The position numbers and the translations under genes are program-made. The notes under the pieces are model-generated. The model did no database searches, was not told the origin of the DNA, and saw nothing but the letters and a program-made list of their open reading frames with translations. From contig CAIPFN010000124.1 in NCBI GenBank assembly GCA_903864265.1, forward strand, positions 1 through 50,549: 50,549 bases of DNA. Reading direction: 5' to 3'. Shown in pieces: positions 1 to 50,549 of this stretch (the stretch's first letter is position 1; the number at the start of each line of letters is the position of its first letter). This stretch comes from an uncultured Bacteroidales bacterium. Its GTDB lineage: Bacteria > Bacteroidota > Bacteroidia > Bacteroidales > UBA4417.

Positions 1-148
1 AAAGTTGATAAATATATAACTTTCCTTAACATATCATTGCATTTATAATCTAATTTTGACTTCCAAAAAAATATAAAAACCCGCCCTGGTTGACTACACA
101 GAACACTTTGCCGGTGGGAACTCACAGGTTTTATTACATACAATTGAT

Positions 149-625
149 ATGAGGAAAATTATAGCGGTGCTGTTGCTTTGTTTAGGAATATCTGAATTAT
201 TTGGGCAGAGTATACCGGACACCCTTGAAATCAGAAGAGCTTCGGGTATAGTATTCAGGCAAAACGGAAAGGATATCTCACGCAAACAGTTTTTAAAACT
301 CATTGAACAGGATGAGGCGGCAAAAAGCGAAATACAGGTTGCCAGGCAGAATTCCGATGCAGCCAATGTATTCAGTTTTGCCGGTGGATTTTGCGTTGGA
401 TACACCGTAGGAAAATTCATAGCCGGGGGGAAGCCAGACTTTTTAATGGCTGAGATAGGCGCAGGTCTCATCGTGGTTTCGATCCCCTTTTCCATTGCTT
501 ATTACCGGCATGCAAAAAATGCGGTCGAATATTATAATGAAGGATTAAAACGCTCATTATCATCCAAACCCGATTTTAATCTGGGCCTGAACACAAACGG
601 TATGGGTATTACCGTACGATTTTAA
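149..625 (+). CDS. Hypothetical exported/membrane protein (158 aa)
   Basis: ORF with N-terminal signal-like segment (MRKIIAVLLLCLGISELFGQ) and a hydrophobic segment (AEIGAGLIVVSIPFSIAYY); no family recognised. Confidence 0.65.
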   Translation: MRKIIAVLLLCLGISELFGQSIPDTLEIRRASGIVFRQNGKDISRKQFLKLIEQDEAAKSEIQVARQNSDAANVFSFAGGFCVGYTVGKFIAGGKPDFLMAEIGAGLIVVSIPFSIAYYRHAKNAVEYYNEGLKRSLSSKPDFNLGLNTNGMGITVRF

Positions 626-698
626 TGCAGGCGGATGATTTGAATTTGCATTAACGGGTTTTATCATTCTGTTTTTAATTTCCCATGAAATTCAGAGT

Positions 699-2276
699 AT
701 GGTACAAGGTTTCGGAATGCAGACAGATTTTAAATTCAGATACAGGCTTATGAAAAAACCTTTCTTGTTACTACTGTTTGCTCTGATTTCTGATTTCTCC
801 TTTGGCCAGCAAAAAACGGAAGCGGATTTTACAAAAATTAGGTTTAATGCCTTTTCGACAATAAAACTGAATTTTAAAAATTTCAATGATACCCTGTTAT
901 TAACATCACAGTTCTTAACCTGGTTTCCGGCCGAAGAAATTGAGGCTGATCCTATCAGGCTATATGGCGAAGGAACTATATATATACAGTTAAAGATACA
1001 GCACCCTGAAAAAGTTGAACTCAGTGTGGTCGGGTTTTATACAGATTCAATAAAAGATGTATCGGGAATTCCGGTTTCGGATAAAGATCTGGATGTTAGT
1101 TGTTTCCTGCTTCCATTCGATACACTGGAGGTGATTGTTGATAATGATTCACGAAACCAGCAGAAACAATCTATTCATTTTAATGGCAAATATGCGCTTC
1201 TTTCGGACTATTACCGGGCTAAAGATATTTATTTTAAAGGAAATAATTTTGTCTGGCAGAAAGGTTTACTCGCTAACCAGGAAACTGATCTTGAGTTATT
1301 CAAAACTGCTATCAACAACATTACCAGCATGGAACTTACCTTTCTGGATCATTTCCTTCAAAAAAATATACTGCCTGCCTGGTTTTCGGACTTTGAACGT
1401 TCGGATCTGGAATATTCAGCACAGTCGTTAAAATTAAGTGAACCGATGTTGATGGAATATAATAGAGGAACAGCTAACCATTTTCTTGTATTGCCTAAAC
1501 CTGGCGATTACTTTTCTTTTGCCGAAGAATTGCCGCTAAATAATGAAAATGCCACTTTGTCCATTTATTATATACTGAGTCTACGAGAATATTTCTATAA
1601 TTATTATTTTCCGAAACAGATGACAACTATGGTAGATGATTCCATTAAAAGGAATGTGTTAGCCGGGTTTATTGCATTTTCGGTTTCCCATTTAAGTCCT
1701 TATATTTCGGATTTGCTGATTGCCCGAGAATTTGATGTGACAACTTCATTTAGGAAAATCCCTGATAATGATTTCAATCTGTTGATCAGCGCAGTAAAGG
1801 ATTCATCCCTGAAAAGCTATATGGAAGTGCGCCATGCCATGGAATTACTTAAAAAAGGTGATGATGCGCCTTCATTTTATTTGAAAGATGAGATTGATAA
1901 TTATCACTCAATCAAAGAATTGAAAGGGAATGTGGTTTTCCTGAGTTTCTGGTTCACTGGATGCAAACCCTGTATCAAGGCATTCCCTGATGAGAATAAC
2001 CTGATTGAATTGTTTAAAAACGAAAAGGTGAAGGTTGTTAGTATCTGCATGGAAAGCAGCGAAGACTCCTGGAAAAAAGGAATACAAAATCACAAGCTTA
2101 ACGCCCTTAATCTATTTGCAAACGGAAACTGGGCGAAAATACTAAAGGAAAGTTACGACCTCAGCGCCTTTCCGCATTATGTGCTGATAGACCAAAACGG
2201 GAAAATAGTTGACAATAAATGCGCACGACCCGGGCAGGGAGCTGAGGAGGAAATTAGGAATATTCTCGGTAAATAA
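699..2276 (+). CDS. TlpA/AhpC-TSA-like thiol-disulfide oxidoreductase domain protein with long N-terminal region
   Basis: C-terminal thioredoxin-like segment GNVVFLSFWFTGCKPCIKAFPDENNLIELF with CxxC (CKPC) and FPHYVLIDQNGKIV; internal signal-like sequence MKKPFLLLLFALISDFSFGQ suggests a start downstream of 699. Confidence 0.85.
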   Translation: MVQGFGMQTDFKFRYRLMKKPFLLLLFALISDFSFGQQKTEADFTKIRFNAFSTIKLNFKNFNDTLLLTSQFLTWFPAEEIEADPIRLYGEGTIYIQLKIQHPEKVELSVVGFYTDSIKDVSGIPVSDKDLDVSCFLLPFDTLEVIVDNDSRNQQKQSIHFNGKYALLSDYYRAKDIYFKGNNFVWQKGLLANQETDLELFKTAINNITSMELTFLDHFLQKNILPAWFSDFERSDLEYSAQSLKLSEPMLMEYNRGTANHFLVLPKPGDYFSFAEELPLNNENATLSIYYILSLREYFYNYYFPKQMTTMVDDSIKRNVLAGFIAFSVSHLSPYISDLLIAREFDVTTSFRKIPDNDFNLLISAVKDSSLKSYMEVRHAMELLKKGDDAPSFYLKDEIDNYHSIKELKGNVVFLSFWFTGCKPCIKAFPDENNLIELFKNEKVKVVSICMESSEDSWKKGIQNHKLNALNLFANGNWAKILKESYDLSAFPHYVLIDQNGKIVDNKCARPGQGAEEEIRNILGK

Positions 2277-2649
2277 TTGTATTTGCCGATCTGATACCAG
2301 TTGTTTAACTTTATAACAGTCCAAAAGGAATTATCCGAAAGAAATAGCATGCAGTAGTAAAATCAGCTGAAACCGGAACGAGATCGCAAATTATTCATAT
2401 TGAGGCTCTTGTTTTTATAGCTGCAATCATTTGGTTCGGACAAGCGGAATAAAAAACGGATATTTGCAGCAGATATCGCTGAAATCACTGATCCGTGTTA
2501 ATTTGTAAGTATTGTTTTTGATAAATGAAATATCTAAAACTCAATTATTCAGCATTTAATCGTTAAATCTGCGGTGAAAAAGATAATCCAATCGCTAAGT
2601 TGTTAATTTTGATGGTTAGTTTTAACCATTCCTGAGTTTGTGAAAATCT

Positions 2650-3072
2650 ATGAAAAAAGAAGAGCTAAAAAAAATACTGCTTCCCTTTACCCTGGAAACA
2701 GCTATGGAGAAAGTGAAAGAAATGGAAACCAAATGGAATTCCAGGGACAGAGAATTAATTGCCTTGTCGTGCACGGCTGACACCGAATGGAGAGATAGAA
2801 CTGATTTTCTCAGCGGCAGGGGAGAGGTTGAACCATTTCTGAAAAGCAAATGGGAAAAGGAAGTGAACGGCACATTGAAACTGGAGCTTTGGGGTTTCCG
2901 GAATTACCGCATGGCTGTGCGTTCGGAGTATGAATGGCAGGACCAAAAAGGGGTATGGTTTCGAAGTTACGGGAATGAATTATGGCAGTTCGACGAAAAC
3001 GGTCTTATGCAAAAACGCTTTGCCAGTATTAACGATCTGCCAGCCGATGATTCAAAACAGACGTTAATATAA
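2650..3072 (+). CDS. DUF1348 / NTF2-like family protein
   Basis: Family-typical WNSRDRELIALSCTADTEWRDRTDFLSGRGEVEPFLKSKW ... WFRSYGNELWQFDENGLMQKRFASINDLP. Confidence 0.9.
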   Translation: MKKEELKKILLPFTLETAMEKVKEMETKWNSRDRELIALSCTADTEWRDRTDFLSGRGEVEPFLKSKWEKEVNGTLKLELWGFRNYRMAVRSEYEWQDQKGVWFRSYGNELWQFDENGLMQKRFASINDLPADDSKQTLI

Positions 3073-3183
3073 ACTGGCTACGGCATCAAAGGAATTATAA
3101 ACCGGGCACTTAAAATCCGAAAACTTATAATACGCAGCATAATTCCGAATTCAGAAATTCCGTTCTATATAGAAACTTTGAAT

Positions 3184-5394
3184 TTATTCCCCGAAGCGGG
3201 TTAATAAGCTTCTCACATCGCTGACATCATTCAAATAGTATTTGGCCGCCGTAGTCCTGGTACCTACTTTAATGGTATGAGCCGTTTCAGGTAGAGCATT
3301 AAAGGTAAATTCATCCGTCCAGTCGTCGCCCAGGGCTAACATAAAATCAAATTTTACGTTTCCTATTTTATTCAATGCTGCCCTTCCTTTGTTGATACCG
3401 GCATTTTTAATTTCGATTACCTTATCACCGTCCATGATCTCCAGGTTCAGGTTGGATAAATAGTCTTTTAAGGTATCCTTGAGTTCCCAGGCCCTTTGCT
3501 GACCCATATCGGGGTCGGTACCGCGGTAATGCCACACCAGCGAATAGTTCTTGTACTCAATAAACGAACGGGGTGTACGATCCACGAAATTCTGCAGCAC
3601 GGGTTCAATAATGCCCATCCATTGCTTGTCGATCTGGTCGGTCATTTTCCAATCACTATTGGGATTCCTGCTCCAAACTCCGTGTTCGGCTATAAACGCC
3701 AGGCGCGGATAGCGGTCGAACCATTTTGATAGAGTTTCCTTATCTCTTCCGCTGATAATGACCACCGTATTTTTTTCGTCGGCAATCAGTTTTTCAATAA
3801 TGGCATAGAGTTCCGGATCCGGATTGGCCATTTGCGGATCTTTATGGAAGCCGGTCAGGGTGCCGTCGTAGTCGAGGAAAATGATTCTCTTTTCAGCGCT
3901 GCGGAAGGTATCCATTAATTCAAGGATAACGGCGCTGTTCACTTTTCGGGTAAAGTTGGTAGCCTGCAAGGCCTTCACATTTTCGAGCCCGTTGATGAAA
4001 TCCGTGGCCCAACGCTCTTCGTTGTATATTTTAAGCCGTTTCTGCAGTACGGAAATGCGTTCGGCCTGCTCAGCTTCGGGCATATTCAGCGCCTGGTAAA
4101 TGGCATCGGCTACTTCGGTGCTGTTATTCGGATTAACGATAAGCGATTCGCCCAGTTCTTTGGCGGCACCGGCCATTTCACTTAAGATAAGTACTCCTTT
4201 TTCATCGGTACGGCAGGCGATATATTCTTTCGCGTTCAGGTTCATGCCGTCGCGCGTGGGCGTGATAAGAGCTATATCGGCACTGCTGTACAGTTCAATC
4301 ATTTCGAGACGGCTAATGGCCCTATAGAAATACGAAACAGGCATCCAGCCAATGGTTCCGAACCTTCCGTTGATTCTTCCTACCAGTTCATCCATTTGTT
4401 TTTTCAGGTTCTTATAATCCCTGACCGTTTCGCGCGACGGGATCACAAACAGAAACAAACTAACTTTCCCGATATACTCCGGATGCATTTCGAGGAACAG
4501 CTCAAACGCCTTGATACGATCGGGGATTCCTTTGGTATAATCAAGACGGTCGATGGACAGTATGATCTTTCTTTTTTTATCTTTTTTCAGATATTCAACC
4601 AGTTCTTTGCGGATATCCGATTCCTCAATACCTGTATTCTGAGCCAGTTGCAGGGCTGTATTATGGAAATACTCAAAATCAATCCCTTTCGGGAAAGCAT
4701 CTACAATGGCAATACGTTCGTTCAGCCTGATGCGGTTAAAAACCGTTTCGTGCCCCAGCAACCTGCGGACACAGCTCATAAAGTGTCGTTGATAATCGTA
4801 GGTATGGAAACCGATTAAGTCGGCGCTGAGCATCCCTTCGAGTAACTCCATACGCCAGGGCAGAAGCCGGAAAATCTCGAAAGAAGGAAAAGGGATATGC
4901 TGAAAATAGCCAATGGATATTTTGGGAAATTTTTCCCGTATCAGTTGCGGAAGCAGCATTAAATGATGATCGTGGATCCATATTACGTCATCTTCGTGCA
5001 CATATTTGGAAATTACCGCGGCAAATATCTGATTTACCTTTTTATAGGCTTCCCAGTTTCCGGCATCGTAGCGGGCCATCTGGGTGAAGTAATTGAACAG
5101 CGGCCAGATGGTATTATCGCAGAATCCTTCGAGGTATTCGGTTCTCAGCTGCTTATCGAGATAAACCGGTATACAATTGTCTTTCCTCAGGTTGTTGTCG
5201 ATATTAATTTTTTCGCTTTCGGTGATTTCATCAATATTTACCCCTCCTCTGCCGATCCATTTGATATCGTAGGATTCATAAAACTTTTTTAATCCCGAAT
5301 CGAAACCATCCGTTACAGGGTGTATTTCTTTTTTGCCGTTCACTTCGGTAACCTGCAAGGGTAAGCGGTTGGAGATGATAAAGAGTCGTTTCAT
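3184..5394 (-). CDS. otsAB: Bifunctional trehalose-6-phosphate synthase (GT20) / trehalose-6-phosphatase (HAD)
   Basis: GT20 motifs ([36 protein letters not shown]) followed by HAD motif [13 protein letters not shown] and [12 protein letters not shown]. Confidence 0.95.
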
Positions 5395-5645
5395 GCTTCA
5401 GGATATTAGTATTATCAAATGAATGTGGAGAAAAAGTGTACTGTTATTATTGACAGGGTTATATGAATGGAAAGCGGTACAAAGGCAGCTCAAAGTTGTT
5501 CGCTGAAAAAGCAATATCATACAGGAGTACTGCCCTTTTATCAGCTGAGTCAACCTTCCCCTATATAGCATCCGTACAGGTTTTATATGGGTTTATGGCA
5601 TGAATATTCATTTGTCATAGCTCCGGATTACAGTCCCCAAACCGA

Positions 5646-5754
5646 AATCCCACATACGACATCCCACATCCGACATCCGACATCCGACATCCGACATCCG
5701 ACATCCGACATCCCACATCCCACATCCGACATCCGACATCAAACATCAAACATC
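5646..5754. repeat. Heptamer (catccga) tandem array with variants
   Basis: Direct reading: catccgacatccgacatccgacatccgacatccgacatcccacatcccacatccgacatccgacatcaaacatcaaacatc. Confidence 0.97.
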
Positions 5755-7953
5755 TCCAAACCGGCTCATCAGGTCCTGAACAAACAAGGTGTCTTTTTTA
5801 AGTTTTGCCAGTTGCTGAACGATAAAAGGTGTTTGATCGAGTTTGCCCAGTACGGCTTCCATTTCTTTCATATCGGCATACAGCATTTGCCTGAAAGGAT
5901 TATCATAGTCTTTCTGTCGTGAATGCCTGATTTCCATTTGCAGGTGCTTTCGGAAATTCAGGTACCAGTTCAGCATCTCATTCAGAGGGGAAGCATCGGC
6001 AGGCAGGTTTTTCATTTCCTGTAATGAGGCTAAGGCATGGTTGAGTTTCTGGGTTGAGTATGCTTTGCCCTGAACTACAAAAAACTCATGTACCTGCTGC
6101 CAGCTGATAATTTCGTACGACACGATTTTTTCTTTCAGCAACTTAAGTTCAAAAGACGGTATCAATTGCCCTCCGGCATTTTCGAATGCATGCCGCAAGC
6201 CTGGTTTGGCAAGGAGTTCAACAACATCAGCGGTTTTCAGATCCGGGTTTTTCCGGCAATGTTCGATAATCTGGTCAAATGCATAATATGTGATGTAATC
6301 GCGGTAGGTTTGATAGGCTTCGGCCGGTTTAAGCAGCTTAACCGGTCTGTTGCTGTTCTCGAACCCATGTTTAGCAATGGTTATCGATGTGGGCTTATCC
6401 GTTTTCCTCGAAAGGTACAACGCGCCCTGGCTGCGGTATTCCGTATCGTTGAAGGTTTTTTCGGGGAAGTTTTTCAGGCAGAATTGTTTTCCTGCAAGGA
6501 GTTCCAATAAGCGAATCGAATCGAAGATTGAATTAATGGTATCCGGAGCCAGGTAATGAGGTTCGAGAAATTGGGTCTTTTCGTCGCGTTTGTCGCGGAC
6601 AGCATATTTGGATGCATTGCGTTCGAGTGCGAACTGGTTATACATCAGCCAGTAAGCCGGCATGATCAGCAATTCATTGTTTGACACATCATTGCTTACC
6701 AGGGAGAAGGGAAAAGGGATATCCAGTTCGTAAGGGTAATCGGCTTTTGAAAGGATAGTGAAAGGGGCAAAGCGTGAATTGTGTTTCAGGCTGGTGCACA
6801 GTCCCGGCCAGAATCCTCTTCCGGCCAGCAGTTCGCCATCGGCTCCGCGACTGTTGTGGTTTGAGCCTATGGTTGCTCCCGCGGCTATATTGCTTTGGCC
6901 TTCGATGGTGGCGGCGATAAGGAAGGAGTTGTTATGATGCTGTTCGTGTGCCGGAAAGATAAGCGAATTCAGTACTTCGCAGCACGAAATGGTGGAATTG
7001 TCGCCCAGGTAGGAATTGATAAGCCTGGCTCCGTATTTCAGCTGCGAATTGGATCCCAGCATAAAGCGTACGGCTTTCACCCCGTAAAAGATACGGCATC
7101 CTTTGCCTATGATCCCGTTAACAAGTTCGCAGCCTTCGCCTATCTGGGTAATGGCTTCGGGGGTAGAACTAATGGTAAGATTTTTCAGCTTATTGGCGCC
7201 TTTGAGGTAGGCATCGGATCCGGCTTTTACATCTTTAATGATACTGCAGTTTTTAATTACCGTGCGATCGCCAATGGTGCCGTAATAACCACGCTGGTTG
7301 TCGAATTTTTTCTCGGTCATTTCGCGGTAACGGCGCTGAAGGTCCGTGTTTTGCCTGTCGCGGCTCCACAGCCAGGCATCGCCGGGCAGCATGCCTTCGA
7401 ACGGAATCACGGCCCGGCCCCCGTTTTCGTTGCATATCTCCATCCATATCCTCACTTCTTCGGTTTCCCCTTCCGTTAAGATCCCGTTCCCGAATTTGGC
7501 ATGACCGGAGGTTGACATTTCATTCACATTGGTTATAATTACTTCGTTCCCAATGATATAATACGCCATATAATTCACATTATCGACCACCACGTTGTCG
7601 CCAAAATCGCAATTGATAATGATACTGTTGTATAAACCAACCGGCATCCGCAGGTCGTTAAATTCGAGGAAGAAGGATTCCAGTTTGCCGATGCGCACCA
7701 GGCCGAAAAACTTGCAGTTTTTAACCAGTTCCGGGTTAAATTCCTCCGATACCAGCAAGGTATTCCAGTTGTCGGAAGTATTCCTGTTCCTGACCAGCAC
7801 CTCAATTTCATGGGCATTGAGCTGCCTGTAGCGGTTATTATCCGGATTCTGCAGGTAACGCAGGTAATACTCATCTTTGCCCTGGGGAATATATTGAGCA
7901 GGTATAAAATTGTGTCCCAGCGTATTAAGTGGTTCTTTACGAATGATGTTCAT
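5746..7953 (-). CDS. DUF4954 family protein (left-handed beta-helix, acyl-/nucleotidyltransferase-like)
   Basis: Hexapeptide-like stretch (AATIEGQSNIAAGATIGSNHNSRGADGELLAGRGFWPGLCTSLKHNSRFAPFTILSKADYPYELDIPFPFSLVSND) characteristic of Bacteroidetes DUF4954. Confidence 0.85.
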   Translation of the reverse strand: MNIIRKEPLNTLGHNFIPAQYIPQGKDEYYLRYLQNPDNNRYRQLNAHEIEVLVRNRNTSDNWNTLLVSEEFNPELVKNCKFFGLVRIGKLESFFLEFNDLRMPVGLYNSIIINCDFGDNVVVDNVNYMAYYIIGNEVIITNVNEMSTSGHAKFGNGILTEGETEEVRIWMEICNENGGRAVIPFEGMLPGDAWLWSRDRQNTDLQRRYREMTEKKFDNQRGYYGTIGDRTVIKNCSIIKDVKAGSDAYLKGANKLKNLTISSTPEAITQIGEGCELVNGIIGKGCRIFYGVKAVRFMLGSNSQLKYGARLINSYLGDNSTISCCEVLNSLIFPAHEQHHNNSFLIAATIEGQSNIAAGATIGSNHNSRGADGELLAGRGFWPGLCTSLKHNSRFAPFTILSKADYPYELDIPFPFSLVSNDVSNNELLIMPAYWLMYNQFALERNASKYAVRDKRDEKTQFLEPHYLAPDTINSIFDSIRLLELLAGKQFCLKNFPEKTFNDTEYRSQGALYLSRKTDKPTSITIAKHGFENSNRPVKLLKPAEAYQTYRDYITYYAFDQIIEHCRKNPDLKTADVVELLAKPGLRHAFENAGGQLIPSFELKLLKEKIVSYEIISWQQVHEFFVVQGKAYSTQKLNHALASLQEMKNLPADASPLNEMLNWYLNFRKHLQMEIRHSRQKDYDNPFRQMLYADMKEMEAVLGKLDQTPFIVQQLAKLKKDTLFVQDLMSRFGDV

Positions 7954-8054
7954 GCCTGTGGATTTGATTTATAAAATTATTGAAATGATTGGAATATGGT
8001 GTAAAGATTATGATAATTTTTAAAAGTAATTAATCTTTCATGGATATAGGGTAC

Positions 8055-8466
8055 CGAGGGGATTGAGGAGATTGATGGGATTGATGGGATTGATGGGATT
8101 GAGGAGATTGAGGAGATTGAGGAGATTGACGGGATTGATGGGAGACGAGGAGAAATGGAGACAAGGAGAGATGGAGACAAGGAGAGATGGAGACAAGGGG
8201 ACAAGGGGAAAGGGAGACAAGGTGACAAGGCGAGGGGCGACAAGGCGAGGATTGGGGGGATTGAAGGGATTGAGGGGATCAAAGACATCCGACATCCGAC
8301 ATCCGACATCCGACATCATACATCATACATCAGGCATCCGAAATCATACATCCGAAATCGTATATCATACATCCGACATCCGATCCCTATAGCTATCGGG
8401 ACCGACATCCGATCCCGATAGCTATCGGGACCGACATCCGAAATCATACATCCGACATCATACATC
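8055..8466. repeat. Composite short-period repeat array (9-mer GGGATTGAT, 16-mer atggagacaaggagag, heptamer catccga, 29-mer with palindrome)
   Basis: Direct reading of four successive sub-arrays; DUF4954-proximal end at 8055. Confidence 0.97.
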
Positions 8467-8507
8467 CGAAATTACTCCCGCTACGATTGGAGTTGAGAGA
8501 TGGTATT

Positions 8508-8541
8508 AAAATAGCCGGCAATCAGCATTGCCGGCTATTTT
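8508..8541. terminator. Intrinsic (bidirectional-looking) terminator downstream of alaS
   Basis: aaaatagccggcaat-cagc-attgccggctatttt: perfect 15-bp stem, 4-nt loop, A/T-rich ends, 29 bp past the alaS stop. Confidence 0.9.
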
Positions 8542-8570
8542 CACGTCTATTTTAATTTTTACACAACAAA

Positions 8571-11183
8571 TTACATAACAAACTTACGTGCCAGTGTTAA
8601 AGCTTCATCCAGGCCTTCCGGATTTTTACCTCCCGCCGTGGCAAACCCAGGCTGACCTCCGCCACCGCCCTGTATCACTTTGGCCAGTTCGCGAATGATG
8701 GCTCCGGCATTCATTCCTTTGGAGGCAATCAGTTCGTCGGCCACCAGGACGCTCAGGGTAGCTTTTCCGTCATTTTCGGATCCCAGCACCAGGAAAAGGT
8801 TTTCAACCACTGCCCGCATGGCGAAAGCAATATCTTTCGCCGCATTTGCATCGGCACTTATGCGGGTAGCCAGGAAGTTGATACCGTTGATCGCTTCCAC
8901 CTTCGTTAACAGTTCGTCTTTCAGCATCAGGGCCTTTTCGCGGTTGAATGCTTCAAGTTGTTTGCGCATATCGGAATTCTGATCCATCAGTTGCTGAACG
9001 GCCTTCAGTGGTTCCGTAGGGCTCTTTACCAGTTGTTTCAGGCTGGCTATGAGGGCTTCCTGTTCATAAACATATTCTTCGGCTTTGGCTGCCGTTATGG
9101 CTTCGATGCGACGTATTCCGGATGCAATGGCACCTTCACTCACAATTTTAACCATGCCGATCTGGCCGGTTGCTTTCACATGGGTTCCTCCGCAGAGTTC
9201 CACCGATTCGCCATAGCGGATCACCCTTACTTTTTCCCCGTATTTCTCCCCGAAAAAGGCCAGGGCCCCCATATTTACAGCTTCTTCCATGCTTACGGCT
9301 CGGTGTTCGTCGAGCATGGCGTTTTCCCGTACCAGGCTGTTGGTCATTTTTTCGATGGCAAGCAATTCCTCTTCCGTAAGTTTCTGGAAATGAGAAAAAT
9401 CGAAACGAAGATACTCCGAACCCACAAACGATCCTTTTTGTTCAACATGCGTTCCCAGCACTTTGCGCAGGGCATAATGAAGCAGGTGGGTTGCAGAGTG
9501 GTTGTTGGCAATGGCGGTGCGACGATCCGTATTCACCCTTGCCCTGAAAATGGCAGCAGGATTCTCCGGCAGGTTTTCGACAAGGTGGACGATCAGGTTA
9601 TTCTCTTTACGGGTATCTATAACAGGGATAGTCTCGTTTGCCGAGCTCAGTACCCCGGTGTCGCCGGCTTGTCCGCCACTTTCGGCATAAAAAGGAGTGC
9701 GGTCGAATACCAGCTGATACACCTCTTTTCCTTTTGCCGTTATCTTGCGGAAACGGACAATTTTAATATCGGATTCGGTGGTATCGTATGCCAGGAATTC
9801 GGTGTTATCCGAAGCTTCCAGTTCGTGCCAGTCGTCGGTCGAAACCGTGGCGTCGCGGCGTGAGCGGTTTTTCTGTGCTTCGAGTTTCAGGCTGAAATTT
9901 TCCATATCCACCTCCCAGCCCAGCTCGCGGCTCATCAGCTGGGTAAGGTCGATCGGAAAACCGAAGGTATCGTACATCTCGAAAGCAAATTCCCCGTTGA
10001 TCACTTTATGGTCGGGATGAGCAGCAATGTACTGATTGAATTTAACAATGCCGGTGGCCAGGGTGCGAAGGAAGGATGCTTCCTCCTCGGCTATCACGCG
10101 CTGTATAAGCTGCAGGTTTCGCGTCAGTTCGGGGAAGAACTCTCCCATCTGGGCTTCGAGCACCGTAACCAGTTTACAGATCAGCGGTTCGCGCACATTC
10201 AGGAAAGAGTATGCATAGCGGACGGCCCGGCGAAGTATGCGGCGGATCACGTAGCCGGCTTTCACGTTCGACGGCAGTTGCCCGTCGGCAATGGCGAAGG
10301 TCACGGCACGAAGGTGGTCGGCGATAACCCGCATGGCAACATCGCTTTTATGGTCGTTACCATACGTGATGCCGGTTATTTTGGCGATTTCGGCAATCAG
10401 GGGTGTGAAAACATCCGTATCGTAATTGCTTTGCGTACCCTGCAGTACCATGCACAGCCGTTCGAAGCCCATGCCGGTATCCACATGTTTTGCGGGAAGC
10501 GGAACCAAAGAACCATTGGCCTGGCGGTTGTATTGTATAAATACGTTATTCCAGATTTCGATGACCTGGGGATGGTCGTTATTCACCAGCTGATCGCCTG
10601 GAATTTTAGCTTTCTCCGCTTCATCCCGTATATCCACATGGATTTCGGAGCAGGGACCGCAGGGACCGGTGTCGCCCATTTCCCAGAAGTTGTCTTTCTT
10701 CGAACCGCGCAGTATGCGTTCTTCCGGAATATATTTCTTCCAGATTTCAAGTGCTTCGGTGTCTTCCTCCATATGGTCGGTAGCATCTCCTCCGAATATG
10801 GTCACATACAATTTATCTTTATCAATTTTATACACTTCGGTGAGCAGTTCCCAGGCCCATGAAATGGCTTCTTCTTTAAAATAATCGCCGAACGACCAGT
10901 TGCCCAGCATTTCGAACATGGTATGATGATAGGTATCATGACCCACTTCTTCCAGGTCATTATGTTTTCCCGAAACCCGGAGGCATTTCTGCGAATCGGT
11001 AACCCTGGGCCATCTGGCAGGTTCATTTCCCAGGAACCAGTCCTTGAACTGGTTCATGCCCGCGTTGGTAAACATAAGAGTCGGGTCATTTTTAACCACC
11101 ATGGGAGCGGATGGAACTATCTGGTGATGTTTCGAAGCAAAGAATCCAAGAAAAGTTCGGCGTATTTCGGCACTGGTCATCAT
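8571..11183 (-). CDS. alaS: Alanyl-tRNA synthetase
   Basis: N-terminus EIRRTFLGFFASKHHQIVPSAPMVVKNDPTLMFTNAGMNQFKDWFLG; NNHSATHLLHYALRKVLG and VELCGGTHVKATGQIG editing motifs. Confidence 0.98.
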   Translation of the reverse strand: MMTSAEIRRTFLGFFASKHHQIVPSAPMVVKNDPTLMFTNAGMNQFKDWFLGNEPARWPRVTDSQKCLRVSGKHNDLEEVGHDTYHHTMFEMLGNWSFGDYFKEEAISWAWELLTEVYKIDKDKLYVTIFGGDATDHMEEDTEALEIWKKYIPEERILRGSKKDNFWEMGDTGPCGPCSEIHVDIRDEAEKAKIPGDQLVNNDHPQVIEIWNNVFIQYNRQANGSLVPLPAKHVDTGMGFERLCMVLQGTQSNYDTDVFTPLIAEIAKITGITYGNDHKSDVAMRVIADHLRAVTFAIADGQLPSNVKAGYVIRRILRRAVRYAYSFLNVREPLICKLVTVLEAQMGEFFPELTRNLQLIQRVIAEEEASFLRTLATGIVKFNQYIAAHPDHKVINGEFAFEMYDTFGFPIDLTQLMSRELGWEVDMENFSLKLEAQKNRSRRDATVSTDDWHELEASDNTEFLAYDTTESDIKIVRFRKITAKGKEVYQLVFDRTPFYAESGGQAGDTGVLSSANETIPVIDTRKENNLIVHLVENLPENPAAIFRARVNTDRRTAIANNHSATHLLHYALRKVLGTHVEQKGSFVGSEYLRFDFSHFQKLTEEELLAIEKMTNSLVRENAMLDEHRAVSMEEAVNMGALAFFGEKYGEKVRVIRYGESVELCGGTHVKATGQIGMVKIVSEGAIASGIRRIEAITAAKAEEYVYEQEALIASLKQLVKSPTEPLKAVQQLMDQNSDMRKQLEAFNREKALMLKDELLTKVEAINGINFLATRISADANAAKDIAFAMRAVVENLFLVLGSENDGKATLSVLVADELIASKGMNAGAIIRELAKVIQGGGGGQPGFATAGGKNPEGLDEALTLARKFVM

Positions 11184-11571
11184 TAAATGTAATTTGTCGG
11201 TTTGATTAATATTTATTTCAGGTATTGTATTTAGTTGTATCTTAGTTGGTTAAAAGCATTGTACCGGTATTGGTAACCGCTCGCCACACGCTTTTAACAA
11301 ATGTTCACATCCCAAATGGCTGCAAATTTAAGTTAAATAATTATTTTTGCCGTTACCCGATTGAAAGTAGCATACTTTTAATGATGAAATGGGATACTGT
11401 AAGCTCCCGGGAGCAAAGGGTAAAAAGAGATGGGTGAGCTGGAAATGGGGAAGGAGAAGGTCAAAAGGGGAACATCAATCCTGACCTCTGGATTCAAATG
11501 ACTAGAACCTTTCAGTAAAGAAACAGGTTTCCCCCAAATGAATTGCCATAATAAAGCTATAGCAAAAAAGA

Positions 11572-12543
11572 ATGTCAAAAATCAAATACCAGTTTAATAC
11601 CAAGTCGCTCAAAATTGAGCGGGTTCAGGTAACGATGAAGGAGCGTTTGAAACGTATCGCTTCGTCAATGGCTTTCGGCCTGGTATTCGGAGCCGTGGTA
11701 ATTGTACTTGCCTACAACTTTATGTCGTCGCCGCGTGAAAAAGTATTGCAGAACGAGCTTGAACAATATAAGCTACAGTACAAGATCATGAACGACCGCC
11801 TCGACAAGGTGCAGAACGTACTGGCTGATGTTCAGGACAGGGATGACAATATTTACCGTGTTATTTTCGAAGCGGAACCCATTCCTTCGGAAGTGCGCAA
11901 GGCCGGATTCGGCGGCGTCGACCGGTACGAGCATCTCGAAGGACTGGCCAATTCAAAGATTATCGTAAACACAGCCAAACGGCTCGATGAAATTACCAGT
12001 CAGTTGGTGGTTCAAAGTAAGTCGTACGACGAGGTTTTCAGGATGGCGAAAGATAAAGAGAAACTTATAGCCAGTATCCCTGCCATTCAGCCGGTTAATT
12101 TCCATGATCTGAGGCGTATAGGTTCTTTGTTCGGCTACCGCACGGACCCGTTTTACAAGGTGATCAAATTTCACGAAGGCATCGATTTTACAGCCGCCAT
12201 AGGCACGCCTATTTACGCTACAGGCGACGGAATAATTTCAGAGGCAGAATACAACAGCGGAGGCTATGGCAACAAGATTGTCATCAATCACGGGTTTAGC
12301 TATGAGACCGTGTATGCCCACCTGTCGAAAATTAAAGTGAAAGTGGGTCAGCGGGTGAAGCGCGGTGAAATTATAGGTTTGATGGGAAATACCGGCAAAT
12401 CAACGGCTCCTCACTGTCATTATGAAGTCCATAAGGCAGGTGTTCCCATGAATCCGATTTATTTCTTCTTCAACGATATTACTCCGGCTGAATACCAGGC
12501 TATGCTTGAGCTTTCGGCCAAACCATCGCAGACGCTGGATTAA
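11572..12543 (+). CDS. M23 family metallopeptidase, membrane anchored
   Basis: FGYRTDPFYKVIKFHEGIDFTAAIGTPIYATGDG ... GLMGNTGKSTAPHCHYEVHKAG; LytM H/D/HxH residues present; one N-terminal TM segment. Confidence 0.95.
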   Translation: MSKIKYQFNTKSLKIERVQVTMKERLKRIASSMAFGLVFGAVVIVLAYNFMSSPREKVLQNELEQYKLQYKIMNDRLDKVQNVLADVQDRDDNIYRVIFEAEPIPSEVRKAGFGGVDRYEHLEGLANSKIIVNTAKRLDEITSQLVVQSKSYDEVFRMAKDKEKLIASIPAIQPVNFHDLRRIGSLFGYRTDPFYKVIKFHEGIDFTAAIGTPIYATGDGIISEAEYNSGGYGNKIVINHGFSYETVYAHLSKIKVKVGQRVKRGEIIGLMGNTGKSTAPHCHYEVHKAGVPMNPIYFFFNDITPAEYQAMLELSAKPSQTLD

Positions 12544-12705
12544 CGGACGACCCTGAACGGATCCATACTTTAAAATGGAACATCTGCATACTGACACGAA
12601 CAAAATGTTCATTTTGAAAAGGCTATGTGCACTTATGCCATAATCTGATACTTACCGGTTATTTATTATTCCTAAACTCTAAACCCAAACTCCTGTTCAC
12701 AGCAA

Positions 12706-13044
12706 ATGGCTCTTCGTACACAACCCATCGGAAAATTATATTACCGCATCGGCGAGGTTGCTGATATGTTTAAGGTAAATACTTCGTTGATACGGTTTTA
12801 CGAAAAGGAATTCGATATCATCAAACCGCATCGCAATAAGAAGGGAAACCGTTTGTTTACCCAGAATGATGTGGATCATTTTCACGCCATCTTCCACCTG
12901 ATAAAAGAAAAAGGCTACACCCTAGATGGTGCAAAGCTGCAACTCAGGGAAAAACGGACTGCGGTCAATGCTCCCGAACAGGATATATTGAACTCATTAC
13001 TCCGGATGAAACGTTTTTTGCTGGAACTGAGGGAACAACTGTAA
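12706..13044 (+). CDS. MerR family transcriptional regulator
   Basis: KLYYRIGEVADMFKVNTSLIRFYEKEFDIIKPHRNKKGNRLFTQNDVDHF winged HTH. Confidence 0.93.
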   Translation: MALRTQPIGKLYYRIGEVADMFKVNTSLIRFYEKEFDIIKPHRNKKGNRLFTQNDVDHFHAIFHLIKEKGYTLDGAKLQLREKRTAVNAPEQDILNSLLRMKRFLLELREQL

Positions 13045-13219
13045 GCGGGGTAGTGAACGGAAATCAAAAAGGGGAAAACCGGGTCAGTAGCCTGGAAAAG
13101 CTCTGATTATTAATCAAAACCTGGCCAAACATCTGCCGAAAGGCTGAAACCGCACCTTTATTTCATTATGCAATTTTATGCCCGGCTTTTCGCCAGCGGG
13201 TAACAGTAGACCTCCGGCT

Positions 13220-14194
13220 CTAAAAATACTTTTTCTCCACTAAAAATTCAGTCACATACTCGTACACCCCTTCTTCGAGGGTATAGAACGGGGCCGGGTA
13301 GGAAGCCTGCTGCAAGAGTTTTGTCATATCGGCTTCGGTGAAATACTGGTATTTCTCGCGTATATCCGCCGGTGTGTCAACGAATTCAATCTTTTCAGGG
13401 ATTTCGAGAGCTTTAAAAACGGCTTTGGCCAGGTGCAGGAAAGCGCGCGCTTTCCCGGTTCCCAGGTTGTAAAGCCCTGATTGTGGCTTGGTTTGCATCA
13501 TAAAATACAAAACATCAACAACATCTTTCACGTAAACAAAATCACGCAACTGCATGCCATCCGCAAAGCCTGAGCGGTGCGAGCGGAACAGTTTTACGCC
13601 CCCGGTTTCGTTAATCTGTTTAAAAGCATGTAGTATAACTGATGCCATCCGTGCTTTGTGGTATTCGTTCGGGCCGTACACATTGAAAAATTTCATCCCG
13701 GCCCAGAAAGGAGGCGTCTTTTCCTGCTGCAAGGCCCATACATCGAAATTGTTTTTCGATTCGCCGTAAGCGTTCAGAGGACGCAGTTTTTCAACCAGCG
13801 AATGCTCGTCGGAATAGCCATGTTCGCCCATGCCGTACGTTGCTGCTGACGAAGCATAAATTAACGGAACTTCATATTGTGTACAGGCTTCCCAAACCTG
13901 TTTGGTATAATTCAGGTTGAGACGGTTAAAAAGTTCGACATCCGATTCCGTAGTATCGGTGCGGGCACCCAGGTGAAAAACAGATGCCACTTCGAGGTGG
14001 TGTTTACGCAACCAGTTGATAAACTCATCGCGGTGTACATGACCCACAATAGATTTATGGTCCAGGTTATGATTCTTCAGCGGGTTGCTGAAATCGTCGA
14101 CAACAATGATATGGGTTAAGCCTTTGTTGTTGAGTTTATTTACCATACAACTGCCGATAAACCCTGCTGCTCCTGTTACTACGGTATAGGTCAT
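13220..14194 (-). CDS. hldD: ADP-L-glycero-D-manno-heptose 6-epimerase (SDR)
   Basis: VTGAAGFIGSCMVNKLNNKGLTHIIVVDDFS; YASSAATYGMGEHGYSDE; LRPLNAYGESKNNFDVWAL; FFNVYGPNEYHKARMASV. Confidence 0.93.
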   Translation of the reverse strand: MTYTVVTGAAGFIGSCMVNKLNNKGLTHIIVVDDFSNPLKNHNLDHKSIVGHVHRDEFINWLRKHHLEVASVFHLGARTDTTESDVELFNRLNLNYTKQVWEACTQYEVPLIYASSAATYGMGEHGYSDEHSLVEKLRPLNAYGESKNNFDVWALQQEKTPPFWAGMKFFNVYGPNEYHKARMASVILHAFKQINETGGVKLFRSHRSGFADGMQLRDFVYVKDVVDVLYFMMQTKPQSGLYNLGTGKARAFLHLAKAVFKALEIPEKIEFVDTPADIREKYQYFTEADMTKLLQQASYPAPFYTLEEGVYEYVTEFLVEKKYF

Positions 14195-14274
14195 AATGCT
14201 TGATTTTATAAATGCAAAGTTAAGGTAAATGCTGATTTAATTTCAGATCTCTGACACCCGGGGTATGATGTGCA

Positions 14275-14360
14275 GGGTTCCATGTTCCATGTTCCGGGTT
14301 CCATGTTCCGGGTTCCATGTTCCGGGTTCCGGATTCAATCTTCCGGGTTCCATGCTCCGG
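14275..14360. repeat. 14-bp tandem repeat (ccgggttccatgtt)
   Basis: gggttccatgttccatgttccgggttccatgttccgggttccatgttccgggttcc...ttccgggttccatgctccgg. Confidence 0.95.
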
Positions 14361-14422
14361 CGCCCCATGGGATAGCGGGAATCACGCACCTCCCAATCCC
14401 TCATCCTTGTGCTTCAGCCCCA

Positions 14423-16054
14423 CTACTCAATTTCCACTTCGCTCACCAGGAGCCAGGCTTTAGTCTCTCCCGCTGAATTCAACGAGGGATCGGAACTGGC
14501 ATTGATGGCCTTGATACGTATATACCGGGTATGCAGGTTATCAAAGTTCCGCGTGAGCATCACCGGACCATCGAGCCGCAGATCATCGGTTTGGGAAGGA
14601 TAGTAGGTATTAAGAAGAATATAGTCCTTCCCGTCAGCGGAGGCATAAAACTCAACAGCCGAAGGCAGAAACATACGGTTTGCAGGTAACTGAAGTACAT
14701 CGAGTCCCAACACCTTCACCTCTTTTACTTCACCAAGGTCAACCGCAACGTCGAAATCACTGCCTTCGAAACCCATCCACTGCTTATTGTCGGGATTGGA
14801 CGAACCAATCAGCCCGTCGAACAGTCCCGGGATGCCCGATCCCGGGTATTTCGGGCCAGGCTGAATGGCAAGTGCGGCAGTTTTAATGCCTTGAACAAAG
14901 GTGTACATACGGGTAATAGTCTCGCTAGTGTTTTTACCTGAAACGGAAACCGCTTTCAAGGTGCAGTTATTCCCTATGGTAAAAGGCGAAGTATATTTTT
15001 TTGACCCAGGGCCGGGCGGGGTTCCATCGAGAGTGTAATATACGGAGGACCCCTCAGCGGTAGTGGTCAGTTCGATCTGCTGAGGACCGGGGTATGCTCC
15101 CCCGGAGAGCGGGCACCAGGGTTTTGGAACATACTGGCTTGTCTTTCCCTGGTTTGCTTTGGTGCTAAATGCTTCATTAACTGGTCGCCCTATCCATTCA
15201 ACAGGTATTTTGAGCCCGAGCATACGGGCAATCGTAGGAGCGGTATTCATAAGGTCGTTGGGGGTTTCGAGCAGGGTGTTCTTTTTGATGCCAGGTCCAC
15301 TGATAATCCAGGGGACTTCCAGGTCCGAAAGGCTTTCTGCTCCCAGGGCGGGTACTTTGCTCCCGGGATTGGAAGTTACTATAAAGGCAGTAGTTTTACC
15401 CAATCCCATTTCCTGAATGCCTGTTATCAGTTTGCCGATTTCTGTATCTATCTCCCTGAACGACTGCAAATGGTACTTCGTCCCAAACCCTTTGCTGCGT
15501 CCGACTTCATCAGGTAACCCATAGTAAATAAAGGTAAAGAGCGGTTTTTCATTTTTAAAATAATTCAATGCCAGGGAGGTTATCATCACCTGTCCCTGTA
15601 TATATTGTTCCTTGCTGATGATTTTTTTATTCACATAAGTGCCCAGCCATTCCTGGTCGTAAAACATAGCCGTAACCGCCTTTGGCATTTGCTTCCGGAT
15701 CAGGGTAAAAATGGAAGGGAAATACCCGTCGGCATCTTTAACTGTAGGCTCAAAACCCTGGGAAAACAGGCTCCAGTCGCTATTTGTAACTCCATGCTGT
15801 TCAGGGCCCGCTCCCGAAAGTATGGAAGCCCAGTTCGGTGGGCCGGCCGCCGGCATAACTCCCCGGGTTTTGACCGAGATCACTCCCTGGGCAACCAGGC
15901 TGTTGATTGCCGGTGTTTCCGAATACTGAAAATCTTCGGCCGAAAGTCCGCCAATACCGATCAGAATAACATGTTTTGGCGATGCAGGCTGGGCCTGAAT
16001 GCTGAATGCTGGTATAAAGAATACTATGGTTATCAGTAGGTTGAATAGTTTCAT
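14423..16054 (-). CDS. Secreted alkaline-phosphatase-superfamily (NPP-like) fold protein, probably catalytically dead, with CHB_HEX_C_1-like and discoidin-like C-terminal domains
   Basis: HVILIGIGGLSAEDF ... PNWASILSGAGPEQHGVTNSDW fold motifs; SSVYYTLDGTPPGPGSKKYTSPF; C-terminal discoidin-like region. Start trimmed to the signal peptide MKLFNLLITIVFFIPAFSIQA at 16054 rather than the ORF-track start at 16378. Confidence 0.85.
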   Translation of the reverse strand: MKLFNLLITIVFFIPAFSIQAQPASPKHVILIGIGGLSAEDFQYSETPAINSLVAQGVISVKTRGVMPAAGPPNWASILSGAGPEQHGVTNSDWSLFSQGFEPTVKDADGYFPSIFTLIRKQMPKAVTAMFYDQEWLGTYVNKKIISKEQYIQGQVMITSLALNYFKNEKPLFTFIYYGLPDEVGRSKGFGTKYHLQSFREIDTEIGKLITGIQEMGLGKTTAFIVTSNPGSKVPALGAESLSDLEVPWIISGPGIKKNTLLETPNDLMNTAPTIARMLGLKIPVEWIGRPVNEAFSTKANQGKTSQYVPKPWCPLSGGAYPGPQQIELTTTAEGSSVYYTLDGTPPGPGSKKYTSPFTIGNNCTLKAVSVSGKNTSETITRMYTFVQGIKTAALAIQPGPKYPGSGIPGLFDGLIGSSNPDNKQWMGFEGSDFDVAVDLGEVKEVKVLGLDVLQLPANRMFLPSAVEFYASADGKDYILLNTYYPSQTDDLRLDGPVMLTRNFDNLHTRYIRIKAINASSDPSLNSAGETKAWLLVSEVEIE

Positions 16055-16509
16055 GCAGGAAATAATTTTGATTATAAAGGTAGAGCTTTTTCCCGTAACC
16101 CCATAATTTGCAATCTTGGGCCAGGTGGCAGTCAGGCATTCAGGTTTTGAACTGATTTGTAATCGGAGTAACCTGATGGAAGCCCCGGCAGCATGATTGC
16201 CCGGCCAAAGCTTTGATAATGGGTGCCGGATTATTATCCATGTTCCGGTCGGGTTCCCTGGCTTTCGTGTATTGCCGGCTAAGAAAATATTTCTGTGAAG
16301 AATCCGGCAATAATATATAAGTTTTAAACCAATAAATGCTTTATTTTTGCGATAGCTCTGTGCGATATCCGTAAACATTTAACAACCGGAGCAAGGCTTT
16401 AAAGCATAAAACTATCTGCTGTCAAGAGCTAATCTTTATGAGGCTATAGAATCATTACAGATGCAAAAGGCAAGGAATCAGAACCTGTTACCCTCAAATA
16501 ATCATTATT

Positions 16510-17343
16510 ATGAAACATTTTGAAACCAAATGGAAAGCACACGATGGCACCGACATCTTTGCCCAGGGCTGGGAGTCAGGAGCAAAAACCCTTAAAGCCG
16601 TGGTTTGCCTTGTACACGGGCTGGGAGAACATTCCTCGCGCTACCGGCATGTTGCTGAGGCTTTTGGACTTGAAGGGTATACGCTCTTTGCTGCTGATTT
16701 GCGCGGGCATGGCCGTTCGGGAGGCAAACGGGGGCATATTCCTTCCATAGCGATGGTGATGAAAGATATTGATTTGTTGCTTGAGCAAGCGCAGACCCTT
16801 TATCCGGGAGTACCCCTGATATTGTACGGTCACAGCCTGGGTGGAATTCTTGTACTGCATTACGGATTGTCGCATAAGCCGGAAGTAAAAGGTGTTATAG
16901 CTACAAGTTCAGGCCTGAGAACTGCTTTGGAAAATCAGCCGATTAAAATTTTAGCGGCTAAAGTACTCGGATCTGTCATTCCCGGCGTATCCTTGCCAAG
17001 CGGACTCGATGTAAATGCCATTTCCCATGATAAACATGTGGTGGAACTCTACAAAAACGACCCTCTGGTGCATGATAAAGTTTCACTGGGTTTTGGAAAG
17101 ATTATGCTCAGCACGGCCAAATGGACCCTGCAGCATTCCTCCGCGTTTTCCCTTCCGCTTTTGCTGTTGCACGGTAAAGCCGATGCGATTGCCTTCGCAT
17201 CGGGAAGTATAGAGTTTGCTGCACCCCTGAAGGAGAGATGCAGCCTGGTTTTGTTCGACGGGGCTTTTCACGAATTACATAACGAGCCGGAGAAGGCAAA
17301 AGTGATTAAAACTATGACAAACTGGATGGACTCCCTGCTTTAG
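16510..17343 (+). CDS. Alpha/beta hydrolase, monoacylglycerol lipase-like
   Basis: VHGLGEHSSRYRHVAEAFGLEGYTLFAADLRGHGRSGGKRGHI; nucleophile elbow YGHSLGG; GKADAIA and FHELHNEPEK (Asp/His). Confidence 0.92.
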   Translation: MKHFETKWKAHDGTDIFAQGWESGAKTLKAVVCLVHGLGEHSSRYRHVAEAFGLEGYTLFAADLRGHGRSGGKRGHIPSIAMVMKDIDLLLEQAQTLYPGVPLILYGHSLGGILVLHYGLSHKPEVKGVIATSSGLRTALENQPIKILAAKVLGSVIPGVSLPSGLDVNAISHDKHVVELYKNDPLVHDKVSLGFGKIMLSTAKWTLQHSSAFSLPLLLLHGKADAIAFASGSIEFAAPLKERCSLVLFDGAFHELHNEPEKAKVIKTMTNWMDSLL

Positions 17344-17571
17344 TCATAACCGGAGTTCCCTGATTCGGATTCATTTCATCAAAACCTTAGCCCGGCTCTT
17401 AAGGATCCGCGATTTTCAGCATGCAACTTTCCCGTTCTGAGAATTGCATTATAGACCAAAATGAACCTGAGCCTTATTTGCATAAAAAAAAACTTTGCCG
17501 GTGCGGGTATGCCGCACTATACTGAAAGACAGAAATTATTCACCTTTGTCATAAAGAAAAACCATTTCAAT

Positions 17572-19059
17572 ATGTCATTATATATACTGGCATTAGACCA
17601 GGGCACTACAAGCAGCCGGTCTATTTTATTTGATAATAAGGGAACCGTTCTGGCTGCCGCCCACAAAGAATTCACCCAACTGTTTCCAAAGCCGGGTTGG
17701 GTTGAGCATAACCCTGTCGAAATATGGGAAACCCAGCTCTCCACCGCCCAGGAAGTGATGACCATGGCCGGTATTTCGGCCGGGGATATCGCAGCCATTG
17801 GTATAACCAACCAGAGGGAAACTACCGTGGTTTGGGATAGAAATACGGGGGAACCTGTTTATAATGCTATCGTCTGGCAGGACCGAAGGACCGCTGCTTT
17901 TTGCGACGAACTGAAAGCGAAAGGCCTGGAGGAAACCATCCGTCAGAAAACCGGCCTGGTAGCCGATGCCTATTTCAGCGGGACCAAAGTGAAATGGATA
18001 CTGGATAATGTTCCGGGTGCCAGGGACAAAGCGGAAAATGGGGAATTGTGCTTTGGAACCATAGATACCTGGTTGTTATGGAAATTAACGGGCGGTAAAG
18101 TGCATGCCACCGATGTAAGCAATGCCAGCCGGACTATGCTCTGCAATATTTCGACCTGCCAGTGGGATGGTGAACTCGAAAAAATGCTGGATGTACCGGG
18201 TAATATGCTGCCCCAGATCCGCAGCAGCAGCGAGGTGTATGGCCATACCATATTGCTTGACGGGAAAACGGGAATTCCCGTGGCAGGCATGGCCGGCGAC
18301 CAGCAGGCTGCACTCTTCGGGCAGTTGTGCACCCAGGCCGGTATGGTAAAAAATACCTATGGCACCGGTTGTTTTATGCTGATGAACACAGGTGATAAAA
18401 TGATTGTTTCGGACCATAATTTACTCACAACCGTTGCCTGGAAAATTAACGGGATTACGCAGTACGCGCTCGAAGGCAGTGTATTTATTGCCGGCGCCGT
18501 TGTGCAATGGCTGAGAGATGGATTAGGCATTATTAAAACTTCGGCTGATGTGGAAGCCCTGGCCAAACAAGTGGATACCACCGATGGGGTTTATGTGGTC
18601 CCTGCATTTGCAGGATTAGGTGCACCATACTGGAACCAGCATGCCCGGGGAACCATTACCGGTTTAACCCGCGGAAGTAATGCCTCGCATATCGCCAGGG
18701 CTGCGGTCGAAAGTATAGCCTACCAGACCATGGATGTACTCAAAGCCATGGAAGCCGATAGCCGCATTCAGATTAAAGAACTGAGGGTCGATGGAGGCGC
18801 AACCCGGAATAATTTATTGATGCAGTTTCAAAGTGACGTATTAAATACAAAAGTGATCAGGCCGGTCATTACCGAAACCACAGCCCTGGGAGCTGCCTAC
18901 CTTGCCGGATTGGCAGTCGGGTTTTGGGGGAGCCTCGATGAGTTGCAACAACAGTGGCAGGTGGAAAGGGTTTTTGCACCCGAAATTACGGAAGAAAACA
19001 GAAACGAATTAACCCGCGGATGGCAGAAAGCTGTCACTGCAGCATTATCTATTGCCTAA
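17572..19059 (+). CDS. glpK: Glycerol kinase
   Basis: [21 protein letters not shown] ... [47 protein letters not shown]; start set at 17572 to match family N-terminus. Confidence 0.97.
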
Positions 19060-19072
19060 CTATCCGCGTTAC

Positions 19073-20629
19073 ATGAATAGAATTGACGAGCTTGGGAAAC
19101 TGCAGCAAGAAAAGGAATTTGATATAATTATAATTGGCGGTGGCGCTACAGGGCTTGGATGTGCTGTTGATGCGGCTTCCAGGGGCTATAAAACCCTGCT
19201 GCTTGAAAAGTATGATTTTTCGAAAGGGACCTCCAGCCGGTCCACAAAATTGGTGCACGGAGGGGTGCGCTACCTGGCCCAGGGAAATGTACACCTGGTA
19301 AGAGAAGCCTTATTGGAGCGCGGAAGGCTCTTACGCAATGCCCCTCATGTTTGCCATTCCTTATCCTTTGTGGTTCCGGCTTATAAATGGTGGCAGAAAT
19401 GGTATTACGGGTTTGGGTTATGGATGTATGAATTCCTTTCGGGTAAACTAAGCCTGGGAAAAACCCGCCTGCTGTCGAAACGTAAGGCATTGGAAGACCT
19501 TCCTGACTTATCCCCGGACCATCTCACAGGAGGGGTATTCTATTATGATGGACAATTTGACGATAGCCGGCTGGCCATAAATCTCGCCCAAACTGCTGTT
19601 GAACAGGGTGCCGTAGTCCTTAACTATATTGGTGTAACCGGATTTATTAAAGAAGGGGATGTCATTTCAGGGGTCAGAGCGAAAGATGAACTGAATGGAA
19701 TGGAGTTTACAATCAAAGCAAAAGTAGTTGTCAACGCGACAGGTGTTTTTGCAGATGCCTTACTGCAACTGGCCGAAGGGCATTCCGAACAGACTATTTC
19801 ACCATCACAGGGAATCCACCTGGTAGTTGAAAAGCATTTTTTCGGTGGGAGTGCCGGCATGATGATCCCCAAAACGGATGATGGCCGGGTACTGTTTGCC
19901 ATTCCCTGGCACGATAAACTGGTAATAGGCACAACAGATACAGCGGTTCAAAATATTACAGCTGAGCCCAAACCCCTGCAAGAAGAGGTGGATTTCATCA
20001 TCCGGCATTTTAACCGTTACACGGCCTCTGAAATTGATTACTCCGACGTTAAAAGCGTATTTGTAGGTTTACGGCCGCTGGCAAAGCAGGGTGCCGGAAC
20101 GAAGACCTCGGTCATGCCCAGGGATCATGTTATAAAAGTGCTGCCGTCGGGACTGGTTCATATCACAGGGGGAAAATGGACCACCTATCGTAATATGGCC
20201 GAAAAAACCATTGATAAAGCAATACAAACTGCCGGATCAGCCTATATACCCTGTAAAACAAAAGACTTGAAAATTCATGGTTGGATGGAAAATGGAACCA
20301 ACGGCCCTCTCGCGGTTTATGGTGCGGATGCTGAATTCATAAAACAAATGATCAGGGAAGACGGCTCTTTAGCTGAAAAAATTCATCCATCCTATCCCTA
20401 TACCAAAGCGGAAGTAAAATGGTGTATTGTAAACGAGATGGCCATCACCCCCGAAGATATACTGGCGCGCCGGCTGCGATTGCTCTTTCTCGATGCACAG
20501 GCAGCCATGGATGCTGCACCTGTGGTAGCCCGTATGTTATCCAGCCTGACTTTTCAAAGTGCCGAATGGGAGCATGAACAGATCATGGCTTTCAACGAAC
20601 TGGCAAAAGCTTATTTAATTCACTTCTGA
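19073..20629 (+). CDS. glpD: Glycerol-3-phosphate dehydrogenase (FAD)
   Basis: FDIIIIGGGATGLGCAVDAASRGYKTLLLEKYDFSKGTSSRSTKLVHGGVRYL; ATG at 19073, 13 nt after glpK stop (the ORF track uses an overlapping TTG at 19052). Confidence 0.95.
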   Translation: MNRIDELGKLQQEKEFDIIIIGGGATGLGCAVDAASRGYKTLLLEKYDFSKGTSSRSTKLVHGGVRYLAQGNVHLVREALLERGRLLRNAPHVCHSLSFVVPAYKWWQKWYYGFGLWMYEFLSGKLSLGKTRLLSKRKALEDLPDLSPDHLTGGVFYYDGQFDDSRLAINLAQTAVEQGAVVLNYIGVTGFIKEGDVISGVRAKDELNGMEFTIKAKVVVNATGVFADALLQLAEGHSEQTISPSQGIHLVVEKHFFGGSAGMMIPKTDDGRVLFAIPWHDKLVIGTTDTAVQNITAEPKPLQEEVDFIIRHFNRYTASEIDYSDVKSVFVGLRPLAKQGAGTKTSVMPRDHVIKVLPSGLVHITGGKWTTYRNMAEKTIDKAIQTAGSAYIPCKTKDLKIHGWMENGTNGPLAVYGADAEFIKQMIREDGSLAEKIHPSYPYTKAEVKWCIVNEMAITPEDILARRLRLLFLDAQAAMDAAPVVARMLSSLTFQSAEWEHEQIMAFNELAKAYLIHF

Positions 20630-20799
20630 GAGTAAACACTTCTCTTACTGCATGGCCTCTTTGAGCCTGTAACCGGATCCGGGCATGGTATAAGCCAGGA
20701 AGGCGACATACCCGCCGGGTATACTATTCATGGCAGGGTGCAGGTTTGATTTGCGTTGGAACTAAGGTGATCCCGTGTTTTACAACCGAAAAGCAGTGA

Positions 20800-23064
20800 T
20801 TATTTCACTACCACTTCGTCAAGAAACACCCATGAAAGTCCGCCGGCCGAGGGATGCCATGAGGGCAGCCTTTGGGTGCCGGTAATATAGTAACGTATGT
20901 ACCTGCGGTTTTTAAACTCGCCGGTAAAAACGTAAGTCCTTGTTACTTCTTCCTTTTGCTGGGAACCTGCAACTTCCATACTGCCGGCAGCATCCCAGGT
21001 AATACCGTCGGCCGAAACCATGCAGCTTACCCGTGCCGGATGCAGTATCCAGCTTTTAGGATCCCACAACGAGCCCAGGCTGATGGAATGAAACGTCCGG
21101 CTTTCGCCCAAATCGAGAGTGAATTGAAAATCCATCCCTTCCCAGCCCAGCCAGTGAACCTTATAGTCGTTAGCCCCCTGCACACCGTTGGTTATTACGG
21201 CCATGTCGCCACCACTGTATTTCGGATTGGGTGCGGGCGATGCAACAGCTTTTTTGCGGAATGCCAGGTTATCCTCAACCTGAACGTCGATAAACCGGAG
21301 GGTTGAGGCGTAATAGCTGTCAACAGTTAATCCCGATTCATTCAGGTATTTAACTTCATTGTTTTTGGCAGTGAGGTTGAAATCCTCGAGTATAGCTTTC
21401 ATTTCCGGCTTCAGTACAAATTTTCCTCCTGTTTCGGTGTACCAGCCCCTGGTACCGAACATATCGTTTTTCCCGATTTCCATAACGGCAAATTCCAGAG
21501 GCAGCCGGCTAATTTTTACTCGCTGAACAACCTCAGGCCGGCTGGCCACGGCAGTTTCAGCCTGGTCGAACAATGTATTGTATAAAAGAATGTTTTCAGC
21601 CGACAAAAATGATTTTTCATGATGCACAGGCGAACCGTAAATATCGAGCCATTCGCCTGATTTAATAAGTTCCGATTCAAGTCTGTCGATATACCGGCGG
21701 ATAAAAGGGGCGGCCTCCGCATAATAACCTTCCAGGAATACAGTCTTCACCGAATCGATGTTCACGTCCGGATTCCAGAGCAGGCGGGCCAGCATATATG
21801 CCTTGAGCTCCGCCATTTCGTTGCCTTTCATGGTATTGGTCTGCTGGAAATGCTGGTATGCCCCCATGCGGGTCAGGAACTGAATATTGGGTTGCAGTAT
21901 GTGCAGGTTGGGGAAGGGCGACACAGAGTTGGCAAAGTCGACGGTGTAATCCCAGAGGTAGATGTTGCGGGTTAGTTTTCCCCAGTCGGAAATATCTCTG
22001 ACAAATGAGCGGCTGCCCGAATCACTTTCAATGCTTTTGCTCCGGTTCAGTTCTATGGTGCAAAGCATTATCTGTACATTGTCAGCCGGTTTGGTTTTCA
22101 TGGGTGCCGAACGCGAAAACTGGTAGGCGAGGGTCGAAATGGTTTTATCCGGGAAATGAGCTGCCACCTGGTTTACAAAACGGATCAGCGGCCCCGAGGG
22201 CGCACCTTCTTCGGCAATTACAGCCTTGCATTTCTCACACTGGCAATAGGAGAAATTGTCGTTCTGGCTCACCGACCAGATCGTCTTTTCCGGCTGCAGG
22301 GCCATTTCGGCTACCAGTTTATCAATGACCAGTTTCAGCACTTCAGGATTCGACATGCATAACTGATCAATGATACGTTTGCCGTTCATAAAGGCAAAAT
22401 ACTCGGGATGCGGACCAAAATAGGTCGCCCATGGAATCAGCCTGTTGAAAGTATGCACATAATAACCATCGGCAAACACTTCGTTGATGTTGTCGAGCCT
22501 CATCCATTCCTTGTAAGCGGCATACTGGTTAAATTGCCCGTGTACAATCCGGAGTGAGTTCCTTGGCTTATCGGAATAGTTCAGGGCGGGTAACACTATG
22601 TTTTTAGTCTGTGGAACATATTCTGCCTCAGGAGCATAAATGCGGCATCCAAATTTTTTTTCAAGCAGATCGATAACACCATACAAGGTTCCTTTGTGGC
22701 TGCCGCCTACGATGAACAGCTTTTTATTTTCGGTGAAGCTGTGGAATTCATCCGCTTCCAAAGCTGATTTCAGCCTTGCTGATTCAGCCAGGGCAATCCT
22801 GTTGGTAAAACCTATGGAAATTTCAGTTTTGATGGGTCTGGCCTGGTCGGTCGCTATGGGGAGTTTTAAACCGGATTTCTTTACCACATATTGCTGCAGC
22901 AATTCCGCCGCCTTTTGTTCTATAGTGGTGGCCTTCGCAGAAACAACTATCACATAGTCCGACTTTCCGTTCACGGTGATTTTTAGCTGTTTCCTTTTTG
23001 CCGATACCGGGTTCAACAGGAAACAAACTGCCATCAGTACTATTATCAGGCGGACGCTTTTCAT
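20800..23064 (-). CDS. DUF4838 / GH163-like protein (putative endo-beta-N-acetylglucosaminidase) with C-terminal discoidin-like domain
   Basis: N-terminal alpha-glucuronidase-type beta/alpha region (TIEQKAAELLQQYVVKKSGLKLPI, GTLYGVIDLLEKKFGCRIYAPEAEYVP), WSVSQNDNFSYCQCEKCKAVIAEEGAPSGPLIRFVNQVA; C-terminal DFQFTLDLGESRTFHSISLG. Start at the signal-peptide Met (23064). Confidence 0.8.
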   Translation of the reverse strand: MKSVRLIIVLMAVCFLLNPVSAKRKQLKITVNGKSDYVIVVSAKATTIEQKAAELLQQYVVKKSGLKLPIATDQARPIKTEISIGFTNRIALAESARLKSALEADEFHSFTENKKLFIVGGSHKGTLYGVIDLLEKKFGCRIYAPEAEYVPQTKNIVLPALNYSDKPRNSLRIVHGQFNQYAAYKEWMRLDNINEVFADGYYVHTFNRLIPWATYFGPHPEYFAFMNGKRIIDQLCMSNPEVLKLVIDKLVAEMALQPEKTIWSVSQNDNFSYCQCEKCKAVIAEEGAPSGPLIRFVNQVAAHFPDKTISTLAYQFSRSAPMKTKPADNVQIMLCTIELNRSKSIESDSGSRSFVRDISDWGKLTRNIYLWDYTVDFANSVSPFPNLHILQPNIQFLTRMGAYQHFQQTNTMKGNEMAELKAYMLARLLWNPDVNIDSVKTVFLEGYYAEAAPFIRRYIDRLESELIKSGEWLDIYGSPVHHEKSFLSAENILLYNTLFDQAETAVASRPEVVQRVKISRLPLEFAVMEIGKNDMFGTRGWYTETGGKFVLKPEMKAILEDFNLTAKNNEVKYLNESGLTVDSYYASTLRFIDVQVEDNLAFRKKAVASPAPNPKYSGGDMAVITNGVQGANDYKVHWLGWEGMDFQFTLDLGESRTFHSISLGSLWDPKSWILHPARVSCMVSADGITWDAAGSMEVAGSQQKEEVTRTYVFTGEFKNRRYIRYYITGTQRLPSWHPSAGGLSWVFLDEVVVK

Positions 23065-23150
23065 AACATTGTTATTAGAAGTAGACTTTTTACCAAAAAG
23101 TGTAACGGGGGGCATCTTAAAAGCAAATCAAGGAAGAGAATCGGGTAATT

Positions 23151-25466
23151 CTATTCCACTACCAGTTCGTCCGCAAAAATCCAGCATGGCTGACCTTTAT
23201 ATTCATGCCATTCGGGGAGTTTTCCCGGGCTGATGGCCCTGACCTTGATGTACCGCACCAACGTTTCAGGAAATTGACTTCCGGCAGCTTTAACTTCTCT
23301 CTTGCTGTCGCGACCCGCCTCGAATAAAGTGGGCTCCAGTTCTTTCCATAGCTTTCCATCCACCGAAATCATAAAAATGACTTCCGAGGGGAAAAGCACC
23401 CAGTCGGCAGGATTCTGCACAAAGTTCAGCTTCACCGAACTTATTTTTGTTGGCTGCAGCAAATCGACCATAATCGACATATCGGTGCCTTCATAGCCCT
23501 GCCAGCCTGATTTATAGGAAGCCGTGCCGCTTAATCCATCGGTCATGGTCTGGTCGCCGGTGCCGGGATATTTGAATGAATAAGGCTTGAGGATGGTAAC
23601 CGGTTTGCCGGAGGCTTTATTTACCGATATATCGCGCTGGGTTATACTTCCGGCCATCAGCCCGTTTTTGAAAAGGGCGGCTTTTGTTACAGTTGATTTT
23701 GGCACTTCGAAAGGTGAAGTATAAAGAGCAGACGTTGCGCCGGGGTCGCTGCCGTCGAGGGTATACCTGATCTCCGTTCCTTTGGTTTCGCTGCTTAAAA
23801 CCACCAGGTTGCGGTTCTGGTCACGCTGCGTGGTAAGGTCGACCGTAAAGGAACCTTTGCTGTACTTCACACTCATCATGTCCAGCCGGGGAAACTGGTT
23901 ATCCATGCGGTTGAGAAAGTCGTCCCAGTTGCGCCGGTCCTGCTGCGACCATGCCACCTCTGCCAGGGCGATTGCCCTCGGGAACGCCTTCAGCTCAACG
24001 GCTTCCGGCGTTTTTACGTATTCGGTCCATACATTCCCCTGAACACCAATGATATGTTTTGCCTGTTCGGGCGTAAGTACAGGAGGCACAGGGTTGTAGG
24101 AATAAACTGTTTTGAGGGTCACTTTGCCTCCATTGGCATCGGGTTCGCTTGCAGGATCGCCCTGGAAGTAATCGAAATAGCAATAATCAACGGGCGTCAT
24201 AATGGCATCGTGTCCCTGCAGGGCAGCATCAATACCTGCCTGTACGCTGCGCCAGGCCATAACGGTTGCTTCGGGAGCCAGGCCGCCTTCGAGTATTTCG
24301 TCCCAGCCTATAAGCCGTCGGTTTTTTGACAACAGGAATTTTTCTATCCGCTTAATAAAGTAACTTTGGAGTTCAGCCTCATCTTTCAGTCCTTCGGTCC
24401 TGATCCTTGCCTGGCATTTCGGACACTTTTCCCATCTCGGTTTCGGAGCTTCGTCGCCGCCTATATGAATATAGGCCGATGGGAAAATAGCCATGATTTC
24501 GGTGAGTACATCCTGTAAGAACAGGAAAACGGAATCGTTGCCTGCACAGTAAATATCGTCGGCAACGCCCCATTTGGTCCGTACTTCGAAAGGTCCGCCG
24601 GTACACGAAAGCCATGGATAGGCCGTTAAGGCCGCAACCGAATGCCCCGGCATTTCAATTTCAGGAATTACAGTGATATATTTTGAGGCCGCATAGGCAA
24701 CCACTTCGCGTGCCTCAGCCTGGGTGTAAAACCCGGAATAGGGAATACTGTCAATTTCACTGGTTTTTCCTACCTGCGTTCCTTTCCTGATGGATCCTAC
24801 CTGGGTAAGCCCGGGATATTTTTTAATTTCAATCCTCCATCCCTGGTCTTCGGTTAAATGCCAGTGGAAGGTGTTTATTTTATACATGGCCATCAGGTCG
24901 ATGTATTTTTTAATGAACTCCACGGGAAACATATGCCTGCCTACATCCAGGTGCAGGCCCCTGTACCCGAAACGGGGCATGTCTTTTATACTTACTACCG
25001 GCAGGGAGTATAAGGCCTGCCCCGATTGCTGAGCAGGGTTTGTCAGGGGAAATAGCTGCAGCAAACTCTGAAATCCGTAAAAGGCTCCGTTGGCAGCCAT
25101 GGAACGGATAAAAACAGAGCTTTTCGTAACATCCAGCGTATAACCTTCGTTTCCCAACTCAGGAGCCGCAGATTCAAAGGTAAAGACTATGGCATTATTA
25201 ACTTTCATGCCTCGTTTGTACACCTCAACGGGAGGCGGAACAACTCCGGTAAAGTTAATCCTGCGGAGCATCAAAAGCGCTATTTCACGCAACTCCTTAT
25301 TGTCAGCATCTACCAGTACACGGGTATTTTTCTGAATGATGAACAGCCCTTTACCCTCGATTACCTGCATAGGTACCGGAACAATATTCACTGAACCCGC
25401 AAACAGTTTTGTATAAACTACGAACATGCTAAGGATGAATAAAATCAGTTTGCCTTGAAATTTCAT
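23151..25466 (-). CDS. GH20 beta-N-acetylhexosaminidase with CHB_HEX_C_1-like and discoidin-like C-terminus
   Basis: PRFGYRGLHLDVGRHMFPVEFIKKYIDLMAMYKINTFHWHLTEDQGWRIEIKKYP; AYIHIGGDEAPK catalytic DE; IRYTLDGSDPGATSALYTSPF; start trimmed to MKFQGKLILFILSMF. Confidence 0.95.
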   Translation of the reverse strand: MKFQGKLILFILSMFVVYTKLFAGSVNIVPVPMQVIEGKGLFIIQKNTRVLVDADNKELREIALLMLRRINFTGVVPPPVEVYKRGMKVNNAIVFTFESAAPELGNEGYTLDVTKSSVFIRSMAANGAFYGFQSLLQLFPLTNPAQQSGQALYSLPVVSIKDMPRFGYRGLHLDVGRHMFPVEFIKKYIDLMAMYKINTFHWHLTEDQGWRIEIKKYPGLTQVGSIRKGTQVGKTSEIDSIPYSGFYTQAEAREVVAYAASKYITVIPEIEMPGHSVAALTAYPWLSCTGGPFEVRTKWGVADDIYCAGNDSVFLFLQDVLTEIMAIFPSAYIHIGGDEAPKPRWEKCPKCQARIRTEGLKDEAELQSYFIKRIEKFLLSKNRRLIGWDEILEGGLAPEATVMAWRSVQAGIDAALQGHDAIMTPVDYCYFDYFQGDPASEPDANGGKVTLKTVYSYNPVPPVLTPEQAKHIIGVQGNVWTEYVKTPEAVELKAFPRAIALAEVAWSQQDRRNWDDFLNRMDNQFPRLDMMSVKYSKGSFTVDLTTQRDQNRNLVVLSSETKGTEIRYTLDGSDPGATSALYTSPFEVPKSTVTKAALFKNGLMAGSITQRDISVNKASGKPVTILKPYSFKYPGTGDQTMTDGLSGTASYKSGWQGYEGTDMSIMVDLLQPTKISSVKLNFVQNPADWVLFPSEVIFMISVDGKLWKELEPTLFEAGRDSKREVKAAGSQFPETLVRYIKVRAISPGKLPEWHEYKGQPCWIFADELVVE

Positions 25467-25606
25467 AAAATAGGTTTTGTGCTTATTAGCTGGATGGGAT
25501 GAAATGAGTTGCAACTCAGTAATCGTACAATTCGAATCACAGTAGACTGAAGTGTCGGAATCTGGCTGCAACTTCGGTTTGCAGGGTATACGGCCTGGAC
25601 GGGTTT

Positions 25607-26719
25607 CTAGTCCCTGTATTTCTCGACCGACTGCTTAACGATGGCCTGCATCTTTTCGGCTTCTCTTTCCATGGCTTCTATCAGCCGGAACTGAACCTTA
25701 GCCCTGTCGAGATTGTGTTCAGGATAGGAAGTGCGGAAATACGGGTCGCCATCAATAAAATCGGTGAGGAACCTGAGCCCGATAATGAAAGTCATAAACC
25801 TGGCCGAGAAAGCCAGGTTGTCAATTTCAACCTCAGTAAGGGTATGAAGAGTGCTTTTGATAAAACCGGCCGTGTAAGCCTCATAAATAGGCAGGTTAAT
25901 GTCCACCTTCGAAAGGTCTTTCTCATCTTCGAGTGCCGTATTGGCGCCTGTGCGTATGGCATCGCCAAAATCGAACAGTATACTGCCCGGCATTACCGTG
26001 TCGAGGTCGACAATGCACATGGCATGTTCGCCGGCGTCGAATAATATATTGTTGAACTTGGTGTCGTTATGCGTGATGCGTTTCGGCAGGCTGCCCGCTT
26101 TTATCAGGGCCGGAATGTTGAGCATCTGCCCGGTCCTCCTCCTGATAAATTCAATCTCGTCCGGTATAACTTTAACCCGGTCAACATGGTCAGCTTTCAG
26201 TGATTTTTCGAAAGTATCAAGGCGCTTTTCCATATTGTGGAAATCGGGTATGATTTCCATCAGCCTGTCGGCCGGCAGATCAGCCAGCAGCGACATAAAG
26301 ATTCCGAAGGCTTTCCCACCTTCATAGGCAATATTGGTATTTTCAACAAAGTCGTACCCGTGCATATGGTCAATATACCTATACAGCCGCCAATACTGCC
26401 CCTGTTCATCGAGGTAATATTTCCGGCCATCGGTACAGGGAATGATTTCCAGCACTTTAAAATCCAGTTCCGGGTTTTCGGCCAGTTTTTCAGCCAGGTG
26501 ACCCGTAACAGTGCCTATATTGTTCATCAGTCCATTTACGTCCTTGAAAATATAGTTGTTGATCCACTGCAGGAAATAGCCCGGATGATCAGCTGATGTG
26601 GTTTTGATCAGGTAAGAATCATTGATATGCCCGGTGTTATTTTTTTCGGAATCCAGAAATTCCCCTTCAATGCTGAAATGTGAAATAATTTCTTTGATAT
26701 TGCGTTCCATTTTATTCAT
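25607..26719 (-). CDS. APH-fold sugar kinase, NahK-like (anomeric N-acetylhexosamine kinase candidate)
   Basis: HNDTKFNNILFDAGEHAMCIVDLDTVMPGSILFDFGDAIRTGAN; start overlaps the stop of the upstream nucleotidyltransferase. Confidence 0.85.
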   Translation of the reverse strand: MNKMERNIKEIISHFSIEGEFLDSEKNNTGHINDSYLIKTTSADHPGYFLQWINNYIFKDVNGLMNNIGTVTGHLAEKLAENPELDFKVLEIIPCTDGRKYYLDEQGQYWRLYRYIDHMHGYDFVENTNIAYEGGKAFGIFMSLLADLPADRLMEIIPDFHNMEKRLDTFEKSLKADHVDRVKVIPDEIEFIRRRTGQMLNIPALIKAGSLPKRITHNDTKFNNILFDAGEHAMCIVDLDTVMPGSILFDFGDAIRTGANTALEDEKDLSKVDINLPIYEAYTAGFIKSTLHTLTEVEIDNLAFSARFMTFIIGLRFLTDFIDGDPYFRTSYPEHNLDRAKVQFRLIEAMEREAEKMQAIVKQSVEKYRD

Positions 26720-27623
26720 TCCAGAGTTGAGCAGGATATATCCCTGCTTTTATAAGTTGAGCTAGTTTTTCGATTACCAGAGGCTTGTCCTCTTTGTAGG
26801 TAACTCCAAACCATTTTGCATCGCTTCGGAGCACTTTTACGCTGGCTTCGGAACGGTTAATCAGGTTGTCGATGGCCGAAGGGATATAGAATTCAGCCTT
26901 CAGCGAATCGCTGTTTGCTTTTACAAATTCAGTGAACAGCAGTTCCGTCTGTTTAAAATATTCGGGGGTAAATCCCCAGAAGTTCATCGAAACCAGGGTT
27001 TCCGGTTCCAGGAAGGCAACAGTGCCGTCGGCATCCTGGTAGGCTATACCTCCGTTCACATACTGTATGTTGGTGCGTTCGGTAACCGACACCAGGAATC
27101 CGTTCTCGTCGGCCATGCAAACCCCTCGCGAAACAGTGCCATGGTCCGACATGGTGTTGCCAACCTGGTATCCAACCAGTGAATACTGGGTTTGCTGGCT
27201 TTCGGTTAACGAACCCAGGTAATCCGCCATGGTTTTAAATGCACCTGCACCGTAAAAGTCGTCCCCGTTAATCACGGCAAAAGGCTCGAGGATAATGTCG
27301 CTGGCCATGAGTATGGCGTGAGCCGTTCCCCAGGGTTTGGTGCGTTCGGCTGAGATGGCTAAACCTGCCGGTACCCGGTCAATTTCCTGGAAGACATACT
27401 CTACCGGGATATGAGGTTGAAGCTTGCTGATGAAAATATCCTTGAAATCCTGTTCGAAGCTCTTGCGGATAATAAAAACTACCTTCCCGAACCCGGCCCT
27501 GATAGCGTCGTAAATGGAGTAATCAATAATGGTTTCGCCCGAGGGGCCTACAGGGTCAATCTGTTTCAGGCTGCCATAACGGCTGCCCATGCCGGCTGCC
27601 AATACAAGTAATGTTGGTTTCAT
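26712..27623 (-). CDS. Sugar-1-phosphate nucleotidyltransferase
   Basis: LVLAAGMGSRYGSLKQIDPVGPSGETIIDYSIYDAIRAGFGKVVFI; VINGDDFYGAGAF. Confidence 0.9.
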   Translation of the reverse strand: MKPTLLVLAAGMGSRYGSLKQIDPVGPSGETIIDYSIYDAIRAGFGKVVFIIRKSFEQDFKDIFISKLQPHIPVEYVFQEIDRVPAGLAISAERTKPWGTAHAILMASDIILEPFAVINGDDFYGAGAFKTMADYLGSLTESQQTQYSLVGYQVGNTMSDHGTVSRGVCMADENGFLVSVTERTNIQYVNGGIAYQDADGTVAFLEPETLVSMNFWGFTPEYFKQTELLFTEFVKANSDSLKAEFYIPSAIDNLINRSEASVKVLRSDAKWFGVTYKEDKPLVIEKLAQLIKAGIYPAQLWNE

Positions 27624-27627
27624 ATTT

Positions 27628-28986
27628 TTACAGAATTTCTTTGCTTGATTTCATTTTGTGTCCGATGGTAGCGTAATAAATGATAAAGAGATAGATGGGT
27701 ACCATGATCCATAAGGATTGTTGAAATCCTATCGATTGGCCGAGTTTGGCATAGGTAGGTGGTATAATTGCCCCCCCCGCAATACCCATGATAAGCAATG
27801 CCGAACCTATCTTGGTATATTTTCCCAGGTTGTTGAGTGCCAGCGGCCAGATGGCCGGCCACATCAGAGCGTTGGCCCACCCCAGTAAGGTAACAAAAAA
27901 TACCGCATTTGGAAGCATGGGTATTTCGAAACCCGGGAGGTTGTTCAGCCATCCGAACAAGGTGGAAAAAAGCTGAGTATCGCTCGTTGATGAATTGGCA
28001 GCACCCAGTGCAAACAAGGCTCCCAGAAAAGCCGAAATCACCAGGGCTTTCGACTGGCTGATCACTTTGGGAATCAGAATAATACCCAGGATATATCCGA
28101 ATACCATAAAGGCCATGGTGAAGGCGGTCAGTTTCGGGGCATAGGCCAGGTGCAGCGACCTTCCGAACTGGGTAAGACTGTCACCTGCCATAACTTCAAC
28201 TCCTACATAAACAAACAAAGTAATGATACCCAGCAGCAGGTGACGGATTTTAAGCGCATCCGGTATCTGTTTCACAAATCCCTTCAGTGTTTCATGATCG
28301 TCTGCTTCTATGTCAATTTCATCAGGCAGGGATGAGAACTTAACCAGTACGGCAAAAAGTGCCAGCAGGAGGGCCATGGCCAGGTAAGGCCCTACAATTC
28401 TCGAAGCCAGGCCGTTAAGCAGAACTTCTTTCTGATCGAAGGTGAGCTGTGCCAGGTTGCTTTCGCTGAATTTTTCCATCCCGTGCAGGATTAAGGCCGT
28501 GAGAACCAGGGGACTGAAAACACCGGCCATCTTATTGCATATGCCCATGATGGCCATGCGCTTGGCCGCACTTTCGCGGGGACCGATAATGGTAATAAAT
28601 GGATTGGTAGCCGTTTGAAGCAGGGCTAAGCCGGTTCCCAACACGAATAAGCCGGCCAGGAAAACGCCGAACTGACGGGAATAGGCGGCAGGAATAAAAA
28701 TTAAGGCCCCCAGTGCCATGATCAGCAAACCGACAAAAACCCCGTTTTTATAGCCTATCTTTTTTAGTACAAAAGAGGAAGGTAAAGCCATCACAAAATA
28801 GGCGATGTAAAACGCAAGTGTCACCAGGCTGGCCTGGAAAGGCGTAAGCTCACATGCAGTTTGTAAAAACGGCATGAGCGAGCCGTTAAGCCAGGTTACG
28901 AAACCGAAAATAAAAAACAACGCCCCGATGATGGAAAGCGACATGATGTAATTTTTACGGTCTACAGCCGTTGTTGTTGTGTTCAT
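27628..28986 (-). CDS. FucP/GluP-like sugar MFS transporter (candidate N-acetylglucosamine permease)
   Basis: 12-TM-type hydrophobic protein; FVTWLNGSLMPFLQTACELTPFQASLVTLAFYIAYFVMALPSSFVLKKIGYKNG. Confidence 0.9.
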   Translation of the reverse strand: MNTTTTAVDRKNYIMSLSIIGALFFIFGFVTWLNGSLMPFLQTACELTPFQASLVTLAFYIAYFVMALPSSFVLKKIGYKNGVFVGLLIMALGALIFIPAAYSRQFGVFLAGLFVLGTGLALLQTATNPFITIIGPRESAAKRMAIMGICNKMAGVFSPLVLTALILHGMEKFSESNLAQLTFDQKEVLLNGLASRIVGPYLAMALLLALFAVLVKFSSLPDEIDIEADDHETLKGFVKQIPDALKIRHLLLGIITLFVYVGVEVMAGDSLTQFGRSLHLAYAPKLTAFTMAFMVFGYILGIILIPKVISQSKALVISAFLGALFALGAANSSTSDTQLFSTLFGWLNNLPGFEIPMLPNAVFFVTLLGWANALMWPAIWPLALNNLGKYTKIGSALLIMGIAGGAIIPPTYAKLGQSIGFQQSLWIMVPIYLFIIYYATIGHKMKSSKEIL

Positions 28987-29105
28987 AGTCTGTTTTGTTT
29001 TTTGTGTTTAATTTCTTGAATTTCAATGCTATATGGTTGGAAATGCTTTAAAACGGACGTTCCTGTCTATCAGGGCTAAGTGTGCTTCATCTTCAACTGC
29101 TTAAT

Positions 29106-31070
29106 TTACTCTACTTCATACCTCACAAAAACCTCTATAGCCTCGTATTCAGCCATTCCGAGTTTGTCGTACAGGCGGGCAGTATTTTTATTCCTTTCTT
29201 CGGCACGCTGCCAGAACTCACGCTTGTCGGCACCCATAAACATGGCGCCATCCTTTTGCGACTGATGCCTGAAAATCGCATTCCGCTTGATCACCACTTC
29301 TTCGGGACTAAGCGGAACGGCCATATCCACCATTTCGATTTCCCATTCCTGCCAGGCTCCGCGATAAAGCCATACGCGGCAATCTTTCATCCATTCCTCT
29401 TCTTTCATGCGTTCGAGGGCTTCGATGATGATATCGATACACACCCTGTGCGTACCGTGCGGATCGCTCAGGTCGCCGGCGGCATAAATCTGGTGTGGTT
29501 GTAGCTTTCGCAGGAAATCCATGGTGATTTGTATATCAGCCTCACCGGCAGGCGCTTTTTTTACGGTGCCGGTTTCATAAAACGGAAGATCCAGGAAGTG
29601 AACATTTTTTTCAGGCAGTCCAATATACCGGCAGGAAGCCGTTGCCTCACCCCGCCTGATCGAAGCTTTTACCAAAAGCAATTCGGCAGGCTCTATGCTG
29701 TCCTTTTTCTTGTTCCTGTAAAAATCAGTGGACTCATTATACAGGAACTCGGCTTTAGGCTCAACAATGCCGTAAATCTTTTCATAGTTTCGCACAAAGT
29801 CAAGGTAACGTATGGCATCATCGTCGCTCACGGCTATGCTTCCCGAGGTCTGATAAGCCACATGCACATCATGTCCGTGTTCCACCAGGCGGGCAAAAGT
29901 GCCGCCCATCGAAATCACATCATCATCCGGATGCGGGCTGAAGAGCGCCACCCTTTTGGGAAAGGGCAGGGCCCGCTCAGGCCGGGTGGTATCGTCAACA
30001 TTGGGTTTTCCACCGGGCCAGCCTGTGATGGTATGCTGAAGATCATTAAATACCTTAATGTTAATTTTGCTGAAAACGGCATGGCTCGAGATGAGGTCCG
30101 ACAGACCATAATCGTTATAATCCCTCTCGGTGAGTTTCAGCAGGGGTTTTCCGGTTTGCGTACAAAGCCAGAGAACTGCCTTGCGGATCATACTGTTCGT
30201 CCATTCGCAGGGGCCCACTCGCCAGGGCGACTTATAGCGCGTCAGCTGGGCGGCGGCAGGGGAATCCACAATAAAAGTGGTATTGGGATGGTTCTGAAGA
30301 TAGGTGGATGGAATCACATCCGTAACCGGGCCTTCCACTGCTTTGGCAAGTATTTCGGCTTTCCCTTCCCCCCAGGCCATCAGGTATATTTCTTTGGCCG
30401 CCAATATAGTTCCAACACCCATGGTAATGGCAAAATGCGGTACATGTTCTTCCCCGTTAAACGTATCGGCGGCATCGTTGCGCGTCAGCCTGTCGAGCGT
30501 AACCAGCCGGGTTTTCGAATTATAAGCCGATCCGGGTTCGTTGAAGCCTATGTGTCCCGTGCGCCCTATGCCCAACAGTTGAATATCTATTCCCCCGGCT
30601 TCGGCTATTTTTTTTTCGTAATCGCGGCAAAAAACTGCCACATCGTCTTTTTCAATGCTGCCTGAAGGGATATGAATATTTTGAGATTGTATGTCAATAT
30701 GCTTGAAAAGCCTGTCCCACATGAAATGATTATAACTCTGCTGGTGATCGTGCTCAAGCGGATAATATTCGTCAAGGTTAAAAGTGATAACATTCGAAAA
30801 GCTCAGCCCTTCCTCTTTATGCCAGCGGATCAGTTCATTGTACACCTTAAGCGGCGTGGATCCGGTTGCCAGGCCGAGTATCACATTCTGCCCCGACAGT
30901 TGGCGCTCTTTGATCAGTGACACAATTTTTTCGGCCACCGCAAGGGATCCTGCTGCAGCGGAAGGAAAAACCCTGACCGGGATTTTTTCGAAACGGGCCA
31001 CAAATGCATCATCATTCAGCATCGAACTATTCGTTGCCGATGTAAATCCTTTAATGTCAGCTAATTTCAT
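29106..31070 (-). CDS. nagB: Glucosamine-6-phosphate deaminase-like (NagB) domain fused to a PIG-L family deacetylase domain
   Basis: NagB: VILGLATGSTPLKVYNEL, ITFNLDEYYPL, GIGRTGHIGFNEPGSAYNSKTR; PIG-L: VALFSPHPDDDVISMGGTFARL, GDLSDPHGTHRVC. Confidence 0.92.
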   Translation of the reverse strand: MKLADIKGFTSATNSSMLNDDAFVARFEKIPVRVFPSAAAGSLAVAEKIVSLIKERQLSGQNVILGLATGSTPLKVYNELIRWHKEEGLSFSNVITFNLDEYYPLEHDHQQSYNHFMWDRLFKHIDIQSQNIHIPSGSIEKDDVAVFCRDYEKKIAEAGGIDIQLLGIGRTGHIGFNEPGSAYNSKTRLVTLDRLTRNDAADTFNGEEHVPHFAITMGVGTILAAKEIYLMAWGEGKAEILAKAVEGPVTDVIPSTYLQNHPNTTFIVDSPAAAQLTRYKSPWRVGPCEWTNSMIRKAVLWLCTQTGKPLLKLTERDYNDYGLSDLISSHAVFSKINIKVFNDLQHTITGWPGGKPNVDDTTRPERALPFPKRVALFSPHPDDDVISMGGTFARLVEHGHDVHVAYQTSGSIAVSDDDAIRYLDFVRNYEKIYGIVEPKAEFLYNESTDFYRNKKKDSIEPAELLLVKASIRRGEATASCRYIGLPEKNVHFLDLPFYETGTVKKAPAGEADIQITMDFLRKLQPHQIYAAGDLSDPHGTHRVCIDIIIEALERMKEEEWMKDCRVWLYRGAWQEWEIEMVDMAVPLSPEEVVIKRNAIFRHQSQKDGAMFMGADKREFWQRAEERNKNTARLYDKLGMAEYEAIEVFVRYEVE

Positions 31071-31082
31071 GATTTATATGAT

Positions 31083-34337
<3,255 letters not shown>

Positions 34338-34349
34338 TTAAACGCAAAT

Positions 34350-34380
34350 GCTTTGGTATATATATAAGGTATACCAAAGC
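34350..34380. promoter_or_regulatory. 31-bp inverted repeat, candidate operator (or 3' hairpin) between ROK regulator and GH2
   Basis: gctttggtata-tatataagg-tataccaaagc: perfect 11-bp arms, 9-nt spacer; no T-tract on the transcribed (-) strand. Confidence 0.55.
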
Positions 34381-34407
34381 AGTTGAGACGTATTGTTGAT
34401 TTATGCT

Positions 34408-35634
34408 TTATTCTTTTTGAAAAACCTTGTTCATTACCAGTGCAACCGTTCCCATCAGGCCTGCATTCTGCCCAAGGCTGGAGGTGATGATCTGTGCATC
34501 GCGGCGGATCTTGGCGATGGTGAATTTATTGAGATTCTGTTGTATAGGGTCTACAATATAATTCTCAGCCCTGGTAAGTTCGCCGCCAATAATGATGAGT
34601 TCGGGGTTGAAAAGATGAATCAGAACCGCAATTCCACGGCCCAGATGCTCGCCAATATTTGCAAGCAGGCCTATGGCAAACTGATCGCCATGCTGGGCGG
34701 CCATCAACACCGTTTCAATAGTTATCTTGTTCAGGTCGCCACTCACCATGGTACGTATTACCGTAGTGGCACCATCGCCTATTTCCTTGCGTGCCCTCTT
34801 TATCATGGTTGTGCCCGAAGCCAGTGTTTCGAGACAGCCGATTTTGCCGCAATAACAAAGCTGCCCGTCGGGGTCCACCTGAATATGTCCGAATTCGCCC
34901 GAGAAACCTGAATTCCCTTTATATAACTTTCCGTTGAGTATCATGCCCAGACCGATCCCGGAACCAATATTCAGACACAGTACGTTCTGCTTGCCCTGTG
35001 CCATTCCAAAAGCCTGTTCGCCAAGCGCCATCACTTTGGTATCGTTTTCAACAAATACCGGGTAATCAAAGATGTTCTCAAACTGTATGGTAGCTGGCTT
35101 TTCGTCCTGCAGGTAGCTGTAACTGATACCCGTATGCAGGTCAATCAAACCTGGCAGCGCAATGCCAATGCCCATCAGTTTTGTTTTATCTATTCCTGAT
35201 TCGGCTATAAAATCATTAACCGCATCTTTCAGGCTTTTTAAAAAATCTTTCGAAACTTCAAGCCCTTCATCAATCACTTTTATGTCGACAACCGGTTGGT
35301 TGCTGAAATTGAACAAACCCAAACGAATATGATACCTGCTGATATCCACTCCAAGTACATAGCGTGCCGGAGGATTAAGCCCATACAGGTTGGGACGACG
35401 GCCCCCGCTCGAAGTCCCTATGCCTTCTTCGGCCAGAAACTCACTCACGATCAACTCATCAATAGCCCGGGTAATGGTCGGGGTACTCATATGGATGATC
35501 TTGCTTAGTTCCGGTATAGATTTACATCCATTTTGATATAATTCTTTTAATATCAATAATTTAAGGCTATTTTTCTTGGATCCGTTAGTTCTTGGATCCC
35601 CGGCAGTATTGCCAAATAGCATGCTTTTCTTCAT
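34408..35634 (-). CDS. ROK family transcriptional regulator (NagC/XylR type)
   Basis: N-terminal winged HTH (SIPELSKIIHMSTPTITRAIDELIVSEFLAEEGIGTSSGGRRPNLYGLN) plus ROK signature GEFGHIQVDPDGQLCYCGKIGCLETLASG. Confidence 0.94.
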   Translation of the reverse strand: MKKSMLFGNTAGDPRTNGSKKNSLKLLILKELYQNGCKSIPELSKIIHMSTPTITRAIDELIVSEFLAEEGIGTSSGGRRPNLYGLNPPARYVLGVDISRYHIRLGLFNFSNQPVVDIKVIDEGLEVSKDFLKSLKDAVNDFIAESGIDKTKLMGIGIALPGLIDLHTGISYSYLQDEKPATIQFENIFDYPVFVENDTKVMALGEQAFGMAQGKQNVLCLNIGSGIGLGMILNGKLYKGNSGFSGEFGHIQVDPDGQLCYCGKIGCLETLASGTTMIKRARKEIGDGATTVIRTMVSGDLNKITIETVLMAAQHGDQFAIGLLANIGEHLGRGIAVLIHLFNPELIIIGGELTRAENYIVDPIQQNLNKFTIAKIRRDAQIITSSLGQNAGLMGTVALVMNKVFQKE

Positions 35635-36075
35635 AATTTGTAGCTTAGTCTTTATTCTGTATAATACTAAATGTCTTTCGGTGCCTGACTTATAGTAAGA
35701 GGGTGTAAATTTACAACAATCATTAATAATATTATACTACATAGTGAAAAAAATTACTAAGATTGGAAAGAAATTTATTTAATTGCGACATCAGTACATA
35801 AAAACCAGTGTAAGTTGCAATGAAACAATTATATAGCAAACACTTTGAAAGAAAAATCTTCTGCACACAAAATTTGGGAAGCTGAAATCGGATCCGGTCT
35901 CAAAACCTAAAAGGCTGGTTTAATCCATTGCGGTCTCGAAAGCAATACTAAAATAAGTGGTTCAACATTCCGATAAATCCTAAATTATTGGTTTTTAAAA
36001 CAAATCTTTCAAAAAAGTATTTGCTTGTGGATATCAATCGGCATTTTTTTCTTTAACTTTAGGCCGCCATTGATA

Positions 36076-36119
36076 AACAGGACTCCTTGTTCCTGTTAAA
36101 GCGAAATAATACATTTCGC
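36076..36119. promoter_or_regulatory. Two adjacent small hairpins in the long region upstream of susC
   Basis: aacagga-ctccttgt-tcctgtt (36076-36097) and gcgaaat-aatac-atttcgc (36101-36119), each with perfect 7-bp arms. Confidence 0.4.
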
Positions 36120-36310
36120 ATTAGAATAGTTTAGGCGTTGAAAATCAGTCGTATACTAAAATCTGCTAATAAAAAACTTATTTTAATCTAAATTAATTTA
36201 CCATAGTGTTAAAAGTTAATAAAATATTTTAGTAGTTTAGCCTTTTCAATTAAAATCTTTTTTAATGATCAATTAGTATTAACCAACCTCAAGTCAAACC
36301 TCAAACAAAA

Positions 36311-39300
36311 GTGCGTATGAAAAAAGTGACACTCTTGATGGCGCTGATCCTGTTCTGCTCATGGCAGTTCGTGTTCGCCCAAAAAACCATCACCGGAACG
36401 GTAACTGATGCCAAAGACGGCTCTTCCATTCCCGGTGTAAACGTCGTGGTAAAAGGTACTACCACAGGTACAATAACCGATATTAACGGAGCGTATTCCT
36501 TAAAGCTGCCTGCTAACGCGCAGTCGCTGGCATTCTCCTTTCTCGGTTACGAAAGTAAAGAAGTTGCCATAGGCAACCAAACTATTGTCAATGTGAGTCT
36601 GACTGTTTCGGCCGAAGTGATTGAAGGCGTTGTAGTAACCGCCCTGGGAATTCGCCGCGAGAAGAAAGCACTGGGTTATTCAATGCAGGAACTTAAAGGC
36701 GAAGGAATGACCGAAACCCGCGATCCTAACGTGGTAAATGCACTCAACGGTAAAATTGCCGGTTTGCAGGTTCGCCAGGCTTCTACCGGTCCTTCGGGTT
36801 CGTCGCGAATGATTATCCGTGGTAACAACTCCATCGGTTTCAATAACCAGCCCCTGGTTGTCGTGGATGGTATTCCTATCAACAGTTCCACAGGCGGAAC
36901 CGACGATTACTGGGGAAACCGTAATGTTGACCGGGGATCGGGAATTGCTGATATTTCGCCTGATGATATCGAAACCATCTCGGTGTTAAAAGGACCGGCT
37001 GCTTCCGCACTCTATGGTAGCCGCGCAGGTAACGGAGTTGTTATGATTACTACTAAAAAGGGTTCAGGTAAAAAAGGACTGGGCATTGCCTTCAATACCA
37101 ATACCACTTTTGAAAATCCTATGGAAACACCTGAATTTCAGAATGTTTACGGGCAGGGTGTAAATGGTAAATTCGATAAAACCGCGGCAGGAAGCTGGGG
37201 CGGAAAAATGGACGGCTCAACGGTGGCGGCTCTCATGGGCGACAAAGCCTATTCCCCTTCCGGAAATGATCTCTATAAAAACTTCCTCCAATCCGGAATT
37301 ACCAGTACCAACAGTCTGGAACTTTCAACCGGTAATGATAACGCAACCCTCCGCCTTGGCATCACACGCCTGGATAATAAAGGAGTTGTTCCCGACAGCA
37401 AATTCAACCGAACCTCTGTCGATATCCGTACCACCGGGAAATGGAATAAACTTTCGGCCGATGTTAAGCTTAACTACATCAACCAGACAACCGATAACCG
37501 CATAAAACTGGCCGGTGACCCGGATAATATCTTCCTGAATTACCTGGAGATGCCTCGCAGTGTGGCAATTAGCGATTATACCAAATACGAAGCCACCAAC
37601 TACGCTTTTACCTTAAACGGCACACCTGCTTCATACATTGATAATTACGGCGGAATGTCACGCAGCCCGTACTGGGAAGCTTACCGCAATACCAATAACG
37701 ACAAGAAGGACCGTGTTATCGGCTTTTTATCCATGAAATATGATTTCACAAGCTGGCTGAACCTGAGAGCCCGTTATGGTCTCGATCATACCAATGCCGT
37801 TTATCAGGACAGGCTCGCAACAGGAACCCCTTACTGGATGACCTTAGGGTATACCGGCGATTACAGGGTTACCCAGGAAAATACGAATGAGCAGAATGTC
37901 GATTTCCTCTTAATGGCACAAGGCAATCTTTTCGGGAAACTGAAAGGGGTGGCTTCGTTTGGTGGAAACCTCATGAATGCTAAATCCAACTGGATGCTAG
38001 CACAGGCTCAGGGCCTGGTGATTCCCGATTTCTATTCTGTTGCCAACGGTGCCAACCGCGAAACCGGCTACTCCATCACCGAAAAGGAGATACGGTCATG
38101 GTATGGTACCGCATCTCTTTCGTACGACAACTGGGCTTATCTCGATATTACCGGTCGTAACGACGAATCATCATCCCTGCCATCGGCTAACCGTTCCTAT
38201 TTCTACCCTTCATTTGGGGGAAGTGTGATCGTCAGCCAGTTACTCGAAAATAAAGGTATAAAACTCGGTCCCGTAAGCTTCGCGAAAATCCGCGCTTCAT
38301 GGGCTTCGGTGGGTAACGATATGAATGCCTATATGCTTCAGGACTACTACAATATTCAGTATGTTGCAGGTGTGCTGACGGCTAATCCGGATAATTACAA
38401 GACAAACCCCAACATGAAACCTGAAAACATCAAGTCGACTGAATTGGGTCTTGATTTGAGAATGTTCCAGAACCGCCTGGGGATCGACTTTACCTGGTAT
38501 AAAAAGAATGCCTTCGACCAGATTCTGAAAGTGGCTGTTCCTCCTGCTACCGGATATCAGTATGAATTCATGAATGCCGGTAACGTTGAGAATAAAGGTG
38601 TTGAACTGGCTTTGAATGCAAGCATAGTTCAAAAGAAAAACCTGAACTGGGATATGGTGCTGAACTTCTCGAAGAACAACAATAAGATTATCAAACTCAC
38701 TGATGATACCAAAGTTCAGATGCTCAGCGATGCATCGGTATCTTTCCTGAAAGTAGTTGCTGCCGAAGGTGGAAACTATGGCGATATGCTCGGTTATACC
38801 TATCAGCGCGATGCCAGCGGCAAAATCCTGGTGGACGACAACGGTGTTCCTTTGAAATCGGAAGAAATGACGAAGCTTGGCAACTACCAGCCGAGCTGGA
38901 TGCTGGGATTTTCGAATAACTTCAAAATCTATGGCGTTGATGTGGCCTTTTTAATTGATATGCGTTATGGCGGTAAAGTATTTATGGGTTCCATGAAAGC
39001 AGGGGCTTCAGCCGGTACCCTGGCTATGACCCTCACCGGACGCGATACCCTCGGCACCTGGTCGGTTCCGAACTCTATCGTTAAATCAACCGGCGAAGCC
39101 AATACTATCAACGTTTCTTCGCAGGACTACTGGGCTGGTGTTAGCAGTATTACCGAAGCCTGGATGTATGATGCTACCAATGTGTGCTTCAGGGAACTCA
39201 GCGTGGGTTATACCTTGCCTGCTTCTTTCTCACACAAGGCCAAACTGTCATCGATCAAACTCAGCCTGGTAGGCCGTAATTTATTTATGATCTACAGCAA

Positions 39301-39415
39301 AACCAAGGGCTTTAATCCGGAAGCTACCTATTCAACCGGGAATGCCCAGGGAATCGAGTATGGCACTATGCCTCAGTTACGTAGCCTCGGATTTAACTTA
39401 AATCTTACCTTCTAA
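36311..39415 (+). CDS. susC: SusC/RagA family TonB-linked outer-membrane protein
   Basis: Signal peptide, CarboxypepD_reg-like ITGTVTDAKDGSSIPGVNVVVKGTTTGTITDINGAYSLKLP, plug motifs VTALGIRREKKALGYS, VLKGPAASALYGSRAGNGVVMITTKKG. Confidence 0.97.
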   Translation: MRMKKVTLLMALILFCSWQFVFAQKTITGTVTDAKDGSSIPGVNVVVKGTTTGTITDINGAYSLKLPANAQSLAFSFLGYESKEVAIGNQTIVNVSLTVSAEVIEGVVVTALGIRREKKALGYSMQELKGEGMTETRDPNVVNALNGKIAGLQVRQASTGPSGSSRMIIRGNNSIGFNNQPLVVVDGIPINSSTGGTDDYWGNRNVDRGSGIADISPDDIETISVLKGPAASALYGSRAGNGVVMITTKKGSGKKGLGIAFNTNTTFENPMETPEFQNVYGQGVNGKFDKTAAGSWGGKMDGSTVAALMGDKAYSPSGNDLYKNFLQSGITSTNSLELSTGNDNATLRLGITRLDNKGVVPDSKFNRTSVDIRTTGKWNKLSADVKLNYINQTTDNRIKLAGDPDNIFLNYLEMPRSVAISDYTKYEATNYAFTLNGTPASYIDNYGGMSRSPYWEAYRNTNNDKKDRVIGFLSMKYDFTSWLNLRARYGLDHTNAVYQDRLATGTPYWMTLGYTGDYRVTQENTNEQNVDFLLMAQGNLFGKLKGVASFGGNLMNAKSNWMLAQAQGLVIPDFYSVANGANRETGYSITEKEIRSWYGTASLSYDNWAYLDITGRNDESSSLPSANRSYFYPSFGGSVIVSQLLENKGIKLGPVSFAKIRASWASVGNDMNAYMLQDYYNIQYVAGVLTANPDNYKTNPNMKPENIKSTELGLDLRMFQNRLGIDFTWYKKNAFDQILKVAVPPATGYQYEFMNAGNVENKGVELALNASIVQKKNLNWDMVLNFSKNNNKIIKLTDDTKVQMLSDASVSFLKVVAAEGGNYGDMLGYTYQRDASGKILVDDNGVPLKSEEMTKLGNYQPSWMLGFSNNFKIYGVDVAFLIDMRYGGKVFMGSMKAGASAGTLAMTLTGRDTLGTWSVPNSIVKSTGEANTINVSSQDYWAGVSSITEAWMYDATNVCFRELSVGYTLPASFSHKAKLSSIKLSLVGRNLFMIYSKTKGFNPEATYSTGNAQGIEYGTMPQLRSLGFNLNLTF

Positions 39416-39433
39416 CCTTAAACAGTTAAACAC

Positions 39434-41050
39434 ATGAAAACAAAAGCATATTTTCTCCTTCTTTTAATTTTTGGTCTGTTTTCCTGTTCCGATCTGGATA
39501 AGATGAACCGAGATCCGAACAGACCTACCGGCGATATGTATGATTTCAGCCGTTCGCAAATTTCAACTCTCCTCAGGGCTGGTTCCACCTACAATGGTGC
39601 CGATATGTACCAAAGGGTCAAGAACCTTCATATCGACCTGTACTCACAGATGCTGGATGAAGTTCCTTCGGGATGGACCAATACCCGTAATTATTTCTCC
39701 AACGACGGCTGGACTATCTCTTACTGGAATTCCGTACCAAGCTGGGTTTCATCCCTCAATACCATTATCAACCTGGGTACGAATGATCCCAACCGTGTAA
39801 ATTCCGTAGCTCTTGCCCGTATATGGCGTGTGTATATCCAGAGCCAGGCCACCGACCTGTTCGGTGTAATGCCTTTCCCGAGTTATAAAACTATCGTGAA
39901 TAACCCACCTTATGTTTCCGTACAGGATCAGTATAAGGAATTCTTTACCGAACTGGATGAAGCTCCTAAAACTTTTGATGCAAGCAAGGGTTTCCTCAAC
40001 TCGAGTGAAGACATGATTTTTGGTGGTGACATCGTCAAATGGCAGAAATTTGCCAACTCACTCCGTTTACGCCTGGCTTTAAGGGTTTCGGAAGTTGATC
40101 CTGCCATGTGTACTACCCAGGCTACCGCCGCTATTACCGGTGGCGTTATGGAATCGGAAGCCGATGAAGCTAAATGTCCTCCTTCGAACAAAGGTTGGGG
40201 TAATGATTATAACTATACCCTGTTATTCTCCTGGGGCGAAACCCAGCATATGACGGCTACCTTCGAAAAACTGGTTTCAAATATTGGCGGCATTCCCTGG
40301 CCGGCTACAGTCACAGCCACTACAAAACCTGCTATGGTTGACCCCAGAGCTACTGTGATGTTCGATCCTTCTTCCGATGGACTCTGGAGAGGCGTTCCCG
40401 CCGGACTGCATCCCAACGATGTAAACCAGGAACCTAACAAGAGCACCGAAGTCGCTATACTGGGGGTGAAGATAGTCGGCCCCGACGGAGCCCGCAATCT
40501 GACCCGTAAATACGACCTGATGCTTTACGAAGAAATCTGTTTCCTCAAAGCCGAAGCTGCTCTCCGTAGCTTTGCCTCAGGCGATGCTAAAACGGAATAC
40601 GAAAAAGGCGTAACCGCATCCTTTGCCCGCTGGGGTGTAGCAGGTGCCAGCACTTATCTGGCATCGAATGCTAAAAACCTGGCCGGAACCAGCGCTAACT
40701 TCTCCGATGTTGGCGGCGCCGGAAACACAGCGATCGAAAAGATCATTACTCAGAAATACATTTCCCTTTTCCCTGATGTTTCAATCGAAGCATGGAGTGA
40801 TAAACGCAGGCTGAACCTGCCCCGCTTCGATGTACCTGTTTACCGCGATCCTGTGATCTGGGGTGGTGCACCAACAAGTATTACCGATCCACGCAGCTTT
40901 ATGAAAAGGGTGAAAATTCCTGATACCGAAGCTGTCAACAATACAGTGGAATATAATAAAGGTGTGGCCCTTATGGGTGCCGGCGGCGACCGTACCAATA
41001 CCAATCTTTGGTGGGATACCAATGCCAACTACTGCACTTCACCTAACTAA
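39434..41050 (+). CDS. susD: SusD/RagB family lipoprotein
   Basis: Lipobox LLLIFGLFSCSDLDKMNRDPNRPTG; 18 nt downstream of susC; SusD-like helical sequence. Confidence 0.94.
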   Translation: MKTKAYFLLLLIFGLFSCSDLDKMNRDPNRPTGDMYDFSRSQISTLLRAGSTYNGADMYQRVKNLHIDLYSQMLDEVPSGWTNTRNYFSNDGWTISYWNSVPSWVSSLNTIINLGTNDPNRVNSVALARIWRVYIQSQATDLFGVMPFPSYKTIVNNPPYVSVQDQYKEFFTELDEAPKTFDASKGFLNSSEDMIFGGDIVKWQKFANSLRLRLALRVSEVDPAMCTTQATAAITGGVMESEADEAKCPPSNKGWGNDYNYTLLFSWGETQHMTATFEKLVSNIGGIPWPATVTATTKPAMVDPRATVMFDPSSDGLWRGVPAGLHPNDVNQEPNKSTEVAILGVKIVGPDGARNLTRKYDLMLYEEICFLKAEAALRSFASGDAKTEYEKGVTASFARWGVAGASTYLASNAKNLAGTSANFSDVGGAGNTAIEKIITQKYISLFPDVSIEAWSDKRRLNLPRFDVPVYRDPVIWGGAPTSITDPRSFMKRVKIPDTEAVNNTVEYNKGVALMGAGGDRTNTNLWWDTNANYCTSPN

Positions 41051-41079
41051 TCAACCCGGTTAAACATTTGATGCTGTTG

Positions 41080-41119
41080 AAAAAAGCCAGGTACTCCTTA
41101 GAGTTTACCTGGCTTTTTT
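41080..41119 (+). terminator. Rho-independent terminator after susCD
   Basis: aaaaaagccaggta...tacctggctttttt hairpin 30 bp past the susD stop. Confidence 0.93.
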
Positions 41120-41352
41120 ATGCATAGAACTAAGATATATCTGTTTGCCCGGGATGCTGTTTGAATAACGGCTTAATTGAATTCCGTAAAATTAAATTGT
41201 TCGCTTTAATAGGTATCACCCGTCTATCCACCTTTTGCCAGGGAGGACAATCGCTTATACTTTTTATCGAGAATGGTGATATGCAGGGTATTGCTGACGG
41301 AATAAATTTCTGTAACCAGGTCATCTCACAGTAAAATCCCTCTTAGCACGTC

Positions 41353-41374
41353 CTCCCCCTGATTTCAGGGGGAG
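41353..41374. repeat. REP-like palindrome
   Basis: ctccccctga-tt-tcagggggag, perfect 10-bp arms, in the intergenic region between convergent genes. Confidence 0.5.
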
Positions 41375-41560
41375 ACAGTGGGGGCACCAAAACACGACAA
41401 TTAAACTTATCAGAAATAAATTTCTATAAAACGGTCTTCCTCTCAGTTTCAGGAGCAGTCCTCATGGATACAACTTTATCAATTTTATCCATGGCAGATT
41501 TATAACTTTGAGAGCATTTATCCGCAAATCTAAGTCCCGGATTCATCTGGAATATTTCGT

Positions 41561-43978
41561 CTAACGACCTGCTTTCCTTATTTTATCTACTTCTGCTCTG
41601 GCCGCATCACTAATTCCTTCCCCTATTTTATCAATCAGTATTTTATATCTGTCCTGTCCATAAAAATATTTCAGATTTTCGGAAGCCGCCGTGCGGATCT
41701 TGTAATTCCAATGTGTCAGACCCTCTACCATGTTTTTAAGAATATCTTCATCCAGGATGTTCAGCCGCTTCAAAGCATTGAAAGCGTTGATACGGGTTTC
41801 GAAATCATAACTCGCACCGGTATAGCTCTTCAGCTCAGCCAGGTTTTTCAGCTTGCCGTTGCCGATGGCAATTTCGAGCCATTTTATACGGATATTCTTA
41901 CCTCTCCATCCCACCTCATCTTTGGTTATATTCAGGTAGATGGTGCTCCGTTCGGGAAATGTACTGCAGAGATTGGCCATGGCAAGTTCCACATTCAGAT
42001 ACGACGAATCGCTGAGCAACTTTTCATAGGCCTGCCGGATCGAAGCAGGCACTTTCGTCACATTTTGCACTACTGCCAGCCTCACTTTATCGTCGGGATC
42101 GCTTATCGCCCGGAGAATCAGTTGCCGCGCATCCTCATCATTACCAGCCGAAAGCTGGCTTACAATTTCGCCCCTGGTGAGCTGAAATGTTTCTTGATTG
42201 TAGCATTTAATCAGGTCCTGCTCTTTCTGCACCAGGGGGATGTCGCGCAACTCCAGAAGGGCATCGTAGCGATCAATCATATTAGCTGCCATTAGCGCCT
42301 GTGCCACAAGTTCGTCGAACGAACGGGCAAATGCCGCTTTCTTGATGACTTTGCGGTTTGGATCGAAAAGCACAAACGCTATAGCCTTACCTGCCGGATT
42401 TGGTATGATAACTTCTTCATTACGGCCGCCAATCCACTGCTTTTTCTGATCGGAGGTTCCATCCGTATAATGCACCTCGAAATCGATAGGCATCCTGAAC
42501 AAGCCAATTAGCTGGTCCGTTTGCTGCACCTGCTCGATCGAAATCCGGGTTTCCCTTCCATCTTTTGCACCTTTAATCTGTTCATAACTCACTTTGTAGG
42601 ATGGCTCACCTCCCCGGTATATCCACTCTTCAAAAAACCACTCCAGCGATTTTCCGCTTGCTTTGCGGATCGCCGACACAAAATCATTGGTTTCGGCCTG
42701 CTGATAAGGATGCGACTCCAGGTAAAGTTTGATTGCCGCCCTGAATTCTTCGTCACCCAACACATCACGCAGCATGTCGAGCACAAGCGATCCCTTTGGG
42801 TACCAGCGGTTTCGCCCGCCCGAACTATGTCCCACGGCAAAATTGTCACGCGCAGCAGCATCAAAAACATCAAGTAGCTCTTTATTGCGCACATCCTGAT
42901 AATAATCGTTTCCAAATACATGTTGCTCAAATTTTTTAGCCCAGTAAGTGGCGAAACTTTCGGTGATCCATACATCCTTGTTTTTCAGATGCGAGATATA
43001 ATTGCCAAACCACTGATGTGCCAGTTCATGGGCGTTCACGTTCACGTAGTTCCTTCCCAGGAAGCCCCTGGGATCAACCATCAGGTAATCGCCGAAAACG
43101 GTGGAGGTAGTGGTTTCCATGGCACCATACATATAATCGGTCACGGGTGCTTCGCGATACAATTCCCAGGGATAGTCGAGACCCAGTTCCGATTCAAAAT
43201 AGTCAAACATTTCAGGCATATAGCGGTAGGTGGGTTCTACATGGTCTTTCCAGTCAGGATAATACCATAGTTCAAGGGGAAGTCCACGCCTGGTTTGTAG
43301 TGAAAGGAAATCATAATCGCCTATTACCAGGCAGGTAGAAAAAAAAGGATGCTGATGGTTCATCTTATAATACCAGGTCATGGTATGATCGGCATTGGCA
43401 ACTACCTTTTCCCTGACCCCGTTGTTAAATACTTTATAGTGTTCATCCACGGTAACTGCCATATCCACCGTGATGATTCCGGCCATATACGGAAGCCAGT
43501 GATCCGGACGTTGGGCCCAGATCTGCTTCCGCTTCAACTGGTTGGGATCGTTCCATCCGGTGAAATAAAGCCCGTCGGTTGGTTTTACGGTATAATTAAA
43601 CGAAAGGGTATGTACCGATTGCCATGCCAGTTTCACCGGCGGATCAATGATTACGTCGTTTCCTTTAAGCCTGAAAACAGCTGGCTGCTCATCAATTTTA
43701 ATGGTACTTATCCTGAGTTCGGGAACCGAAAAAACAATGGAATCGACAGACTCGTAAAGTACTTTGAATATAAAATCCACATTCCCCGATACCAGGGTGT
43801 CAAAAGGTTTGATATAAAGGGAGGCGGTCATATGCGAGAGTTCAATCTCGCGGTCCTGCATCTGGTACGATGCATCCCAGAGGTAGGAAACGGTTTTGTC
43901 CTGTGCTACAGCCGGGCTGTAAACTCCCGCCAGCAGGCATACACTGAATACAAGGGTCGTGAATGAATGTTTCTTCAT
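41561..43978 (-). CDS. M1 family aminopeptidase with HEAT-like C-terminus
   Basis: YMYGAMETTTSTVFGDYL; zinc motif NVNAHELAHQWFGNYISHLKNKDVWITESFATYWA. Confidence 0.95.
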   Translation of the reverse strand: MKKHSFTTLVFSVCLLAGVYSPAVAQDKTVSYLWDASYQMQDREIELSHMTASLYIKPFDTLVSGNVDFIFKVLYESVDSIVFSVPELRISTIKIDEQPAVFRLKGNDVIIDPPVKLAWQSVHTLSFNYTVKPTDGLYFTGWNDPNQLKRKQIWAQRPDHWLPYMAGIITVDMAVTVDEHYKVFNNGVREKVVANADHTMTWYYKMNHQHPFFSTCLVIGDYDFLSLQTRRGLPLELWYYPDWKDHVEPTYRYMPEMFDYFESELGLDYPWELYREAPVTDYMYGAMETTTSTVFGDYLMVDPRGFLGRNYVNVNAHELAHQWFGNYISHLKNKDVWITESFATYWAKKFEQHVFGNDYYQDVRNKELLDVFDAAARDNFAVGHSSGGRNRWYPKGSLVLDMLRDVLGDEEFRAAIKLYLESHPYQQAETNDFVSAIRKASGKSLEWFFEEWIYRGGEPSYKVSYEQIKGAKDGRETRISIEQVQQTDQLIGLFRMPIDFEVHYTDGTSDQKKQWIGGRNEEVIIPNPAGKAIAFVLFDPNRKVIKKAAFARSFDELVAQALMAANMIDRYDALLELRDIPLVQKEQDLIKCYNQETFQLTRGEIVSQLSAGNDEDARQLILRAISDPDDKVRLAVVQNVTKVPASIRQAYEKLLSDSSYLNVELAMANLCSTFPERSTIYLNITKDEVGWRGKNIRIKWLEIAIGNGKLKNLAELKSYTGASYDFETRINAFNALKRLNILDEDILKNMVEGLTHWNYKIRTAASENLKYFYGQDRYKILIDKIGEGISDAARAEVDKIRKAGR

Positions 43979-44097
43979 AGGTTAGTAGGATATGGCAATC
44001 GGTGCAGATCAGGCAAATGCCTCGTCTTAAGCCGGGGATTTGGTTCAAAATTACGATTATTCCGTTTAGTCTCAGCACACTTGGAAGAACAAGGCGG

Positions 44098-44377
44098 TGG
44101 TTCAGTGTCTGTTCACCCGACGGGTCATTTGCCTTTGATAATAGTTCCATATCTCGATACCCTTTTGGGTACAGTGTCTGTAAACCCTGAGGGCGTCTGC
44201 CTCTGTTAATGGTACCAGATCTTGGTACCCTTTTGGGTACAGTGTCTGTACACCCTGAGGGCGTCTGCCTCTGTTAATGGTACCAGATCTTGGTACCCTT
44301 TTGGGTACAGTGTCTGTACACCCTGAGGGCGTCTGCCTCTGTTAATGGTTCCAGATCTTGGTACCGAAGGGGTGTCT
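44098..44377. repeat. 68-bp tandem repeat array (about 4 units, outermost left copy diverged)
   Basis: agtgtctgt occurs at 44104, 44173, 44241 and 44309; ccctttt at 44160, 44228 and 44296; unit ...gggtacagtgtctgtacaccctgagggcgtctgcctctgttaatggtaccagatcttggtaccctttt... Confidence 0.95.
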
Positions 44378-44646
44378 GACACTTAAAACGCCTCAGAATG
44401 AGGGAATACAGGATCAGATCTTGCTCATCACAAAACTCAAAAAAGTTTAGAATAACGGCCAAAAACCTGTCGGTGCAGGAAGCTGAACCCGATTCGCTAC
44501 AGCGAAATGTGCCTTTTATCGGGTTTTAATGAAATACTGTTGACATGATATGCAGAGCTGTGATATTTGTTTACGATCCGTACAGATCTGCTCTAAGATA
44601 ATTTAATCCACTAAAGGGTTGCCAGCTATGATTCCCCGAAAGGAAT

Positions 44647-46599
44647 CTACCTGTAAATCCTGAGTAACTTCACCCCATGAGCCGGAACAGGGGCAGAATA
44701 TTCCTTGTCGAACCTGCCTTCATCCGATTGGGCCCAGACATTTCTTACGGTATAGGTTCCGCTCAGCTTCAAATCACCCCAGCTCACGGTGACCTGTGCC
44801 GGAAACAACCCCCTGTTAAACAATCCTATAGCCTTGCTGCCATCTTCCAGGTCTTTGGCCCATATTTCGAGACTGCCATTCTGAACCATACGTGACGCCT
44901 GTTTACCCAAAGGATCCTGGTTTATGTCAAGCACCTCATCGTTGGTGAGCAGGCTGTAAGTAAATTCATCGAGTTGAGTCATATCGCAGCCGATCAGCAA
45001 GGGCGAAGCCAGTAAGGACCAAAGCGAAATATGTGTGTATTGCTCATTCGGTGTCAGTCGGGTAGGATGCAATTCCGGACCCCAGCCCACTTTCCCTACT
45101 ACCAGCATATCCGGATCGTTCCAGTGCCCGGGTCCTGCAAATACTTCGTGCCCGGCCTGGCCGAATCCAATAGTTTCCATACTCGTCCAGTCATCGGTAA
45201 TATCGCCGGTTGTACGCCAGCAGTTTCCTCCTGCTTCGGCGCCCCATTCCCATACATCACCCATTCCATACTGGCAAAGGCTGTATACTATATCGCGCTG
45301 GGCTTTGCCAAGTGCGTCCTTCATAACAAGATAGGGCTTTTTAAGCTCGGGCAGGCTGTGATCTTTGGCAATGCGCTCATAGTCGCACCAGTCGTATTTC
45401 AGGTAATCGAAGCCCCATTCAGCAAACCGTTTGGCGTCTTTTTCTTCGTGCTGGTAACAGGCCGTAAAGCCGGCGCAGGTTTTAGGCCCGGGCCCGGAAT
45501 AGATGCCGGTCTTTAATCCCAGCCCATGCACATAATCGGTAAGCACTTTCATATCCGGGAATTTCTTATTTGTATTCATATTGTCATTGGCATCCCTCAC
45601 TTCACCTCCCAGAATTGAATCCTTGCTGTCTGGTTTTACCATCCAGCAATCATCTATATTGATATAACTCCATCCATGATCGGCCAGTCCGCTGTTTACC
45701 ATGGCATCGGCAGCGGCTTTCACCTTTTGCTGATCAACGGCTCCGGCAAAACAATTCCAGCTGTTCCACCCCAGGGGTGGGGTAAGCGCAATCTGATCAC
45801 CGCAGACTAAGGTCAGTTTGCGGCTGATGTTCCCTTTATTGTTGCGGGCGGTGAGCATTACCACACAGGTACCGGCTGTATTTATTTTCCCGTGTATGAT
45901 CCCGGTATGGCTATCAAGCTTTAAGCCTGCTGGCAAGCCGTTCGCCGAAAATGTCATGGGCCGTTCGCCCGTGGCGGCTATACGGAACAGGAAATTATTC
46001 CCTGGTCTTGCACCGTAAATTTTAGGTCCGTTTATACGGGGCGACAACGGTGCCGCTGGAGTCATAATTACACCGGGCTCCATGGGCCTGTCGATGGAAA
46101 TAGGTTGCCTGCCTTTGACAAGGAAATAAGCGTCAGCCCAGTCGGTATGATCATAATTGGGCCCGTCGGCAGTGGTTTCGGTACAAAGTATCAGGGTGTC
46201 AATAGCTGATATATTAATATCAACGGCTGCGCCCGCTCCGCCTGAGCGTAAAACCGCGCTCTGCCAAAGAAGGCCATGATTGCCGTAAATTTTAAAAACA
46301 GCCGATCCGCTTGAAGCTTTTTCCTCATCGTCAATCCCTGCTATGGCATGGAACTTCGCTGAGCCACCCGCCAGTTTCAGGTATAAAACGCTGGAGGCAT
46401 GAGTGCCGAATCCTTTTTTGTAAATTACCCCGTTCAGGCTGATAGGGTTGCCCATGCATGAAACATCGGCTCCTGCCTTGCCCCAGCCCAGGGTGGCTTT
46501 CGAAATATCAAGCGACGAAAGCCAGATGGTATCATACTGCTGAGCTTGTAAATGATTAGTTGCCAGTAATATAATGATAAGTACGATTAGTTTATTCAT
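44647..46599 (-). CDS. GH27 alpha-galactosidase-like enzyme with N-terminal NPCBM-like and Ig-like domains
   Basis: TPPLGWNSWNCFAGAVDQQKVKAAADAMVNSGLADHGWSYINIDDCW; FDYLKYDWCDY; CWRTTGDITDDWTSM; NPCBM-like KKGFGTHASSVLYLKLAGGSAKFHAIAGIDDE. Confidence 0.95.
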   Translation of the reverse strand: MNKLIVLIIILLATNHLQAQQYDTIWLSSLDISKATLGWGKAGADVSCMGNPISLNGVIYKKGFGTHASSVLYLKLAGGSAKFHAIAGIDDEEKASSGSAVFKIYGNHGLLWQSAVLRSGGAGAAVDINISAIDTLILCTETTADGPNYDHTDWADAYFLVKGRQPISIDRPMEPGVIMTPAAPLSPRINGPKIYGARPGNNFLFRIAATGERPMTFSANGLPAGLKLDSHTGIIHGKINTAGTCVVMLTARNNKGNISRKLTLVCGDQIALTPPLGWNSWNCFAGAVDQQKVKAAADAMVNSGLADHGWSYINIDDCWMVKPDSKDSILGGEVRDANDNMNTNKKFPDMKVLTDYVHGLGLKTGIYSGPGPKTCAGFTACYQHEEKDAKRFAEWGFDYLKYDWCDYERIAKDHSLPELKKPYLVMKDALGKAQRDIVYSLCQYGMGDVWEWGAEAGGNCWRTTGDITDDWTSMETIGFGQAGHEVFAGPGHWNDPDMLVVGKVGWGPELHPTRLTPNEQYTHISLWSLLASPLLIGCDMTQLDEFTYSLLTNDEVLDINQDPLGKQASRMVQNGSLEIWAKDLEDGSKAIGLFNRGLFPAQVTVSWGDLKLSGTYTVRNVWAQSDEGRFDKEYSAPVPAHGVKLLRIYR

Positions 46600-46629
46600 C
46601 TTTTAAGAATTTTTGGAATATATAGGAGT

Positions 46630-48069
46630 CTATGCTTTCAGTAAATGTGGATTTTCGGAATGCACTTTAATTATAAGCTCCCCGAAAAGGGTGTTAGCCC
46701 AGGCGAACCAATTCCGGGTATAATCCCCGGGATTATCTTTATTAAACGATTCATGCATAAAGCCTTTGCCTGCATGGGTGGTCTTAAGCATAAACAGGCA
46801 ATTTCTGATTTCTTCGGTATCGGAGCTGGTCATGGCCTGCATGATAATGGTCATAGGCCAGATCTTATCCCTGAGCGTATGTGGACTCCCTATGCCGGAA
46901 GCTGCTTTTCCTTTGAAAAACCAGCAGTGGTCCTCGCTCAGCAGGAATTTTCGGGTATTACGGTAACCGGTATCTCCGGCATCTATGCACCCCAGGTAGG
47001 GGAGGGCAAGCAGGCTGGGAACATTGCTGTCGTCCATCATCAGCCGGTTGCCAAAACCATCTACTTCATAGGAAATAACTTTTCCATATCCCAGGTGATC
47101 CGCTATGGCATACTGCTGCAGGGCCTGTTCTACTTCATCCGCCAGTTTGCGGCATTTGCCGGCCAACGTATGATTCCCGGTGACCTGTTCACAAATTTCA
47201 CTCAGTTGTCGCATCGAGGTTACGGCAAAATAGTTGGATGGCACCAGGAAAGGGAAAGTGGTCGCATCGTCCGAAGGCCTGAAAATGGAGCAGATCAAAC
47301 CTACCGGGCGTTGAGGATTCCCCATGCCATTGCCCGGTACCGTGTCAGTTTGCCAGGCAGTAGTCCTCTTAAATGAATAGGGGCCCGGGTTATCCTTCCG
47401 CTGCTGCACCCTGAAAGTCGCATAGATGAGTTCCATGGCTTCATTCCACTTGCCGTCGAACACCGATGTGTCGCCAGTGCTTTTCCAGAACCCATGGGCA
47501 AGACGAATCGGGTAGCATAAGGAGTCAATTTCCCATTTACGCTCGTGTATTCCGGGTTTCATATCGGTGATATCCGATTTCCACTCGCTCATTTCGTCCC
47601 CATCCAGGAAGGCATTTGCATACGGATCGAGTAATATGCAGCTCACCTGCCTGTTTATAACCCCTGCAATCAACCTGCGCAGGGGCTCATCATCCCTGGT
47701 ATAGGGTAAATATGGCCACACCTGTGCCGATGAATCGCGAAGCCACATGGCATGAATATCACCGGTAATCACAAAAGTATCGGGCCTGCCGCCGGATTCG
47801 GAGTAGGAAACAGTGGTATCCAGGGTATTCGGGAAACAGTTTTCGAACAGCCAGGCCAGTTCGGGGTCGGTAATGTCTTTTTTGATGGTAAGAATGATAG
47901 CTTCAATAGCCCTGCTCACAAAATTTCTTTTACTTAAAACCGGCCGAAGGGTGGTGAAATCAGGTTGAGTGTAAAAGAAAGGAGCAGCAAATAAATTGCT
48001 GTACCGGCTGAAAGTGAGTGCAGCGATTCCGGTTCCCGTGGTTTTGATAAAACTCCGACGTGTTCCCAT
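46630..48069 (-). CDS. GH125 exo-alpha-1,6-mannosidase-like enzyme with Tat-type signal
   Basis: DTFVITGDIHAMWLRDSSAQVWPYLPYTRDDEPLRRLIAGVINRQVSCILLDPYANAF; N-terminus MGTRRSFIKTTGTGIAALTF. Confidence 0.92.
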   Translation of the reverse strand: MGTRRSFIKTTGTGIAALTFSRYSNLFAAPFFYTQPDFTTLRPVLSKRNFVSRAIEAIILTIKKDITDPELAWLFENCFPNTLDTTVSYSESGGRPDTFVITGDIHAMWLRDSSAQVWPYLPYTRDDEPLRRLIAGVINRQVSCILLDPYANAFLDGDEMSEWKSDITDMKPGIHERKWEIDSLCYPIRLAHGFWKSTGDTSVFDGKWNEAMELIYATFRVQQRKDNPGPYSFKRTTAWQTDTVPGNGMGNPQRPVGLICSIFRPSDDATTFPFLVPSNYFAVTSMRQLSEICEQVTGNHTLAGKCRKLADEVEQALQQYAIADHLGYGKVISYEVDGFGNRLMMDDSNVPSLLALPYLGCIDAGDTGYRNTRKFLLSEDHCWFFKGKAASGIGSPHTLRDKIWPMTIIMQAMTSSDTEEIRNCLFMLKTTHAGKGFMHESFNKDNPGDYTRNWFAWANTLFGELIIKVHSENPHLLKA

Positions 48070-48307
48070 AGGACAAATTATGTATTTGGATTTCCGAAAG
48101 TAAAATTAAGTGATTTATAAGATTTTGCAAATGATTTTGATGATTTTATGGTAAATATTGAGCTGCAATTGCTGAGGTTTAAATGTTGAATTTATTGCAT
48201 ATAATTCCAAAATCAATAGATACGTATTTACCTGTTTCTCTAAATAATTTTTTCAACTCTATGTTAATCAGAAATGTAGTTTCATAAATTGCTAACTATT
48301 TTTATTT

Positions 48308-48341
48308 GTTGACAATCAGATCACTTATCGATCTATCTTTG
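48308..48341 (+). promoter_or_regulatory. Candidate Bacteroidetes sigma-A promoter
   Basis: GTTG (48308-48311), 22-nt spacer, exact TATCTTTG (48334-48341) matching TAnnTTTG. Confidence 0.45.
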
Positions 48342-48384
48342 ATTATCTGTTTCCATTAAACCCGGGATTTAAAACAATGCAATA

Positions 48385-48545
48385 TTCACCCCTTACAAAG
48401 TATTGAGAAACAAATGCATGCCACAGATATCTGGGATTTCGCAGATTGGAATCTATCAATTCAGTCAAATAAATAAAAGGCTAAAAATCCGTGTTAATTG
48501 TGAAATATCTGGCAAAATGGCGGATAGAGCTGGAATAGTAATAAA
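48385..48545. repeat. Left copy of a diverged dispersed repeat
   Basis: caaagtattgagaaacaaatgcatg...gatttcgca...aaaaatccgtgttaattgtgaaatatctggcaaaatggcggata; collinear with 50267-50430. Confidence 0.65.
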
Positions 48546-48739
48546 ACTGATTAACTTTTGTCCTGATAATACACTGAACGGTGGATTCTCCTCAATTTTA
48601 ATTCATACATCCGTTTGTTTAACATTAATGAAAGAACATTGGATTATCCTCATTGCTCAATTCAATGGGTTCATCAGTCAAAAAATGGATTTATAAATTT
48701 ATCTTTGTGAATTAAATATACTAGGAACTTTTAATAAGT

Positions 48740-50128
48740 ATGGCCATTAAAGATCAGCACGTTGTAGAAAAACTGGCATTAAAAGAAAAATTAGGATATT
48801 CCCTGGGCGATACTGCCGCCAATATTGCCTGGCGTTCAATTACCACTTTCCTTCTGGTGTTTTATACGGATGTATTCGGAATTTCTGCTGCGGCGGCGGG
48901 CTTGTTATTGCTGGTTGCCCGTATTTCTGACGGAGGCCTTGATATTGTTGTAGGCCTGCTTGCTGATCGTACGCATACCAAAAAAGGGAAGTTCAGGCCC
49001 TGGATATTATATTCGGCTGTCCCTCTCGGCGCCTTAATGGTACTTACCTTTACTACTCCAAACCTGGGCTACACAGGCAGACTGATATACGCCTATATTA
49101 CCTATATATTGATGTTGTTTGCCTATACCGCAAATAATATCCCGTATTCCGCTCTGATGGGTGTTATGACAACTTCCCACAGGGAACGCACTTCACTTTC
49201 TTCATTCCGGTTCGCAGGTGCATATCTGGGCGGGATCATTACACAGGGTTTTTTAATCTACCTGGTCATGTTCTTGGGGAATGGAAACAAAAATCTGGGA
49301 TTCCAGTATTCCATGTACTGCTTCGCATTGATACTGGTCATTTTTTTGCTGATTACATACTTTACCACTCACGAAAGGGTTGCACCATCCCTTAAACAGC
49401 AATCCAGTGTTGGGAACGATCTCAAAGATCTGATTACAAACCGGCCATGGTTAATACTGCTCATAACTGGTTTCCTCTTTGTGACCTATAATTCAATAAA
49501 ACAGGGTATTACCGTCATCTATTTCGATCATTACCTGGGTAATATCTCATTAACAGCATGGTACATGGTGGCATTGTTGGTTGTTTCTATGATGGCAGCA
49601 CTGCTTGCTGCACCCCTGGCCGTACTCTTCGGTAAAAGAAATTTGTTTATCTATGTAATCCTGTTTTCTGGCCTGACCAATGGGGCGTTATATTTTTTTC
49701 ACCCCTCCGATATCAAGGCCATATTCACTTTTGGAATCTTATCGGAATTTGGAGCAGGCATGATGCCTGTATTGTTTTTTGCGATGCTGGGCGATTCTGC
49801 CGACTATTCCGAATGGAAACATAACCGACGTGCAACCGGCTTGTTTTATTCGGCAGGAACTTTCGCTATGAAATTTGGAGGTGGTGTGGCTGGCGCTATT
49901 ATCGGGTTTGTCCTGGCAGCCTACCACTACAATGGTATGAATGCTCATTCCGCTCAGGCTGCCATTCCCGGAATAAAATTACTGATGAGCTGGATTCCCG
50001 TAATTTTTGCAGCCTTGGCTTCCTTGGTATTATTAAAGTATCCTTTGACCCGGGGGAAAATGGATCAGATTGAATCGGATCTCCAAATCAGAAAAAAACA
50101 GGAGTGCTATGAACAGGAGTTGATGTAG
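48740..50128 (+). CDS. GPH-family (glycoside-pentoside-hexuronide:cation symporter) MFS transporter
   Basis: KLGYSLGDTAANIAWRSITTFLLVFYTDVFGISAAAAGLLLLVARISDGGLDIVVGLLADRTHTKKGKFRPWILYSAVPLG. Confidence 0.95.
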   Translation: MAIKDQHVVEKLALKEKLGYSLGDTAANIAWRSITTFLLVFYTDVFGISAAAAGLLLLVARISDGGLDIVVGLLADRTHTKKGKFRPWILYSAVPLGALMVLTFTTPNLGYTGRLIYAYITYILMLFAYTANNIPYSALMGVMTTSHRERTSLSSFRFAGAYLGGIITQGFLIYLVMFLGNGNKNLGFQYSMYCFALILVIFLLITYFTTHERVAPSLKQQSSVGNDLKDLITNRPWLILLITGFLFVTYNSIKQGITVIYFDHYLGNISLTAWYMVALLVVSMMAALLAAPLAVLFGKRNLFIYVILFSGLTNGALYFFHPSDIKAIFTFGILSEFGAGMMPVLFFAMLGDSADYSEWKHNRRATGLFYSAGTFAMKFGGGVAGAIIGFVLAAYHYNGMNAHSAQAAIPGIKLLMSWIPVIFAALASLVLLKYPLTRGKMDQIESDLQIRKKQECYEQELM

Positions 50129-50266
50129 AAACTGCGATAGATTATAGTCAACAGCAATAAGCTATGAAATAAAGGATGTTATTCAATGTGAATGCCATAG
50201 CATTCTATTTTACATTTTACAATGAAATGGCCTCTCATTTACATCATTTTCCGGGTGAACGCTCTC

Positions 50267-50430
50267 CCTATACAAAGTCTCAGAAAACAAATACATGATA
50301 AAGATTTCGCATTTTAAATGATTGGGCTTATTTCAATTCGACCAATTTTATAATAAACCGATCCAATAAAGTTAAAAAATCTGTGTTAATCTGTGATATC
50401 TGTGGCTAAAATGGCGAATAAAGGGATGGT
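50267..50430. repeat. Right copy of the diverged dispersed repeat
   Basis: caaagtctcagaaaacaaatacatg...gatttcgca...aaaaatctgtgttaatctgtgatatctgtggctaaaatggcgaata. Confidence 0.65.
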
Positions 50431-50549
50431 AATCAGGTACCTTGGTTATCATAATTGCATGATTAGCCTTGATGCAGGAAGAGTTGGGTCAGACTGCAGT
50501 TTCACGGGTCCTGATATATTGGCTGGGTGAAATTCCTTTTATTTTCCTG

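Follow-up and report, generated by a model that had tools for sequence, protein, structure and literature searches.

The gene at positions 14423..16054 (minus strand) of the window, by which we mean the whole 50,549-nucleotide stretch of DNA analysed here from an uncultured Bacteroidales bacterium, probably encodes a secreted pseudoenzyme that was derived in place from an NPP-like hydrolase. Its fold appears to be kept under purifying selection, and the protein works most likely by binding or structure, not by catalysis.

The gene was delimited from the open reading frame, its translation, Pfam matches and nine orthologues from the same genus. It has 543 codons and begins with the ATG at 16054; the mechanical reading frame extends to 651 amino acids, and 16054 is the start that carries the signal peptide, which is visible by eye at the N-terminus (MKLFNLLITIVFFIPAFSIQAQ). 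An AP/NPP-like domain follows at residues 24-312 (15119..15985, minus strand), and the C-terminal part (14426..15118, minus strand) consists of a CHB_HEX_C_1 module (317-380) and a discoidin-like domain (about 391-543). Pfam Phosphodiest (PF01663) matched residues 29-229 with an E-value of 3.5e-21 and 76.6 bits, against a cut-off of 23, and CHB_HEX_C_1 matched residues 317-380 (E 2.2e-17). By profile and fold searches, residues 29-300 belong to the alkaline phosphatase superfamily, within its NPP branch. The last ~220 residues (317-543) align with the tail of the GH20 hexosaminidase BT0459 (6q63; E 2.2e-15), and the discoidin-like part, which has no Pfam match, was yet aligned to BT0459 by both sequence and fold. 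A search of NCBIfam for a specific family name gave sub-threshold matches only. The first-pass annotation had proposed the same coordinates, an NPP/AP-type fold, a signal peptide, a CHB_HEX_C_1-like module and a discoidin-like domain, and the results above bear out each of these proposals.

Catalytic residues were assigned by aligning to human NPP3 a profile of 29 homologues, in nearly all of which the motifs are intact. Residues D35, S71, D182, H186, D229 and H230 fell on the GxDG, T-x-PN, DxxGH and DHG motifs. In the homologue alignment, numbered by the intact orthologue L006 (window numbering plus one), D183, D230, H231 and H238 are invariant, and D36, S72 and H187 are at least 90% conserved. 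The last ligand, H237, was taken from its invariance and position, not from a structure, and the seven catalytic residues in window numbering are thus D35, S71, D182, H186, D229, H230 and H237. Alignment and codons agree that six of the seven are replaced in the window protein (D35G, S71G, H186R, D229N, H230P and H237L), which leaves D182 as the sole survivor. The first-pass annotation had read five degenerate motifs, GIGGL (33-37), PAAGPPNWAS (68-77), PDEVGR (181-186), TSNPG (227-231) and ALGA (236-239), against a family consensus. All five are found in the protein, and the consensus was accurate: the six intact orthologues of the genus and the readable order-level relatives have GIDG, [ST]xSAPNW, PDxx[GA]H, [ST]DHGG and HGG.

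An active phosphodiesterase of this type has a Thr or Ser nucleophile before xPN and six Asp/His ligands of two metals. The window protein has Gly71 where Ser is expected and keeps D182 alone among the ligands, and no alternative ligand set is evident. It thereby answers to the definition of a pseudoenzyme, a known kind of protein that is homologous to an enzyme family and is without the conserved catalytic motifs (PMC10211241). Active-site loss is beyond chance, as catalytic positions were changed in 6 of 7 cases, against 13 of the 119 other AP-domain positions that are invariant in six intact orthologues (Fisher p 3.5e-5). The motif segments gave the same picture, with 11 of 25 positions changed compared with 8 of 101 elsewhere (p 6.3e-5). 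No comparable excess was observed in six held-out intact controls, none of which had any catalytic position changed.

We then compared the state of the site across one genus of 16 genomes, ten of which have the gene (the window and nine orthologues). All seven catalytic residues are kept in six orthologues, namely L006 (G015), L008 (G010), L009 (G012), L010 (G013), L012 (G003) and L013 (G005). The orthologues L005 (G008) and L007 (G011) have in common a replacement of His186 by Gln, plus small changes nearby. The orthologues with this replacement, at L034:8452-10080 and L036:13459-15087, have the other catalytic residues all intact and are possibly one-metal enzymes or enzymes of altered specificity. 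The orthologue L011 (G001), whose N-terminus lies partly inside a run of N so that five of the seven positions are readable, has lost four of these five (D182A, H186T, H230V and H237K). The genus holds a graded series, from intact through half-changed to dead orthologues. Order-level relatives that share the architecture (L044, L045, L047 and L048) are intact where readable; together with the intact orthologues of the genus, they indicate that the enzyme is the ancestral state and that the loss is derived. Changes in the window protein and L011 coincide at invariant positions well above expectation, with 11 shared between sets of 14 and 25 out of 100 positions compared (p 7e-6), and the replacement residues are mostly different, as expected once constraint is lifted at one site.

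No intact paralogue was found in the window's own genome (G000; assembly 64% complete). The only other PF01663 match there, on G000:C80, was considered as a candidate and proved to be another protein, which has its own motifs. A scan of the collection for the exact peptide patterns found one relative, which is the same gene as in G015. In another genome of the genus, G004, there are 34 PF01663 matches, many of them on one contig (C187 and others), consistent with a large sulfatase-type expansion. The active site of the window protein was lost in place with no duplicate detected, and sister species encode an intact enzyme at the same position.

The flanking genes document this positional orthology. 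In G013, G003 and G005 the order is alaS, M23 peptidase, MerR, hldD-type epimerase, the pseudoenzyme orthologue, (DUF4838), GH20, APH-fold kinase, nucleotidyltransferase-like gene, NagP-like transporter and NagB/PIG-L, with DUF4838 present in G013 alone of these three; G012 has the same order as far as DUF4838, where its contig ends. In the window, the conserved neighbour on one side is an ADP-glyceromanno-heptose 6-epimerase-like gene of hldD type (13220..14194, minus strand), identified by synteny and by TIGR02197 of NCBIfam (369.7 bits, cut-off 274.6). On the other side lies an N-acetylhexosamine-type block (20800..34289, minus strand; Pfam and NCBIfam), which comprises DUF4838, GH20, the APH-fold kinase, the nucleotidyltransferase-like gene, the NagP-like transporter, NagB/PIG-L and GH2, in an order conserved in sister genomes. 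It is followed by ROK, SusC/SusD-like genes (recognized by inspection), GH27 and GH125. Only in the window is the gene split from DUF4838-GH20 by a cassette on the opposite strand (16510..20629, plus strand), which encodes a monoglyceride-lipase-like hydrolase, glycerol kinase (glpK) and glycerol-3-phosphate dehydrogenase (glpD), assigned by Pfam with specific names by inspection, and which is absent at this place in sister loci. Separation of the gene from GH20 is also seen in G008, in G011 and G001 to the extent of their contigs, and likewise in G010 and G015, which have intact orthologues. Unlinking from the GH20 block was considered as a cause of the loss and set aside: every one of the four changed orthologues is unlinked, yet the same holds for two intact ones, and the cases are too few. 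A TAnnTTTG promoter box was not found just upstream of the pseudoenzyme gene. Within the block, a single reading frame at 29106-31070 fuses glucosamine-6-phosphate isomerase (NagB) and PIG-L (GlcNAc de-N-acetylase family) domains. The APH-fold kinase and nucleotidyltransferase-like genes overlap (25607-27623), and both keep their place next to GH20 and the NagP-like transporter; the nucleotidyltransferase-like protein had no Pfam match at E 1e-8, and the pair is possibly a sugar kinase and a sugar-phosphate nucleotidyltransferase for N-acetylhexosamines.

Since the sequence comes from a metagenome-type assembly, 64% complete and in 392 contigs, an error of assembly or sequencing or a foreign piece of contig might have produced such a gene. 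This account is largely refuted and we regard it as barely credible: gene order is conserved in sister genomes on both sides, the frame is clean, the changes cluster in the active site, and the separately assembled G001 shows comparable loss.

How often the site was lost depends on the placement of G001. At least two lineages show loss, the window (with or without G001) and, for one ligand only, G008/G011. The window and G001 were paired in the protein tree built from all columns (85/95) and in the tree of the tail only (90/93). Removal of the active-site columns abolished this pairing (AU p 0.41 for holding both together), and four neighbouring genes grouped G000 with G012 and G013, leaving G001 outside (93/93). 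With the pairing lost in this way and the neighbouring genes in conflict with it, a single shared loss is neither shown nor rejected; if the placement by neighbouring genes is right, near-complete loss occurred twice. We tentatively entertain a wider scenario. In it, an NPP-like enzyme of a glycan locus would have been converted, in two or more independent events (G000 and G001), into a protein that is non-catalytic but retained; G008/G011 would be a third lineage, at the start of the same path. Each event would have affected the sole copy of the gene, and the pocket and a conserved loop of the GH20-type tail would erode together. Were this so, the tail loop would be part of the catalytic unit, and a second, non-catalytic job would be what permits recurrent loss of catalysis.

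The predicted fold survived these changes. Modelled with AlphaFold2, the window protein and the intact L006 have nearly identical elements, with pLDDT values of 87.8 and 89.5, respectively, and Foldseek with both models returned BT0459 (for the tail), Xac NPP and ENPP enzymes as best matches. Superposition of a model on NPP had been suggested as a check of the fold, and the predicted fold is intact, matching Xac NPP with an E-value of 1.8e-15. Confidence in the window model fell below 50 at residues 235-237, the old HGG loop, and at 526-528, within what was the CPxxHPG loop of the tail. The L006 model is confident at this tail loop, with block means of 97 and 91 around the loop versus 52 in the window, whereas the HGG block is modest in both models (63 in L006 versus 53 in the window). 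The tail loop, CPxxHPGxG (about 521-530), is the most conserved one of the tail, and in the window protein 4 of its 8 invariant positions are changed, compared with 4 of 53 in the rest of the tail (p 0.007). The corresponding counts in L011 are 4 of 8 and 7 of 53 (p 0.03). This erosion hints that the tail loop may have been part of the catalytic unit, and it could equally reflect slow functional loss of the whole protein.

Could the protein still be an enzyme, with migrated ligands or other chemistry in the same pocket? Tyr195, invariant in the orthologues, is His in the window protein, and this His might act together with D182. In the case of YejM, one paper describes a pseudo-hydrolase (PMC13125744) and another reports a Mg-dependent phosphatase (PMC7576196). 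Nevertheless, replacement has struck the nucleophile, the loop glycines and five of the six ligands, and the fact that L011 carries other substitutes at these positions speaks against a new conserved site. Residual catalysis is accordingly a slim prospect, and we infer from the residues that the window protein has no hydrolase activity.

We investigated whether the gene is maintained, using a branch codon model written for this analysis. On the window branch, omega was 0.16 for the AP domain, not significantly different from the background of 0.084, and 0.10 for the tail; omega = 1 was rejected for both (2dlnL 8.1 and 16.8, respectively), with the caveat that synonymous sites are near saturation and that the loss may have come only partway along the branch. 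For the window, L011 and their stem together, omega was 0.14 in the AP domain and 0.16 in the tail (2dlnL 99.5 and 119.7). The 36 motif codons alone were uninformative. When neutral decay was simulated with indels not counted, the share of stop-free frames had dwindled to about 4-7% by 0.05 substitutions per site and to 0.3% by 0.1, and from 0.2 upwards not one of 300 was left; the synonymous divergence of the window branch is near 0.9. Thus, the reading frame is under constraint, and, subject to synonymous saturation, the gene is retained by selection as a pseudoenzyme would be. In both domains, the window gene is less similar to its orthologues than those are among themselves, so constraint is somewhat relaxed.

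These rates bear on a rather unlikely reading, in which the substrate has gone from the niche, the gene is slowly becoming a pseudogene, and its frame is intact because the loss is recent relative to the branch. Faster evolution of both domains, the eroded tail loop, the mild and non-significant rise in omega, and the locus of G002, which is present without this gene, would all fit such decay. Against it, omega = 1 is rejected. The change of six of the seven catalytic residues and of second-shell residues also implies a long neutral time, yet stops come almost at once under neutrality, and L011, with its site eroded to a comparable degree, has a frame that is open where readable. The dN/dS comparison that the first-pass annotation had named as a check on neutral decay therefore came out against decay, with the window gene evolving somewhat faster than its intact orthologues. 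Its view of a protein both non-catalytic and maintained is supported on four counts: near-complete loss of ligands, no other ligand set evident, a constrained frame and an intact predicted fold.

For the maintained pseudoenzyme, we propose the following course, in which ancestry, positional orthology, loss of the ligands and an intact, constrained frame are shown by the data, whereas the lack of hydrolase activity, binding as the retained function and the ancestral substrate are inferred. The ancestor was a two-metal phospho(di)ester hydrolase, NPP-like and with a GH20-type tail, in a degradation locus of N-acetylhexosamine/N-glycan type. N-glycans and alpha-mannans are targets of the GH20, GH2 and GH125 families, and phosphatases act in alpha-mannan breakdown (PMC10154615); in view of this setting, the ancestral enzyme plausibly freed a glycan of a decorating phosphate or phosphodiester group. 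The window lineage then lost the nucleophile and five of the six metal ligands while purifying selection on the fold continued. Two-metal phosphoryl transfer as practised by the family should be impossible with no nucleophile and one of six ligands, and the protein would for that reason persist by binding, most plausibly of a glycan via the tail, or as a structural part. The tail is of the module type found in glycan-active enzymes (CHB_HEX_C_1 and a BT0459-like region), which makes glycan binding plausible, but this reading is weakened because the CPxxHPG loop is not retained. Binding of phosphate, which the first-pass annotation had raised beside glycan binding, is unlikely at the old site, given the loss of the nucleophile and of five of the six metal ligands.

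Among known systems, Xac NPP (2gsn/7n1s), vertebrate ENPP and PF01663 have the fold and motif frame in common with window residues 29-300; the window protein differs in being without six of the seven catalytic residues and in having an added GH20-type tail. That it easily passes the PF01663 threshold shows that such a match is no proof of phosphodiesterase activity in sugar-degradation loci. The six intact genus orthologues are the same gene with the same domain order and mostly the same neighbourhood, at 44-65% identity, but keep all seven residues. BT0459 of Bacteroides thetaiotaomicron, the best Foldseek match, which removes GlcNAc from N-glycans (PMC9522356, PMC10154615), has the same C-terminal pair of CHB_HEX_C_1 and discoidin-like modules, together with a GH20 catalytic domain that the window protein does not have. 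On this fold, the analogue closest to the window protein is YejM/PbgA (LapC), an envelope protein with a periplasmic domain of alkaline-phosphatase-superfamily-like fold, which has been called a pseudo-hydrolase and ascribed a role in binding (PMC13125744). Unlike the window protein, it is membrane-anchored, belongs to the LtaS/EptA-like branch, regulates LPS synthesis and keeps its Thr nucleophile. Its disputed inactivity is a reminder that missing motifs call for an assay. Many known pseudoenzymes are paralogues of an active copy; here, in contrast, catalysis was lost in place from the one copy detected. A search for pseudoenzymes in polysaccharide utilisation loci returned no paper from the literature collection that was covered. 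What is apparently new is an NPP-branch, seemingly single-copy pseudoenzyme that sits in a glycan locus and whose orthologues form a graded series within a single genus, and this compact series is suited to testing what an alkaline-phosphatase-superfamily protein does after catalysis is gone.
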